Assembly (NCBI GenBank): GCA_902624315.1
Contig: CACNXC010000002.1
Location: 1 to 64,000 of the forward strand
Origin: an uncultured Pelagibacteraceae bacterium
GTDB lineage: Bacteria; Pseudomonadota; Alphaproteobacteria; Pelagibacterales; Pelagibacteraceae
Length of the DNA stretch: 64,000 nt
Direction: 5' to 3'
The position numbers and the translations under genes are program-made. Positions 1-64,000 of the stretch are shown piece after piece; position 1 is the stretch's first letter, and each line of letters begins with the position of its first letter. The notes beneath the pieces were generated by a model, which worked only from the letters and a program-made list of their open reading frames with translations, had not been told where the DNA came from and did not search any database.

Positions 1-1
1 A

Positions 2-1903
2 AAAGACAGTGAAGTAGTTATAATTGATATTGATGAACAAAGTTTAGGTAAGTTTGGACAATTTCCATGGAATAGAACAGTTTTTGCAAAAATTCTTGAT
101 CAACTGAATACCGCAACCCCCAAAGCTATTGGTTTTGATATATTTTTTACTGAAAAAGACAAACAGTCTCCTGAGGAAATTATTAAATCTTATGATTTAA
201 TTCCCTCAGATATTTCTGAGTTGCAAAAGTTAAAAGGCCCAGATGATTTATTTGCTGAAAAATTAAAGGAGTCAAAATCGGTTATCGCAGTATTGGGTAG
301 CAATGTCCCATCACATTCAAATTATAACCGAAAGGCAAAAGCAAGATTTCTCTCTAAAGGTGGTGAACCAAAACAATTTACATATTCTTATCCATTTTCT
401 ATAGGCTCATTAGAAAAATTAGAAAAAAATGTTCAGGGTCTTGGCTCAATTTCTTTTTTAGATCAGCTAGATGGAATAATTAGATCTTTACCTTTGATAG
501 TTCAGTTTAATAAAAAGATATATCCAACAATGGGCTTAGAGATGGTTCGAGTTGGATCAAAACAAAAAAATATTTATGTAGAATTAAATGAGGTAGGTAT
601 AAATAGAATTAGTGCAAGACCTTATAAAGTAGAGTCCGATCCTAATGGTATTATTTGGATCAAATATAAAAAATCAAACAAAAAACAATATATTTCTGCA
701 GGTGATGTTTATGATGGTAATTTTGAAAAAAGTTTTTTTGAGAATAAATATGTTTTAATTGGTGCATCAGCTCAAGGTTTATTCGATTTAGTAAAAACTC
801 CACTGGGTATTACAATACCTGGAGTAGAAGTTCATGCCAATGTTATTGAAAATATTTTAGATCAATCCTATTTAATCAGAAATCCAAACACTTATATTTT
901 TGAGCTTATATTTTCTATTATCGTTGCCTTACTCACTTTTATTTTATCGCAAAAAATAAAACCGAAATATAGTTTATCAATCTTCTTTGGAAATATTCTA
1001 TTAATTATTATTATCGGTTTCTCTATTTATAAATTAAGATCAGAGTTAGTGGACTTTAGTTATCCAATTTTCATAGTAACTTTGACATTTTTAACCGGTC
1101 TTTATTTTAGATTTATTGAGGAAAATAAAATGGCTTTAGCTAATTTACAAAAAGAAGCTAAACTTTTAAAAGAACGAGAACTTGCTGCGGGAGTTCAAAA
1201 AAGCTTATTTCCAGATATTTCGAAATTTGAAAACTTTATTTTTGCTAAAAACGTTCCAGCAAGAGATGTTTCTGGAGATTATTTTGATGTCGTCAGATCA
1301 ACACCTGAAGAATATTTTTTTACTCTAGCTGATGTATCCGGCAAAGGGGTTAAAGCCGGAATGTATATGGCAAAAGCATCTTCAATCTTTAGAACTTTAA
1401 CTAATTTAAAATTCCCCTTAGAAAAAGTTGTCTTTGGTGTCAATAATGAATTGGTTGAAGCAAAGTTTAAAGGAATGTTTGTTACCGCTGTTTTTGGCAA
1501 ATTAAATATTAAAACTGGTGAGTTGGTTTTTATTAATGCTGGTCATGAAAGCATTCTTACTTTTGGTGAAAATAAAAATTATGAATATATTAAATCAGAT
1601 ATGCCACCTATTGGTATTGTAAAGTATTTTACAGAGTCGATGGTTAAATCAAATACTATTAATCTCAAAGATAAAACCTTTGTGGTTTACACGGATGGAG
1701 TAACTGAAGGTTACATGAAAAATGGGGAAGAGTTAGGAGCTGAGGGGGTGCAAAAGATTATAAACGAAATGTCACAGGTCACACCAAAGTCTATAGTTGA
1801 AGCTATCGAAAAAGAGCTTAACTGGGGTGCAGAAAAGTTAAGAGATGACATCACTTGTATGGCAATAAACATTAGTAATACTGAGCTGATAAAGAAGAAA
1901 TAA
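2..1903 (+). CDS. CHASE2-domain membrane protein with C-terminal SpoIIE/PP2C phosphatase domain (5' truncated by window)
   Basis: Frame is open from position 2 (KDSEVVIIDIDEQSLGKFGQFPWNR..., CHASE2-like), so the track start at 221 (TTG) is probably internal; TM segments, then GDYFDVV...ADVSGKGVKAGMYMA...VYTDGVTEG (SpoIIE-type). Confidence 0.85.
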   Translation, partial: KDSEVVIIDIDEQSLGKFGQFPWNRTVFAKILDQLNTATPKAIGFDIFFTEKDKQSPEEIIKSYDLIPSDISELQKLKGPDDLFAEKLKESKSVIAVLGSNVPSHSNYNRKAKARFLSKGGEPKQFTYSYPFSIGSLEKLEKNVQGLGSISFLDQLDGIIRSLPLIVQFNKKIYPTMGLEMVRVGSKQKNIYVELNEVGINRISARPYKVESDPNGIIWIKYKKSNKKQYISAGDVYDGNFEKSFFENKYVLIGASAQGLFDLVKTPLGITIPGVEVHANVIENILDQSYLIRNPNTYIFELIFSIIVALLTFILSQKIKPKYSLSIFFGNILLIIIIGFSIYKLRSELVDFSYPIFIVTLTFLTGLYFRFIEENKMALANLQKEAKLLKERELAAGVQKSLFPDISKFENFIFAKNVPARDVSGDYFDVVRSTPEEYFFTLADVSGKGVKAGMYMAKASSIFRTLTNLKFPLEKVVFGVNNELVEAKFKGMFVTAVFGKLNIKTGELVFINAGHESILTFGENKNYEYIKSDMPPIGIVKYFTESMVKSNTINLKDKTFVVYTDGVTEGYMKNGEELGAEGVQKIINEMSQVTPKSIVEAIEKELNWGAEKLRDDITCMAINISNTELIKKK

Positions 1904-1966
1904 TTTGAAACCCAAATTGAATAAATTGATTATTTAAAATTTCTCAATTTTATGTAAATTGCTTTT

Positions 1967-2257
1967 GTGAAACGAATCTTATTATTATTTTTAATGCTAC
2001 CACTCTTGAGTAATTGTACTCAATATTCCGCAATGTTAAGCCCCGCTTTAACACTAGCGCATACAGGAAGTTTTGCACAAGCTTCTACTTCTTTATCAAG
2101 TTCATTAGCAATTAATGAAGTTAAAAAAGAATATACAAATAATTTACAGGCAGAAAGAATTTGTCCTACTATTCATTCATCAGAATTAAATGCAATCTTT
2201 TTTGAGACGATAGAAGAAATAGGTTGCTATTATGATCCTCTTAGTATTCTTCGATAA
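1967..2257 (+). CDS. small putative lipoprotein
   Basis: 96 aa, signal peptide with lipobox LLSNC. Confidence 0.6.
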   Translation: MKRILLLFLMLPLLSNCTQYSAMLSPALTLAHTGSFAQASTSLSSSLAINEVKKEYTNNLQAERICPTIHSSELNAIFFETIEEIGCYYDPLSILR

Positions 2258-2347
2258 TTAATTTAGTAAAACTCCTCATTGTAATTCAGAAAAAGAGATT
2301 TATGGTACTTTTTTATATTTTAAAATTTCCTATTTTTTTCTTATAAA

Positions 2348-4588
2348 TTGCCTATGAAAAAAAATAAAATTCACAAATTTATATTTATTTTTTTCTTCTT
2401 AATATCGAATTCTCTTGTCGATATTGCTTATGCTACTTTTTTAGAGAGCGGTGATACTGTTTCTACAGCCAACTATGAAGTTGGACAATTGGACGTTGAA
2501 AATGAAGAAGGTGGCGTTGCAGGAGTGACATTTAATAATGATGGAACAAAAATGTATATTGTTGGCGAAACCAATGGTTCGGATGGTAAAGATGATGACA
2601 TACATGAATATATTTTATCAACTCCTTATGATATATCTACGGCCACTTTTAGTGTTGCCATAGACCATGACCCAAGCATAGCTGGGGTCCCAAGACAAAT
2701 AAGATTTAATAAAGATGGATCAAGAATGTTCATTCATATGAGATTTCGAAACTTTACTCAGCATTCTAAAATATTTCAATACGAACTTTCAGAAAATTTT
2801 AGTATTTCATCAGCTTCTTATAATGGAGTTTTTTTTCACGTGGGAAATGAAGTAACTAACGTTTTTCATAGTTTTGGTTTTAACCAACAGGGCACAATGT
2901 TATACGCATCTGATGGTTCATTTAGTGTTGCCGGATCCGGTGTCGTTCATCAATATTCATTAAGTGTAGCGTTTGATCTTTCAAGCACAATTACATTTTT
3001 AAGATCACAGGATTTGGAAGCTCTTGCGGATACTACTACCGCTCGAGGCGCAAGGGAACCATCAGCCGTTTCATTCAACCAAGATGGTACCCGAATGTTT
3101 TTAGTAGAATCAACAGGTAATGAAATTAATCAGTACACTTTATCTGAAGCTTTTAATATTGCGACAGCCTCTTTCGATGGTGGTTTAAGATTGGGTGGTA
3201 ATCCGTCTGGTTTGGCATTAAGTCCATCTGGACTGAAAATGTATATTGCCACTAATCAATTTGATGCTCCTAATTATATTGAAGCAAATGGTGTACCAGA
3301 ATTTGCTATCAGAGAATTTAATCTACCTTGTCCATTCTCTTTATTTGCAGGAGGATGTCAGCCAATTACTGAAGGAGATAGAATCGGAATGGCAGAGGCA
3401 CAAATTAATATAGCAAAAAGAACTATTGAACACTCAACAGATGCAGCTTTAAATCGTTTAAAATGGATTAGACGAAATAAAGATCTTCAAAATTTAAGCA
3501 TGAGAAATATTAAACTTAATTTTTCAAATCAAATGTTAGCTTCTCTTACTGAGGTTATTCAAGCTTCAACTACAACTAAAGAAAAAAGTAAAGATAAAGA
3601 TATTTTTTATTGGGCTGAGGGGAGCTTGGCCTTTGGTAAAGTTGGAGAAACAGACACTTCATCTAAGAAAAAAATCTATACCGATGGTATAACCATTGGT
3701 GCTGATAAGTTTACTGATGATAGAGAGATTAAGGGGCTAGCGTTTAGATTTAGTGAAAATGACGTGAAAGTTGGTATTGATGGAAGTAGGCTAGATACAG
3801 ATACTTACAATTTAACCTATTATTCAACCACTCCAGTAAAAGATGACAATAGATTTTTAGATGCGGTTGTTGGTATTGGTGCGCTTTATTCAGATATCTC
3901 AAGTGTTTTAGATGGAAATAAATTAACTGGAAATAGAAATGGTAAACAAATTTATGGAACTTTAAAATTGAAAGAGGAGATAAAAAAAGACGAGCTTACC
4001 TTAATACCTGCTGCTCAAATTGATTTAGGTTATACATTGTTGAGTAGCTATTCTGAAAGTGGAAAAAGTGCAATGAGATTTGATAAACAAAGCATTCAGT
4101 CAAGAAATTTAAGATTATCCCTAGCTTCAGTTGAAACATTAAATAATAAAAAATATAAAATGAAAAGACACGGTAAGATTGAATATCAAGCCAACTTACA
4201 TCGATCATCTAACATCAAGTATTCCTACATTAGTGATAGCTCAAGTAAATATGATACCGAATTAAATTCTGGAGCATTACATAATATTAATGGTGAATTA
4301 GGTGTTGATATTATTTATGATGACAACTTTAGTTTATTTTTTATTGTTGAACACAATTATAAACATAAAGTTGGTTATACGAATAAAATTCATATAGCCA
4401 TTGGTTATCTACCTCAAAAAAATACAAATTTTGCTTTTAAAATTGAAGGTGATGACATTTTAAAATCAAAATATATTTATACTAAAAATGTTAATGGTTT
4501 GGATATTGATTTTTATTTATTAAATAATAATGCAATGAGACCCGAAACATTTGATGAAATCGCTTTAAATTTAAGGAAAGTTTTTTAA
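2348..4588 (+). CDS. putative autotransporter: beta-propeller-like passenger plus C-terminal beta-barrel
   Basis: Signal peptide; repeated FNxDGTxMY/QYxLSxxFD segments; C-terminal amphipathic barrel-like region ending in aromatic F. Confidence 0.6.
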   Translation: MPMKKNKIHKFIFIFFFLISNSLVDIAYATFLESGDTVSTANYEVGQLDVENEEGGVAGVTFNNDGTKMYIVGETNGSDGKDDDIHEYILSTPYDISTATFSVAIDHDPSIAGVPRQIRFNKDGSRMFIHMRFRNFTQHSKIFQYELSENFSISSASYNGVFFHVGNEVTNVFHSFGFNQQGTMLYASDGSFSVAGSGVVHQYSLSVAFDLSSTITFLRSQDLEALADTTTARGAREPSAVSFNQDGTRMFLVESTGNEINQYTLSEAFNIATASFDGGLRLGGNPSGLALSPSGLKMYIATNQFDAPNYIEANGVPEFAIREFNLPCPFSLFAGGCQPITEGDRIGMAEAQINIAKRTIEHSTDAALNRLKWIRRNKDLQNLSMRNIKLNFSNQMLASLTEVIQASTTTKEKSKDKDIFYWAEGSLAFGKVGETDTSSKKKIYTDGITIGADKFTDDREIKGLAFRFSENDVKVGIDGSRLDTDTYNLTYYSTTPVKDDNRFLDAVVGIGALYSDISSVLDGNKLTGNRNGKQIYGTLKLKEEIKKDELTLIPAAQIDLGYTLLSSYSESGKSAMRFDKQSIQSRNLRLSLASVETLNNKKYKMKRHGKIEYQANLHRSSNIKYSYISDSSSKYDTELNSGALHNINGELGVDIIYDDNFSLFFIVEHNYKHKVGYTNKIHIAIGYLPQKNTNFAFKIEGDDILKSKYIYTKNVNGLDIDFYLLNNNAMRPETFDEIALNLRKVF

Positions 4589-4593
4589 AAATA

Positions 4594-4848
4594 TTATTTT
4601 AAAAGTTCTAGAAGCTTATTTTCTTTCTCTAAGGCTCTAACCTCATCATAACCACCAATGTGTTGGTCATCAAAAAATATTTGTGGGATAGTTCTTTTGC
4701 CATTTGCTTTTTTAATCATTTCATCCATAGCACCTGCAACTGATGAAATATCAATTTCATTATAGGGAGCATTGTTACGCGTTAATAATCTTTTTGCTGC
4801 ATCACAAAAACTACACATAGGACCAGTATAAATTGTAATTTTTTTCAT
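4594..4848 (-). CDS. grxC: glutaredoxin 3-like
   Basis: 84 aa, MKKITIYTGPMCSFCDAAKRLL...RTIPQIFFDDQHIGGYDE. Confidence 0.9.
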   Translation of the reverse strand: MKKITIYTGPMCSFCDAAKRLLTRNNAPYNEIDISSVAGAMDEMIKKANGKRTIPQIFFDDQHIGGYDEVRALEKENKLLELLK

Positions 4849-4851
4849 GAT

Positions 4852-5149
4852 CTATAGATAATCAACTTTTTTTATTTTACTAGTAATTTGTTTTCTTGAA
4901 TATTCAAATTTTTTTCTATGTTTGATACTTTTTTGATGAACTCTTTTTCTCCATAATCTAAATGAGGATGGTTTGAGAGATTTTCTCATTATCTTAATGA
5001 CATCCGATTCTCGGTAGCCAGTTTTTTTTTCGATATCTTCAAAAGTGATCCTATCGGCCCAGGCTGCCCAGATGACCCAATCTGGATTTTCATGATTTGG
5101 CTCAGGATTTTTGACTCGGGTAACTGGCCTGTGACCTTTTTTTTTTCAT
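4852..5149 (-). pseudogene. TIGR03643/DUF2805-like protein disrupted by a frameshift at an A10 tract
   Basis: Reverse-strand reading downstream of A10 gives KGHRPVTRVKNPEPNHENPDWVIWAAWADRITFEDIEKKTGYRESDVIKIMRKSLKPSSFRLWRKRVHQKSIKHRKKFEYSRKQITSKIKKVDYL*; the ATG at 5149 is out of frame by one base (298 nt total). Confidence 0.7.
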
Positions 5150-5190
5150 AAATCCTTTATATTTGAAAAAAATCGATAATGCATTTTTTT

Positions 5191-5269
5191 TAGGACCTGT
5201 TATAGTGTGATTTGATAGTCCTACTTAGCCATCTTTAGCTCCCGGTTTTTTAGGACTATCTTTTTTTTT
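5191..5269 (+). promoter_or_regulatory. candidate terminator/antiterminator leader (or short RNA) upstream of LysE-family gene
   Basis: GATAGTCCTA (5214-5223) pairs with TAGGACTATC (5251-5260) followed by T9; TAGGAC (5191-5196) can alternatively pair with GTCCTA (5218-5223). Confidence 0.5.
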
Positions 5270-5884
5270 ATGCTCCCCCTAGATTTTATCCTTTTTTTAC
5301 AGATCATAATTTTTCTATTCATCACACCGGGTACCCCTCGGATAGTAATTATTTCTTATTCGATGAATTATGGTGTTAAAAATTGTATTTGGACAGCGTT
5401 AGGGGATGTCACAGCGAATTTATTTCAAGCAACTTTAGTAATTTTTGTTATAGGAACTTTTTTGTCTGATAATCCAAACTTTTTAAACTTTTTTAAGTGG
5501 GTTGGAGTTATTTATTTAATGTATTTAGCTTATGATGTGTATAAATCTTCACCAAAAGATGTAAATTCAAAAACAATTAGCACCAAAAGTGTTTTTTCTT
5601 TTTATAAAGATGGTTTTTTAGTTGCTGGAACAAGCCCTAAGGCATGGTTGTTCTTTCCTTTAATATTTCCGCAGTTTATTGACTTTAGTACAAATTATAT
5701 TGTTCAATTCTTTATTTTGATAACAACCTATGTTGTTTTAGATTTTATTTCTTTGATTGGTTATGCTTTGCTAGCACAAAAATTAATTACATGGATCAAA
5801 GCAAATCCAAAAACAATTAATACAATCTCAGCGAGTGTTTTAATAATCATTGCGTTAATTATTATTGTTACACAACAATATTAA
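5270..5884 (+). CDS. LysE/RhtB-family amino acid exporter
   Basis: 204 aa membrane protein, TPGTPRIVIISYSMNYG near N-terminus. Confidence 0.85.
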   Translation: MLPLDFILFLQIIIFLFITPGTPRIVIISYSMNYGVKNCIWTALGDVTANLFQATLVIFVIGTFLSDNPNFLNFFKWVGVIYLMYLAYDVYKSSPKDVNSKTISTKSVFSFYKDGFLVAGTSPKAWLFFPLIFPQFIDFSTNYIVQFFILITTYVVLDFISLIGYALLAQKLITWIKANPKTINTISASVLIIIALIIIVTQQY

Positions 5885-5973
5885 AACATATCCAAAGATG
5901 TTTTGCCTCTTGCAATAAAACAAAATTATTTATTTAATTAAGAATTAATTAATTAATAACAAAAGGAAATAAA

Positions 5974-7212
5974 ATGAAAATAAACAAGATAATCTTGAGT
6001 TTTATTTCTGCAGTAGCAATTTTACTTTCAACTTCAGTTGTTTCATTTGCAAAAGTAGTTGGTGATAAAATTGTCTTAGGTGCTGCTATTTCATTGACTG
6101 GAAAATATTCATCTAATGGTGTTCATACACAAAACGGCTATAATATGGCTGTTGATAGAATTAATAGCATGGGTGGTGTTAAAGTTGGTGGAAAAACTTA
6201 TAAGTTTGAAATCATTTATTATGACGATGAATCAAACCCAAAAAGAGCGGCTCAATTAGCAGAAAGATTAATCTCACAAGATGGTGTTGAGTTTATGCTT
6301 GGACCTTATAGTTCAGGTTTAACAAAAGCAATTGCACCTGTAACAGAAAAATATGGTGTACCAATGGTGGAAGCAAATGGTGCGTCTAGATCTTTGTTTA
6401 CTAAAGGTTACAAATATCTATTTGCAGTTTTAGCTCCAGCTAACTTATATCTTGATGTAGCTATTAGAACAGCAGTTGAGTTAAATGGTGGAAAAGGTGT
6501 AAGAATTGCACAAGCATTTGAACAAGATGCTTTTTCACAAGACGTAAGATTAGGTATTTTAGATGCAGCGAAAGAAACTGGATCTGAAATTATAATCGAC
6601 GATAAGCTGCCAAAAGAGCTTAACGATATGGCTGCAACATTAGTTAAAGTAAAACAAATGAAGCCAGATGTTCTTGTGGTATCAGGACACACAAAAGGTG
6701 CATTAACTGCAATCAGACAAATTGCTGAAATGAAAGTTGATGTTCCAATGTTAGCAATGACACATTGTGATGCTGCGAAATTATCAAAACAACATGGTAA
6801 AAATTCTCAGTATGCTTTATGTGCTTCACAATGGCATAAATCATTAACTTACAAAGATAAGTTCTTTGGGTCAGGCATGAAGTATGCGGCAGATTTTGAA
6901 AAAGAGTTCAAATATGATCCGCCGTATCAGTCAGCTGAGTCATCAGCAGCTTTATTAGTATTTAAAGATGCTTTTGAAAGAGCTAATTCTTTTGACAAGA
7001 AGAAAGTAAGAGATGCTCTTGCAGCAACTAACATGCAAACATTCTATGGAAATATTAAATTCGCCGAAGGTGGTCAAAATGTTGACAAGCCTATGGTGCT
7101 TTTCCAAGTAATGTGTGACGGCGCTGGGAAATGTGAAAATAAAGTTGTAGCTCCATTGAAGTGGGCTTCAGCTAAATTGATACACCCAATTCCTAAGTGG
7201 TCTGACAGATAA
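5974..7212 (+). CDS. livK: branched-chain/amide ABC transporter substrate-binding protein
   Basis: Signal peptide, KIVLGAAISLTGKYSSNG...YDDESNPKRAAQLAERLI; followed by LivHMGF. Confidence 0.85.
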   Translation: MKINKIILSFISAVAILLSTSVVSFAKVVGDKIVLGAAISLTGKYSSNGVHTQNGYNMAVDRINSMGGVKVGGKTYKFEIIYYDDESNPKRAAQLAERLISQDGVEFMLGPYSSGLTKAIAPVTEKYGVPMVEANGASRSLFTKGYKYLFAVLAPANLYLDVAIRTAVELNGGKGVRIAQAFEQDAFSQDVRLGILDAAKETGSEIIIDDKLPKELNDMAATLVKVKQMKPDVLVVSGHTKGALTAIRQIAEMKVDVPMLAMTHCDAAKLSKQHGKNSQYALCASQWHKSLTYKDKFFGSGMKYAADFEKEFKYDPPYQSAESSAALLVFKDAFERANSFDKKKVRDALAATNMQTFYGNIKFAEGGQNVDKPMVLFQVMCDGAGKCENKVVAPLKWASAKLIHPIPKWSDR

Positions 7213-7224
7213 TAATAAATCTAT

Positions 7225-7258
7225 AAATACCCCCTAAACTCTAGGGGGTATTTTTTTT
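7225..7258 (+). terminator. intrinsic terminator-like hairpin between SBP and permease
   Basis: AAATACCCCCTA / TAGGGGGTATTT perfect 12-bp stem, 5-nt loop, T-run. Confidence 0.9.
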
Positions 7259-7270
7259 AAGAGGCAATTT

Positions 7271-8164
7271 ATGGATTTCATGGTCTTCCAGTATCCGATG
7301 ATTACTATTCAAGCTTGCTTGGATGGAATTTTATTAGGTGTATTGTTTGCTTTAATTGCTTATGGCATGGCATTGCAGTGGGGAGTAATGAATATCATAA
7401 ATATTGCACAAGGTGATTTAGTTATTCTTGGAGGTTACATTGCTTACTTTATGTATCTTTATGGAATACATCCTGCTTGGGGTGTCATTGTATCACCAAT
7501 AATAATGTATTTTGTGGGTGTTGGAATTTATAAGTTGGTCATTAATAAAGTAGTTGATAGAGACTTATTTATCTCAATTCTTGCAACTTTTGGAATAAGC
7601 ATTCTTTTTATGCAATTAATGAACTTTGCATTTGGTGCAGATGTTGTTTTAGCTAACTCTGGTTACGGAACCACTTTCTTATTTGATAGCAATGTAGTTT
7701 TACCTAATTCTAAAATATTTTCTGCTGTAGTAAGTATCGTTTTTGCAATTTGTTTAGTTGTTTACATGAAAAAATCAAAACTTGGTCGCGCAATAAGAGC
7801 AACTGCTCAAAATGCTAGAGCTGCTAAAATTTTAGGTGTTGATACTGAAAAAGTTTATGCTGCAACATTTGGTATTAATGCTGCTTTATGTGGTGTTGCG
7901 GGAGCTTTAATATCAATAACATTTACAATTCATCCTTATATGGGATTACCTTATACAATTAGATCGTTTATGATTGTAATTGTGGCAGGCCTTGGAAATT
8001 TACCTGGTGTTGCTATGTCAGGAATGGGATTAGGAGTTTTTGAAGAGTTTGCTGATTACATATTAGGTACAGAATTTAGAATAGGTTCAGTATTCTTATT
8101 ATTAGTTTTAATTTTAGTTTATAGAAGATTTAAGCTTTCTAGAAAGAGAGAGTACTTAAAGTGA
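7271..8164 (+). CDS. livH: branched-chain amino acid ABC permease LivH-type
   Basis: 297 aa, GVMNIINIAQGDLVILGGY. Confidence 0.9.
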   Translation: MDFMVFQYPMITIQACLDGILLGVLFALIAYGMALQWGVMNIINIAQGDLVILGGYIAYFMYLYGIHPAWGVIVSPIIMYFVGVGIYKLVINKVVDRDLFISILATFGISILFMQLMNFAFGADVVLANSGYGTTFLFDSNVVLPNSKIFSAVVSIVFAICLVVYMKKSKLGRAIRATAQNARAAKILGVDTEKVYAATFGINAALCGVAGALISITFTIHPYMGLPYTIRSFMIVIVAGLGNLPGVAMSGMGLGVFEEFADYILGTEFRIGSVFLLLVLILVYRRFKLSRKREYLK

Positions 8165-9210
8165 ATAAAAACCTTATTTTATACGCATCAATATTAGTTT
8201 TTGGACTTGCTGCACCATTTATATTTCCTGCTTTTAAAGTTCAATTATCTATTCTTTGTGTATTAATTATTCTTGCTGTTACTTGGAATATTCAAGGTGG
8301 TGAGATGGGTTACAATTCATTTGGAAACATTCTTTTTTATGGCCTTGGAATGTATCTATGTGCCTCAGTGCAAGTTGGAATGTTTTTCCCATTAGCTGAA
8401 TGGACTGAAAGTGGAGGAGAAAAGACATTTGTACATACTCCTACACAATTTTTTCAAGGTATGGCAGCTGGACTTGTGGTTGCAGCGGTCGTTCCGACAA
8501 TAGTTGCTGGTTTAATTGGATATTCAATTTTAGGATTAAGGGGACATTATTTTGCAATATGTACTTTAGGTTTAGGAGTAGCTGCTGGAGAAATTTCTGG
8601 AGGTATTGAAATAATTGGAGCAGGCCAAGGATTTACAACCCCGCCTTTTCCAAATGTTGGTGGTTTAGAAGCAAGGGGAGAATTTTTTTATTTTTGCAGT
8701 TTTTTTGCATTAGTTTTTGCATTTATTACAGTACGTGCAATTTATTCAACTCGTTTTAAATTAATTCTAAACGCTATTAGAGATAACGAAGATAAAGCCG
8801 AAGCTATGGGAATTGAAACCATGAAGTATAAAATAATTGGTTGGATGGTCTCAGCATTCTTCTGTGGCTTGGCTGGGGGAATTATGGGAGGACTTGTTGG
8901 GTACATCGATTCAACCGATGTTGCCTTTGATGGAAGAGAGATGGGAGTATTTATGGTGCTCATGGCAATCTTGGGTGGAAAAGGAACTTTATGGGGACCT
9001 GTTATTGGCGCCACTGTTTTTCATGTTTTCAAAGAAGGTTTCTGGACATTCTTTTTAGGTTGGCAGTATGTGGCTCTTGGAGTTTTAATTGTTGTTATAG
9101 TAATTTATTTTCCTGAGGGAATTATGGGTTGGCTTAGAGAAAAATATCCTGAGAGATTTGGTGAAGTTGTTGATGAAGCAGATAGAAAAGCACAGGTAGA
9201 ATTAAAATGA
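8161..9210 (+). CDS. livM: branched-chain amino acid ABC permease LivM-type
   Basis: 349 aa, AIRDNEDKAEAMGIE; overlaps livH by 4 nt. Confidence 0.9.
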   Translation: MNKNLILYASILVFGLAAPFIFPAFKVQLSILCVLIILAVTWNIQGGEMGYNSFGNILFYGLGMYLCASVQVGMFFPLAEWTESGGEKTFVHTPTQFFQGMAAGLVVAAVVPTIVAGLIGYSILGLRGHYFAICTLGLGVAAGEISGGIEIIGAGQGFTTPPFPNVGGLEARGEFFYFCSFFALVFAFITVRAIYSTRFKLILNAIRDNEDKAEAMGIETMKYKIIGWMVSAFFCGLAGGIMGGLVGYIDSTDVAFDGREMGVFMVLMAILGGKGTLWGPVIGATVFHVFKEGFWTFFLGWQYVALGVLIVVIVIYFPEGIMGWLREKYPERFGEVVDEADRKAQVELK

Positions 9211-9947
9211 GCATTCTAGAGGTAAACAATGTAAGCAAATCATTCGGTGGCGTTAAAGCTAATGTTGATATTTCCATGTCTGTTGAAAAAGGAAAAATAG
9301 TTGGTTTAATTGGTCCAAATGGTTCTGGTAAAACTACTTTGTTTAATTCAATTGTAGGAACTTATCCTATTGATAATGGATCGATCAAATTTAATGGAAA
9401 GGAAGTATCTGAACTCCCAGTGCCAATCATAGCAAAATTAGGTTTGTTAAGAACTTTTCAGCAAACAAGAATATACGGAAAACTTAATTGTATAGAAAAT
9501 ATGCTAATTAGCCATAAAGGAAGTGATTCAAGTTTATTAAAGATTTTTTCTAAAATTCCCAAAGATCTAACAGAAAAGGCTGAAAACTTACTTAGTTTTG
9601 TCGGATTGTATCAAAAAAGAAAATTGAGAGCTGGTGACTTATCTTTTGGTCAGCAAAAATTATTAGAGTTAGCAATGGCTTTAATGAATGAGCCCGAAAT
9701 GCTCTTGTTAGATGAACCAACAGCAGGAATAAATCCAACACTAATAAATGGAATTATAGACAGATTAATAAAAGTAAATCAGGATTTTGGGATAACATTA
9801 TTAGTAATTGAACATAACATGAGAGTAATTATGCAATTAGCCGAAGATATTTTTTGTTTAGCTCATGGAAAAATGTTGGCTAATGGTACCCCTGAAGAGA
9901 TTAAAAATGATAAGCGTGTAATAGATGCTTATTTAGGAGCACAATAA
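9207..9947 (+). CDS. livG: branched-chain amino acid ABC ATPase LivG-type
   Basis: Walker A GPNGSGKTT, signature LSFGQQK. Confidence 0.9.
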   Translation: MSILEVNNVSKSFGGVKANVDISMSVEKGKIVGLIGPNGSGKTTLFNSIVGTYPIDNGSIKFNGKEVSELPVPIIAKLGLLRTFQQTRIYGKLNCIENMLISHKGSDSSLLKIFSKIPKDLTEKAENLLSFVGLYQKRKLRAGDLSFGQQKLLELAMALMNEPEMLLLDEPTAGINPTLINGIIDRLIKVNQDFGITLLVIEHNMRVIMQLAEDIFCLAHGKMLANGTPEEIKNDKRVIDAYLGAQ

Positions 9948-10732
9948 TGTCAAATCAATATGAAGTTTTAGGTAAGGCACCAGTCGCTGAAGATTTAAAA
10001 AAACTTTCACCCTCAAATGTTCATCTTACAATAAAAAATATGAATGCAGGTTATGGAAAAATGGAAATACTACACAATTTTGATCTTTTTGTAAGTAAGG
10101 CCCAATCATTATGTTTAATCGGTCCAAATGGGGCAGGTAAATCCACTATTCTTCACTCAATTTATGGTTTTACAAATATTTTTTCAGGCCAAATAGAAAT
10201 TGATGGCAAGGAGATTACAAATTTAAGTCCAGCTGAAAAATTAAAATCAGTTGGTATTGCCTATATACTTCAAGATAATTCTGTTTTTCCGGATATGACA
10301 GTTGAAGAAAATTTATTAATGGGAGGATTTATAAAAGAGAAAACAGAAGAGTCTTATCAAGAAGCTGAGAGAATTTTTGAAAAATATGAACGATTAAGAA
10401 ATAGACGAAATCAGCCGGCAAAAGTACTTTCAGGAGGTGAAAGAAGATTGTTAGAAATTTCTAGAGCACTAGTAATGAAGCCATCAGTGCTGTTAGTTGA
10501 TGAGCCATCAATCGGTTTAGAGCCAAGATATATTGATATGGTTTTTGAAATATTACGAGATCTCCAGGAGAATGAAAAAAAGACAATCATTCTTGTTGAG
10601 CAAAATGCAAAAAAAGGGTTAGAATTTGCTGATATAGGTTATGTTCTTGTGTCTGGACAGACTGCTATTGCTGGCAAGGGTGATGATCTTTTAAATAATC
10701 CAGATGTTGGTCGCTTATTTCTTGGCGGCTAA
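9947..10732 (+). CDS. livF: branched-chain amino acid ABC ATPase LivF-type
   Basis: Walker A GPNGAGKST, signature LSGGERR. Confidence 0.9.
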   Translation: MSNQYEVLGKAPVAEDLKKLSPSNVHLTIKNMNAGYGKMEILHNFDLFVSKAQSLCLIGPNGAGKSTILHSIYGFTNIFSGQIEIDGKEITNLSPAEKLKSVGIAYILQDNSVFPDMTVEENLLMGGFIKEKTEESYQEAERIFEKYERLRNRRNQPAKVLSGGERRLLEISRALVMKPSVLLVDEPSIGLEPRYIDMVFEILRDLQENEKKTIILVEQNAKKGLEFADIGYVLVSGQTAIAGKGDDLLNNPDVGRLFLGG

Positions 10733-11437
10733 ATGATAAAGAAAGAATTTTTTTTAAAAGGTTATAAATCAATCCTTAAAGCTGATAGCCCCGCAATTGC
10801 ATTGGCATGTTGCTTCGTTGCAATCGGTGCACTTCTTAAAAATGTTGGTTTTAATATTCAAGAAAGCGTCCTATCAACATTATTGATTTATGCTTTACCT
10901 GGGTCATTAGTAATGGCAGAGTCAATTCTTATTGGAGCATCATTAATTAGTATATTTTTTGCAGTTTGGTTTGTTAATGCAAGACTTTACCCAATGGCAG
11001 TATCTTTATTTCCATTAATGATGGATGTTAGTCAACCAAAATGGAAATATTATTTGTCATGTCATTTTATAGCTGTCTCGGCATGGTTAATTATGAAAAG
11101 TAATTATGAGACAATTGAAAAAAAGGATAGGGTTGATTTTTGGATAGGAATTGGTTCAGCAACTTTAAGTGTATCTGTTTTAGCAACAATTTTAGGTTTT
11201 TACATAGCAGATTATTTAAATAAAGATATGTTAATGGGGCTAGCAATTTTAAATCCAATTTATTTCACTTGTATGATGGTAGGAGCAATGAAAACATTGC
11301 AAATTACTTTATCAGTAACCTTAGGAGCTATTTTGGGTCCTATTTTTTATTTTTTTTCACCAGAGTGGTCTATTATATTAGGTGGAGTTATAGGTGGCTC
11401 AGTAGCATATTTAATCGGAGAAAAAAATGTCAATTAG
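10733..11437 (+). CDS. azlC: AzlC-family branched-chain amino acid permease
   Basis: 234 aa, VWFVNARLYPMAVSLFP; paired with AzlD-like ORF. Confidence 0.8.
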   Translation: MIKKEFFLKGYKSILKADSPAIALACCFVAIGALLKNVGFNIQESVLSTLLIYALPGSLVMAESILIGASLISIFFAVWFVNARLYPMAVSLFPLMMDVSQPKWKYYLSCHFIAVSAWLIMKSNYETIEKKDRVDFWIGIGSATLSVSVLATILGFYIADYLNKDMLMGLAILNPIYFTCMMVGAMKTLQITLSVTLGAILGPIFYFFSPEWSIILGGVIGGSVAYLIGEKNVN

Positions 11438-11750
11438 CGTTTTGCTATCTATTATCGTAACATCGTTAGCAACTTATCTGTCAAGATTTTTAGGTGTCCT
11501 CTCATCATTAAGAATAAAGGAGTCTTCTAAAATTTTTAGATGGTTTAATTGTTTAGCATACGCAACACTTGCAGCTTTGATTGCCAGAACAATCATTTTT
11601 CCGGTAGGTGCCCTTACAGATGCTAGCTATTTAAGTAGGTTAATTGTTGTATTATTAAGTCTTGGAATATTTTTTATTACTAAAAAAAATTTTGTATACC
11701 CAACAATTTTTTCAGCGATCTCTATTGGGATAGTAAACAACTTTTTTTAG
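11427..11750 (+). CDS. azlD: AzlD-family protein
   Basis: 107 aa membrane protein overlapping azlC. Confidence 0.75.
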   Translation: MSISVLLSIIVTSLATYLSRFLGVLSSLRIKESSKIFRWFNCLAYATLAALIARTIIFPVGALTDASYLSRLIVVLLSLGIFFITKKNFVYPTIFSAISIGIVNNFF

Positions 11751-11794
11751 TAATTTAAAAATAATTTGGTATTATGTAAATTAGAAAATAAATT

Positions 11795-12706
11795 ATGGAA
11801 AATATATCTGGATTTGAAATATCAACTAATAAAATATCTCCCAGAATAATTGATATAAAAATTAAAGACGAGACTATTGAAAAATTGATTTTTCCATTTA
11901 AAAAATTTGATTTAACAGCTATCGAATATAAACCTTTCACAAGATTTACAATTGCTAAAAGCTTAGATGATTTAAGTGAAAATAAGCTTGGCATCATAAT
12001 GAATAGAATAATTAGAGATAGAAATCTTGGGTGTTTCATAATTGGTCCTGAAAATAAAAACGCTAATGTTGATGATATTTTTTTAGTAAAATTATCAACT
12101 GCAATATCGCATTTAATAGGAGTTCCAAATCATGATTCTATGGCGGGTAAATATTATGCAAGATTTCACGTTAAGCATGAGGATAAAAGTGACTCCTACT
12201 TAAGGAAAGCTTATACCAATATGGATCTTCATACTGATGGAACATATGTAAAAGAGATTACTGATTGGCTTTTAATGACAAAGATTGAGGAAAAAAATGT
12301 AGAGGGTGGAGAAACAGCAATGCTGCACTTAGATGATTGGGAATATTGTGAAGAACTATTCGACGATCCAGTTGGGAAACAGAATTTTTTATGGGGCTCG
12401 CCAAAGAGTAAGAATGTAGACTATAAAGTAGAACATCCGATATTTTCAGAAGATAAAGATGGCAAACCCCAGATATCATACATTGATCAGTTTCCTGAAC
12501 CAAAAAATATGTCTCAAGGTAATTTTTTACAAAAGCTATCTGATTGTTTAGAGGAAAGTAAGAATAAAGTGATAACTAAGTTACCTGTAGGATCAGCGGT
12601 AGTTGCAAATAATTATTTTTGGTTACATGGCAGAAAACCTTTTAAGGAAAATAAAGATTTAAGCAGAGAACTATTAAGAATTAGGGGTTCATTTTTCAAA
12701 AATTAA
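11795..12706 (+). CDS. csiD: CsiD/GlaH-like Fe(II)/2-oxoglutarate oxygenase (glutarate hydroxylase family)
   Basis: NMDLHTDGTYVKEITDWLLMTKIEEKNVEGGETAMLHLDDW...WLHGRKPF. Confidence 0.8.
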   Translation: MENISGFEISTNKISPRIIDIKIKDETIEKLIFPFKKFDLTAIEYKPFTRFTIAKSLDDLSENKLGIIMNRIIRDRNLGCFIIGPENKNANVDDIFLVKLSTAISHLIGVPNHDSMAGKYYARFHVKHEDKSDSYLRKAYTNMDLHTDGTYVKEITDWLLMTKIEEKNVEGGETAMLHLDDWEYCEELFDDPVGKQNFLWGSPKSKNVDYKVEHPIFSEDKDGKPQISYIDQFPEPKNMSQGNFLQKLSDCLEESKNKVITKLPVGSAVVANNYFWLHGRKPFKENKDLSRELLRIRGSFFKN

Positions 12707-12740
12707 TCTATCATCTCAAATAAATAAAATTTATAAAATT

Positions 12741-13508
12741 ATGAAACTTGGTTTTATTGGTACAGGAAAAATAGCTTCTTCAGTTATTATTGGAATATGT
12801 AATTCAAAAATAAAATATAAAAAGATTATTATTTCACCAAGAAATAAAAGAATAGCACTTAGTTTAAAAAAAAGATTTAACAAGGTTAGTGTTGCAAAAA
12901 ATAATCAAGATGTGATTAACAATTCTAAGTGGGTTTTCTTAGCAGTTACTCCTACAGTGGGAAAAAAAATACTAAAAAATTTAAATTTTAAAAAAAATCA
13001 AACGATAATTAGTTTTATTTCAACAATAACATTAATAGAATTAAAAAAGATTATTAAAGTTAAGTCAAAAATTGTAAGAGCAATACCACTTCCCCCAATA
13101 TCTTTAAAAAAAGGACCTGTCCCAATTTATCCACCAAATAAAAAAGTAAAAGATTTTTTTAATAAAATTGGGTCTACGATTGAGATTAAAAATGAAAAAT
13201 TATCAATTAATTTCTGGTCAACATCAGGAATGATGGCGTCTTATTATGAAATCTTAAATGTGATGAGCAGTTGGTTAGTAAGAAAGGGAATTAAAAGAAT
13301 AGAGGCACAAAAATATATAACAAACTTATTTTTAGCTTTATCCGAAGATGCAGTCGTTAATTCAAAAAAAGATTTGAAATATCTGGTAAAAGAATCTCAA
13401 ACTACAAAGGGTTTAAATGAGCAAGGTCTTAAAGAAATGAAGAAAAAGGGAGCCTATAAATCTATTATAAATTCTTTGAATAGTATTTATAAAAGATTAA
13501 ATAAATAA
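12741..13508 (+). CDS. pyrroline-5-carboxylate reductase family protein
   Basis: MKLGFIGTGKIASSVIIG, P5CR-like C-terminus. Confidence 0.75.
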   Translation: MKLGFIGTGKIASSVIIGICNSKIKYKKIIISPRNKRIALSLKKRFNKVSVAKNNQDVINNSKWVFLAVTPTVGKKILKNLNFKKNQTIISFISTITLIELKKIIKVKSKIVRAIPLPPISLKKGPVPIYPPNKKVKDFFNKIGSTIEIKNEKLSINFWSTSGMMASYYEILNVMSSWLVRKGIKRIEAQKYITNLFLALSEDAVVNSKKDLKYLVKESQTTKGLNEQGLKEMKKKGAYKSIINSLNSIYKRLNK

Positions 13509-13511
13509 TTA

Positions 13512-14297
13512 ATGTCAGAAAATATTTTAGAAATTAATAATCTATCAAAATATTTTGGTGGATTGGCGGCAGTGTCAGATTGCTCTTTGAAAGTTAAGAA
13601 AGGGACTATAACTGGAATAATTGGCCCTAACGGTTCTGGAAAAACAACTTTATTTAACTTAATAGCTGGAAACTTAAAATGTTCAGCTGGTACTGTAATG
13701 TTTAACAATGAAGATATTACTGATGTGCCTGCCTATGAATTATTTTCAAAAGGTTTACTTAGGACCTTTCAAATTGCACATGAATTTACAAATTTATCAG
13801 TTTTAGAAAATTTAATGATGGTTCCTGGTAATCAGTCAGGTGAACAACTGATAAACGCTCTATTTAAACCTTCATTAATCATGAAAGAAGAAAATATTAT
13901 TAAGCAAAAAGCTATTGAAGTTATAGAGTTTTTAAATTTAGGGCATTTAAGAAATGAGCTAGCAGGAAATTTATCTGGTGGTCAAAAAAAATTATTAGAG
14001 CTTGGTCGAACAATGATGGTAGATGCAAAGTTAGTTTTGTTAGATGAAGTGGGCGCAGGTGTGAATAGAACACTACTGAAAGATCTTGGTACAGCGATTG
14101 AAAAACTAAATAAAGAAAAGGGATATACATTTTGTATGATTGAACATGACATGGATTTCATAGGAAGATTATGTGATCCTGTGATTGTGATGGCTGAAGG
14201 ATCAGTATTATTTGAAGGTTCAGTGGAAGATGCTAAAAAAGACGAAAAAGTGATTGAAAGTTATTTAGGCAGGGGATCAAAAATTAAGGATAATTGA
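13512..14297 (+). CDS. livG: second HAAT system, LivG-type ATPase
   Basis: GPNGSGKTT, LSGGQKK. Confidence 0.88.
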   Translation: MSENILEINNLSKYFGGLAAVSDCSLKVKKGTITGIIGPNGSGKTTLFNLIAGNLKCSAGTVMFNNEDITDVPAYELFSKGLLRTFQIAHEFTNLSVLENLMMVPGNQSGEQLINALFKPSLIMKEENIIKQKAIEVIEFLNLGHLRNELAGNLSGGQKKLLELGRTMMVDAKLVLLDEVGAGVNRTLLKDLGTAIEKLNKEKGYTFCMIEHDMDFIGRLCDPVIVMAEGSVLFEGSVEDAKKDEKVIESYLGRGSKIKDN

Positions 14298-15007
14298 TAA
14301 TGGCATTTTTTGAGGGAAATAAGATGACTGGTGGATATGGAAATGGTCCAGATATTATCAATTCGTGTTCAGTGAATGTCGACAAAGGCGAAATTGTTTC
14401 AATTTTAGGTCCTAATGGTGCGGGAAAATCAACAGCAATGAAGGCAATGCTAGGTTTATTAAATTTAAAATCTGGCTCAGTCATAATTGATGGTAAAGAT
14501 ATTACACAACTATCTCCACAAGATAGAGTTAAGTCAGGAATTTCATTCGTTCCTCAAACAAAAAATGTTTTTGCAGGAATGACTGTTGAGGAAAATTTAG
14601 AAATGGGAGCTTTCTTAATTAATGAAAGTTATAGTTCAGTAATCAATGAGATCTATGAATTGTTTCCAATATTAAGTGAAAAAAGAAATCAATTAGTTGG
14701 TGAATTATCAGGAGGGCAAAGACAACAAGTTGCACTTGGTAGGGCATTAATGATCAAGCCATCAGTTTTAATGTTAGATGAACCAACCGCAGGAGTTTCA
14801 CCAATTGTAATGGATGAATTGTTTGATCATATTGTAAAAGTTAAACGTACAAATGTTGCAATACTTATGGTGGAACAAAATGCCAAACAAGCACTAAGTA
14901 TTTCAGACAGAGGTTATGTGTTAGTCACAGGAGAAAATCGTTATTCAGGATCAGGAAAAGAATTACTAAATGATCCAAGAGTAAGGAGTTCATTTTTAGG
15001 CGGTTGA
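14294..15007 (+). CDS. livF: second HAAT system, LivF-type ATPase (start may be ATG 14300)
   Basis: GPNGAGKST, LSGGQRQQ. Confidence 0.88.
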   Translation: MIMAFFEGNKMTGGYGNGPDIINSCSVNVDKGEIVSILGPNGAGKSTAMKAMLGLLNLKSGSVIIDGKDITQLSPQDRVKSGISFVPQTKNVFAGMTVEENLEMGAFLINESYSSVINEIYELFPILSEKRNQLVGELSGGQRQQVALGRALMIKPSVLMLDEPTAGVSPIVMDELFDHIVKVKRTNVAILMVEQNAKQALSISDRGYVLVTGENRYSGSGKELLNDPRVRSSFLGG

Positions 15008-15008
15008 T

Positions 15009-16019
15009 ATGGATTATATAAATGCAATTGTACTTTTATTAAATTATATTTTTGTACCAGCATTAGCCTATGGATCTCAATTAGCTTTAGGGGCAATTTT
15101 TGTAACTTTGATATATGGGATCTTAAGGTTCGCAAACTTTGCTACAGGAGATATGATGTCTTTTGGAACCATGGTTACAATTTTGTTTACATGGTATTTT
15201 CAATCTTTAGGAATAAGCTTAGGCATTTTACCAACTGCTCTCATCGCAATTCCTTTTGCTATTATATTTATGGTTGGTTATATGCTTTTGATAGATAAAT
15301 TTGTTTTTAAATATTATAGAGTCAGTAAAAGCCCCCCTGTTCAATTAGCAATGGTGAGTATTGGAGTAATGTTCGTTACCCAAGCTGTTGTTCGAATAAT
15401 CATTGGCCCCTCTGATAGAAGATTTTTTGATGGTGAAAAATTTTTAATTAAAGCTGGTGAGTTTAAAGAAATGACAGGACTTAATGAAGGCCTCGCAATC
15501 AAATCAACCCAGGTAATTACAATTGTTGTAACATTAATTTTAGTTTCAACTCTTTTTTGGTTTTTAAATAAAACAAAAACAGGAAAAAGTATGAGGGCTT
15601 ATTCTGATAATGAAGATCTTGCATTGTTGTCTGGAATAGATCCAAAAAAGATTGTAATGATTACATGGATAATAGCTGGAGTTTTAGCTACTATTGGTGG
15701 AGCATTATATGGTTTAGATAAAAGTTTTAAACCATTTACTTATTTCAATAATATGCTCCCAATTTTTGCTGCAGCTATTGTTGGTGGTATAGGAAATCCT
15801 TTTGGTGCATTTTTAGGTGGATATGTAATCGCATTTTCTGAAATTCTTTTAACTTATGCTTATAAAAAATTTTTCATGTATCTATTGCCTGAAAGTTTAG
15901 AGCCAAATACTTTAGTACAATTACTATCAACAGATTATAAATTTGCAGTATCATTTTCAATTCTTGTCATTGTACTGCTTTACCGACCATCTGGAATTTT
16001 CAAAGGAAAAATATTGTGA
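15009..16019 (+). CDS. livH: second HAAT system, LivH-type permease
   Basis: LRFANFATGDMMSFG. Confidence 0.88.
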   Translation: MDYINAIVLLLNYIFVPALAYGSQLALGAIFVTLIYGILRFANFATGDMMSFGTMVTILFTWYFQSLGISLGILPTALIAIPFAIIFMVGYMLLIDKFVFKYYRVSKSPPVQLAMVSIGVMFVTQAVVRIIIGPSDRRFFDGEKFLIKAGEFKEMTGLNEGLAIKSTQVITIVVTLILVSTLFWFLNKTKTGKSMRAYSDNEDLALLSGIDPKKIVMITWIIAGVLATIGGALYGLDKSFKPFTYFNNMLPIFAAAIVGGIGNPFGAFLGGYVIAFSEILLTYAYKKFFMYLLPESLEPNTLVQLLSTDYKFAVSFSILVIVLLYRPSGIFKGKIL

Positions 16020-17386
16020 GAAAAAATTTAAATGTAATTGCAGCTTATACTATAATGTTGGGATTAATTATTCTTGTTGGAATTTTTCAATCTTGGAATA
16101 TAGCTTTATCGATTTTTAATCTTTGTTTGATTTCAGCGGTCATGACAATGGGAGCTAATATTCAATGGGGTTATGCTGGTCTTATTAACTTTGGTATAAT
16201 GGGCTATACTGCCCTTGGTGGTTTAGCTGCAGTTTTAATCTCTGTTGATCCCGTTAAAGAAGCATGGAGCGCAGGTGGATCTAATATTCTATTTAGTCTT
16301 TTACTAATAATAGGAATGGTATTAGCCGTTAGATACGTACTAAAAAAATATGAAAAATCAAAAGTTAGAACCTATATTATTGCAACTATTATAATTGCAG
16401 GAATAATAATCATTAGATTTGTATCTGAACCTGGGATTGAGGCAATAGAGGAAGTAGATCCTGCAAAAACAGGATTTCTCGGCGGATTTGGTCTTCCAAT
16501 TATTTTTTCTTGGATCGTTGGCGCTCTATTTGCAGGTGGGTTAGCATTTGTAATTGGTAAAGTTGCCTTGGGTTTAAGGGCAGACTATCTGGCAATAGCC
16601 ACTTTATTAATATCAGAAATTGTTATTGCAATAATTAAACACGAAGATTGGCTCACCAGAGGTGTAAAAAATGTTATTGGATTGAAGCGCCCTGCACCTT
16701 ATGAGGTAAATTTACAACAGACAGATTGGTTTATAAATTTAGTTGAAAAATTTAACTCAAGTAAATTGAATTTAATAACAGATTTAACTGAGAGACAAGC
16801 AGCTCTAAATCAATTTGTCATTGAGGGATCATCAATTTTTGTAAAACTTTGTTATTCAGGTTTGTTTTTAATTGTTGTTATCATTCTATTAATTCTTACT
16901 CAAAAAGCTCTTTATTCTCCGTGGGGTAGAATGATGAGAGCTATTAGAGATAATGAAGAGGCAGCGAATGCAATGGGTAAAAATGTGGTGAAACAACATT
17001 TGCTAATTTTTGTTTTAGGTTCAGCTATAGTTGGGATAGCTGGCGCTATGTTAGTAACCCAAGATGGATTATTTACTCCAGGCAGCTACAGACCTATGCG
17101 ATATACTTTTTTAATTTGGGTGATGGTCATAGTAGGTGGCAGTGGAAATAATTTTGGTGCAATTCTAGGAGGCTTTGTGGTTTGGTTTTTATGGATTGAG
17201 TCAGCACCTATTGGATTATATTTAGTTAATTTAACAACAGCTGGTTTAGCTGACACTCACTTTTTAAAAGTTCATCTAATTGAAAGTGTCCCATACTTTA
17301 GATTTTTGATGATGGGAATAGGCCTGTTATTGATAATGAGATATAGACCAAAAGGTATACTTCCAGAAAAAATAGAAATAAAATAA
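16016..17386 (+). CDS. livM: second HAAT system, LivM-type permease
   Basis: 456 aa, AIRDNEEAANAMGKN. Confidence 0.88.
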   Translation: MRKNLNVIAAYTIMLGLIILVGIFQSWNIALSIFNLCLISAVMTMGANIQWGYAGLINFGIMGYTALGGLAAVLISVDPVKEAWSAGGSNILFSLLLIIGMVLAVRYVLKKYEKSKVRTYIIATIIIAGIIIIRFVSEPGIEAIEEVDPAKTGFLGGFGLPIIFSWIVGALFAGGLAFVIGKVALGLRADYLAIATLLISEIVIAIIKHEDWLTRGVKNVIGLKRPAPYEVNLQQTDWFINLVEKFNSSKLNLITDLTERQAALNQFVIEGSSIFVKLCYSGLFLIVVIILLILTQKALYSPWGRMMRAIRDNEEAANAMGKNVVKQHLLIFVLGSAIVGIAGAMLVTQDGLFTPGSYRPMRYTFLIWVMVIVGGSGNNFGAILGGFVVWFLWIESAPIGLYLVNLTTAGLADTHFLKVHLIESVPYFRFLMMGIGLLLIMRYRPKGILPEKIEIK

Positions 17387-17390
17387 AAAG

Positions 17391-17462
17391 ATGAAATATA
17401 TAATTTTAGGTGCAGCTTTTGCTTGGGCTTTATATATGGCTGATAAATATTTATTTTTTTAA
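17391..17462 (+). CDS. candidate 23-aa single-TM microprotein
   Basis: MKYIILGAAFAWALYMADKYLFF*, begins 5 nt after the livM stop. Confidence 0.45.
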   Translation: MKYIILGAAFAWALYMADKYLFF

Positions 17463-17464
17463 AA

Positions 17465-17500
17465 AAAACCCCCAACATAAAAATGTCAGGGGTTTTAATT
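17465..17500. terminator. bidirectional terminator between convergent transporter genes
   Basis: AAAACCCC...GGGGTTTT with inner ACAT/ATGT, A/T tracts on both flanks. Confidence 0.8.
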
Positions 17501-17510
17501 TTAAGATAAA

Positions 17511-18692
17511 TTATCTTTGTTTTTTAGTTTTAAATTTTCCGCCTTTAACTTCTTGTTCTAAGAAAGAACCTTCAGCTTCACCGACGCTAGTAAAAGTAAC
17601 ACCTGTTGCACCTTCATAGTCGACTTTTTTACCTTTAGCTAATAAATCTAAACCTTTTTTAAGTTCACCTGGATAAATTTTTGTTCCAGGGCCGTTAGCA
17701 ACATCCATTACATTTTTTGCAATTGACGCTCTGTCAGCTGAATTACCTGCTTGCATTGCTAAAACAATTAAAGCGGCTGCATCGTATGATTCTCCAGTGT
17801 AAGGACCAGAACTATCAATACCAGCAGCTTTTGCTACACCAGCAAAAACTCCAGCACCTTTTCCAGTTGAACCTGGCATTGAACCAAAAGACTTTCTTAA
17901 ATCTTTTCCAAATGCATCAACTAATGATTGACCAATCATACCATCTGACAAAATAAATCTGTCAAATGCACCAGAGTCTAAAGAAGCTTGAATAATACCT
18001 TTTCCACCTTGGTCAAGATATCCAATAACAGCTACTGCATCACCACCCGCTGAAGCTAGTGTTGCAACCTCAGAAGAATAATCTGCTTTTCCATCTTCAT
18101 GAGCATTTACTGTAGTTACTTTTATTCCGTGAGCTTCTACTGCTGCTTTATAAACATCAGCTAAACCTTTACCATAATCGTTGTTTGTATAAGTAATAGC
18201 TACACTTTTTACTTTTCTATCTTTAGTAATATCTGCAAGAATTTGTCCACCTCTAGCATCTGATGGAGCAGTTCTAAAGAAATACCCTTTATCATCTAGA
18301 GTTGTTAATCCTGGAGATGTTGCAGAAGGTGAAATCATTACCACACCATTTGGTACAGCAACATTTGATGCAATAGCACCTGTTACACCTGAACAATCAG
18401 CACCCATGATTGCAGCAACACCTTGTGCAATAACACCTTCAGCTGCTGCTGTCGCTGCTGCTGAGTCAACACAAGTTGAGTCTGCTCTTACTACTGAAAT
18501 TTTTTCTCCACCTAATAGTGAACCTGAGTCAGATGCTTCTTTAAAAGCAAGTTCTGCAGATGCAGCCATAGCAGGTGTAAGAGATTCTATAGGACCAGTG
18601 AATCCTAAAATTATTCCCATTTTTACTTCTGCAAAAACATTTGTTGTAAAACTTGATACAAATATAAATGCAGCAATAATTAGTTTTCTCAT
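17511..18692 (-). CDS. livK: second HAAT substrate-binding protein, convergent to its presumed permease operon
   Basis: Signal peptide, VKMGIILGFTGPIESLTPAMAASAELAFKEA. Confidence 0.85.
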   Translation of the reverse strand: MRKLIIAAFIFVSSFTTNVFAEVKMGIILGFTGPIESLTPAMAASAELAFKEASDSGSLLGGEKISVVRADSTCVDSAAATAAAEGVIAQGVAAIMGADCSGVTGAIASNVAVPNGVVMISPSATSPGLTTLDDKGYFFRTAPSDARGGQILADITKDRKVKSVAITYTNNDYGKGLADVYKAAVEAHGIKVTTVNAHEDGKADYSSEVATLASAGGDAVAVIGYLDQGGKGIIQASLDSGAFDRFILSDGMIGQSLVDAFGKDLRKSFGSMPGSTGKGAGVFAGVAKAAGIDSSGPYTGESYDAAALIVLAMQAGNSADRASIAKNVMDVANGPGTKIYPGELKKGLDLLAKGKKVDYEGATGVTFTSVGEAEGSFLEQEVKGGKFKTKKQR

Positions 18693-18829
18693 TATATTCC
18701 TCTATTTGTTAACAATTTATAAAGACTAAATTAAATCCTATTTATATAGATTTTCAACTGCCAAATTATCTTATTTTATAATGTCTTTATTTAAACTAGA
18801 CTGATTATTAAAGATTTTAAACGATTTTA

Positions 18830-19579
18830 ATGAAGTCTAATAAAATTCAACCACAATTTATAAAAAAATATAATCCTAGAATAGGATTAATTGCTTTAGC
18901 TACAGATTTCATAATCGAAAAAGACTTTATCAAAATAATTAAAGATAAAGATATAGATTTTTTTGTAAATAGAATTGAATGTTATAATCCTTTATCTAAA
19001 GAAAATCTAATTAAAATGTCTGAAAAAGTTACAGATGTTACTAAAAATATTTTACCAGATGAAAACATAGATTGTGTTGTATATGGATGTACCTCTGGAA
19101 CTATAGCTGTGGGACATGATACCATCGAAAGAAAAGTTAAAGAAGCGAAACCAAAAGCAAAAATTACAACGCCTAGCACTGCAGCTATTAAAGCATTAAA
19201 AAAGTTAAAAATAAAAAAAATAGCAATATTTACTCCTTATAGTAAAAAATTAAATGATGAAGTAATAGATTATTTTTCAAGTCAGGGTTTTGATGTTGTT
19301 GCAAATACTTATCTAGATATCGCAGCTGACTATGACATTGGAAAAGTAGATCAAAATTTTTTATTTAAAACTTTATCGCAGATAGAAATCAAAAATGCTG
19401 ATGCCTTATTTATTTCGTGCACAGCTTTACCAGTTTTAAATATAATTGAAAGATTAGAGAAAGAATTAGGTAAGCCTGTCATTACAAGCAATCAATCATT
19501 AATATGGGATACTTTAGAAAGTATTGATATGAACAAAAATATTCTAGGTTTTGGAAAATTATTTAATTTAGATCAATGA
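18830..19579 (+). CDS. Asp/Glu racemase / maleate isomerase superfamily (EutA-like)
   Basis: VYGCTSGTIAVG...FISCTALPV paired Cys motifs. Confidence 0.75.
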   Translation: MKSNKIQPQFIKKYNPRIGLIALATDFIIEKDFIKIIKDKDIDFFVNRIECYNPLSKENLIKMSEKVTDVTKNILPDENIDCVVYGCTSGTIAVGHDTIERKVKEAKPKAKITTPSTAAIKALKKLKIKKIAIFTPYSKKLNDEVIDYFSSQGFDVVANTYLDIAADYDIGKVDQNFLFKTLSQIEIKNADALFISCTALPVLNIIERLEKELGKPVITSNQSLIWDTLESIDMNKNILGFGKLFNLDQ

Positions 19580-20748
19580 GTCTTTTTACTAAAGAAGAAT
19601 ATAATAATAGATTAAAAAAAGTTCAAAAAATGATGCAAGATAAAAGCATCGAATTATTAATTTCTCACGATACGAATAATATAAATTACTTAACAGGTTA
19701 CGATGCTTGGTCTTTTTATTATGCTCAATGTGCAATAGTCCATGTCAATGCTGATGAACCTTTATGTTTTGTTAGAGATCAGGATGCAGGTGGAGCTTAC
19801 CTAAAAACATATTTAAAGAAGGAGAATATAATTGTATATGATGAACACTACATTCATACTTGGCCTAAGCATCCTTATGATTATTTAGTGGAGATAATTA
19901 AGAATAAAAAATGGGATAAGCTTTCTATTGGTTTAGAGATGGACGCACATTATTTTACCGCATTCTGTTATCAAAAAATTAAGGATGGTTTACCCGATGC
20001 CATGATCAAAGACTCTGAAAGATTAGTTAATTGGGCTCGTCTAGTAAAATCAAATACTGAAATAAATTTTATGAAATCTGCTGCAAAAATTTCAGAGGTT
20101 GGAATGAAAAAAGCTTACGAAGTAATAAGTCCTGGGGTTAGACAATGTGATGCTGTTGGAGAAATTCAAAAAGCTTTGTTTTATGGAACCCCTGAATTTG
20201 GCGGAGAATACGCCAGTATTGCAACATTGCTTCCTACCGGAAAAGGAACATCTGCTTCACATCTAACCGCAACACAAGATAAATTTATTGATGGTGAGGC
20301 TACAATTGTTGAACTTTCTGGAGTGTATAAGCGTTACCATGCGCCAATGGCCAGAACTATTTTGCTTGGAAAACCTGATCAACTTAAAATTGATACGATG
20401 AAAAAAACAATTGAGGCGCTTCAAGCTGGAATTGATGCAACGAAACCTGGAAATACTGTAGATCACGTTGCTCAAGCATTTTGGAAAATATTAGATAAAT
20501 ATGGAATAGAAAAAAAATCTAGAACTGGTTATTCGATTGGAATTGGTTATCCCCCAGATTGGGGAGAACATACTTTAAATATTTATAAAGGCGACATGAC
20601 AATTTTAGAGCCTAATATTTGTTTTCATATGATAGCGGTTATGCAATTTGGTGAATGGGGTGTTGAAGCATCAGAAGCAATTAGAGTTACAGATCAAGGA
20701 GCAGAATTATTTTGTAATATGTCTAAAGAACTTCACGTTAAAAGCTAG
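19576..20748 (+). CDS. M24-family creatinase/Xaa-Pro peptidase-like, resembles ectoine hydrolase DoeA/EutD
   Basis: NNINYLTGYDAWSFY...RTGYSIGIGYPPDWGEHTLNI; 4-nt overlap with EutA-like gene. Confidence 0.7.
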   Translation: MSLFTKEEYNNRLKKVQKMMQDKSIELLISHDTNNINYLTGYDAWSFYYAQCAIVHVNADEPLCFVRDQDAGGAYLKTYLKKENIIVYDEHYIHTWPKHPYDYLVEIIKNKKWDKLSIGLEMDAHYFTAFCYQKIKDGLPDAMIKDSERLVNWARLVKSNTEINFMKSAAKISEVGMKKAYEVISPGVRQCDAVGEIQKALFYGTPEFGGEYASIATLLPTGKGTSASHLTATQDKFIDGEATIVELSGVYKRYHAPMARTILLGKPDQLKIDTMKKTIEALQAGIDATKPGNTVDHVAQAFWKILDKYGIEKKSRTGYSIGIGYPPDWGEHTLNIYKGDMTILEPNICFHMIAVMQFGEWGVEASEAIRVTDQGAELFCNMSKELHVKS

Positions 20749-20788
20749 TTATTAAAGGTTGAAATTTATTCTTACAAATGTTTAAAAG

Positions 20789-21886
20789 TTGATTAAAATT
20801 ATGGCTCTTAAAAAAGATTTCGTCAAATTCGATAAAGTAGATAAAAGCTATGACGGCAAGGTTTTAGTTGTTAAGGATCTTCAATTAGATATTGAGGAAG
20901 GTGAGTTTGTAACTATGTTAGGACCCTCAGGTTCTGGAAAAACAACTTGCTTAATGATGCTGGCAGGATTTGAAACACCAACAAATGGTGAAATATATTT
21001 AGATGGTAGGGCTATTTCAAGTATACCTCCACATAAAAGAGGTATTGGAATGGTATTTCAGAATTATGCGTTATTTCCTCATATGACAGTTTATGAAAAC
21101 CTTGCCTTTCCATTAAGAGTTAGAAAAATTCCAAAAGATGAGGCAGATAAAAAGATTGATAAGGCGTTATCAATGGTTTCACTTCAAGGTTTTGCATCAA
21201 GAATGCCAGGGCAATTATCAGGCGGTCAACAACAAAGGGTAGCTGTAGCGAGATCATTAGTATTTGATCCTCAACTAGTTTTAATGGACGAACCTCTGGG
21301 AGCTTTAGATAAAAATTTGAGAGAGAGTATGCAATATGAAATTAAACATATACATGAAAACATAGGGGTAACTGTAGTTTACGTAACTCATGATCAAAGT
21401 GAGGCATTAACCATGTCTAATCGTATCGCTGTTTTTAATGATGGAAAAGTTCAGCAGCTTTCAAGTCCAGATGAGCTTTATGAAAAACCTGTGAATTCTT
21501 TTGTTGCTGAATTTATTGGAGAAAATAATACCTTCGTGGGTGAGGTTTCAGATATTTCAGGTGGTAAGTGTAAAGTTAAAATAGCTAACACAGATATACT
21601 TGCGAATCCTATTTCTGTAAAAGGTAAAGGTGAGAAAACTAAGATTTCTTTAAGACCTGAAAGAGCGTTAATTAATCCAAGTGATCAAATGGACAATATA
21701 CATTCTGGAAAGATTGAAGAAGTAATATATCACGGAGATCATACAAGAGTTAGAATAAATCTTTTAGGCAACAATCAATTTATCTTAAAGGTCCCTAACA
21801 GTTCAGCCAATTTGGATATCAAGCTTGGCAAAGATATCAAGATAGGTTGGAACAGTGAAGATGCTAGAGCGCTAGATCCTTCTTAG
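20789..21886 (+). CDS. potA: spermidine/putrescine-type ABC ATPase
   Basis: GPSGSGKTT, LSGGQQQRVA, PotA-like C-terminal domain. Confidence 0.85.
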   Translation: MIKIMALKKDFVKFDKVDKSYDGKVLVVKDLQLDIEEGEFVTMLGPSGSGKTTCLMMLAGFETPTNGEIYLDGRAISSIPPHKRGIGMVFQNYALFPHMTVYENLAFPLRVRKIPKDEADKKIDKALSMVSLQGFASRMPGQLSGGQQQRVAVARSLVFDPQLVLMDEPLGALDKNLRESMQYEIKHIHENIGVTVVYVTHDQSEALTMSNRIAVFNDGKVQQLSSPDELYEKPVNSFVAEFIGENNTFVGEVSDISGGKCKVKIANTDILANPISVKGKGEKTKISLRPERALINPSDQMDNIHSGKIEEVIYHGDHTRVRINLLGNNQFILKVPNSSANLDIKLGKDIKIGWNSEDARALDPS

Positions 21887-21923
21887 ACCACCAATATATT
21901 GCTAAATTAACTAAAATGGGCTG

Positions 21924-21952
21924 TTGACTCTCATTATCGATCTTGTTGTAAT
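21924..21952 (+). promoter_or_regulatory. candidate sigma70-type promoter for the polyamine SBP gene
   Basis: TTGACT - 17 bp - TGTAAT, followed by GGAGG and ATG 21987. Confidence 0.6.
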
Positions 21953-21986
21953 TGATTTTTATAAAAAACGTTTAAACGGAGGAAAA

Positions 21987-23114
21987 ATGAAAAAACTAAG
22001 TAAAGTATTACTAGCTATTTCTTTTGTACTTTCACTAACTACTTCAGCATTTGCAACAACAGTAACTGCAGTGTCATGGGGTGGGGCTTATACTGAGTCT
22101 CAAAAGTTAGGTTATGGTGATCCTACAGCTAAAAAACTTGGCATAAATATTGCCTGGGTTGACTATTCTGGTGGATTATCTGAGATTAAAGCACAAAAAG
22201 AAGCTGGTAAAATCACGTGGGATATAATCGACGTGTTTGCAATGGATACTATTACTGGATGTGATGAAGGATTATTTGTTGAATTTGATTTCGATAAAGA
22301 CTTCCCACCAGCTCCAGATGGAACTCCTGCAAGTAAAGATTTCTTTACTGCAATGCCTAGTAAGTGTGCTGTAGGAAATATTTTATATTCTTGGAATTAT
22401 GCTTATAACACTAATAATGTTAAAGGTACTCCAAAGACTATCAAAGATTTCTTTAACACTAAAAAATTCCCTGGAAAAAGAGCTATCTACAAAAGCGCTT
22501 TAACAAACTTAGAGATCGCTTTAGCAGCAGATGGTATTAAACCAGGAAAAGGTGGAGCAAAAATCTATAAAGCTTTAGAAACAGAAAAAGGTGTTGAAAG
22601 AGCAATGAATAAGATCAAAAAACTTTGCACAGACCCTAAAGGTGGATGTGTATTTTGGTCTGCAGGTGCTCAACCACCAGAACTATTAGTGTCAGGTGAA
22701 GTAGTAATGGCTACTGGTTGGAATGGTAGATTCTTCAATGCTGAAATTGGAGAAGGTGCACCAATCAAACAAGTTTGGGATGGCCAAGGTCTTGACTACG
22801 AATATTTCGTTCAAGTTAAAGGTGGACCAAACGATGCTAATGGTATGGCTAAAAAAGCTTTAGCTATGATGACTAGCTCGGAGATGTTAGCAGGAAGCGC
22901 TAAATACATCGCATATGCTCCTTGGAGAAAATCTTCAATTAGCATTATGGAAAAAGGTGAGCCTTGGTATAAAGATGGCAAGACTAACATGGTACCACAA
23001 ATGCCAACTGCACCGGCTAACACTAAAAATTACTTCTTAGTAGATCCAATTTTCTGGGCTGACAACGGCACAGAGCTTGGTGAAAAATGGGAAGCTATGA
23101 AAGCTGGTCTATAA
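21987..23114 (+). CDS. polyamine-type ABC substrate-binding protein (track start 21924 is probably too early)
   Basis: MKKLSKVLLAISFVLSLTTSAFA signal peptide begins at 21987 behind GGAGG. Confidence 0.85.
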   Translation: MKKLSKVLLAISFVLSLTTSAFATTVTAVSWGGAYTESQKLGYGDPTAKKLGINIAWVDYSGGLSEIKAQKEAGKITWDIIDVFAMDTITGCDEGLFVEFDFDKDFPPAPDGTPASKDFFTAMPSKCAVGNILYSWNYAYNTNNVKGTPKTIKDFFNTKKFPGKRAIYKSALTNLEIALAADGIKPGKGGAKIYKALETEKGVERAMNKIKKLCTDPKGGCVFWSAGAQPPELLVSGEVVMATGWNGRFFNAEIGEGAPIKQVWDGQGLDYEYFVQVKGGPNDANGMAKKALAMMTSSEMLAGSAKYIAYAPWRKSSISIMEKGEPWYKDGKTNMVPQMPTAPANTKNYFLVDPIFWADNGTELGEKWEAMKAGL

Positions 23115-23151
23115 TTTAAGTTTTAAACAACTTAATTATATATTATAATTT

Positions 23152-23181
23152 AAGGGCGGTTATTATTAACCGCCCTTTTTA
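23152..23181 (+). terminator. terminator-like hairpin between SBP and permease
   Basis: AAGGGCGGTTA / TAACCGCCCTT, 11-bp perfect stem, 4-nt loop, T-run, directly before ATG 23185. Confidence 0.9.
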
Positions 23182-23184
23182 TTT

Positions 23185-24438
23185 ATGAGCTCTGAAACAA
23201 AACAAATTCTAACAACAGATGGAATACCTTTAGAGGTAAGTCTTAAAAAAGCAGAGAGAAAGAATAAGATCAAAGCCTTTTTACTTGTTGCTCCCTTATT
23301 ATTATTTTTAATTATTACTTATGTCTTTCCAATAGGCGATATGTTGTTTCGAAGTGTTGACGATAAGATGGTAACACAAATGCTTCCAAAAACTTTTAAA
23401 GCAATGGAGAACTGGGATGGTCAAGAGTTACCTGAGGAAGAGGTTTTTGCAGCTTTTCATGAAGATTTTATAAAATTAGTAGAAGACAAACGTGAAGGTA
23501 AACTATCTACTCAATTAAATTATACAAAGAACGGATTTAAAAGCATTATTAAAAAATTACGAAGAAAATCAAAATCATTTGAAGAGGGAAACTATAAAGA
23601 GCAAATAATGTCAGTTCACAAAAGATGGGCTGATGTTGAGTACTGGAGAGCAATTAAAAGAAGAGCTCCTGAGTTTACAAGTCAAAAATATCTAAAGGGT
23701 ATGGACATGTATGTAAATGAAGAAGGAAAAATAGTAAGTGTAGAGGAAGACAGAAGAATTCATAGAGTATTATGGTTAAGAACTCTTGAAATTGCATTTT
23801 TTGTAACAGTTTTTTGTTTCTTAATGGCTTATCCAATAGCCCATTTACTCGCTACTTTACCTATGAAGTATAGTAACTTATTAATGATCTGTGTACTGCT
23901 GCCGTTCTGGACTTCATTACTTGTGAGAACTGCAAGCTGGATGATTTTGTTGCAACAACAAGGAATAGTAAATGATTTCTTTGTCGGAATAGGATTGGTA
24001 GCCGATGATAATAGACCTGAGATGATGTACAACAAAACTGGAAGTTACGTTGCAATGACACAAATATTGCTACCATTCATGGTTTTACCACTTTATAGTG
24101 TCATGAAAACTATCTCACCTAGCTTAATGAGGGCAGGAAAATCATTAGGTGGTACGCCATTTGTGGCATTTTGGAAAGTTTATTTTCCATTAACAATTCC
24201 AGGAATAGGTGCGGGCTGTTTATTAGTATTTATTTTAGCGATAGGTTATTACATCACCCCAGCCTTAGTTGGCGGTGCATCTGGAACTTTAATAAGTAAC
24301 CAAATTGCTTTCCACATGAAAAGCACTCTTGATTGGAGCTTTGCATCAGCCATGGGATTAATGTTGTTGAGTGGAGTATTGGTAATTTATTGGCTTTATA
24401 ACAAACTAGTTGGAATTGATAATATTAAATTAGGATAA
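23185..24438 (+). CDS. potB: PotB-type permease with long N-terminal insertion
   Basis: 417 aa with LWLRTLEIAFFVTVFCFLMAYPIAHLLA core. Confidence 0.85.
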   Translation: MSSETKQILTTDGIPLEVSLKKAERKNKIKAFLLVAPLLLFLIITYVFPIGDMLFRSVDDKMVTQMLPKTFKAMENWDGQELPEEEVFAAFHEDFIKLVEDKREGKLSTQLNYTKNGFKSIIKKLRRKSKSFEEGNYKEQIMSVHKRWADVEYWRAIKRRAPEFTSQKYLKGMDMYVNEEGKIVSVEEDRRIHRVLWLRTLEIAFFVTVFCFLMAYPIAHLLATLPMKYSNLLMICVLLPFWTSLLVRTASWMILLQQQGIVNDFFVGIGLVADDNRPEMMYNKTGSYVAMTQILLPFMVLPLYSVMKTISPSLMRAGKSLGGTPFVAFWKVYFPLTIPGIGAGCLLVFILAIGYYITPALVGGASGTLISNQIAFHMKSTLDWSFASAMGLMLLSGVLVIYWLYNKLVGIDNIKLG

Positions 24439-24443
24439 TCACG

Positions 24444-25298
24444 ATGGCTTTACCAAAATATACTGAACCACATTATAGAATTTGGCATTATATTTATCTT
24501 ACAATTTGTGGTGCTGTTTTCTTTTTTCTAATTGCACCTTTGTTTGTAATATTCCCATTATCATTTAACGCAGAAGAATTTTTGAGTTTTTCTGATGGAA
24601 TGAAGCGTCTAGATCCAGATGCATTCTCTTTAAGATGGTATAAGGATATGATTTATGGAACAAAAAATCCATGGGGACTTGCTGCTAAGAATAGTTTTAT
24701 TATTGCAATTTTTGCAACAATCGGATCAGTAATACTTGGAACGGTTGCAGCTTTAGGATTGAGTAGCAGACATATGCCATATAAAGGATTAATAATGGCA
24801 GTGTTAATTTCACCAATGATTGTTCCATTAATTATTTCTGGTGTTGCAATATTTTTCTTTATGGCAAAAGCGGGTTTAGCAGCAACTCATACAGGAATAG
24901 TATTAGCTCATATTATATTAGGAACACCTTTTGTAGTAATTACAGTCACAGCTACTTTGTCGGGGTTTGACCATAGTGTAACTCGAGCAGCTGCAAGTTT
25001 AGGAAGTGATCCAGTAAATACTTTTATGAAAATTACCTTACCTTTAATTTTACCTGGAGTAATTTCAGGTGGGTTATTTGCATTTGTAACTTCATTTGAT
25101 GAAGTTGTGGTTGTTTTATTTTTAGCAGGATTAGAAAATACGACAATCCCAATTCAAATGTGGACAGGTTTACGAGAGCAATTAAGTCCAACAATATTAG
25201 CTGTTGCGACTTGTCTAATTATACTATCAACATTGATATTAGTGACTGCTGAGCTTTTACGAAGAAGATCTGAAAGACTCAGAGGTATTAATCGTTAG
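24444..25298 (+). CDS. potC: PotC-type permease
   Basis: 284 aa, RAAASLGSDPVNTFMKITLPLILPGV. Confidence 0.88.
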   Translation: MALPKYTEPHYRIWHYIYLTICGAVFFFLIAPLFVIFPLSFNAEEFLSFSDGMKRLDPDAFSLRWYKDMIYGTKNPWGLAAKNSFIIAIFATIGSVILGTVAALGLSSRHMPYKGLIMAVLISPMIVPLIISGVAIFFFMAKAGLAATHTGIVLAHIILGTPFVVITVTATLSGFDHSVTRAAASLGSDPVNTFMKITLPLILPGVISGGLFAFVTSFDEVVVVLFLAGLENTTIPIQMWTGLREQLSPTILAVATCLIILSTLILVTAELLRRRSERLRGINR

Positions 25299-25310
25299 AA
25301 AAATAATTTC

Positions 25311-27533
25311 ATGAAAATAAAAAATGTAGTAGTGATAGGGTCTGGAACAATGGGCAGTGGTATAGCAGCTCATTTGTGTAATGCAAATATACCCGTAACT
25401 CTTTTAGATTTAAAAACTGAAATAAGTGAAAATGCCAGAGAAAGAATTCACAAATCTAGACCACCTTTATTAATTGATAAATCTAAAATAAAAAATATTA
25501 AAGTTGGTAATATTGAAGATGACTTCTCAGTAGTTGAACAAGCTGATTGGGTTGTTGAGGCAGTTGTGGAGAGAATTGATATCAAACATCAAATTTATGA
25601 AAAAATTTTTAAAAGTAGAAAAGATGGTGCGATTGTTTCATCAAATACTTCTTCAATACCTATTAAGGTTTTATCTCAAAATTTAAATAAAGAACAAAAA
25701 AAAGATTTTTGTATAACTCATTTTTTTAATCCGGTTAGATATATGGGTCTTTTGGAAATTGTTAAAAATGAAGACAATGACCTAAATAAGATAAATCAAT
25801 TAAAAGAATTTTGTGAACTTGAGCTTGGAAAAGGAGCCATCGTTTGTAATGACACTCCAGGTTTTTTAGGTAACAGGGTTGGTGTTTATGCGATGCAAAT
25901 AGCAATGACCGAAGCATTTAAAATGAAACTTTCTGTAGAGGAAGCGGATGCAATATTTGGCAGGCCAATGGGTATTCCAAAAACAGGTGTTTTTGGGCTT
26001 TATGATTTAATTGGTATTGATCTTATGGCTGATGTTTTAAAAAGTTTTATCAAAGAGCTACCTAAAACTGATGAATTTCACGAGGTTGCAAAAGAAATTC
26101 CTTTAGTAAAAAAATTAATTGAAACTGGATATACAGGTAGAAAGGGTAAAGGTGGTTTCTATAGAATGAAGAAAACTGATAGTGGCAAAGTAATGGAAGC
26201 TATCGATCTACAAACTGGAGATTATTCTCTAAGCAAAAAAATTGATATTAAATCTGACAAAGTTGACCTTAAAGGTCTAATTAATAGAAATGATAAATAT
26301 GGAGAATATGCTTGGTCAGTATTAGAAAAGATTATTAAATATGCTTCATCATTAGTTCCTGAAATAACAAAAGAATTTAATGATATTGATGAGGCTATGA
26401 GGTTAGGGTTTAACTGGGCTAAAGGACCCTTTGAAATGCTAGAGGAGATTGGTGTTAAAAACTTTTTTGAAAAGGTTGAAAATTTTAAGGGAAATAATTT
26501 TTTAGAAAATTTAAGTAAAACAAAAAATGAAAATTTTTATGGTGAAAGGCAAAAATATACATCAATTGAAACTTTGGGTAAGGTTAAGAAAACAGCAACG
26601 AGTGTTGATGGAAATAGTTCAGCATCTATTTATAGATTCAATGATTATAATATAGTTGAATTTACCACCAAAGCTAATGCATTAGATTACGACTCAATGG
26701 ATGCATTAAAGAAAGCAACCGACAAGCCTTTGATTATAATTAATGAGAGCATGCAATTTTCTGCTGGGGTAAATTTAACTTATACAATGGAATTCGCTGA
26801 CAAAAATGATTTTAAATCAATTGAGAAATTTATTAAATATTTCCAAGAAACATGTAAACATCTTAAGTACTCTAAACACCCAGTTATATCTGCACCATCA
26901 GGACTTACTTTAGGAGGTGGATTTGAAGTTTTAGTACAAAGTAATTTTGTTGCCTCTCATACAAATATTGTAATTGGCCTAGTTGAAACTATCGTAGGTT
27001 TAATTCCAGCTGGTGGAGGTTGTAAAGAAATGTTAGCTAGATGGTTAGATACCGAAGAGGCAAAAAAAAATCCAAATTATGCACCATTAAAAGTTTTTGA
27101 TATCATTGGCTATGGAAAAACAGCAACATCACCTGTTGAAGCTGAGCCATTGAAATACTTATTGCCCGAAAATAAAAAAATTATGAATAGAAATAGTTTA
27201 TTAGAAGTTTCAAAAAAAATCTTAGATGAAACCAAAGATTTTAAAGCACCTAACGAACTTAAGTTTAACTTACCTGGGAAAGCAGTTATTGGAGAAATGA
27301 ATAAAATTTTAGAAAAACTCTATAATGATAAAATAATTTTAGATCATGGTGTAGAGGTTGCAAAAGAATTAGCTTTCGTCTTAAGTGGTGGAGACACGAA
27401 TATGGATAAAGTGTTGACAGAAGATGATTTATTTAAATTAGAGCTGGATGCTTTTATGAGATTAATTGAAACTAAAAATACTCAAGACAGGATTAAACAC
27501 ACCTTGGCTACTGGTAAACCTTTAGTCAACTAA
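25311..27533 (+). CDS. 3-hydroxyacyl-CoA dehydrogenase / enoyl-CoA hydratase fusion (FadN-like order)
   Basis: N-terminal GSGTMGSGIAAHL; C-terminal crotonase-like GLTLGGGFEVLVQSNFVASHTNIVIGLVET. Confidence 0.85.
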   Translation: MKIKNVVVIGSGTMGSGIAAHLCNANIPVTLLDLKTEISENARERIHKSRPPLLIDKSKIKNIKVGNIEDDFSVVEQADWVVEAVVERIDIKHQIYEKIFKSRKDGAIVSSNTSSIPIKVLSQNLNKEQKKDFCITHFFNPVRYMGLLEIVKNEDNDLNKINQLKEFCELELGKGAIVCNDTPGFLGNRVGVYAMQIAMTEAFKMKLSVEEADAIFGRPMGIPKTGVFGLYDLIGIDLMADVLKSFIKELPKTDEFHEVAKEIPLVKKLIETGYTGRKGKGGFYRMKKTDSGKVMEAIDLQTGDYSLSKKIDIKSDKVDLKGLINRNDKYGEYAWSVLEKIIKYASSLVPEITKEFNDIDEAMRLGFNWAKGPFEMLEEIGVKNFFEKVENFKGNNFLENLSKTKNENFYGERQKYTSIETLGKVKKTATSVDGNSSASIYRFNDYNIVEFTTKANALDYDSMDALKKATDKPLIIINESMQFSAGVNLTYTMEFADKNDFKSIEKFIKYFQETCKHLKYSKHPVISAPSGLTLGGGFEVLVQSNFVASHTNIVIGLVETIVGLIPAGGGCKEMLARWLDTEEAKKNPNYAPLKVFDIIGYGKTATSPVEAEPLKYLLPENKKIMNRNSLLEVSKKILDETKDFKAPNELKFNLPGKAVIGEMNKILEKLYNDKIILDHGVEVAKELAFVLSGGDTNMDKVLTEDDLFKLELDAFMRLIETKNTQDRIKHTLATGKPLVN

Positions 27534-28169
27534 CATTTTAATAGAATTTATAAAATCAGGCCTTAGAACATACTCAGATTTATTTTGATATTTTATTTTT
27601 TCTAATGCTTCTATCCCATAAATTACTTTCCCAATCGGTGTATATTCACTCTCATATAATGGCTCATCTTTGAGTGTGATGAAAAATTGACTATCTTCAG
27701 TATTATATTTTTGTGTTCTTGCAAGACCTACACTTCCTCTTTCATAGTTAAATGGGACATCTACTTCTGATTTTATGGTTCCTAATCCTGATTGTCCTGT
27801 TCCTATTTTTCCATAATCAATATTTCCTTTTTTACCAAATTCCAAATCACCTGCCTGTACAAGGTTGTCTTTAATCACTCTATGAAATGCAACATCGTCG
27901 TAAGCCTTAGATCTCACCAATGTTTTAAATCTTTCAACTGAATTTGGAGAAATATTTGGATATAATTCAATTATTACATTTCCACATTCAACATTTAAAA
28001 TTGCGATATTATTTGGCTTATCAAAAGAGAGTTTTTCTGGATTATAATTCTTAACAAATAAGCATTTATTCTTTATCAAAAAAAAAGAACTTAGAGAAAA
28101 AATAGCTAAAGATATTACGAAAAAAAAAATTATCTTTTCTGACTTTGAAGCTTTAATTTTTTGAATCAT
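27522..28169 (-). CDS. membrane-anchored cyclophilin-type peptidyl-prolyl isomerase
   Basis: AFHRVIKDNLVQAGDLEFG...GSVGLARTQKYNTEDSQFFITL. Confidence 0.85.
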   Translation of the reverse strand: MIQKIKASKSEKIIFFFVISLAIFSLSSFFLIKNKCLFVKNYNPEKLSFDKPNNIAILNVECGNVIIELYPNISPNSVERFKTLVRSKAYDDVAFHRVIKDNLVQAGDLEFGKKGNIDYGKIGTGQSGLGTIKSEVDVPFNYERGSVGLARTQKYNTEDSQFFITLKDEPLYESEYTPIGKVIYGIEALEKIKYQNKSEYVLRPDFINSIKMLVD

Positions 28170-28888
28170 AAATTGAAACTTTGATCAATTTTAAGCAAAC
28201 CTGATTTGATAAAATCTATCTTTTTTTGAAGAATAGGATCAATTTGTTTTGGTAAATTTCCATGCATTAAATGAGAAAAAACTTCTGCCATATCTTCAGA
28301 AGCAGTTGATTTTGAATATTCAGTAATAAAACCATCAGTTTTAGAATAAGTATCAAGACCTATTTTTTTTGTACAAGTAGAACATTTTGCGTAATTAAAA
28401 CTATCTGAATTAAAACTTGACCAAGTTTTTTCATTAAAAATTTCCTTAAAACTATCATTAATTATATGAAAGACTTCATGATGTAATACTCTTTCAAAAT
28501 ATTTATTATCAAATTTAATATCAACAATAAGAGTTTTCATTACATTGTCAGGTATTCCAGCAGTATTTATACCTGAAATTGATAAATTTTCACAAAGAAC
28601 AATATATTTTAAATTTATTTTTTTTAAAAAACTTTGAGAATATTTTTTTAAATTTTTTTCTATAATTTGATACTTCTGGTCTAAATCTTGTTTTGATGAT
28701 CTAAAACAATTAATATTATTATCTACCCCAATTGTAAAAGGTTGTTTAGCGTAAAGATATCTCAGACTATTAGTGGTTTTAATATTATAAATTTCAAGAT
28801 TTGGAATTTTAATCAATTGATAAATCGTATCTGCTTGTACAGAAGAAATTAAAAATAAATATAATAAAATGAACTTAAATAATTTCAT
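28166..28888 (-). CDS. secreted putative zinc metallopeptidase
   Basis: Signal peptide plus HHEVFHIIN (HExxH). Confidence 0.5.
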   Translation of the reverse strand: MKLFKFILLYLFLISSVQADTIYQLIKIPNLEIYNIKTTNSLRYLYAKQPFTIGVDNNINCFRSSKQDLDQKYQIIEKNLKKYSQSFLKKINLKYIVLCENLSISGINTAGIPDNVMKTLIVDIKFDNKYFERVLHHEVFHIINDSFKEIFNEKTWSSFNSDSFNYAKCSTCTKKIGLDTYSKTDGFITEYSKSTASEDMAEVFSHLMHGNLPKQIDPILQKKIDFIKSGLLKIDQSFNL

Positions 28889-28938
28889 AATAAGTATTAT
28901 TGAAGATATTCCAAATTGTAAGAATGTGATAGAGTTTT

Positions 28939-29901
28939 ATGATGAAAAAAAAAAGTACCAAGAAACCAATCCAACCAGTAAGTGGAACCAAAGTACCGCG
29001 ATTTGCTGGACCCTCGACTTTTGCACGATTACCAGAATTGAGAGATGTTGAATATTGTGATGTTGCAATAGTTGGTATTCCTTTTGATGCAGGCACAAGT
29101 TATAGACCAGGGGCAAGGTTTGGTCCTCAAAGCATCAGACAAGCTTCAAGACACTTAAGAACAAATTATCATCCAAGTTATGATGTAGAACCATTTAAAG
29201 TACAACAAGTTGCTGATGCTGGAGATATCACGTGTAACCCTTTTAATATTAATGAAGCGATCAAACAAATTGAAGAAGGTGCTACAGATTTACTGAAAAA
29301 AACTGGAGGCATAATTAGTTTAGGGGGTGACCATACAATTGCATTTCCTTTATTAAAAGCAGTTAACAAAATTAATAAAGGTCCAGTTGCTTTAGTTCAT
29401 TTTGATGCTCATTTAGATACATGGGATACTTATTTTGGGGCACCTTATACGCACGGAACTCCATTTAGACGTGCTAGAGAAGAGAATTTATTTTTAGATG
29501 ATGCGTCTATGCATGTAGGTATTAGAGGACCTTTATATAGTAGAGATGATATTAAAAATGATGAAAGTTTTGGATTTAAAATAATTCATTGTGATGAATT
29601 TCAAACAGAGGGAACTTATAAAATAGCTGAAAGAATTAAAAAAAGAGTTGGCGATAATCCATTATACTTATCAATTGATATAGATGTTTTAGACCCCGCT
29701 TTTGCCCCAGGAACAGGTACACCAGAAATTGCAGGAATGACTTCAAGAGAAATGGTTAATGTAATTCGCAGTTTGTCAGGAATGAATTTAATCTCAGCAG
29801 ATGTAGTTGAAGTATCCCCAGCATATGATCATGCGGAGGTAACATCTTTAGCTGCAGCAACAATTATTTATGAACTTACTAATTTGTTTGCAAAAAAATA
29901 A
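28939..29901 (+). CDS. speB: agmatinase / guanidino-acid ureohydrolase family
   Basis: GGDHTIAFP, HFDAHLDTWD, SIDIDVLDPAFAPGTGTPE. Confidence 0.88.
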   Translation: MMKKKSTKKPIQPVSGTKVPRFAGPSTFARLPELRDVEYCDVAIVGIPFDAGTSYRPGARFGPQSIRQASRHLRTNYHPSYDVEPFKVQQVADAGDITCNPFNINEAIKQIEEGATDLLKKTGGIISLGGDHTIAFPLLKAVNKINKGPVALVHFDAHLDTWDTYFGAPYTHGTPFRRAREENLFLDDASMHVGIRGPLYSRDDIKNDESFGFKIIHCDEFQTEGTYKIAERIKKRVGDNPLYLSIDIDVLDPAFAPGTGTPEIAGMTSREMVNVIRSLSGMNLISADVVEVSPAYDHAEVTSLAAATIIYELTNLFAKK

Positions 29902-29921
29902 GGAAAGGTTAGGAGTCTGGT

Positions 29922-31355
29922 ATGGAAAATAAAAAAAATTTTTACATCGATGGAAAATGGGTTGCTCCTAAAAGTAAAAAAGAAATAAAAGTAATTAATC
30001 CTGCTACAGAGGAAAATTGTGCGGTTATTTCTTTAGGTAATAAAGAAGATATTGATTATGCGGTAAGTTCAGCGAAAAAAGCTTATAGCACTTGGGCATT
30101 TTCGCCTAAAGAGGAAAGAATAAGATTATTAGAAAAATTGTATGAAAATTATAAGAAAAGATGGGCAGATATTGCTACAGCTATTACCACAGAAATGGGA
30201 GCTCCTAAAGACTTTGCAACAAAACTGCAAGCAGGCACAGGTGCAGCACATCTAAAATCATTTATTAGATATCTTAAAAATTTTGAATTTGAAAAACCTC
30301 TGGGTGAACATGCTCCTAATCAAAGATTAATTTATGAGCCAAAAGGAGTGTGTGCTTTGATTACGCCATGGAATTGGCCAATGAATCAAGTTTGTCTTAA
30401 AGTTGCACCAGCTTTAGCCTCTGGTTGTACTATGATTTTAAAACCATCTGAACTTGCTCCTTTATCATCAATGATTCTAGCAGAGTTAATTGATGAAACA
30501 AAATTTCCTGCTGGAGTATTCAATTTAGTGAATGGAGATGGTGAAACTACTGGTAATGCACTCACAAGTCATCCTGACGTCAACATGATTTCATTTACTG
30601 GCTCTACTCGAGCTGGAGCATTAATTTCACAAAATGCAGCTAAAGATTTTAAAAGAGTAAGTCTAGAATTAGGAGGAAAGGGAGCAAATATAATTTTTAA
30701 AGATGCTGATCCAGATGCTATTGAAAGAGGAGCTTTAAGATGTTTCAGAAATTCTGGTCAGTCGTGTAATGCTCCAACTAGAATGCTTGTTGAAAAATCA
30801 ATGTATAATGAAGCTGTAGAAAGATTAAAAAAATATACTGAAAATTTTGAAGTTGGTGATCCAAAAAAGGAAGGAGAGCATATTGGTCCTGTTATTTCTA
30901 AAACCCAATATAATAAAATCCAAACTTTAATTAAAAAGGGTATAGATGAGGGTGCAAAATTAGTTGCAGGAGGCGCTGGTAAACCAGAGGGATTTGAAAA
31001 AGGATACTTTGTCAAACCAACAGTTTTTGTTGATGTAAAAAATGATATGGAAGTTGCAAGAACAGAAATTTTTGGTCCAGTGTTATCTGTAATGCCTTTT
31101 GAAAATGAAGAAGAAGCAATTAAGATCGCTAATGATACTCCTTATGGATTGACTAATTACATTCAAACGCAAGACAAAGAAAAAGTTAAAAGAGTTGCGA
31201 GAAAGTTAAGATCAGGAATGGTAGACGTAAATGGAGCTGGAATTGCTGTAGATGCACCATTTGGAGGTTTTAAACATTCTGGAATTGGTAGAGAAGCTGG
31301 TGAACATGGTCTTGAGGAATTTTTAGAAGTGAAAGCTGTTGGTGGCTGGAATTAA
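29922..31355 (+). CDS. NAD(P)-dependent aldehyde dehydrogenase
   Basis: LELGGKGANIIF, FRNSGQSCNAPTR. Confidence 0.92.
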   Translation: MENKKNFYIDGKWVAPKSKKEIKVINPATEENCAVISLGNKEDIDYAVSSAKKAYSTWAFSPKEERIRLLEKLYENYKKRWADIATAITTEMGAPKDFATKLQAGTGAAHLKSFIRYLKNFEFEKPLGEHAPNQRLIYEPKGVCALITPWNWPMNQVCLKVAPALASGCTMILKPSELAPLSSMILAELIDETKFPAGVFNLVNGDGETTGNALTSHPDVNMISFTGSTRAGALISQNAAKDFKRVSLELGGKGANIIFKDADPDAIERGALRCFRNSGQSCNAPTRMLVEKSMYNEAVERLKKYTENFEVGDPKKEGEHIGPVISKTQYNKIQTLIKKGIDEGAKLVAGGAGKPEGFEKGYFVKPTVFVDVKNDMEVARTEIFGPVLSVMPFENEEEAIKIANDTPYGLTNYIQTQDKEKVKRVARKLRSGMVDVNGAGIAVDAPFGGFKHSGIGREAGEHGLEEFLEVKAVGGWN

Positions 31356-32542
31356 TTTAAAGAAGATTTTTTTTTTAGACCATCTAAAAATTTTAAACAT
31401 TTTTTAATTTCATTTAATTCAATAAATTCATCAACTTTGTGAGCTTGTTCAATCGAACCAGGACCACAAACAACAGTACTCATCCCGATTTCTTGAAACA
31501 AGCCAGCTTCAGTGCCAAAAGAAACAACCTCTCTCGAATTGTCCCCAGTCAAACTTGAAACTAACTCACATGCCTCTGAGTTTTTAACACGATCAAAACC
31601 AGTTACTTCACCTATTATTTTTTTAGTTATTTTTGAATTCGGAAATACTTTTCTCATTTCTGGTAATAAAATTTCATTAGCATACTTGTCTATTTTTTGA
31701 TTTAAAAAAACTCCATCTTCTTTAACCACCGGTCTAGTCTCCCATTCAATATAACATTTATCAGCTATCACATTGTGTGCTATGCCACCAAATATTCCTC
31801 CCACCTGCAAAGTAGAAAAAGGCGGATCGAATATCGAATCTTTAGGAGCTCTTTTTTTTAAGTCCTGTCTTAATTCGATGAGTTTGTTTGCGTAACGTGA
31901 AGCAAACTCAACAGCACTAACCCCTTTATGTGGCATTGAACTATGACCCGCTAAACCCTCAAAATAAGTTGTATATTCATAACAACCTTTGTGAGCATCT
32001 ATAATTTTCATTTTAGTTGGCTCACCAATTATACATATGCCGTCTTGAATCTTTCTTTTTTTTAACTCCTCAATTAATATGGGCGCTCCAAGACAAGCAG
32101 TCTCTTCATCGAATGTAAATGAAAAATGGATATCTCTATTTAATTCCACCTTTGAATAAATTGGCGCATAAGCTAAAACACATGCGATAAAACCTTTCAT
32201 ATCACATGCACCTCTGCCATAAAGTTTATCATCTTTGATTGTAGCTTTAAAAGGATCAGTGCTCCAACTTTTTGAGACTGGAACAGTATCAGTGTGACCA
32301 GATAAGATAATTGGTTTTATCCCATTTGTTTTTTTTGCTTTGAATGTAGCAAAAAGATTAACTCTTTTCTTTTCCTCATCAAAAGTTTTAAATGAGGTTG
32401 CACCTAATTTGTGAAGATAGTCTTCACAATAATTTATTAAATTACTATTATCGTCTCCAGAAATCGTTTTGAATCTGATTAAATCGGTCAAAATTTTGAT
32501 GCAATTTTCATATAATTTTTCAGTATTAATTTCTGTACTCAT
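31352..32542 (-). CDS. argE: acetylornithine deacetylase (M20 family)
   Basis: LSGHTDTVPV...GRGACDMKGF...FGTEAGLFQ. Confidence 0.85.
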   Translation of the reverse strand: MSTEINTEKLYENCIKILTDLIRFKTISGDDNSNLINYCEDYLHKLGATSFKTFDEEKKRVNLFATFKAKKTNGIKPIILSGHTDTVPVSKSWSTDPFKATIKDDKLYGRGACDMKGFIACVLAYAPIYSKVELNRDIHFSFTFDEETACLGAPILIEELKKRKIQDGICIIGEPTKMKIIDAHKGCYEYTTYFEGLAGHSSMPHKGVSAVEFASRYANKLIELRQDLKKRAPKDSIFDPPFSTLQVGGIFGGIAHNVIADKCYIEWETRPVVKEDGVFLNQKIDKYANEILLPEMRKVFPNSKITKKIIGEVTGFDRVKNSEACELVSSLTGDNSREVVSFGTEAGLFQEIGMSTVVCGPGSIEQAHKVDEFIELNEIKKCLKFLDGLKKKSSLN

Positions 32543-32571
32543 GAATAATAACTAATATATATACTGAATTT

Positions 32572-32913
32572 ATGAAAGAACAAATAACATACGATATATT
32601 TGATAAAGTTGACATACGAGTAGGGACAGTAATTTCTGTAAAAAAAAATGAGAAAGCAAGAAAACCATCTTTAGTAGTTGAGGTGGATTTTGGAAAAGAG
32701 ATAGGAATTAAACAATCTTCAGCACAAATTACTCATTATTATAATGAGGATAATTTAAAAGGTAAACAAGTAATCGGAGTTTGTAATTTTCCTGAAAAAA
32801 ATATTGCTGGAGTGGTGTCTCAAGTTTTGATTTTAGGCTCAATAGATAAAGAAGGCAAAGTGATTCTCGTTCATCCATCTCAACAATCAGAAAATGGTCT
32901 TCCAATAGCCTAA
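32572..32913 (+). CDS. csaA: CsaA-like tRNA-binding domain protein
   Basis: FDKVDIRVGTV...HPSQQSENGLPIA. Confidence 0.85.
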   Translation: MKEQITYDIFDKVDIRVGTVISVKKNEKARKPSLVVEVDFGKEIGIKQSSAQITHYYNEDNLKGKQVIGVCNFPEKNIAGVVSQVLILGSIDKEGKVILVHPSQQSENGLPIA

Positions 32914-32915
32914 GT

Positions 32916-33506
32916 ATGCATCCTGAAATATTATCAATTTCTTTATTTTGGTTTGTCACAGCGTATACGCCGGGTCCGAATAATGTAGTCGCATCTTACT
33001 CTGGATTTAATTTTGGGATAAAAAAAACAATCCCTCATATTCTTGGCGTGACTTTAGGATTCACTTCATTAGTTTTGTTTTTATCGATAGGTTTAATTAA
33101 TGTTTTTAAATTATTTCCCATCATTCAAATAGTTATTAGATATCTTGGGACTTTATTTTTAATTTATCTGGCTTATAAGATTGCGTTTTCAACCTCTTCA
33201 AATGAAACTCATAAAGAAAACCCTGTAAAATTTATTGAAACCTTTTTATTTCAATATTTAAATCCCAAAGGTGTCACTGTTGCAATTATTGTTGTCTCTA
33301 CTTATGTTGAATTAGGGATTAATTATATAAGTTATGCGACTCAAATAGTTGTTCTTGCTTTTCTATTTTCTGTCACAAGTATTACTTTGTGGACGTTTGT
33401 TGGTAAATTTTTGAGGAAATTTGCGACAAATGATAAATTTATTAAGTACTTTAATTATGTTATGTCAGGGCTTCTTTTATTAAGCATAATTACATTTTAT
33501 ATATAG
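32916..33506 (+). CDS. LysE/RhtB-family transporter
   Basis: TPGPNNVVASYSGFNFG. Confidence 0.85.
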   Translation: MHPEILSISLFWFVTAYTPGPNNVVASYSGFNFGIKKTIPHILGVTLGFTSLVLFLSIGLINVFKLFPIIQIVIRYLGTLFLIYLAYKIAFSTSSNETHKENPVKFIETFLFQYLNPKGVTVAIIVVSTYVELGINYISYATQIVVLAFLFSVTSITLWTFVGKFLRKFATNDKFIKYFNYVMSGLLLLSIITFYI

Positions 33507-33510
33507 AAAT

Positions 33511-36180
33511 ATGAAACCAGGTAAAATCAACTCTTACAAAACTCTTTCTGATATAGAAATAAATAATAAAAAATTTAAATTTTATTCATTAAAGAAAGCA
33601 GAAGAAAATGGTTTGGAGGGTATTTCCAAATTACCAAAATCCCTTAAAGTTTTGTTAGAAAATTTGTTAAGATATGAGGATGATATATCGGTTACAAAAA
33701 ATCAAATTGAGGCAATCAAAAATTGGCTAAAAACAAAAAAATCAAAAACAGAAATTGCTTATCGACCCGCAAGAGTGTTACTACAAGATTACACTGGAAT
33801 TCCTGCAGTGGCTGACTTGGCAGCTATGAGAGAAGCTGTGAAAGAAAAAAATAAAGATCCTAATACAATTAATCCACTTTCTGCAGTAGATCTCGTTATT
33901 GATCATTCAGTTCAAGTTGATCAGTCTGCTAAAGCAGATTCGTTTGATAAAAATGTTGAAATTGAATTTAATAGAAATGGTGAGAGATATTCTTTTTTAA
34001 AATGGGGTCAGCAAGCATTCAACAACTTTAGAATAGTTCCCCCTGGAACAGGAATTTGTCATCAAGTTAATTTAGAATACTTATCCAAAGTAGTATGGAG
34101 TGAAGAATTTGAAGGACAAAATTATCTTTTTCCAGACACATTAGTAGGGACCGATAGCCATACAACCATGGTCAACGGACTTTCAGTTTTAGGATGGGGA
34201 GTAGGAGGTATTGAAGCTGAAGCGGGTATGTTAGGTCAGCCCATTTCAATGCTTATTCCTGAAGTAATAGGTTTTGAAGTAAAAAACAAAATGCCAGAAG
34301 GTACTACTGCAACAGACTTAGTTTTAACAGTTGTTAAAATGTTAAGAGACAAGGGTGTGGTTGGAAAGTTTGTAGAATTTTATGGCGATGGTTTAAAGAA
34401 TTTAACTTTAGCTGATCGTGCAACAATTGCAAATATGGCTCCAGAGTATGGAGCAACCTGTGGTTTTTTTCCAATAGATGAAGAAACTTTAAGATATCTA
34501 AAATTTTCTGGCAGAGATGAAATGACATTAAAAATAGTCGAGGAATATGCGAAGTCTCAGGGTTTGTGGTCTAGTGAAGATATTGATTTTACTGATACTT
34601 TAACTTTGGATATGACAACTATTGTTCCTACTATCTCAGGGCCGAAAAGACCACAAGATAAGGTTTTATTAACTGATGCTTCAACTAGTTTTAAGAAAAG
34701 TTTTTCTGAAGTGACTGGTAAAAAAGATTTTTCAGTTTCAAAAGTTAAAGATATGAAATATTCAATTAAAGATGGATCTATTTTAATTGCGGCAATTACA
34801 TCTTGTACAAACACTTCTAATCCAAATGTTTTAATTGGAGCAGGGCTCTTAGCCAAAAAAGCTGTTGAATTAGGATTAGAGGTAAAACCTTGGGTTAAAA
34901 CTTCATTAGCACCAGGATCACAAGTTGTAACAGACTATCTGGAGAAAGCAGGTTTGAATACTTATTTAGATAAACTTGGTTTTCATCTAGTTGGTTATGG
35001 TTGTACTACGTGCATCGGAAATTCAGGTCCATTAGCTGATGAGATTGTTGAATCTATACAAAAAGAAAATATCTATGCTGTTTCGGTACTGTCTGGGAAT
35101 AGAAATTTCGAGGGTAGAATTTCTCCACATATAAAAGCAAATTATCTTGCCTCACCTCCGTTAGTCGTTGCTTATGCTCTTGCCGGTCATATGAATTTTG
35201 ATTTGTATAAAGATAGCTTTGGTAAAGATAAAGATGGTAAAGATATTTTTATGAAAGATATTTGGCCATCAAATAAAGAAATTGAAGATGTATTAAAATC
35301 ATCTTTAAACCCAGAAATGTTTGTGAAGAGATATTCAAATGTTTCTGAAGGACCAAAGCAATGGCAACAAATTAAAACAGATAAAAGTAGTATCTATAAT
35401 TGGGAAGAAAATTCTACATATGTAAAAAAACCGCCTTTTTTTGAAAATCTTCCAGATCAACCTGAAGGTTTTAAAAAAATTCATGATGCTCGTCCATTAT
35501 TAATTTTGGGCGATATGGTTACTACAGATCATATCTCTCCTGCAGGTAACATCCAAAAGGAAAGCCCGACAGGAGAATATTTTATGAAACATCAAATTTT
35601 ACCTAAAGATTATAATTCTTATGGTGCCAGAAGAGGAAATCACGAAGTGATGATGAGAGGAACATTTGCTAATATTAGAATAAGAAATGAGATGGCACCT
35701 GGTACAGAAGGTGGATTTACAACGCTTTACCCAGAAAAAAAAGTGATGCCAATTTATGATGCAGTTGTTGAATATAAAAAAAGAGGAACAGATTTAGTTG
35801 TTATCGGTGGAAAAGAATATGGAACAGGCTCGTCAAGAGATTGGGCAGCGAAAGGAACCAAACTTTTAGGAGTAAAGACTGTAATTGCTGAAAGTTTTGA
35901 GAGAATTCATAGATCTAACTTAATTGGGATGGGTATTTTGCCATTACAATTTATTGATAATATTGATAGGAAAAATTTAAAATTAATTGGTTCAGAATTG
36001 ATTAGTATAATCAATCTTGAAAATGGAATTAATCCTTCTGATAAAGTTAAAGTAGAAATCAAGTATGCTTCAGGTGAAATTAAAACGATCCAAGCACTTT
36101 GTAGAATAGATACTAAAAATGAGCTAGAGTATTATAAAAATGGAGGAATATTACAATACGTTCTCCGAAATATGATTTAA
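33511..36180 (+). CDS. acnA: aconitate hydratase A
   Basis: 889 aa, SCTNTSNP, CTTCIGNSGPL, GTGSSRDWAAKGT. Confidence 0.95.
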   Translation: MKPGKINSYKTLSDIEINNKKFKFYSLKKAEENGLEGISKLPKSLKVLLENLLRYEDDISVTKNQIEAIKNWLKTKKSKTEIAYRPARVLLQDYTGIPAVADLAAMREAVKEKNKDPNTINPLSAVDLVIDHSVQVDQSAKADSFDKNVEIEFNRNGERYSFLKWGQQAFNNFRIVPPGTGICHQVNLEYLSKVVWSEEFEGQNYLFPDTLVGTDSHTTMVNGLSVLGWGVGGIEAEAGMLGQPISMLIPEVIGFEVKNKMPEGTTATDLVLTVVKMLRDKGVVGKFVEFYGDGLKNLTLADRATIANMAPEYGATCGFFPIDEETLRYLKFSGRDEMTLKIVEEYAKSQGLWSSEDIDFTDTLTLDMTTIVPTISGPKRPQDKVLLTDASTSFKKSFSEVTGKKDFSVSKVKDMKYSIKDGSILIAAITSCTNTSNPNVLIGAGLLAKKAVELGLEVKPWVKTSLAPGSQVVTDYLEKAGLNTYLDKLGFHLVGYGCTTCIGNSGPLADEIVESIQKENIYAVSVLSGNRNFEGRISPHIKANYLASPPLVVAYALAGHMNFDLYKDSFGKDKDGKDIFMKDIWPSNKEIEDVLKSSLNPEMFVKRYSNVSEGPKQWQQIKTDKSSIYNWEENSTYVKKPPFFENLPDQPEGFKKIHDARPLLILGDMVTTDHISPAGNIQKESPTGEYFMKHQILPKDYNSYGARRGNHEVMMRGTFANIRIRNEMAPGTEGGFTTLYPEKKVMPIYDAVVEYKKRGTDLVVIGGKEYGTGSSRDWAAKGTKLLGVKTVIAESFERIHRSNLIGMGILPLQFIDNIDRKNLKLIGSELISIINLENGINPSDKVKVEIKYASGEIKTIQALCRIDTKNELEYYKNGGILQYVLRNMI

Positions 36181-36182
36181 TT

Positions 36183-36827
36183 ATGGATGAAGATATAGCA
36201 ATCATTAATAGCAATACTAGAAATCAGAGAATAAAAGATTTTTTTACAAAAAATAAAAAACTAATCATATCTTTTTTAATCACTTTGATACTAATTTTGC
36301 TAGGTTTTTACTCATATCAAATCTATCAAGATAAAAATAAAATTAAAATTTCAGATAAGTATAATAGTTCAATCATTAAACATAAGAATGGAGATAATTC
36401 CGGGATAGTATCGGCCATGCAAGAGATAGTAGAAAATAAAGATCCAACTTATTCTCCATTGGCTTTGTATTACTTGATAGATAATGAGTTAGTGAGTGAT
36501 AAAAATAAAATTAATAGCTTGTTTGATATATTGATTAACAAAACTTCATTGGATAGTGAAATTAAGTATCTTATTATTTATAAAAAAGCTCTTTATAATG
36601 CTGATACAATCAATGAAGGTCAAATTTTAGAAATTTTAAATCCTGTAATTAATTCAAAAAGTGTTTGGAAGTCTCATGCTTTATATTTGATAGCAGAGTA
36701 CTTTTACTCTAAAGGTGAAAAGCAAAAATCCAAAGAATTTTTCAGTCAAATAATTACTTTAGAAAACGCTAATTTGGATATACTCAAGGAAACACAAAAA
36801 AGACTAAACAGAGATTTGAGTGAATAA
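36183..36827 (+). CDS. YfgM-like TM-anchored tetratricopeptide protein
   Basis: Single N-terminal TM, helical repeats, directly upstream of BamB-like gene. Confidence 0.6.
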   Translation: MDEDIAIINSNTRNQRIKDFFTKNKKLIISFLITLILILLGFYSYQIYQDKNKIKISDKYNSSIIKHKNGDNSGIVSAMQEIVENKDPTYSPLALYYLIDNELVSDKNKINSLFDILINKTSLDSEIKYLIIYKKALYNADTINEGQILEILNPVINSKSVWKSHALYLIAEYFYSKGEKQKSKEFFSQIITLENANLDILKETQKRLNRDLSE

Positions 36828-38118
36828 AATATTTGTAATATTAATATTTTCAATTTTTTTATCTAATTGCTCTCTGAATGAAAATTCAAGAATATGGAAT
36901 AAAAAAGAAAAAATTGAAAATGAAAATAAGGTCTCTAAAAAAATTCTTACCGAAAAAGAGATAATTTCAACAGAATTTAATCCTTTATTAAAGTTAGACC
37001 TATCAAAAAATAAGCAAAATAACAAAATTTTTGATCCACTAAATAATTTTGGATCGTCAAAATATAATGGTCAACTGAATAAAGTTAATCAATATAAATT
37101 TTCAAAACTAGAAAATTTTAATCAATTTAATTTTGAGCCACTGATTTTAGATAATGGCGTAATAGTCTTTGAAAAAAAAGGAACTATTATTAGGTTTAAT
37201 GATAATAAAAAAGTTGTTTGGAAAAATAACTTTTATTCAAAAACAGAAAAGAAAATTCATCCCACTTTATCATTTGCAATGACAAATAAAAATTTATTAG
37301 TTGCAGATAGTATAGCGAAAGTTTCAAGTATTAATTTACAAACTGGAAATTTAATTTGGTCAAAAAAAAATGAATATCCATTTAATTCAGAAATCAAAAT
37401 TTTTAAGGACAAATTTTTTGCAGTCGATTTTAAAAATACCCTGAGATGTTTTTATTTAAATGATGGTACAGAGTGCTGGAATATAAAAACTGAAGATTCT
37501 TTTACTGTGTCTAATTCAAAATTCTCAATGTTAATTAAAGATAATTTAGTGATATATAATAATTCCCTCGGGGATATAACTGCAATTGATATTTTGTCTG
37601 GTTTAATTCAATGGCAGCTCCCAACACAAACAAGCAGTATTATGAATGAAACATATGGTTTTAATTTCTCAAAACTAGTTAGTGATGGAAGCTCAATTTA
37701 TTTTTCTAATAATAAAAATCAATTTTACTCTGTGGATTTAAAATCAGGTACTATGAATTGGATGAGTGAAATTAATTCTATTCTTACACCAATTATAATT
37801 GGAAATTTCATTTTTACTGTGTCTGAAAACGGCTATCTTTTTACAATTCAAAAGAATGAAGGGAATATTATTAGAATTAATGATATTTATAAAAATTTTA
37901 ATTTAAAAAAAAGAAAAAGAATAAAACCAACAGGTTTTACCATAGGTGGAAATAATCTTTATCTTACAAATTCTGATGGAAATTTAATTGTTATAAGTTT
38001 AAGCGCCGGAAATGTTATAAAAATTGAAAAAGTTGGCAGAGATTTATTATCAAAACCTTTAATATATGATGAAAATTTATTTATTGTTAAAAATGGCTCT
38101 ATAACCCAATATGATTAG
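36820..38118 (+). CDS. bamB: BamB-like lipoprotein with PQQ-type propeller
   Basis: Lipobox LSNC; repeated NLxWS/GxIxWQ/GTMNW propeller motifs. Confidence 0.75.
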   Translation: MNKIFVILIFSIFLSNCSLNENSRIWNKKEKIENENKVSKKILTEKEIISTEFNPLLKLDLSKNKQNNKIFDPLNNFGSSKYNGQLNKVNQYKFSKLENFNQFNFEPLILDNGVIVFEKKGTIIRFNDNKKVVWKNNFYSKTEKKIHPTLSFAMTNKNLLVADSIAKVSSINLQTGNLIWSKKNEYPFNSEIKIFKDKFFAVDFKNTLRCFYLNDGTECWNIKTEDSFTVSNSKFSMLIKDNLVIYNNSLGDITAIDILSGLIQWQLPTQTSSIMNETYGFNFSKLVSDGSSIYFSNNKNQFYSVDLKSGTMNWMSEINSILTPIIIGNFIFTVSENGYLFTIQKNEGNIIRINDIYKNFNLKKRKRIKPTGFTIGGNNLYLTNSDGNLIVISLSAGNVIKIEKVGRDLLSKPLIYDENLFIVKNGSITQYD

Positions 38119-38120
38119 TT

Positions 38121-38552
38121 ATGTTTTTAAAATTTTTAGACAAAATAGGAAGAAAAAAAGTTGTTTTAGATAGGGGTCCTTCACATCCCAAGTATCATGA
38201 AGCTAAACCATGGATGAATAGATATTATCTCATCTTTCGACACAGACCAAAGTGGTTTCCGTTTAATATTTTAATTCATGAAATGTTAGCGGATGATCAT
38301 GGCGAAGGTGTTCACAATCATACATTTCCATATATCACCATAATACTCAGAGGAGGATATTGGGAGACATTAAGCACAGGAAAATTCTGGCGACCGCCTG
38401 GTTATATAGGATTTAGATCTGCAAATAACTTACATAGAGTAGACTTAAAACCTGGGACGAGGCCTTTAACATTATTTATATCTGGCCCGTTTGGACTAAG
38501 GAAAGGACCAAGATCTGAATACGGAATTGATTTTAAAAGTAAAAAAAATTAA
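38121..38552 (+). CDS. cupin-like protein
   Basis: HNHTFPYITIILRGGYWE...HRVDL. Confidence 0.65.
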   Translation: MFLKFLDKIGRKKVVLDRGPSHPKYHEAKPWMNRYYLIFRHRPKWFPFNILIHEMLADDHGEGVHNHTFPYITIILRGGYWETLSTGKFWRPPGYIGFRSANNLHRVDLKPGTRPLTLFISGPFGLRKGPRSEYGIDFKSKKN

Positions 38553-39604
38553 TGTCTTTAAATCTTGAGGAAAAATTTAAAACTCATTGTGATACACAAA
38601 ATCTAGAGTTAAATCCAAATCAAATAACTTTAGTAAAACAATTAGATAATTTTTATAAAGAAAATTTTAGAAGTAACTTGTTGAATTTTTTTTCCAAACA
38701 ATCCTCAAAAAAAGGTTTTTATCTTTATGGTGGTGTTGGTGTTGGAAAAACTATGATTTTAGATTTTTTTTTTAATCTAGTTAATCAAAAAAAACAACGT
38801 CTTCACTTTAATGAATTTATGTTAAACTTCCATGATTTTGTTCATGATAATAAAGATCAAAATGAGGAAAATGTAATTACTGTATTTGTTAAAGATTTAA
38901 AATCAAAATTTTCACTCATCTTCTTTGACGAATTTCAAGTAACCAATATTGTCGATGCTATGATATTAGGCAAACTATTTCAGGAAATATTTAATCAAAA
39001 TATTAAGGTTATTGTGACCTCAAACACAAAAATATCAGAGCTATATAAAGATGGGTTACAAAGAGATCAATTTAAACCCTTTATTCAAATAATGCAGGAA
39101 AAATCAATAGAGCATGAGTTGATAATTGATGATGATTACAGAAAAAGCAAAGAAACCGAAAAACGAAGATATTTCCATCCTTTAAACCAAGAAACTAATT
39201 TTAAGATAAATAAGTTTTCTAGAATAATTACTAAAAATAAAAAATTATCTCGCAAAGTTTTGAATATCAAAGGTAGAAATTTCGAAATTAAAAATTTTTA
39301 TGAAGGGATTTCAAAGTTTCATTTTGATGAATTGTGTGATCAAAACCTAGGTGGTGAAGATTATTTAAAAATTGCTGAAAGTTCTGAATTTATAATAATT
39401 GAAAATGTACCAGAATTTAGTGATATCAACTCAAATCAACAACAAAGGTTCATAACCCTTATTGATGTAATTTACGATAAAGATAGAGCAATAGCAGTAA
39501 CCGCTGAGCAAAGTTTAGAAAAATTGTCGAGCTCTAAGTCTTTAGAAAAACCATTTAAACGTACAATTAGCCGTTTATTTGAGTTAACATCAAAAAATTA
39601 TTAA
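38552..39604 (+). CDS. zapE: AFG1/ZapE-family ATPase
   Basis: LYGGVGVGKTMILDFFF, IFFDEFQVTNIVDAMIL. Confidence 0.88.
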   Translation: MSLNLEEKFKTHCDTQNLELNPNQITLVKQLDNFYKENFRSNLLNFFSKQSSKKGFYLYGGVGVGKTMILDFFFNLVNQKKQRLHFNEFMLNFHDFVHDNKDQNEENVITVFVKDLKSKFSLIFFDEFQVTNIVDAMILGKLFQEIFNQNIKVIVTSNTKISELYKDGLQRDQFKPFIQIMQEKSIEHELIIDDDYRKSKETEKRRYFHPLNQETNFKINKFSRIITKNKKLSRKVLNIKGRNFEIKNFYEGISKFHFDELCDQNLGGEDYLKIAESSEFIIIENVPEFSDINSNQQQRFITLIDVIYDKDRAIAVTAEQSLEKLSSSKSLEKPFKRTISRLFELTSKNY

Positions 39605-39605
39605 T

Positions 39606-40028
39606 ATGAAACAAGAATTTTATAATCTTAAAATAGATACCAATGGTCAACGATTGTATGAATTTACTGATCAAACATTAAATTGGATTGAAAAAAACAA
39701 TTTTAAAAATGGAATTTTAAATTTAAGTATTCAGCATACGAGCGCCTCGATTATTGTTCAAGAAAATGCTGACCCAGATGTGCAGACTGATTTAATTAAT
39801 TATTTTGATAAATTGGTGCCGATGAATAATAAATTATATATTCACACCACTGAGGGAAAAGATGATATGCCGGCACATATCAAGTCTGCTCTTACTAATA
39901 ATCAAATTTCATTAAGCGTCAAAAATAAAGAACTATTACTAGGTACTTGGCAAGGAATCTATCTTTTTGAACATAGATTAAATCCACAAACAAGAACTAT
40001 AATTCATCATTTTTTTGGTGAAGCTTAA
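39606..40028 (+). CDS. YjbQ/UPF0047-family protein
   Basis: LSIQHTSASIIVQENADPDVQTDL...GTWQGIYLFEHR. Confidence 0.88.
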   Translation: MKQEFYNLKIDTNGQRLYEFTDQTLNWIEKNNFKNGILNLSIQHTSASIIVQENADPDVQTDLINYFDKLVPMNNKLYIHTTEGKDDMPAHIKSALTNNQISLSVKNKELLLGTWQGIYLFEHRLNPQTRTIIHHFFGEA

Positions 40029-41443
40029 TTTTTTAAGCTTTGGAAAGCTTTAAGAGCAGCAGCACGAGCTTCTTCATGAATGACAATGGGTTTTGGATAA
40101 TTTTTTCCAATTATTGTTTTGATAGCCTCTTGATATTTAATTTCCATTTCCCAAGGCTTATGAATAAATTTTTTTGGGACTTTACTTAATTCCGGTATCC
40201 ATTTTTTTACATATATACCATCTTTATCAAACTTTTCTCCCTGAAGAATTGGATTGAATATTCTAAAATAAGGTGCAGCATCTGCACCACAACCTGCTAC
40301 CCATTGCCATTGTGCAACATTATTAGCTTTATTAAAATCAAGTAAGCAGTTTCGAAAATGTTTTTCTCCTTCAGTCCAATTTATCCTTAAATGTTTTACT
40401 AAAAAAGATCCAACTACCATTCTAATTCTATTATGCATCCATCCTGTTTCATAAAGTTCTCTCATACCAGCGTCAACAATTGGATAACCTGTCATTCCAG
40501 ATTTCCAAGCCTTTAAAAACTTTTCATTTTTAACCCAAGGAAACTTATCAAATTCTTTTCTATAATTTCCTTTTAAAAACTCTGGAAAATAATTTATTAA
40601 GCTATGTGAAAATTCCCGCCAACCTAACTCATTAATATATTTTCTATACCCAATTCCTTTAGATTTCATTTCACTGCATTTTTTCCAAATTGTATTCACA
40701 TGGATTTGTCCATGTTTAATATAAGGAGATAACTTGGATGTACCTTCTATTGATGGATAATCTCTAGCAGTTCCATAATCTTTTATTTTATTTGCAATTA
40801 AGTTATTTAAGATCTTTTTCGAGTCATTTTCAGATACATTCCAATAATTTTCAAATTTCTTATACCAGTTTTTTTTTGGCAGAATTTTTGTTGGCTCAAT
40901 AGAATTTTTAAATAAAGAGAATGATTTTGATTTTTTCTTAACGATATAATTTTTACTTGGAGGCAGGCCTAAAAATTTTTGCTCAGCATTTCTCCAAAAT
41001 GGGGTAAAAACTTTAAAAGGAGTTCCGTCATTTTTAGTTACTTCTTGAAATTCATTTAATATATTTCCTTTAAAATACTTAAATTCGATTTCATTTTTAA
41101 TAAAAACATCTCTAATTTTTTTTCCTTTAGCAATTACATCAGGCTCATAAATTTTATTCCAATATATTGAAACATCGTCTTTTTTTTTTATTTTAGAAAA
41201 AACTTCTAATTCATCACCTTCTAATATCTGAAGATTGATTTTATATTTCAATAGTTCTGACTGGAATACCTCCAAAGATTTTGAAAGCCACCATTTTTGT
41301 GCTTCTCTTTTATTATCAAAGTCAGCTTTGTTGTAGATATATAGGGCAGCTACATTTTCATGATTTTGCGTAGCATAAGCAAGAGCAGGGTTATGCTCAA
41401 TTCTAAAATCTTCTCTAATCCATGTAACTGCGTTTTTTGTCAT
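40025..41443 (-). CDS. phrB: deoxyribodipyrimidine photolyase/cryptochrome family
   Basis: WIREDFRIEHNPAL...GMRELYETGWMHNRIRMVVGSFL. Confidence 0.88.
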   Translation of the reverse strand: MTKNAVTWIREDFRIEHNPALAYATQNHENVAALYIYNKADFDNKREAQKWWLSKSLEVFQSELLKYKINLQILEGDELEVFSKIKKKDDVSIYWNKIYEPDVIAKGKKIRDVFIKNEIEFKYFKGNILNEFQEVTKNDGTPFKVFTPFWRNAEQKFLGLPPSKNYIVKKKSKSFSLFKNSIEPTKILPKKNWYKKFENYWNVSENDSKKILNNLIANKIKDYGTARDYPSIEGTSKLSPYIKHGQIHVNTIWKKCSEMKSKGIGYRKYINELGWREFSHSLINYFPEFLKGNYRKEFDKFPWVKNEKFLKAWKSGMTGYPIVDAGMRELYETGWMHNRIRMVVGSFLVKHLRINWTEGEKHFRNCLLDFNKANNVAQWQWVAGCGADAAPYFRIFNPILQGEKFDKDGIYVKKWIPELSKVPKKFIHKPWEMEIKYQEAIKTIIGKNYPKPIVIHEEARAAALKAFQSLKN

Positions 41444-41449
41444 AGAAAT

Positions 41450-42562
41450 TTATTTTCTACCTTTAGATAACAGTTGTTTGTAAAGTTTTACATCTGCATT
41501 TCCTTCGCATCCTATGACTAGAATATTTGAACTTTCATCAAGATTAAGGAATTTTTTAGCTCTAATATTATTACATATTCCTATCAAAGCGATAACGCCT
41601 GGAGCTGCGCATTCACCACCTGTAATAGAAATCTTGCTAAACTTTTTATCTTTTAGGCCAGCTATAGTTTTTGCAATATTCTTATCTGAGATCGATATAC
41701 AACAATCGCTAGCTCTTTTTAATATTTGCCATGGTACCAAAGACATCTCATTACACGACATTCCACCCATAATGCTCTCTTTTTTAATTCTAATCTTTTT
41801 AAGTTTATTGCTTTTAATACTTTGAAGCACACAATCAGCTTGATCAGGTTCAACAATTATAATTTTAGGGATTCTTTTAAAATATTTTGCAACACCAGCT
41901 ACTACACCTGCAGCTAATCCTCCAACACCTGCTTGTAGAAATATATGAGTTATATACTGATTAGTTTGTTTGGAGATTTCTTTAATCATGATTGAATATC
42001 CAGCCATAGTAAGTTGTGGAACATACTTATAATTTTTTGTTGATACATCTTGGACAATTTTCCAATTATTTTTTTTTGATTGTTTTTGACATTCTTTAAG
42101 GGAGTTTTCATAGTTTCCCTTAACCCTTATAACTTCAGCACCAAATTTTTTAATTTCTTTTACTCTGGTTTCACTCACATATTGACTTACAAATATTTTA
42201 CATTTTAATTTTAATCTTTGCGCTCCCCATGCAACCGATCTACCATGATTACCTGCTGTTGCAGAGGAAATGGTAATATTTTTTTTCCCTTTAGATATTT
42301 TTTCTACTGCATAAGCGCCACCAAGAGCTTTAAAGGACTTTAAATGGAACCTTTTAGACTCATCTTTGTAAAAAATATTATTGAGTTCTAAATTTTTTTG
42401 AAGTTTATTAAGTCTTAAAAGAGGAGTAGCTCTATAGTTTCTCCAGCTAGAAATTGAATTAAAAGCATTGGAAAGCATAGTTGAAGGTAAATACTTAAGG
42501 ACATAATTCCTTTTGAAATTAAAATTATCGTTGATTAAAAATTTCGTTAGCTTCCAATTCAC
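41450..42562 (-). CDS. PLP-dependent diaminopropionate ammonia-lyase / threonine dehydratase-like
   Basis: KDESKRFHLKSFKALGGAYAV...SATAGNHGRSVAWGAQRL. Confidence 0.8.
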   Translation of the reverse strand: MNWKLTKFLINDNFNFKRNYVLKYLPSTMLSNAFNSISSWRNYRATPLLRLNKLQKNLELNNIFYKDESKRFHLKSFKALGGAYAVEKISKGKKNITISSATAGNHGRSVAWGAQRLKLKCKIFVSQYVSETRVKEIKKFGAEVIRVKGNYENSLKECQKQSKKNNWKIVQDVSTKNYKYVPQLTMAGYSIMIKEISKQTNQYITHIFLQAGVGGLAAGVVAGVAKYFKRIPKIIIVEPDQADCVLQSIKSNKLKKIRIKKESIMGGMSCNEMSLVPWQILKRASDCCISISDKNIAKTIAGLKDKKFSKISITGGECAAPGVIALIGICNNIRAKKFLNLDESSNILVIGCEGNADVKLYKQLLSKGRK

Positions 42563-42563
42563 T

Positions 42564-43889
42564 TTAGCAGTCTAAAGTATTTTGACTTTCCCATGTTGTA
42601 ATGGGCTTAGACTTGTCAAATTTTTCTTGACTATTAAATTCTTTAATTTCTAAATTTCTAAGTTTTATATAGCTATTAATTGTATCTTTGCCAAAAGTTT
42701 TATTTATCTCTTTGTTATTCTTTAATTCTTCAAGTGATTGTGATAACTCATCTGGAAGTTTAGGCAGATTGGGATATTTCTTGTAATCTGTATACATATT
42801 GCAATCAAGAGGTTTACCTGGATTAATCTTATTTTTTAGACCATATAACCCGGCTGCTAAAACTCCAGCTTGTAATAAATATGGATTAGCAGATCCATCC
42901 ATCAATCTTAGTTCAAATCTCCCAGGATCTGGAATTCTGATCATGTGAGTTCTGTTATTACCCGTGTATGAAATACTACTAGGAGACCAGGTTGCTCCAG
43001 ATTTTGTAGGTGGAGCATTTATTCTTCGATAGCTATTAATTGTTGGATTAAAAAATGCAGATAATGAGGAAGCATTCTTGATTACTCCTCCTAAAAAATT
43101 ATATGCCATTTTACTTAAACCAAGTTTATCTTTTGAGTCTAAAAATTTATTTTTCTTACCTTGCCAAACTGAAACATGCGCATGACAACCATTGCCCGTT
43201 AAATTTTGAAAAGGTTTAGGCATAAATGTTGCTCTTAGTCCGTGTTTTTCAGCAATTGTTTTTACCATATACTTAAAGAAAGTATGTCTATCAGCTGTTG
43301 TTAAACAATCTGAATAATCCCAATTCATTTCAAATTGACCATTAGCATCCTCATGATCGTTTTGATAAGGACCCCATCCCATTTCTATCATGCAATCACA
43401 AATTTCTTTAATAAGATCATATCTTCTCATTAAAGCAGACTGATCGTAACATGGTTTAGATTGTATATCTCTAGAATCAGCAATAGAATTTCCATCAGCT
43501 GAAATCAAAAAATATTCACATTCCACTCCTGATTTCATTACTAAACCTTTTTTTGCAAGTTCCTTAATTTGTTTTTTTAGCATTACTCGTGGTGAGGCTT
43601 CCACTGGTTTGCCATTCATCCAAAGATCAGACGCTAACCAACCAACTTCTTTATTCCATGGTAATTGAATTAAACTATCAGGATCTGGAATACCAAACAT
43701 ATCACTATCAGCTGGAGTCATATCAAGCCAAGTTGCAAATCCAGCAAAGCCAGCTCCATTTTTTTGCATTTCACCAATAGCTTGAGCTGGTACAAGTTTT
43801 GATCTTAGTGATCCAAATAAATCAACAAAACTTATTAAAAAGTATTTTATTTTTTTTGATTTTGCTATTTGGGCTAGATTTTTAGGCAT
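42564..43889 (-). CDS. gmaS: glutamine synthetase type III family, likely gamma-glutamylmethylamide synthetase
   Basis: KYFLISFVDLFGSLRSKLVPAQAI...GFAGFATWLDMTPADSDMF; adjacent to mgsABC-like genes. Confidence 0.75.
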   Translation of the reverse strand: MPKNLAQIAKSKKIKYFLISFVDLFGSLRSKLVPAQAIGEMQKNGAGFAGFATWLDMTPADSDMFGIPDPDSLIQLPWNKEVGWLASDLWMNGKPVEASPRVMLKKQIKELAKKGLVMKSGVECEYFLISADGNSIADSRDIQSKPCYDQSALMRRYDLIKEICDCMIEMGWGPYQNDHEDANGQFEMNWDYSDCLTTADRHTFFKYMVKTIAEKHGLRATFMPKPFQNLTGNGCHAHVSVWQGKKNKFLDSKDKLGLSKMAYNFLGGVIKNASSLSAFFNPTINSYRRINAPPTKSGATWSPSSISYTGNNRTHMIRIPDPGRFELRLMDGSANPYLLQAGVLAAGLYGLKNKINPGKPLDCNMYTDYKKYPNLPKLPDELSQSLEELKNNKEINKTFGKDTINSYIKLRNLEIKEFNSQEKFDKSKPITTWESQNTLDC

Positions 43890-43923
43890 TCTTAATCTTA
43901 TTTATTTAAAAGATACGTATCAA

Positions 43924-45252
43924 TCATTTTTTTTCTTTAATTCCCGGTATCCAATTGCTTCCAGCCAATGGAACTCTCGCCATTGCAGCAGCTTCAACAG
44001 TTAAAGCACATAAGTCTTCTGGCTCTAAGTTATGTAGGCTATTTTTTCCACAAGCTCTTGCAAGTGTTTGAGCTTCTAATGTCATTACTTTTAAATAATT
44101 CGTGAGTTTTTTTCCAGCTTTAACAGGATCTAATCTTTTCATTAATTTTGGATTTTGAGTTGATATACCTGCAGGATCATTACCTTCGTGCCAATCATCA
44201 TAGGCTCCTGATGTTGTACCAAGTTTATTATAGTCTTTTTCCCATTTTGGATCATTATCCCCAATTGCAATCATTGCTGCACTTCCAATAGAAACAGCAT
44301 CTGCTCCAAGCGCGAGTGCTTTAGCAACGTCAGCACCATTTCTTATACCTCCTGAAATAACAAGCTGTACCTCTCTATGAGCATCTAAATCTTGCAAAGC
44401 ATCTACAGCTGGCCTAATACAAGCTAGCGTAGGTTGTCCTACATTTTCAATAAAAACTTCTTGGGTTGCTGCAGTACCTCCTTGCATACCATCAAGCACA
44501 ACAACATCAGCCCCTGCTTTAACGGCCAAGGCTGTATCGTAATAAGGTCTAGCACCTGCAATTTTAATAAATATTGGAACTTGCCATTTTGTAATTTCTC
44601 TTAACTCTAATATCTTAATCTTTAAATCATCTGGACCAGTCCAATCAGGATGTCTGCAGGCAGATCTTTGATCAACACCTTTTGGTAATGTTCTCATTTG
44701 TGCAACACGATCATTTATTTTTTGGCCTAATAACATTCCGCCACCACCTGGTTTTGCTCCTTGACCAATAACTACCTCGATTGCATCAGCTTTCCTTAAG
44801 TCATCAGGATTCATTCCATATCTTGAGGGTAATAATTGGTAAACCAAATATTTAGATTGACCTCTTTCTTCAGGGGTCATACCACCGTCTCCAGTGGTTG
44901 TTGAAGTGCCTGCAGCACTTGCACCTCTACCCAAAGCCTCTTTTGCAGGTCCAGATAAAGCACCAAAGCTCATACCTGCGATAGTAATGGGTATATCTAG
45001 TTTCAAAGGCTTTTTTGCGTATTTAGTTCCTAAAGTAACATTTGTTGTGCACTTTTCTCTGTACCCTTCTAAAGGATACCTAGACATTGACGCTCCTAGG
45101 AATAGTAAATCATCAAAATGCGGTAATTTTCTTTTTGAACCACCTCCTCTAATGTCATAGATACCAGTAGCTGCAGCTCTTCTGATTTCTGAATTTGTGT
45201 ACTCATCAAAAGTCCAAGATTGTCGAGGATGAGTTTTAATCTTTTTTTTCAT
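43924..45252 (-). CDS. mgsC: FMN-binding glutamate synthase domain protein, N-methylglutamate synthase subunit C/GlxD-like (no Fe-S Cys)
   Basis: GltB FMN-domain core; AYDDWHEGNDPAGISTQNP where cluster Cys would be. Confidence 0.75.
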   Translation of the reverse strand: MKKKIKTHPRQSWTFDEYTNSEIRRAAATGIYDIRGGGSKRKLPHFDDLLFLGASMSRYPLEGYREKCTTNVTLGTKYAKKPLKLDIPITIAGMSFGALSGPAKEALGRGASAAGTSTTTGDGGMTPEERGQSKYLVYQLLPSRYGMNPDDLRKADAIEVVIGQGAKPGGGGMLLGQKINDRVAQMRTLPKGVDQRSACRHPDWTGPDDLKIKILELREITKWQVPIFIKIAGARPYYDTALAVKAGADVVVLDGMQGGTAATQEVFIENVGQPTLACIRPAVDALQDLDAHREVQLVISGGIRNGADVAKALALGADAVSIGSAAMIAIGDNDPKWEKDYNKLGTTSGAYDDWHEGNDPAGISTQNPKLMKRLDPVKAGKKLTNYLKVMTLEAQTLARACGKNSLHNLEPEDLCALTVEAAAMARVPLAGSNWIPGIKEKK

Positions 45253-45254
45253 TG

Positions 45255-45932
45255 TTAATAACTATTGTCAATTTTGAAATTATATAATTTTCTTGCTGAT
45301 CCATATCTTTTAAAGCTTTCAGCTTTAAAATTTTTGATCTCAGCATCTTTTAAAAATTTTTTTAATTTATTTAAGTGTTTTTTATCCATTTTTTTTTCAA
45401 TACAATCAGCACCTAGGGACTTAACTTTACCTCTGATATAGATATTTGTTTCATATAAACTGTCTCCTAATGCCTCACCAGCGTTGCCACAAACAATTAA
45501 ATTTCCAGATTGAGACATAAAACCAGACATATGACCAACTGAACCTTTTACTATTATATCAACTCCTTTCATAGAAATTCCACATCTTGAACTTGCATCT
45601 CCATCAATAACCAAAAGTCCTCCGTGAGCAGTTGCTCCAGCAGATTGTGATGCATTTCCTTTTACGTGAACTTTGCCAGACATCATGTTTTCAGCCACTC
45701 CTGTTCCAACATTACCTTCAATGGTAATGTTTGCTTTCTGATTCATACCAGCACAATAATATCCTACATGACCCTTAATGGTTACATTCATTTCCTTATT
45801 TAAACCTGCACATACTGCATGATTTCCCTCAGGATTGATTATTGTAAAATCTCTTTCATTTTTCTTTCTGTCCAAATTTTGTAATTTTTCATTTACATTT
45901 CGAAGTTTAAGTTTTTTTAAATCTAGTTCCAT
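45255..45932 (-). CDS. mgsB: GXGXG-repeat protein, MgsB/GlxC-like
   Basis: Repeated GNVG/GNA beta-helix motifs, 225 aa. Confidence 0.75.
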   Translation of the reverse strand: MELDLKKLKLRNVNEKLQNLDRKKNERDFTIINPEGNHAVCAGLNKEMNVTIKGHVGYYCAGMNQKANITIEGNVGTGVAENMMSGKVHVKGNASQSAGATAHGGLLVIDGDASSRCGISMKGVDIIVKGSVGHMSGFMSQSGNLIVCGNAGEALGDSLYETNIYIRGKVKSLGADCIEKKMDKKHLNKLKKFLKDAEIKNFKAESFKRYGSARKLYNFKIDNSY

Positions 45933-46816
45933 TAACTACCCCATGAATAAACTACACCAGGTTCTGGCTCAAAAATTTTTGCATCATTCACTCCTGGTAA
46001 GTGAGCCATAGCTTGAAATTCAGATGCTATAGCAACATAATCTTTAGTTTCAGCTATTACCGCTGGTTTACATGCAATTTCATCACGAAGGACTGCAAAA
46101 CCATTTCTTGTGCCTGTAATAAAAGTATAAAAACCATCTAAATCTCTTAAACCATCATTTAAAGTTTCTTTTAAATTTTTTTTATTAGCTAAATGATTTG
46201 AAATGTATCCCGCCGCAACTTCTGTATCATTTTCTGAGTCAAAATTAATTCCATTTTTTTTTAATTTTCTTCTAAGGTTATTATGATTAGATAATGAACC
46301 ATTATGAACTAAACATTCATCCTCTCCAGTAGAGTAGGGGTGTGAGCCATCTGTCGTAATAGCACTTTCAGTTGCCATTCGTGTATGACCTATTGCATGC
46401 GTACCAGAGTAATTATTAAGATTAAATTTTTTTACAACATCATGTGGGCTTCCAACTTGTTTAAATATTTCAATTGATTTTCCATAACCAACTAGGGATG
46501 TGTTTTTGAAATGATCTTTTAATATTTTTAAAACATCGTTTGCTCTCTTTTTTGTTTTTAAAATAATATGATCTGAATTCTTTTTAATATCAGCATCATC
46601 AAAATGTTCACTTAATTCTTTCTTAAAATTTTCATAATCTGTATCATTAATACATATTGAATATTTTAATTTTTCTCCATTTTCCTCATTATAAATTGCA
46701 AAACCAGCACTATCAGGACCACGAGAGCCCATATTGATTAACATCTCAGCTAACAATGATCCAAGAGAGTTGTTTAATTTTTCATTTTTTAAGTAAATTC
46801 CAACAATTCCACACAT
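45932..46816 (-). CDS. mgsA: class II glutamine amidotransferase, MgsA/GlxB-like
   Basis: N-terminal MCGIVGIYLKNEKL, GSRGPDSAGFAIY. Confidence 0.75.
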   Translation of the reverse strand: MCGIVGIYLKNEKLNNSLGSLLAEMLINMGSRGPDSAGFAIYNEENGEKLKYSICINDTDYENFKKELSEHFDDADIKKNSDHIILKTKKRANDVLKILKDHFKNTSLVGYGKSIEIFKQVGSPHDVVKKFNLNNYSGTHAIGHTRMATESAITTDGSHPYSTGEDECLVHNGSLSNHNNLRRKLKKNGINFDSENDTEVAAGYISNHLANKKNLKETLNDGLRDLDGFYTFITGTRNGFAVLRDEIACKPAVIAETKDYVAIASEFQAMAHLPGVNDAKIFEPEPGVVYSWGS

Positions 46817-46823
46817 GATATTT

Positions 46824-46979
46824 TTATTTTATAAAAGATAATAAAAAATCTTTATAATAAAAGAGATTTACAACAATGATTAATATTACCGCAAGTATTG
46901 CCCCATATTTAGCTTTTGGGAAAGCTACACCACGCATCTTTCTTGGTCTTAGTTCTTCATTGTTATTTTCGTCAGACAT
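46824..46979 (-). CDS. 51-aa single-TM protein upstream of mgsA-like gene
   Basis: MSDENNNEELRPRKMRGVAFPKAKYGAILAVILIIVVNLFYYKDFLLSFIK*, read directly; absent from ORF track (<60 aa). Confidence 0.65.
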   Translation of the reverse strand: MSDENNNEELRPRKMRGVAFPKAKYGAILAVILIIVVNLFYYKDFLLSFIK

Positions 46980-47001
46980 TATGATTTTTTTAGATTAAAA
47001 A

Positions 47002-47027
47002 GGGCGCTACAAAAAAATGTAGCGCCC
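47002..47027 (-). terminator. intrinsic terminator downstream of amt and 76-aa gene
   Basis: GGGCGCTACA / TGTAGCGCCC 10-bp perfect stem, 6-nt loop, T-run on minus strand. Confidence 0.9.
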
Positions 47028-47042
47028 AAATTTTATTTTATA

Positions 47043-47273
47043 TTACCAATCAGTAATATTGCTTTTATGGTCGTTTGCACCATGTCTTTTCCTCGCTAAT
47101 CTTTCAAGTTCTTCACTCTCAGATTTTGAAGTTAAGACGTGCCAACCAACCCATACGATAATAGCAAGTATTACCAATAAGCCTTCACTAGATCCAGCAC
47201 CAGGATAAATAGCACCTGCAACTTGATCTGCAGGTTTATTTAGGTGATCAATCCAGTTTGTAACTGTCGCCAT
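47043..47273 (-). CDS. 76-aa single-TM protein, Amt-associated
   Basis: TM segment GLLVILAIIVWVGWHVL; starts 11 nt after amt. Confidence 0.75.
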   Translation of the reverse strand: MATVTNWIDHLNKPADQVAGAIYPGAGSSEGLLVILAIIVWVGWHVLTSKSESEELERLARKRHGANDHKSNITDW

Positions 47274-47284
47274 ATTTTCCTCCT

Positions 47285-48685
47285 TTACCTGGTTGCGGTT
47301 GCGACTGCTTTTTCATCTGATTTAGCAGTCTCCATCATTTCATAGTCTAGTCCAGCTATTTCAACTTCACGCGGAATTCTAAGTTTACCCATTCCATGTA
47401 AAACTTTAGCTATTACATAACCTGGTATCATTCCAAGAACAACAAACATTATTATTGCTCCTAAGAACATACCTAGTGGATTTATAGAAGCATAAGTAGT
47501 TCCGTCCCACATAGCACCAACACTGTAACCAGACGATGGATAACCATTTAAGACAAATCCACAAATTACTAGACCAATAAATCCTGCATAACCATGCACT
47601 GCTACAGCACCAACTGCATCATCAATTTTGAACTTACGCTCAACCCAATAATGTAGTTTGTACGAAATAACAACACCGATCATACCTATGATCATTGATT
47701 GTATTGGATGATATAAATCATTTCCAGCTGAAGCACAGATGATACCCGCTAGTCCACTAGAGTACGTCCAGAAAGGATCACCTTTAGCAATCCAGTATCC
47801 AGCTAATAAGCCTCCTGATAATGACATCAAGAAGTTAAAAGTAATACCACTTAGTGTAGTCGGGGTTACATAAATGTTTGTAGCTGTCCAATATGAAATA
47901 CCTTCCATACCATACTCAGGCCCAAGATCAAATATCGGTATATTACATGCCGCATAGAATCCCCAGAAACCAGTGTAAATTAGAAATAATCCAATTGTTA
48001 CTAGCCAAGGATTTCTTGGCCCAATATTTCTTGGTTCACCACTTGATGAGAATTTTCCAATTCTCGGTCCTAAAACCATTAGAACTCCAAGAGCAAATCC
48101 ACCCGCAATCGCATGAATTACTCCTGATGCATATGCATCGTGGTATCCTAAAAGTTTTAACATCCATCCATCAAAGTGCCATCCCCATGCAGCATCAATT
48201 ACCCAGAAAACTGAACCAATTGCTATTGCTAAAATACCAAATGCAAAAGTAGTTATTCTTTCAATAATTGCTCCTGAAACGATAGACGCAGCAGTCCAAG
48301 AAAATAATAAGAATGCAGCCCAGAAAACACCCGAAATATGGTCTCCTAAGTTGACAGCCATTAATTGACTTGTTGCTACATAAAATTTAGAACTAAAAGC
48401 TGAGTCATCGGTTATCAATGCACTGCTTTCATTCATTATTGATGGTGCTAATCCCGGTCCTGTTGGGAAAGCCCAGTAAATCCACCAACCAAATAAAAAC
48501 CAAGTTACTGTTACTAAAGGTATCAGCATTGTGTTTTTCATTAAGGTATGTTGATGGTGTTTGTATCGAGAAGCTCCAACTTCATACATACAGAAACCGA
48601 CGTGAATTAAAAACATCAGCACCACTGTTACCCAGTAGTAAAACTCTGTAAATATGGTCGTGAGAGCTGCTAACTGATCAGTCAT
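47285..48685 (-). CDS. amt: Amt-family ammonium (methylammonium) transporter
   Basis: 466 aa, GVIHAIAGG and DDAVGAVAVHGYAG twin-His motifs, IIERI. Confidence 0.88.
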   Translation of the reverse strand: MTDQLAALTTIFTEFYYWVTVVLMFLIHVGFCMYEVGASRYKHHQHTLMKNTMLIPLVTVTWFLFGWWIYWAFPTGPGLAPSIMNESSALITDDSAFSSKFYVATSQLMAVNLGDHISGVFWAAFLLFSWTAASIVSGAIIERITTFAFGILAIAIGSVFWVIDAAWGWHFDGWMLKLLGYHDAYASGVIHAIAGGFALGVLMVLGPRIGKFSSSGEPRNIGPRNPWLVTIGLFLIYTGFWGFYAACNIPIFDLGPEYGMEGISYWTATNIYVTPTTLSGITFNFLMSLSGGLLAGYWIAKGDPFWTYSSGLAGIICASAGNDLYHPIQSMIIGMIGVVISYKLHYWVERKFKIDDAVGAVAVHGYAGFIGLVICGFVLNGYPSSGYSVGAMWDGTTYASINPLGMFLGAIIMFVVLGMIPGYVIAKVLHGMGKLRIPREVEIAGLDYEMMETAKSDEKAVATATR

Positions 48686-48810
48686 ATCCTCTCTCCATAT
48701 TAGTTTCGAAAATCCTATAAAATTTTTAAAGAGGTGACAATTAAAAGAATGATTAAAAAACCTTACATTAGTGTAAAGCTAGAAAATAAAATCAACTTAA
48801 GATTGTGAAA

Positions 48811-49221
48811 CTAAAATTTTAAATAAGCTTTTTTCAAATCAACAAGTGGATGTTTTGGAGACATTTGAAATTTGACCAGTAGCTCTCTAGCTATCATATC
48901 TCTATCTTGCTGATTGTTTGGTAACTTTATTGATTTTGGAATTGTTACCCAACCATTTGCATTTCTACAAAAAACAGCTGGTCTGTCTTCTTCATAACCC
49001 ATGTGAACATCTTCTAGCCAATTGAGATCATCCCAACCCATTGCCTCAATATATTTTTCTAGAAATGGAGTAATCTTACTATAATCTGGTAGTAGGTTTA
49101 CGTCATATCGGTAACCAATTGATTGACCGATCATTTTTTCTCTTGCTGTCTCTTTTTTCTTTCCTAACTGACCCTTGATTTCTTTTGTTTTAACTAATGA
49201 TTTACTCTTTTTTTTAGCCAT
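48811..49221 (-). CDS. conserved-looking hypothetical protein, 136 aa
   Basis: Lys-rich N-terminus then globular segment; sits directly behind GlxD paralog. Confidence 0.65.
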   Translation of the reverse strand: MAKKKSKSLVKTKEIKGQLGKKKETAREKMIGQSIGYRYDVNLLPDYSKITPFLEKYIEAMGWDDLNWLEDVHMGYEEDRPAVFCRNANGWVTIPKSIKLPNNQQDRDMIARELLVKFQMSPKHPLVDLKKAYLKF

Positions 49222-49229
49222 GTTTAAAA

Positions 49230-50645
49230 TTATATCTTATGATAATTATCAACTCCAACTGTATAGTTTGTTCCAGCAAGAGGAACTTTTGCTAATGCCG
49301 AAGCCTCAGAGGTTAATGCAGCTAAATCCTCAGGTTCTAAAGAATGTATATTTGTTTTTCCACAAGCTCTAGCTAATAATTGTGCCTCAAGCGTCATAGA
49401 ATGTAGATAATTATAAACTCTAATTGCAGCATCATCAGGATTTAATCTAGCTCTTAATTTAGGATCTTGAGTTGCAACTCCAACAGGACATCTTCCAGTA
49501 TGGCAATGATAACACTCACCAGCTTTAACACCCATTTCTTTTTCAAAATTTGCTTCAGGAATGTCTTTATTACAATTTAGAGCGATCATAGATCCAGTTC
49601 CAATCGCAATTGCATCAGCACCTAGCGCTAACGCTTTTGCCATATCAGCACCATCTCTAACACCACCTGCATAAATTAAAGTTACTTTTCCTGTCTTTCC
49701 TACATCATCAATCGCTCTTCTAGCTTCTCTAATAGCAGCAATTCCTGGTATTCCAGTATTTGCAGCAGCAATGTGAGGACCTGCTCCAGTTGATCCTTCC
49801 ATTCCATCTAGATATATAGAGTCAGGATCACATTTTGCAGCCATACGAACATCATCATAAACTTTTGATGCACCTAATTTTAATTGAATAGGAACTTTAT
49901 TTTTTGTTAATTGTCTTAATTCCTCTACTTTCAAAGCTAAGTCATCTGGACCTAACCAGTCAGGATGTCTTGCAGGAGATCTTTGGTCGATTCCTGAAGG
50001 TAGTGATCTCATTTCTGCTACTTGGTCAGTTACTTTCTGACCCATCAAATGACCCCCCATACCAACTTTTTGACCTTGACCAATAAAAACTTCTATACCG
50101 TCTGCTAGTTGTGCATGATGTGGATTAAATCCATACCTTGATTGAATACATTGATAGAACCATTTTTCAGAATATCTTCTTTCATCTGGTATCATTCCAC
50201 CTTCACCAGAACATGTAGCACTACCAGCCATTGTTGCTCCACGCGCTAGAGCAGTTTTGGCCTCATAAGATAAAGCTCCAAAACTCATACCAGTTATGTA
50301 AACAGGAATATCTAATTCTATTGGGTTTTCACATCTTGGACCAATTACAGTTTTTGTTTCACATTTTTCTCTGTAACCCTCAATAACAAACCTTGTTAAA
50401 GTTCCAGGAAGAAAAACAAGATCATCAAATGTAGGAATTTTTTTCATTAATGCCATTCCTCGCATCCTGTATCTTCCTAATTGTGATTTAATATGAATAT
50501 CGTCTATTACTTCTGGAGTAAAAATTGCATTATAGCCAAGCAAACTTTTATTTCGTCCACCATTGTTATTTAAATGTACATCAGCTTTACCACCGACATT
50601 ATTTTTTAATTTTTTGTTGTTTTTTTTCTTTTTTTTCTTAGCCAT
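49230..50645 (-). CDS. FMN-binding glutamate synthase domain protein, GlxD paralog with three-Cys motif
   Basis: ECYHCHTGRCPVGVATQDP matching a GltB-type Fe-S motif; 471 aa. Confidence 0.82.
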   Translation of the reverse strand: MAKKKKKKNNKKLKNNVGGKADVHLNNNGGRNKSLLGYNAIFTPEVIDDIHIKSQLGRYRMRGMALMKKIPTFDDLVFLPGTLTRFVIEGYREKCETKTVIGPRCENPIELDIPVYITGMSFGALSYEAKTALARGATMAGSATCSGEGGMIPDERRYSEKWFYQCIQSRYGFNPHHAQLADGIEVFIGQGQKVGMGGHLMGQKVTDQVAEMRSLPSGIDQRSPARHPDWLGPDDLALKVEELRQLTKNKVPIQLKLGASKVYDDVRMAAKCDPDSIYLDGMEGSTGAGPHIAAANTGIPGIAAIREARRAIDDVGKTGKVTLIYAGGVRDGADMAKALALGADAIAIGTGSMIALNCNKDIPEANFEKEMGVKAGECYHCHTGRCPVGVATQDPKLRARLNPDDAAIRVYNYLHSMTLEAQLLARACGKTNIHSLEPEDLAALTSEASALAKVPLAGTNYTVGVDNYHKI

Positions 50646-51499
50646 TAAATTGCTCCTTTTTTTTCTGTAGGTTCCAAATTATCATAATTCCATAATTTTT
50701 TCCCTGCGACCACTTTTGTCATCTTGCTTACGTCGAAATTTTCACCAATTTCTGCAACTTTTAACTTTCTTCTAAGCCAATCCTGGTCACTTTTTGTTAA
50801 ATCTGATGGCACTGCGTCACTACCGTACGATCCTATTTTACCACCAATAAAAATTGTTCCATCATACATAGAATCACCTAAATTTATTCCCACATCGCCT
50901 AAGATTATAATTCTTCCTCTTTGCATCATGAATCCTGTAAATGCTCCCGCATCACCTCCTATTATGATTGTTCCACCTTTCATGTCAATACCTGTTCTTG
51001 CTCCAACACTTCCCTTGCAAATTAAATCACCACCTCTAATTGCTGCACCAAAACAAGATCCAGCATTTTTCTCAATAACAACTTTGCCAGCCATTAAATT
51101 TTCGGCACAAGACCAACCAACTCTTCCATTAATTCTAACTACTGGGCCATCACAAGAACCTATACCAAAGTAACCCAAACTTCCCTCAAAAATCAAATTT
51201 AGTTTATTTAGTATTCCTACCCCTAAGCTATGTTTTCCTTGAGGATTTTTAATGACTATTGTTCCGTAACCTTCACTCATCAAATTATCAATTTTTTTAT
51301 TAGCTTCAGCTGCAGTCATGTCTTTTACATCCAGATCGGTTCTTTTATTAAAATCTACATCGTAAGTACCAAAATAATAAAAGTTTTCAGCTTCATCTGG
51401 ATTAAAAAATTTTTGTTGAGTCCTTCCAGTTAAAACTTCACTATGCATACCCATTTCTTGGGCTTTAGTTTTTTTAGTAACATTCTTTAAATTTGCCAT
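50645..51499 (-). CDS. GXGXG-domain protein, GlxC paralog
   Basis: 284 aa, repeated G-rich beta-helix motifs; overlaps neighbours. Confidence 0.8.
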   Translation of the reverse strand: MANLKNVTKKTKAQEMGMHSEVLTGRTQQKFFNPDEAENFYYFGTYDVDFNKRTDLDVKDMTAAEANKKIDNLMSEGYGTIVIKNPQGKHSLGVGILNKLNLIFEGSLGYFGIGSCDGPVVRINGRVGWSCAENLMAGKVVIEKNAGSCFGAAIRGGDLICKGSVGARTGIDMKGGTIIIGGDAGAFTGFMMQRGRIIILGDVGINLGDSMYDGTIFIGGKIGSYGSDAVPSDLTKSDQDWLRRKLKVAEIGENFDVSKMTKVVAGKKLWNYDNLEPTEKKGAI

Positions 51500-52431
51500 A
51501 CTTTAACCTCTCCATCAAAAGGATCGTAAGTATCTATTTCTTGAGGTAAAACTGATCTTATAGCTATCTCCTCAGAACCCATTGCAACTAAATCATCTGA
51601 CTCGTAGAGCACAAGAGGTTTGGCTGCCATAGTGTCCTTAGCCATGCCTAAGGAATTTTTCGTCGCCACAAAGTAAGTAAAAACCCCATCTAGACCAGAT
51701 AGAGATTCTTTCATACCCTCTTCTAAAGTTGCTCCACTCCGCATTTTTTCGGCTAAGTAAACTGCTATTAGCTCAGAATCACACTCAGACATAAATCTCA
51801 TTCCCTTATTCTCCAAAACTCTTCTGTTATTCCAGTAATTTGTGAGTTGCCCGTTATGAACTACAGAAACATCACTAAAAGGATATCCCCAAAAAGGATG
51901 GGCAGACTTAATATCAACACCTGACTCAGTTGCCATACGGGCATGACCTATAGCATGTGTTCCAATAAGTTTATCTAAATTATATCTTTCACAAACCATC
52001 TTTGCATTCCCCAGATCTTTAATTACCTCAAGAGATTTACCCATTGATAAAATCTCTACCCCTGGAATACTTTCTATTCTTTGTGAAAATTCTAACAAAT
52101 CCTTTTTATTATATTCTATCTCATATCTCAGTGAATATGGCAGTATACGTTCTTCCTTAACTATTTTAGCCCCTAATTCATTTATACAAGCGTCAACTTC
52201 TTTTTTTCTCTGGTCATATACAGAAACATCTTCGGCCACTGATGAACTACCTTCACCAACATTTTCACCTATCTTTATCCTTGCAATAAAATTTTTTCCA
52301 TCTGTATCCCCGTAAAGAGCGTAACCTGTAGAATCTTCTCCCCTATGCTTTAAGGCTTGCAACATTCCTTGCAACTCAAAGCCTACATTTGAAGATTTGT
52401 TTCTATGTATTAATCCTGCTATTCCGCACAT
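51487..52431 (-). CDS. class II glutamine amidotransferase, GlxB paralog
   Basis: MCGIAGLIHRNKSS...LKHRGEDSTGYALYG. Confidence 0.82.
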   Translation of the reverse strand: MCGIAGLIHRNKSSNVGFELQGMLQALKHRGEDSTGYALYGDTDGKNFIARIKIGENVGEGSSSVAEDVSVYDQRKKEVDACINELGAKIVKEERILPYSLRYEIEYNKKDLLEFSQRIESIPGVEILSMGKSLEVIKDLGNAKMVCERYNLDKLIGTHAIGHARMATESGVDIKSAHPFWGYPFSDVSVVHNGQLTNYWNNRRVLENKGMRFMSECDSELIAVYLAEKMRSGATLEEGMKESLSGLDGVFTYFVATKNSLGMAKDTMAAKPLVLYESDDLVAMGSEEIAIRSVLPQEIDTYDPFDGEVKVWQI

Positions 52432-52455
52432 ATTTTCTTTCTTTATATTTTTATT

Positions 52456-53925
52456 TTAAGGTAAGCAATCTAAATAAGTATCTAAATCCCATTGAGTTGT
52501 TGCTCCTAAGAATCTTTCCCATTCATCATTTTTATACCAATGGAAAACTTTATACATCTCATCAGGCATTGCAGATTTGATAACCTCATCTTCTGATAAT
52601 CTTTCTAAAGCTTCACCTAAACTCAAAGGAAGTTTCTTAACATCTTTACCTGCCTTTTGAGCTTCATAAATATTTCTAGACTCTGGAGCTGCTGGTTGCA
52701 TTTTTTTACTAATTCCATGATCACAAGCTTTTAGTAAAGCTGCTCCTAATAAATATGGATTATGCATTGAGTCTACCGATCTGTATTCAAATCTACCCGG
52801 TGCTGATACTCTCAATCCACAAGTTCTATTTTGATAACCCCAGTCAGCATAAACAGGAGCCCAAAAACCTTGATCCCACAATCTTCTATATGAATTTACA
52901 GTTGAAGATCCTAACGCTGTCAAAGCTGGTAAATGTTCCATGATACCTGCTATTGATTGTAATCCAATTTTTCCAGGTAACTGCATATCTTTAGTATCTG
53001 GCATAAAAGTGTTTGTTCCTCCCTCAACATAACCAAAAACTTCTTCTACACCTGGCAAAGATTTATGCCCAAGTTTATTTGTTTTAACTTTTCCACCTTT
53101 CCATAAAGACATGTTGGTATGACAACCACTTGCCGAAACTCCCATAAATGGTTTAGTCATAAAACACGCAATCAGATTATGTTCTCTTGCAACTTGAGCA
53201 CATATTTGTCTGTAAGTTGATAATCTATCTGCATTTCTTAAAACATTGTCATATGTCCAGTTCAATTCTAATTGACCGGGTGCATCTTCATGATCTCCTT
53301 GAATCATGTCTAGACCCATTGCTTTTGCATATTCAATCACCTTCATAAATACAGGTCTTAATGATTCAAATTGGTCTATGTGATAACAGAATGGTTTCGA
53401 AAATCCTTTTCCAGTTGGAGTTCCATCATCATTTTTAGTCAACCACATCATTTCTGGCTCAGTTCCTACTCTTAGTTCTAAACCATGTTTCTTTTGGAAT
53501 TCATCCATGAAAATTCGTAAATTTCCTCTGCAATCAGAAGTTAAATGACCTCCAGGATTATTTCTCTCTTCTCTGTTTCTAAAACAAGTTACAAAAACTC
53601 TTCCTACTCTTTTATCCCATGGTAACTGGCAAAAAGTTTCAGGATCAGGAATTCCAACTAATTCCATTGCCTCTGGTCCATAACCAATATAATTGTTGTG
53701 TCGATCTAAAAATAAGTTTGCAGTTGCTCCGTAAACTAATTGGAAACCTTTTTCGGCAGTTCTTTCCCAATGATCAGCAGGTATTCCTTTTCCAACCACT
53801 CTACCTGTTACAGAAATAAATTGATAATAAATATACGTTATTCCTAATTCGTTAATTTTTTCTCTTACTTTTTTGACTTGTTTATCTCTACCTGGTCGGT
53901 TTACGTGTTTTTCTAAATCTGTCAT
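52456..53925 (-). CDS. glutamine synthetase family protein, divergent GlnA-III-like paralog
   Basis: GTEPEMMWL, GDHEDAPGQLELNW, SGCHTNMSLW; 489 aa. Confidence 0.82.
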   Translation of the reverse strand: MTDLEKHVNRPGRDKQVKKVREKINELGITYIYYQFISVTGRVVGKGIPADHWERTAEKGFQLVYGATANLFLDRHNNYIGYGPEAMELVGIPDPETFCQLPWDKRVGRVFVTCFRNREERNNPGGHLTSDCRGNLRIFMDEFQKKHGLELRVGTEPEMMWLTKNDDGTPTGKGFSKPFCYHIDQFESLRPVFMKVIEYAKAMGLDMIQGDHEDAPGQLELNWTYDNVLRNADRLSTYRQICAQVAREHNLIACFMTKPFMGVSASGCHTNMSLWKGGKVKTNKLGHKSLPGVEEVFGYVEGGTNTFMPDTKDMQLPGKIGLQSIAGIMEHLPALTALGSSTVNSYRRLWDQGFWAPVYADWGYQNRTCGLRVSAPGRFEYRSVDSMHNPYLLGAALLKACDHGISKKMQPAAPESRNIYEAQKAGKDVKKLPLSLGEALERLSEDEVIKSAMPDEMYKVFHWYKNDEWERFLGATTQWDLDTYLDCLP

Positions 53926-53990
53926 GTTTCCCCTCTAAAAGTTTAAGTCAAAAAGGTAACTGAAAACAAATCGTCTGTCTACTTAGATAA

Positions 53991-55337
53991 CTAACTCCAA
54001 GGAAACGGACTGTTCGAAGTAGGGTGAAGTTCACCTTTCTCGTATCGGTTGAATCTAAAAGGTTTCAACAAGTCACTTTCTTGTCCTAAAATTTCTTTAG
54101 CAACTAACTCGCCAACCCCAATCATTTTATAACCATGGTTAGCATCTGCGATCATATAAACATTTTCTAGAAATCTATCGAAAATTGGAAAGGAGTCTGG
54201 CGTCATACATCCAAGACCACCTGATGGACCTTTCCTATATAAATCTGATTTGCCCTCAAATCTTTTTTGACAATGTGCTAATGCTGAACACCACATTTCG
54301 CTAAAAGCATCCGTAGTTTGATATTCCGGAGAGTCCAATCCATAAGGATCAACATTTACATCATCAAAATGTTTTTTAACAATATAAGGGGATGTTCCTC
54401 CTTGTACTCCTAACCCTTCAATATCTGGTTTATAATAAATTCCCCAAATTTTATCTGTAATTAATTTTTTTGTTTTGTCTGAATACAATGGCGCAGTAGA
54501 GTCGACATGAACCACAGGGGGTTGTTTGCCATCATTAGTTTTCAAAAAATCTGGCTCAACTCCTATTACACCTTCTTGCAAAAACCAATATGTCCACATA
54601 TCTGTTACATGCATTTTACCATCTTTACCTTTAATGTTTGCAGTCTTTGGAAGTTCAAGCATGTTCCAGAAGTCTCTTGCCCATGGTCCTGCTCCAATGA
54701 CCACTTGCTCACAATCAATTGTACCTTTATCTGTTTCAACACCAGTCACCGCTTTACTATTACTTCCTCTTTTAAATCCAGTCACCTTGACACCTTTATG
54801 AACATTTACTCCGTTTGAGTTTGCTTTATTTTCTAAAGCTTTAATTGAGTCTTTGTTGAAAGCGTAACCACCTTTTTTTTCATGCAGGATAGACGTAATT
54901 CCTTGCGCTTGCCAATCATCAAATATACCCCTCATGTAATTCATGCAGTCTTTTTCACCTTCTATGAATTCAGACTCATAACCGATAGCTTTTTGTTGTT
55001 CATAAATACTTGCAACGTCTTCGTGCATAACTTCAGGTGATATTTGCAAATAACCAACTGGATTATATTTAAATGCTTTAGGATCACTTTCCCATACTGA
55101 AACTGAGTGGGCCATCAATTCTCTCATTGCTGGTTGAAAATAATTATTTCTAATAACACCACAAGCTATACCACTTGCACCTGCAGCAGTATCTTTCTTT
55201 TCTATAACAACAATATCTCCTGGATTTTTATATGTTTCGGATAGTTTCCAAGCAGTGCTTAATCCGTGGATCCCTCCACCGATAATTACTACTTTTGCTT
55301 TTGTCGGTAATGACATACTTGCATCTTTATTTTTCAT
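53991..55337 (-). CDS. FAD-dependent oxidoreductase, sarcosine oxidase beta/MgdA-like
   Basis: VVIIGGGIHGLSTAWKLSE...DANHGYKMIGVGE. Confidence 0.8.
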   Translation of the reverse strand: MKNKDASMSLPTKAKVVIIGGGIHGLSTAWKLSETYKNPGDIVVIEKKDTAAGASGIACGVIRNNYFQPAMRELMAHSVSVWESDPKAFKYNPVGYLQISPEVMHEDVASIYEQQKAIGYESEFIEGEKDCMNYMRGIFDDWQAQGITSILHEKKGGYAFNKDSIKALENKANSNGVNVHKGVKVTGFKRGSNSKAVTGVETDKGTIDCEQVVIGAGPWARDFWNMLELPKTANIKGKDGKMHVTDMWTYWFLQEGVIGVEPDFLKTNDGKQPPVVHVDSTAPLYSDKTKKLITDKIWGIYYKPDIEGLGVQGGTSPYIVKKHFDDVNVDPYGLDSPEYQTTDAFSEMWCSALAHCQKRFEGKSDLYRKGPSGGLGCMTPDSFPIFDRFLENVYMIADANHGYKMIGVGELVAKEILGQESDLLKPFRFNRYEKGELHPTSNSPFPWS

Positions 55338-55353
55338 GCGACGTAAATATATA

Positions 55354-55375
55354 ATTTTTTATATATATAAAAAAT
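55354..55375. repeat. 22-bp perfect AT palindrome upstream of the FAD oxidoreductase
   Basis: ATTTTTTATATATATAAAAAAT. Confidence 0.5.
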
Positions 55376-55396
55376 ATAAGTAAAAATAATAAAGCT

Positions 55397-55747
55397 TTAA
55401 AAACTTAGATGTTTGAGTGTTTCAATGTATTTATTAAACTCCTCAATAAAAGATACACTTGGCTTTATGTGCTTTTTTCGCTGGTCTCCAGAAGTTTTTT
55501 CCAAGAAAAAAAACCCTTTTTCACATGCCTCATTAATCATTAAAGCTGACTTAGGACGTGAAGTTTTAAACAATTTAGTCTTTAATTCTTCAACTGTTAA
55601 ATCCTCTTTATATTTATAGGCGTGCATAACTAAAAGCATCATATGATAGTGGGAAGGTGATTTTCTAAAAAAATAGTTACTAGACGTGTGAGAAAGTTTC
55701 ATTTGATCTTCCCAGAACTCTAATAAATCTTTTGCTGTTTTGGGCAT
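55397..55747 (-). CDS. MarR-like winged-helix transcriptional regulator
   Basis: LTVEELKTKLFKTSRPKSALMINEACEKGFFFLEKTSGDQRKKHIKPS. Confidence 0.6.
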   Translation of the reverse strand: MPKTAKDLLEFWEDQMKLSHTSSNYFFRKSPSHYHMMLLVMHAYKYKEDLTVEELKTKLFKTSRPKSALMINEACEKGFFFLEKTSGDQRKKHIKPSVSFIEEFNKYIETLKHLSF

Positions 55748-58086
55748 TAAGATCTAACTCTAGTTTTCTTAGGATCAAAGTGTGGGAAAGCAACTACTTT
55801 GGCAGAAATTCTTTTTTGATGACCATCAATTTTACCCACCTCTACCTCAGTGCCTATTTCAGAATATTGATTATCAATTCTACATAAAGCTATATTTTTG
55901 TTGAGAGTAGTTGATAAACAACCACTTGTAATAACACCTACTTGAGATCTGCCAACATGTACACAGTCACCATGACCTGAAGGTTCTTTACCAATTAACT
56001 CAAGACCAACAAGTTTTTTTTGAGGATTTGCTTTTCTTTCTTTCAAAACACTTTTACCAATAAAATCTTCTTCCTTTGATTTGAGAGGTACTGCAAAACC
56101 AATTCCAGCTTCAAACGGATCCTGTTGACCATCAAATTCGTTTCCAAACAAAATTAAACCTGCTTCAATTCTCAATTTATCTAAGGCAGCAAATCCAGCA
56201 GGTATTAAATTATCATCTTTGCCATACTCCATAAGTTTATCCCATACCTTTGGTGCATCTTTTGGATGGCACCATATCTCATAACCAAGTTCACCTGTGT
56301 AACCAGTTCTAGAGATAATTAATGGTATTCCTTGGAGTTCTTCAACTCTGCAAATTGAAAACCTAAACCATTCTAACTCATCAATTGCAGGCTGTGTTGG
56401 AGGTGCAAAAATTATTTTTTTTAAAATTTCTCTGCTTTTTGGCCCTTGAATGGAAACATTGCTAATTTGATCTGTTGAGTTTTTTATATTTACTTTGAAC
56501 TTTTTCTTTTGAGCAACTTCTTTAAGCCACTCTCCTGCATACTCGTCTCCGCAAATCCATCTAAATCCAGTTTCACTTAATCTAAATAAAGTGCCATCAT
56601 CGAACATCATCCCGTTTTCATAGCACATTGCTGAATAAACAATTTGTCCAACAGAAAGTTTTTTAATATTTCTTGTTAAAGTATAATTCATTAATTCTTC
56701 AGCATCAGGACCTATAATTTCAAATTTTCTCAATGACGATAAATCGATTAAAACAGCATTCTCTCTGCACGCATTATATTCTTCTACCACACCATGTTTT
56801 GTGTAATCATTTGGAAGCCAAAAACCTCTAGCATCAATAAAATTTCTAGTTAATTTTGATGTTCTTTCATAAAACCCAGAATTTCTAGTAAGTTTTTTTT
56901 CAGAGTCTGTTTTCATTCTAAAAGCAAATGATTTTGAAAATTCTTTTTTTTTGTCATAGGTTCTAACAAAAATATCTGTGGGATTCCATGAATTACATGC
57001 ATCAATATCACTTGGACATGCTGTCGTTCCAATAGTTAAATCTTTTAATGCTCTAAACATTACATAATCTCCAGGTCTTGCAAATGACTCATCAGAAATG
57101 ACAGAATTTAAACCAGTTGCTGAGGTGTTAAAAAATAAATTGATGGCTTGCCAACCTTTTTGTTTTTCAACTCCATATGCGGCCATTGCATTATTTAGAT
57201 TATCCGAACAATTTGGATGACCAAAATAACCTGCATCTTCATAATATTTTGATGTGCAAGCTAAATTAAATGTATCATGTTTCCCAACTGTATCTCTAAT
57301 CACTTCAACTAAAGGTTCGTGATCTGTGTCATAAAATTTTGAGAACAATCCTGGCCCAGGAAAAGTATTACCCATGAAGGTTCGTGTGGTCTGCCAATCA
57401 AGTCCTTTTTCAATTTTTTTATCAAGTTTTCTTGTATCAAATGCAACAAAGTCAGAGCATTGTCTACCTGCTGGACTAATAATTTGAATGTAATCACCTT
57501 CTTTAACTTGAAAAGAAATAGCAGTTTGTCTATCAATATTTTTTTCGTAATGTGGCTCAAACACGGGGTCAGGAATTATTGATAATTCTTTATCATTTGT
57601 AATTTTAGCTCTTTTTATAAATAATATTAAATCACCAGATGGATTTTGTTCACTTACCAACATGTCATTTTGTGGTGCAGAGAAAATAACATAACACTTA
57701 TCTTTAGATTTTAATTTAATTTTTTCACCACTAGGTGTTTTTTCATCAAATAAAATTGAAGAATGCGATTTATTTAAATCTAGATTTCTTTTTTTTAATT
57801 GAAAATTTGTAGCTAAAGAACTTTCATCCTTTTTTTTTAAAATCTCTTTAATAAAACTTTTGTTGCTATTTTCTTTCAAATTTAAAATTGCGAGTTCAGA
57901 TTTTCCATCTTTGTCGAAACAAATTATTTCACAGATCTGATTTCCCTCATCATTAATGATTTCTACTTCGTCATCTGGAAAAATTTGTAAACCAGTTAGC
58001 CCACCAGCGTTTACAACGTGTCTTTCAACTCCAGGTGGTAGTATATTTAGACCAGGTTCTTTTATATCTAATGTAGTTAGCGACAT
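55747..58086 (-). CDS. tdm: trimethylamine N-oxide demethylase-like (DUF1989 + GcvT/aminomethyltransferase)
   Basis: N-terminal DUF1989 Cys motifs (NLACTSKYYEDAGYFGHPNC...TTACPSDIDACN) fused to GcvT (LIDLSSLRKFEIIGPDAEELMNYTLTRN). Confidence 0.8.
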   Translation of the reverse strand: MSLTTLDIKEPGLNILPPGVERHVVNAGGLTGLQIFPDDEVEIINDEGNQICEIICFDKDGKSELAILNLKENSNKSFIKEILKKKDESSLATNFQLKKRNLDLNKSHSSILFDEKTPSGEKIKLKSKDKCYVIFSAPQNDMLVSEQNPSGDLILFIKRAKITNDKELSIIPDPVFEPHYEKNIDRQTAISFQVKEGDYIQIISPAGRQCSDFVAFDTRKLDKKIEKGLDWQTTRTFMGNTFPGPGLFSKFYDTDHEPLVEVIRDTVGKHDTFNLACTSKYYEDAGYFGHPNCSDNLNNAMAAYGVEKQKGWQAINLFFNTSATGLNSVISDESFARPGDYVMFRALKDLTIGTTACPSDIDACNSWNPTDIFVRTYDKKKEFSKSFAFRMKTDSEKKLTRNSGFYERTSKLTRNFIDARGFWLPNDYTKHGVVEEYNACRENAVLIDLSSLRKFEIIGPDAEELMNYTLTRNIKKLSVGQIVYSAMCYENGMMFDDGTLFRLSETGFRWICGDEYAGEWLKEVAQKKKFKVNIKNSTDQISNVSIQGPKSREILKKIIFAPPTQPAIDELEWFRFSICRVEELQGIPLIISRTGYTGELGYEIWCHPKDAPKVWDKLMEYGKDDNLIPAGFAALDKLRIEAGLILFGNEFDGQQDPFEAGIGFAVPLKSKEEDFIGKSVLKERKANPQKKLVGLELIGKEPSGHGDCVHVGRSQVGVITSGCLSTTLNKNIALCRIDNQYSEIGTEVEVGKIDGHQKRISAKVVAFPHFDPKKTRVRS

Positions 58087-58126
58087 TTTTTTATATCTAT
58101 TATTATATTATATAAATATCTATTAG

Positions 58127-58174
58127 TTGACTATCATTTTACTTAGGCACATACTATTCACACTTAATATTAAG
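58127..58174 (+). promoter_or_regulatory. candidate tmoX promoter with operator-like palindrome
   Basis: TTGACT - 17 bp - CATACT; CTTAATATTAAG (58163-58174) near predicted +1. Confidence 0.45.
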
Positions 58175-58186
58175 AAAGGGGAATAA

Positions 58187-59131
58187 ATGCGAAAAATAAT
58201 ATCATTTATATCTGCAATGATAATATCAGCGGTAAGTTTCGCTGGTATAGCAAATGCAGATAGTAAAAAACCCATCGTTATTCCGACACATAACTGGTCA
58301 AGTCAAATTGTAATGGCCTATGTTATTGGTGGAATGTTCGAAAGTATGGGTAACAACGTAAAATACGTTAATGCTGACTCTCAAGCAGTATACGAGTCAA
58401 TTAGAATTGGTGATGTAACTATATCTCACGAGGTATGGGAATCTGCTTTTGGTAAATCATTCACAACTGCTTTAGATAAAGGTGGTTTGTTAGATTGGGG
58501 AGATCATGAGGCAAGAACTCTAGAGGATATGGGTTATCCTAATTGGGTTGCTGAAAAAGGATTATGTCCTGGTTTACCAGATTGGACAGCATTAAAAAAT
58601 CCAGATTGTGCAAAAAACTTTACAACACCTGACTCTCCAAATGGAAAAGGAAGAATGTTGGAAGGTCCACAAACATGGCATGGTGATTTAATTCCACAAA
58701 GAGTTGACGCTTTAGGTTTAGGTGATCTTTGGTGGGTTAAATTTGCTGGAAGTGCAGATGCTTTATGGGCAGAGTTAGCTGCAGCTGAAAAAGAAGGAAG
58801 AGGAACAATCATCTTTAACTGGACACCAAACTTTACTGATGGTGCTGGTTTTACATTTATCGACTTTCCTCCATACACAGCTGGTTGTAGACCAGAGGAT
58901 GGTGGAGATGGAAAATGTGGTTCGCCAGATGGTTATTTGAAAAAAGCAGTTAATGCTGACTTTCCAAAAACTCATCCAAAAGCAGCAGCGGCATTTAAAA
59001 AACTTTCGTTCTCAACAAGTCAAATTGGTGCAATGGCAGCTTTAGTTGACGTTGACAAAATGACTCATGAGGATGCAGCTAAAAAATGGTTAGCAGATAA
59101 CAAGAAAGTTTGGCAAGCTTTTACTAAATAA
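58187..59131 (+). CDS. tmoX: OpuAC-family substrate-binding protein, TmoX-like
   Basis: Signal peptide, PIVIPTHNWSSQIVMAYVIGGMFESMG; divergent from tdm. Confidence 0.75.
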   Translation: MRKIISFISAMIISAVSFAGIANADSKKPIVIPTHNWSSQIVMAYVIGGMFESMGNNVKYVNADSQAVYESIRIGDVTISHEVWESAFGKSFTTALDKGGLLDWGDHEARTLEDMGYPNWVAEKGLCPGLPDWTALKNPDCAKNFTTPDSPNGKGRMLEGPQTWHGDLIPQRVDALGLGDLWWVKFAGSADALWAELAAAEKEGRGTIIFNWTPNFTDGAGFTFIDFPPYTAGCRPEDGGDGKCGSPDGYLKKAVNADFPKTHPKAAAAFKKLSFSTSQIGAMAALVDVDKMTHEDAAKKWLADNKKVWQAFTK

Positions 59132-59153
59132 GGTTAAGAGCTATTAAATCTTT

Positions 59154-59190
59154 AAATCTCTCCCAACAACGTTGGGGGAGATTTTTTTTT
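59154..59190 (+). terminator. terminator-like hairpin after tmoX
   Basis: AAATCTCTCCCAAC / GTTGGGGGAGATTT, 14-bp stem with one G-U, T-run. Confidence 0.9.
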
Positions 59191-59201
59191 AGATAAAATT
59201 T

Positions 59202-59663
59202 ATGAATAAAATATTAATTTTTATATTTATTAATTTCTTTTTTTTTAATGGAGTTCTAGCAAAAGATATAAATATTAATGAAGACATTAATCTTGAGTTC
59301 AAGTGTTCACTAGAAAAAAAAATCATTAAAAATTCTGAATATAATTATCAAACTTTTCTGGCAAAAGATTTAAAAGAAAAAGATTTAGACAAATTTAAAA
59401 TTCAATCAAAAAAACCACAAACTCTTTTTATAACAGGATTAACATTATTTCTTTCTGAGTCTGCATCATTAAATGTAAAAGTTGTAAATAAAGATGTGGT
59501 TTTATTTAAATCTATCGATAAAGAAAAAAATTATTCTGAGTCAGGTATTATTACTAGGAAAACAGGGGAATTAATTCACGAAATTACCAAAAATATTAAA
59601 AGTGAAAATTCTGAAAAATATATTTCTATTTATTCTTGCACTGAAAATGACAAAAAAGTCTAA
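59202..59663 (+). CDS. secreted hypothetical protein
   Basis: 153 aa with signal peptide. Confidence 0.6.
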   Translation: MNKILIFIFINFFFFNGVLAKDININEDINLEFKCSLEKKIIKNSEYNYQTFLAKDLKEKDLDKFKIQSKKPQTLFITGLTLFLSESASLNVKVVNKDVVLFKSIDKEKNYSESGIITRKTGELIHEITKNIKSENSEKYISIYSCTENDKKV

Positions 59664-59691
59664 TTTTTTTTTAATTGTTTTTGTGTAAACT

Positions 59692-60075
59692 ATGCTAATG
59701 AAAAAATTTCTTCTCACCATAATTTTAAGTTTCTTAATTTCATCGGTTGCTTTAGCTAGAAGCACCGGATGTAAGGAGGGTAATTGTGAAAATGGTTTTG
59801 GTAAGTGGGTTTACACTGACAAAACAACTTACGAAGGAGAGTGGGTAGGTACAAAAAAAAATGGTCAAGGTGTTGAGACTTGGCCAAATGGATATATTTA
59901 CAAAGGCGAATTCAAGAATAGTGAATGGAGTGGAATTGGTATTTTGACTTTTCCCGATGGGTCAACCTATGAAGGTGAATGGGCCAAAGGATTTATGAAT
60001 GGTAAAGGAACTTTTACTTGGGCTGATGGATCAGTGAAATCTGGAATTTGGAAAAATGGTAAATTACAAGATTAA
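59692..60075 (+). CDS. secreted MORN-repeat protein
   Basis: Repeats YEGEWVGTKKNGQGVETWPNG / YKGEFKNSEWSGIGILTFPDG / YEGEWAKGFMNGKGTFTWADG. Confidence 0.82.
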   Translation: MLMKKFLLTIILSFLISSVALARSTGCKEGNCENGFGKWVYTDKTTYEGEWVGTKKNGQGVETWPNGYIYKGEFKNSEWSGIGILTFPDGSTYEGEWAKGFMNGKGTFTWADGSVKSGIWKNGKLQD

Positions 60076-60627
60076 ATGTCAAAAGAAAGTAACTTAGATA
60101 AGATTAAAAATTTACCTGAATTCACTAAACAATTTGGTGGATTAGTAATTATTATCCTAATAGTCATATCATCTTTTTTCGTTTTAAATATTATGTTTGG
60201 TGGAGGTGATGAATTGGTTAGAAAAATGAAACTTGAGGAGGAAAGAATTGCTCAAGAGAAAAAACTAAGTGAGCTTATTTCAAAACTTCCCTCTGGCATA
60301 TTAGTTACATTTGATGGCACTGATCATTTTAAACTAAGTGATGAAGTATATGAACAAGTTTGTAAGGCAACAAAGTTGATCCCACAACGTGCAATAATGG
60401 GTGCAAATTTTTTAAATTTTAGAGCTCATGAAATTTATACAATTAACGGAAATAAAATTGATGAGACGTTTGTAAAATGGGATGACACAAAAAATAAGTG
60501 TTTTGCAGGTTTTACGGTAAGTGGAAACAATGTAGGAGTAAATGAGTCGATAACTGTCAGTGGCGAGGCCCTAAGTTTCTTAAGTACTGGAATTGATACT
60601 AGAGTTTATTTTATTAAAAATTTTTAA
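60076..60627 (+). CDS. single-TM hypothetical protein
   Basis: 183 aa, N-terminal TM, coiled segment. Confidence 0.6.
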   Translation: MSKESNLDKIKNLPEFTKQFGGLVIIILIVISSFFVLNIMFGGGDELVRKMKLEEERIAQEKKLSELISKLPSGILVTFDGTDHFKLSDEVYEQVCKATKLIPQRAIMGANFLNFRAHEIYTINGNKIDETFVKWDDTKNKCFAGFTVSGNNVGVNESITVSGEALSFLSTGIDTRVYFIKNF

Positions 60628-60683
60628 GGGGAAATGGTTACAATATTATGGATTTAATTTTACCTTATTTTCATATAACCTAA

Positions 60684-61721
60684 TTGGGATTTATGGCCGA
60701 GACAATAATCAAATGTGAAAATGTCTACAAAATTTTTGGATCAAATGCCAAAAAAATGCTTCAAGAGTCAAATGGAAATGTTGATGCCAAAACTTTTCAA
60801 AAAAATGGATGTATCGTAGGTGTAAACAATGCATCATTTAAAGTCTCAAAAGGTGAGATGTTAGTTGTGATGGGTTTATCTGGTTCAGGTAAATCAACAT
60901 TATTAAGATGTATATCTAGATTAACAGATGCAACAGGTGGTAAAATTTTCATTGAAGGACAAGATCTATTACAGCTAAACAACAAAGAGCTTATTGAGCT
61001 AAGGAGAAATAAAATGGGTATGGTTTTCCAAAGCTTTGCTTTACTGCCTCATAAAACAGTTGTGGAGAACATTGCTTTTCCGCTTCAGATTAAAGGTATT
61101 AAAACTGAAGATAGCATCAGTAAAGCAATGGATATGGTCAAGCTAGTTGGACTTGATGGAAGAGAAAACTATTTTCCAAGAGAATTATCCGGAGGACAGC
61201 AACAACGAGTTGGAATCGCCAGATCTCTAGCAGTCGAACCAGATATATGGTTTTTAGATGAACCATTTTCAGCTTTAGATCCTTTGATCAGAAAAGAAAT
61301 GCAAGATGAATTTTTAAGACTTCAAGAAAAATTACAAAAAACAATTATGTTTATTACTCATGATTTTGATGAAGCTTTAAAACTTGCTGATCGTATTGCA
61401 ATTATGAAAGATGGTATAATTGAGCAATTAGATACTCCTGCTAATATTGTTTTAAATCCAGCCACAGAGTACGTACGAAAGTTTACAGAAGAGGTTCCAA
61501 GAGAAAAAGTTTTATTAATTGAAGATGTAATGGATGCGTCTAAAAATGATTTAGGTGATTTAAAAGTCTCAAAGGATGAAATAATCGAAAATGTTGCAGA
61601 AAAAATTCTTACTCAAGAAAAAGCCGTAGCTGTGATCGATAGTAAAAATGAAATTGTGGGCTCTATAAACCCAACTAAAATTATTAATACAGTTTTTGGA
61701 GGAAGGAAAAATAATAATTAA
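60684..61721 (+). CDS. tmoW: ProV/OpuAA-type ABC ATPase, TmoW-like (start likely ATG 60693)
   Basis: GLSGSGKST, LSGGQQQRVGIARSLA, TmoXWV context. Confidence 0.75.
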   Translation: MGFMAETIIKCENVYKIFGSNAKKMLQESNGNVDAKTFQKNGCIVGVNNASFKVSKGEMLVVMGLSGSGKSTLLRCISRLTDATGGKIFIEGQDLLQLNNKELIELRRNKMGMVFQSFALLPHKTVVENIAFPLQIKGIKTEDSISKAMDMVKLVGLDGRENYFPRELSGGQQQRVGIARSLAVEPDIWFLDEPFSALDPLIRKEMQDEFLRLQEKLQKTIMFITHDFDEALKLADRIAIMKDGIIEQLDTPANIVLNPATEYVRKFTEEVPREKVLLIEDVMDASKNDLGDLKVSKDEIIENVAEKILTQEKAVAVIDSKNEIVGSINPTKIINTVFGGRKNNN

Positions 61722-61723
61722 GT

Positions 61724-63877
61724 ATGGAATTTTTAAAAAAATACCCCAAAACATTTCAATGGTTATTTTTATTAATCGTATTTTTTGCTTTATGTTTCGC
61801 TATTGAAGTTCCAGAAACATATAAATTTATCCGTGGCCAAGCAGAATTTGTAAAAGATCCAAATCAGAGTAGTTATGTGTTTTTAGGGAAAGAGGTGAGA
61901 TATTATGCCTTTGATGTGTTTTGGCGGTTACCTCCATTACTAGGCTGGTTACCTATTTGGATAAACGACTCTTTATTTTTTTTAATGAATGAATGGATGC
62001 CAATTGAGGTTTGGAATGAAGATACACAAGAGTTTAAAAGTCGTCCTATAGTTTTACAAATAAGTAGAAATTTAACAGCGTTTATGACCTTCTTAATACA
62101 GTTAATAAGAGAGGTTTTATTAGGCGGTCTTGAAACTATAGTGGCATTTAGTAGTTGGGATTGGATCGATAAAAATCCTTGGGCTGAACTTCCAGGATTA
62201 CCATGGACTATTGTAGCAGCAGGTGCAGCAATCCTTTCATATAAAGTGAGCGGGAAAGGTCTAGCATTGTTTGCCGGTTTAACGATGATTTATATTTCAA
62301 TATTTGGTCAATGGAAACCATCTATGCAAACTCTTTCATTTATATTAGTTGCAGCACCTTTGTCGTTTATTTTTGGGTTAGGCTTAGGAATAGCAGCATT
62401 TAAAAGTAAACGTGTCGAGAAAGCTCTTTATCCAATATTATTAGTGATGCAGACTATGCCGCAATATGCAGTATTGGTTCCTGCCTTAGTTCTTTTTGGA
62501 GTTGGTGATCATGCTGCAGTTATAATCACCATGGTTGTAGCTATACCACCAATGATATTACTAACCATATTAGGCTTAAGAGCAGTACCTCCAGAAGTTA
62601 TTGAAGCTGGAAGAATGAGTGGATGTAATAATTGGCAATTAATGTTTAAAGTTTTAATTCCAACTGCAAGAAGAGACATTTTAATTGGCGTTAATCAAGT
62701 AATTATGGTGTGTTTTTCCATGGCAGTAATTTCAGCTTTTATTGGTGCAAAAGGTTTAGGATTTAATCTGCTATTGGCGCTAAATCAGTTAAATATAGGA
62801 TTAGCACTAGAAGCAGGCTTGTGTATTAGCTTAATTGCGATTTTATTAGATAAAATGTCATTAGCTTGGGCTAATAAACAAACTGATTATTTTGGTAATC
62901 TGACATTCTTTCAAAGAAATAAAAATATCTTATTTTTTGCAGCAACAGTAATTGTTGGAATAGTACTGGCTTATATTGGAACCTTTTTATTTAAAGGTAG
63001 TTTTAATTATCTATTTGAAGTTCCACATAATAAAGGAATATCAACTGCTGATTTTTGGAATAAAGGGGTTGATTGGATTTTTGATACTTTTTTTGTTTAT
63101 ATTAAAGCATTTAATACTTGGCTCATTCAAGAGGTGCTTCAACCAATGAGGGCTTTATATTTAAGGATGCCAGCTGTAGCAACTATAGTTTTAGTTATTG
63201 GTGCGGGATATCTCATTGGTGGAATTCGTTCAGCTTTAGTTGTTTGTGGATTGACACTATTTATTGCCTTAAGTCCTTGGTGGGATAGGGCTTTAGTAAC
63301 GACTTATATGGCAACATTTGGAGTAATTGTCTCTTGTACTATTGGATTTACAGTTGGAACATTATGTTTTCAAAATAAACGCTCTGCTAATTTCATGTTA
63401 GGAGTATGTGATATTTTTCAAACATTCCCATCATTTGTTTATCTAATTCCAGTGATGATGTTATTTGGTATTACGGATACATCTGTTTTAATAGCTGTTA
63501 TAGTTTATGCAACAATACCTGCTACTAGATACACCATCGAGGGATTGAGGAGTGTTCCTGCTGGTTTACACGATGCTGCAACCATGTCTGGTGTCAATAA
63601 ATTTCAAAGATTAACAAAGATAGAATTTCCTTTAGCTTTTCCTCACATGATGCTTGGTATAAATCAAACAATTGTATTTGCTTTATTCATGGTAATTATT
63701 GGAGCTTTCATTGGCACTGAAGATTTAGGACAATATATATTAAAAGCACTATCAGATAAAAAAGGTGCTGGGATTGGGTTAACACTTGGTATTTGTGTAG
63801 CTTTTATAGCTCTTATATTTGATAATCTGATTAGATCTTGGGTTGAAAAAAGAAAAAAACACCTAGGTATTGATTAA
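61724..63877 (+). CDS. tmoV: double-domain ProW-type permease, TmoV-like
   Basis: Two BPD_transp-like cores (EAGRMSGCNNWQLMFKVLIP; DAATMSGVNKFQRLTKIEFP). Confidence 0.78.
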   Translation: MEFLKKYPKTFQWLFLLIVFFALCFAIEVPETYKFIRGQAEFVKDPNQSSYVFLGKEVRYYAFDVFWRLPPLLGWLPIWINDSLFFLMNEWMPIEVWNEDTQEFKSRPIVLQISRNLTAFMTFLIQLIREVLLGGLETIVAFSSWDWIDKNPWAELPGLPWTIVAAGAAILSYKVSGKGLALFAGLTMIYISIFGQWKPSMQTLSFILVAAPLSFIFGLGLGIAAFKSKRVEKALYPILLVMQTMPQYAVLVPALVLFGVGDHAAVIITMVVAIPPMILLTILGLRAVPPEVIEAGRMSGCNNWQLMFKVLIPTARRDILIGVNQVIMVCFSMAVISAFIGAKGLGFNLLLALNQLNIGLALEAGLCISLIAILLDKMSLAWANKQTDYFGNLTFFQRNKNILFFAATVIVGIVLAYIGTFLFKGSFNYLFEVPHNKGISTADFWNKGVDWIFDTFFVYIKAFNTWLIQEVLQPMRALYLRMPAVATIVLVIGAGYLIGGIRSALVVCGLTLFIALSPWWDRALVTTYMATFGVIVSCTIGFTVGTLCFQNKRSANFMLGVCDIFQTFPSFVYLIPVMMLFGITDTSVLIAVIVYATIPATRYTIEGLRSVPAGLHDAATMSGVNKFQRLTKIEFPLAFPHMMLGINQTIVFALFMVIIGAFIGTEDLGQYILKALSDKKGAGIGLTLGICVAFIALIFDNLIRSWVEKRKKHLGID

Positions 63878-63884
63878 AACTTAA

Positions 63885-64000
63885 TTATTTATTCAAAAAA
63901 GTTTTTAAAGTATCATCCATTGCTTTTGCCCAAGGCGTGTGGTGAACCGGTGCAACAGATCCTGTTACCGGGGATGAGAAAGATTTATCTCTATATGTTG
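63885..64000 (-). CDS. tmm: 3' end of flavin-containing trimethylamine monooxygenase (truncated by window)
   Basis: Reverse-strand frame ends TYRDKSFSSPVTGSVAPVHHTPWAKAMDDTLKTFLNK*, resembling the Tmm/bFMO C-terminus. Confidence 0.65.
   Translation of the reverse strand, partial: TYRDKSFSSPVTGSVAPVHHTPWAKAMDDTLKTFLNK

Follow-up and report, generated by a model that had tools for sequence, protein, structure and literature searches.

The window, a 64,000-nt stretch of DNA from an uncultured Pelagibacteraceae bacterium, carries grxC, encoding glutaredoxin, and a DUF2805 gene (4852-5149) on the minus strand, followed on the plus strand by a gene for a LysE-family exporter (PF01810; 5270-5884), as a sequence-only reading of this DNA had described. 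Direct inspection also bore out what that reading placed between the genes: an inverted repeat in which GATAGTCCTA (5214-5223) pairs with TAGGACTATC (5251-5260), a run of nine T (5261-5269) ending at the ATG at 5270, and an upstream TAGGAC (5191-5196). From these features it had proposed both a short RNA and a terminator/antiterminator leader for lysE that senses amino acids. The first proposal is supported; the second is not. DUF2805 is a constant divergent neighbour of the element across genomes, and its reading frame is broken in the window's own genome. The run complementary to 5137-5146 has ten A after the ATG, which shifts the frame, while 156 of 186 relatives have nine. The tenth A may reflect genuine slippage, phase variation of the tract or a mistake in the assembly.

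The element is a member of Rfam family RF01814 ("rhtB sRNA"), which matches 5197-5278 on the plus strand over its full length (1-83), with 75.9 bits against a cut-off of 55. The motif was put forward as a candidate from 'Candidatus Pelagibacter ubique', adjoining rhtB/lysE, and was described as a bulged hairpin with a conserved loop and with U6-9 in about half of the copies (Meyer et al., 2009; PMC2704228). Regulator, terminator and DNA repeat were all left possible (PMC2704228). A literature search found no paper on RF01814 beyond this one, whose description is of the same element and gave no target, promoter or mechanism beyond termination, regulation or a DNA repeat. What is new here is an antisense target, covariation in trans and independence from lysE.

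RF01814 matched 229 of 397 genomes of the order, nearly always in a single copy, and true matches were confined to the window's genus (SAR11/Pelagibacter). Since seven tested genomes of the genus that have no match also lack the neighbouring DUF2805 gene, genomes of the genus without RF01814 are probably assembly gaps. We saw no element upstream of DUF2805 in other genera. A weak match in genus g5 (G317) proved to be a terminator-like hairpin without the loop and was discarded as spurious rather than taken as a homologue. Carriage by phage was also discarded, as no exact match to the core turned up in a viral contig collection.

We folded the predicted transcript (RF01814 core; 5214-5269, plus strand, 56 nt), whose 3′ end is placed from the T9 of the own genome only. 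The fold has an energy of -17.7 kcal/mol (z = -5.7; none of 200 shuffles was as good) and consists of a 10-bp outer helix (5214-5223 with 5251-5260), a 4-bp inner helix (AGCC at 5227-5230 with GGUU at 5244-5247) and a 13-nt apical loop, AUCUUUAGCUCCC (5231-5243). Pair counts agree with both helices. Among 24 distinct sequences, stem pairing was kept in 98.5% of cells, three pairs carry double-sided changes, and shifting the register of the stem partner abolished the pairing signal. In this alignment one loop base was deleted or inserted for length in rows L378 and L381, leaving the stem columns unaffected; pair counts over all 220 elements use the true sequences. Across these 220, pair 6 occurs as U-A, U.G and C-G, and pair 9 changes from U-A to A-U. 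The search for compensatory stem changes in relatives that the earlier reading had suggested thus returned such changes, together with single-sided ones that keep a pair. The latter comprise 24 cells, all G.U on the plus strand, and no A.C, a pattern better explained by an RNA read from the plus strand than by a DNA palindrome.

A conserved predicted promoter precedes the hairpin. The extended -10 (5198-5206, plus strand; TG at 5198-5199 and TATAGT at 5201-5206) lies 7 nt before it, and 218 of the 219 relatives compared have an extended -10 of the TGnTATAAT type 6-8 nt 5′ of theirs. A conserved TAATGCA-T8 block (5177-5191, plus strand) lies in the -35 zone, and anchoring the 219 relatives on the -10 gives it the consensus TAATGCATTTTTTT; a TAATGCATTTT block is conserved in this zone, and the stretch between -10 and hairpin is variable. 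Because the -10 lies 6-8 nt before the hairpin, the predicted +1 is the first hairpin base, at about 5213-5214, supporting the earlier suggestion that a short RNA would start between 5150 and 5214. No -35/-10 pair emerged from a standard promoter scan, since the -35 is not TTGACA-like. A TSS dataset has been published for HTCC7211 (PMC5069720).

These data bear on whether the inverted repeat is instead a DNA operator, that is, a protein-binding site between DUF2805 and lysE. Such an operator could account for the fixed distance to DUF2805 and the near-invariant palindromic arms, and the possibility was raised by Meyer et al. (PMC2704228). However, besides the restriction of single-sided changes to G.U on one strand, conservation extends to a strand-specific interior of about 30 nt, the promoter is positioned to transcribe the element, and the loop matches an mRNA encoded in trans (below). 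We consider an operator extremely improbable.

The proposed leader for lysE required TAGGAC (5191-5196) to pair with the 5′ arm of the hairpin in a mutually exclusive, antiterminating fold. This hexamer lies upstream of the predicted start, in the promoter spacer between -35 and -10, and is not conserved. Among 220 elements, just 1 has a stretch of 6 nt (or 5 nt) exactly complementary to the 5′ arm within the 40 nt upstream, and in the window this alternative pairing exists by chance only. Linkage to the gene that would be regulated failed as well. In 191 of 193 distinct loci a divergent DUF2805 gene precedes the element at a near-fixed distance, while lysE is downstream in 154 and missing in 37 that keep the element intact; the remaining two loci are truncated. 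Of the loci without lysE, six (L020, L040, L057, L077, L085 and L114) have a convergent gene next and an unchanged hairpin, so no gene is left there for regulation in cis. A relative from genus g6 (L326) has divergent DUF2805 and lysE without the element, indicating that the neighbourhood predates the RNA or that the g6 lineage lost it.

A cis-acting leader of any kind, whether an amino-acid-sensing terminator or a riboswitch that sequesters the Shine-Dalgarno (SD) sequence of the exporter gene, would fit the start of lysE about 10-20 nt downstream in most of the 154 loci that have it, the T7-T10 after about half of the hairpins and the AGGA within the 3′ arm. Against this stand the 37 loci that retain the element without lysE, the unconserved antiterminator arm, the g6 arrangement and the fact that the most conserved part of the element is a loop that matches a target in trans. 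A leader is therefore highly improbable. We regard lysE as a frequent but dispensable neighbour and not the main target of the sRNA, although it may receive read-through.

The T-tract that resembles a terminator in the window (5261-5269) is not conserved either. Its length in relatives ranges from 0 to 10, many having only 0-3 T, and at least seven T follow the hairpin in 88 of the 156 loci counted with lysE and in 10 of the 37 without. Thus, the 3′ end of the RNA is not uniformly an intrinsic terminator. The reading that we favor does not account for the 3′ end in the many relatives that have no U-tract, and this counts against it.

Rearrangements were seen around the element. In L045 (G192) the sRNA gene is relocated, with no DUF2805 upstream, and grxC, in the same orientation, follows it directly. 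In the G235/G229 clade (L294, L296, L367, L380 and others) an insertion places about 570 nt between grxC and DUF2805; despite it, the spacing between DUF2805 and the sRNA is unchanged.

Since the loop is near-invariant across elements, we suspected that it has a partner to pair with. Its reverse complement, CGGGAGCTAAAGATGGCTAAG, has the form of an SD, a spacer, ATG and codons. In the window's own genome there is a single further near-match (18 of 19; G000:C6:28877-28895, minus strand), and there an ORF without annotation, MPKRRKKAKKAKKKAKKKAKKRRRR, has its SD and start codon. The chance expectation for such matches in the whole genome is about 3e-4, by hand calculation from base composition. 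The loop flanks, CUUAGCC and GGUUUUU, extend the complementarity to the target start region (AAAAGGGAGCUAAAGAUG-SCU-AAG), with the 5′ arm of the inner helix antisense to codon 2. The target site recurs across the genus, with at least two sites in all 20 listed element-bearing genomes of the genus (at least 97% complete).

The target gene (locus L263, G000:C6 about 28750-28990, minus strand) is unannotated and conserved. Across 69 recovered loci, the predicted peptides are 21-35 residues long, carry a net charge of about +19, with a range of +17 to +24, and consist almost only of Lys, Arg and Ala. Gene length varies by whole codons, the product is always Lys/Arg-rich, and the synteny is fixed, with an acyl-CoA synthetase gene upstream and carD convergent. 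A TTGACAT promoter precedes the gene, its 5′ UTR contains a CGAATC/GATTCG hairpin, and its end is terminator-like. On this sequence comparison the ORF is coding. An attenuation leader was ruled out by the terminator-like T-run that belongs to the ORF itself and by the convergent orientation of carD, the next gene, in every one of the 69 loci. The peptide had no match in Pfam or NCBIfam, including the profiles of the histone H1-like proteins Hc1 and Hc2, and Rfam had no match at the target locus. By composition alone, the peptide may be a histone-H1- or protamine-like nucleic-acid-binding factor. A micropeptide gene with the same synteny is also present in genus g6, for which the search detected no RNA.

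We compared the loop and its target across genomes. Immediately 5′ of the target AUG, 72 genomes have G, each with C in its loop, and 7 have A, each with U; mixed combinations are absent. A C opposite A at this position would cost about 6 kcal/mol. On an RpoB tree, used in place of a tree of the DUF2805-grxC region that was unreliable owing to an insertion in one clade, the U/A genomes fall into two strongly supported clades. Two origins are needed in 96% of bootstrap trees; a single origin is not rejected (AU p = 0.217). The covariation therefore reflects one or two coordinated changes, not many, and may be a single event. The target spacer hardly varies within the genus that carries the RNA, whereas it takes several forms in g6 (GAGATAAAG, GAGATAACG and GAGATAATG). 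Conservation from SD to AUG would in part exist without any sRNA. The element thus combines two marks of a trans-acting antisense RNA, conserved complementarity to a ribosome-binding site encoded elsewhere and compensatory changes in sRNA and target.

The predicted pairing is also specific. In the complete genome G003, the target was the best non-self site in a duplex scan of both strands (-34.8 kcal/mol, next -31.6). It was likewise the best non-self site among 1179 start sites with an SD (-34.8 kcal/mol, next -28.2), where the mean was -12.2 and the standard deviation 4.2. For the window's genome, the duplex of sRNA and target is predicted at -33.2 kcal/mol, with bases 18-30 of the RNA (the loop) unpaired with a probability of at least 0.98, and folding the two together is more favorable by 15 kcal/mol than folding each by itself. 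Within its own mRNA the target SD is predicted to be partly paired, which counts against our preferred reading. Also against it, genomes with Pro at codon 2, including the window's, have a C-C mismatch inside the duplex, and a clade with CTAGCC has another mismatch.

Since the loop is antisense to the start signal of the peptide, its most likely role is to shut off the peptide, not to control the exporter. We propose, with a probability of about 0.83, that the element encodes an Hfq-independent, trans-acting antisense sRNA with its own promoter that represses a histone-H1-like micropeptide. In this model, the sRNA gene would be transcribed into an RNA of about 50-60 nt with one hairpin, and the target would be a separate, monocistronic mRNA. 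The loop would first kiss the SD-AUG region of this mRNA, and pairing would then extend to the inner helix and to the U-rich flank. This would keep the 30S subunit from binding, and no peptide would be made. The loop and target would pair without Hfq, a protein (PF17209) that was absent from the own genome, with none of 15 near-complete relatives over the family cut-off.

An antisense RNA over the SD and AUG of a tiny, strongly charged peptide, retained as a pair across the genus, could also be the antitoxin of a type I toxin-antitoxin-like system in which the cationic peptide is harmful. The element shares with type I antitoxin RNAs its position at the translation start of a tiny peptide, but differs in that the two loci are unlinked and the peptide is ultrabasic, not hydrophobic. 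In addition, each locus is kept genus-wide as one chromosomal copy, and the peptide gene occurs with the same synteny in another genus without a detected RNA partner. We therefore think a toxin-antitoxin pair unlikely.

A closer functional likeness is to chlamydial IhtA, an Hfq-independent trans-acting sRNA whose hairpin loop 1 covers the AUG (CAUGGCG) of hctA, the mRNA of a histone-H1-like basic protein (PMC4355289, PMC3469542). IhtA has 107 nt, three stem-loops and a 7-nt pairing without the SD (PMC4355289, PMC3469542), whereas the SAR11 RNA is one hairpin of about 47 nt whose predicted pairing spans about 20-26 nt, the SD included, and its target encodes, unlike hctA, a peptide of only about 25 aa. 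SAR11 and Chlamydia are unrelated, Hfq-less and genome-reduced. Tentatively, and with the odds somewhat against it, they may have independently evolved a hairpin RNA with its loop over the start codon of a histone-H1-like gene as a switch for nucleoid compaction. If so, one of the ocean's most abundant bacterial groups would control compaction of its nucleoid through RNA.

RF01814 has been without a function since 2009, though most sampled genomes of the genus carry it, and a new partner points to its likely function. With one target that can be tested, the family becomes a concrete circuit of regulation in bacteria that are abundant in the ocean, have few regulators and have no detectable Hfq. 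The search also reveals an unannotated, conserved and ultrabasic micropeptide gene, with candidate roles at the nucleoid, the ribosome or elsewhere.

It is established for sRNAs that pairing over both SD and AUG blocks initiation. The same base-pairing evidence could be read the other way, with the sRNA activating or stabilizing the peptide mRNA, or with the mRNA titrating the RNA from other targets. The finding of a weaker match to the loop at a second start site in one complete genome would fit such a reading, but as the pairing covers the SD and AUG themselves, we judge activation or titration very unlikely and retain repression of the peptide. The weaker match (-27.9 kcal/mol) lies on the minus strand of G003 at about 426450, at the start of a longer gene beginning MAKKKKKKNGKLK (MAKKKKKK), which could be a minor second target.
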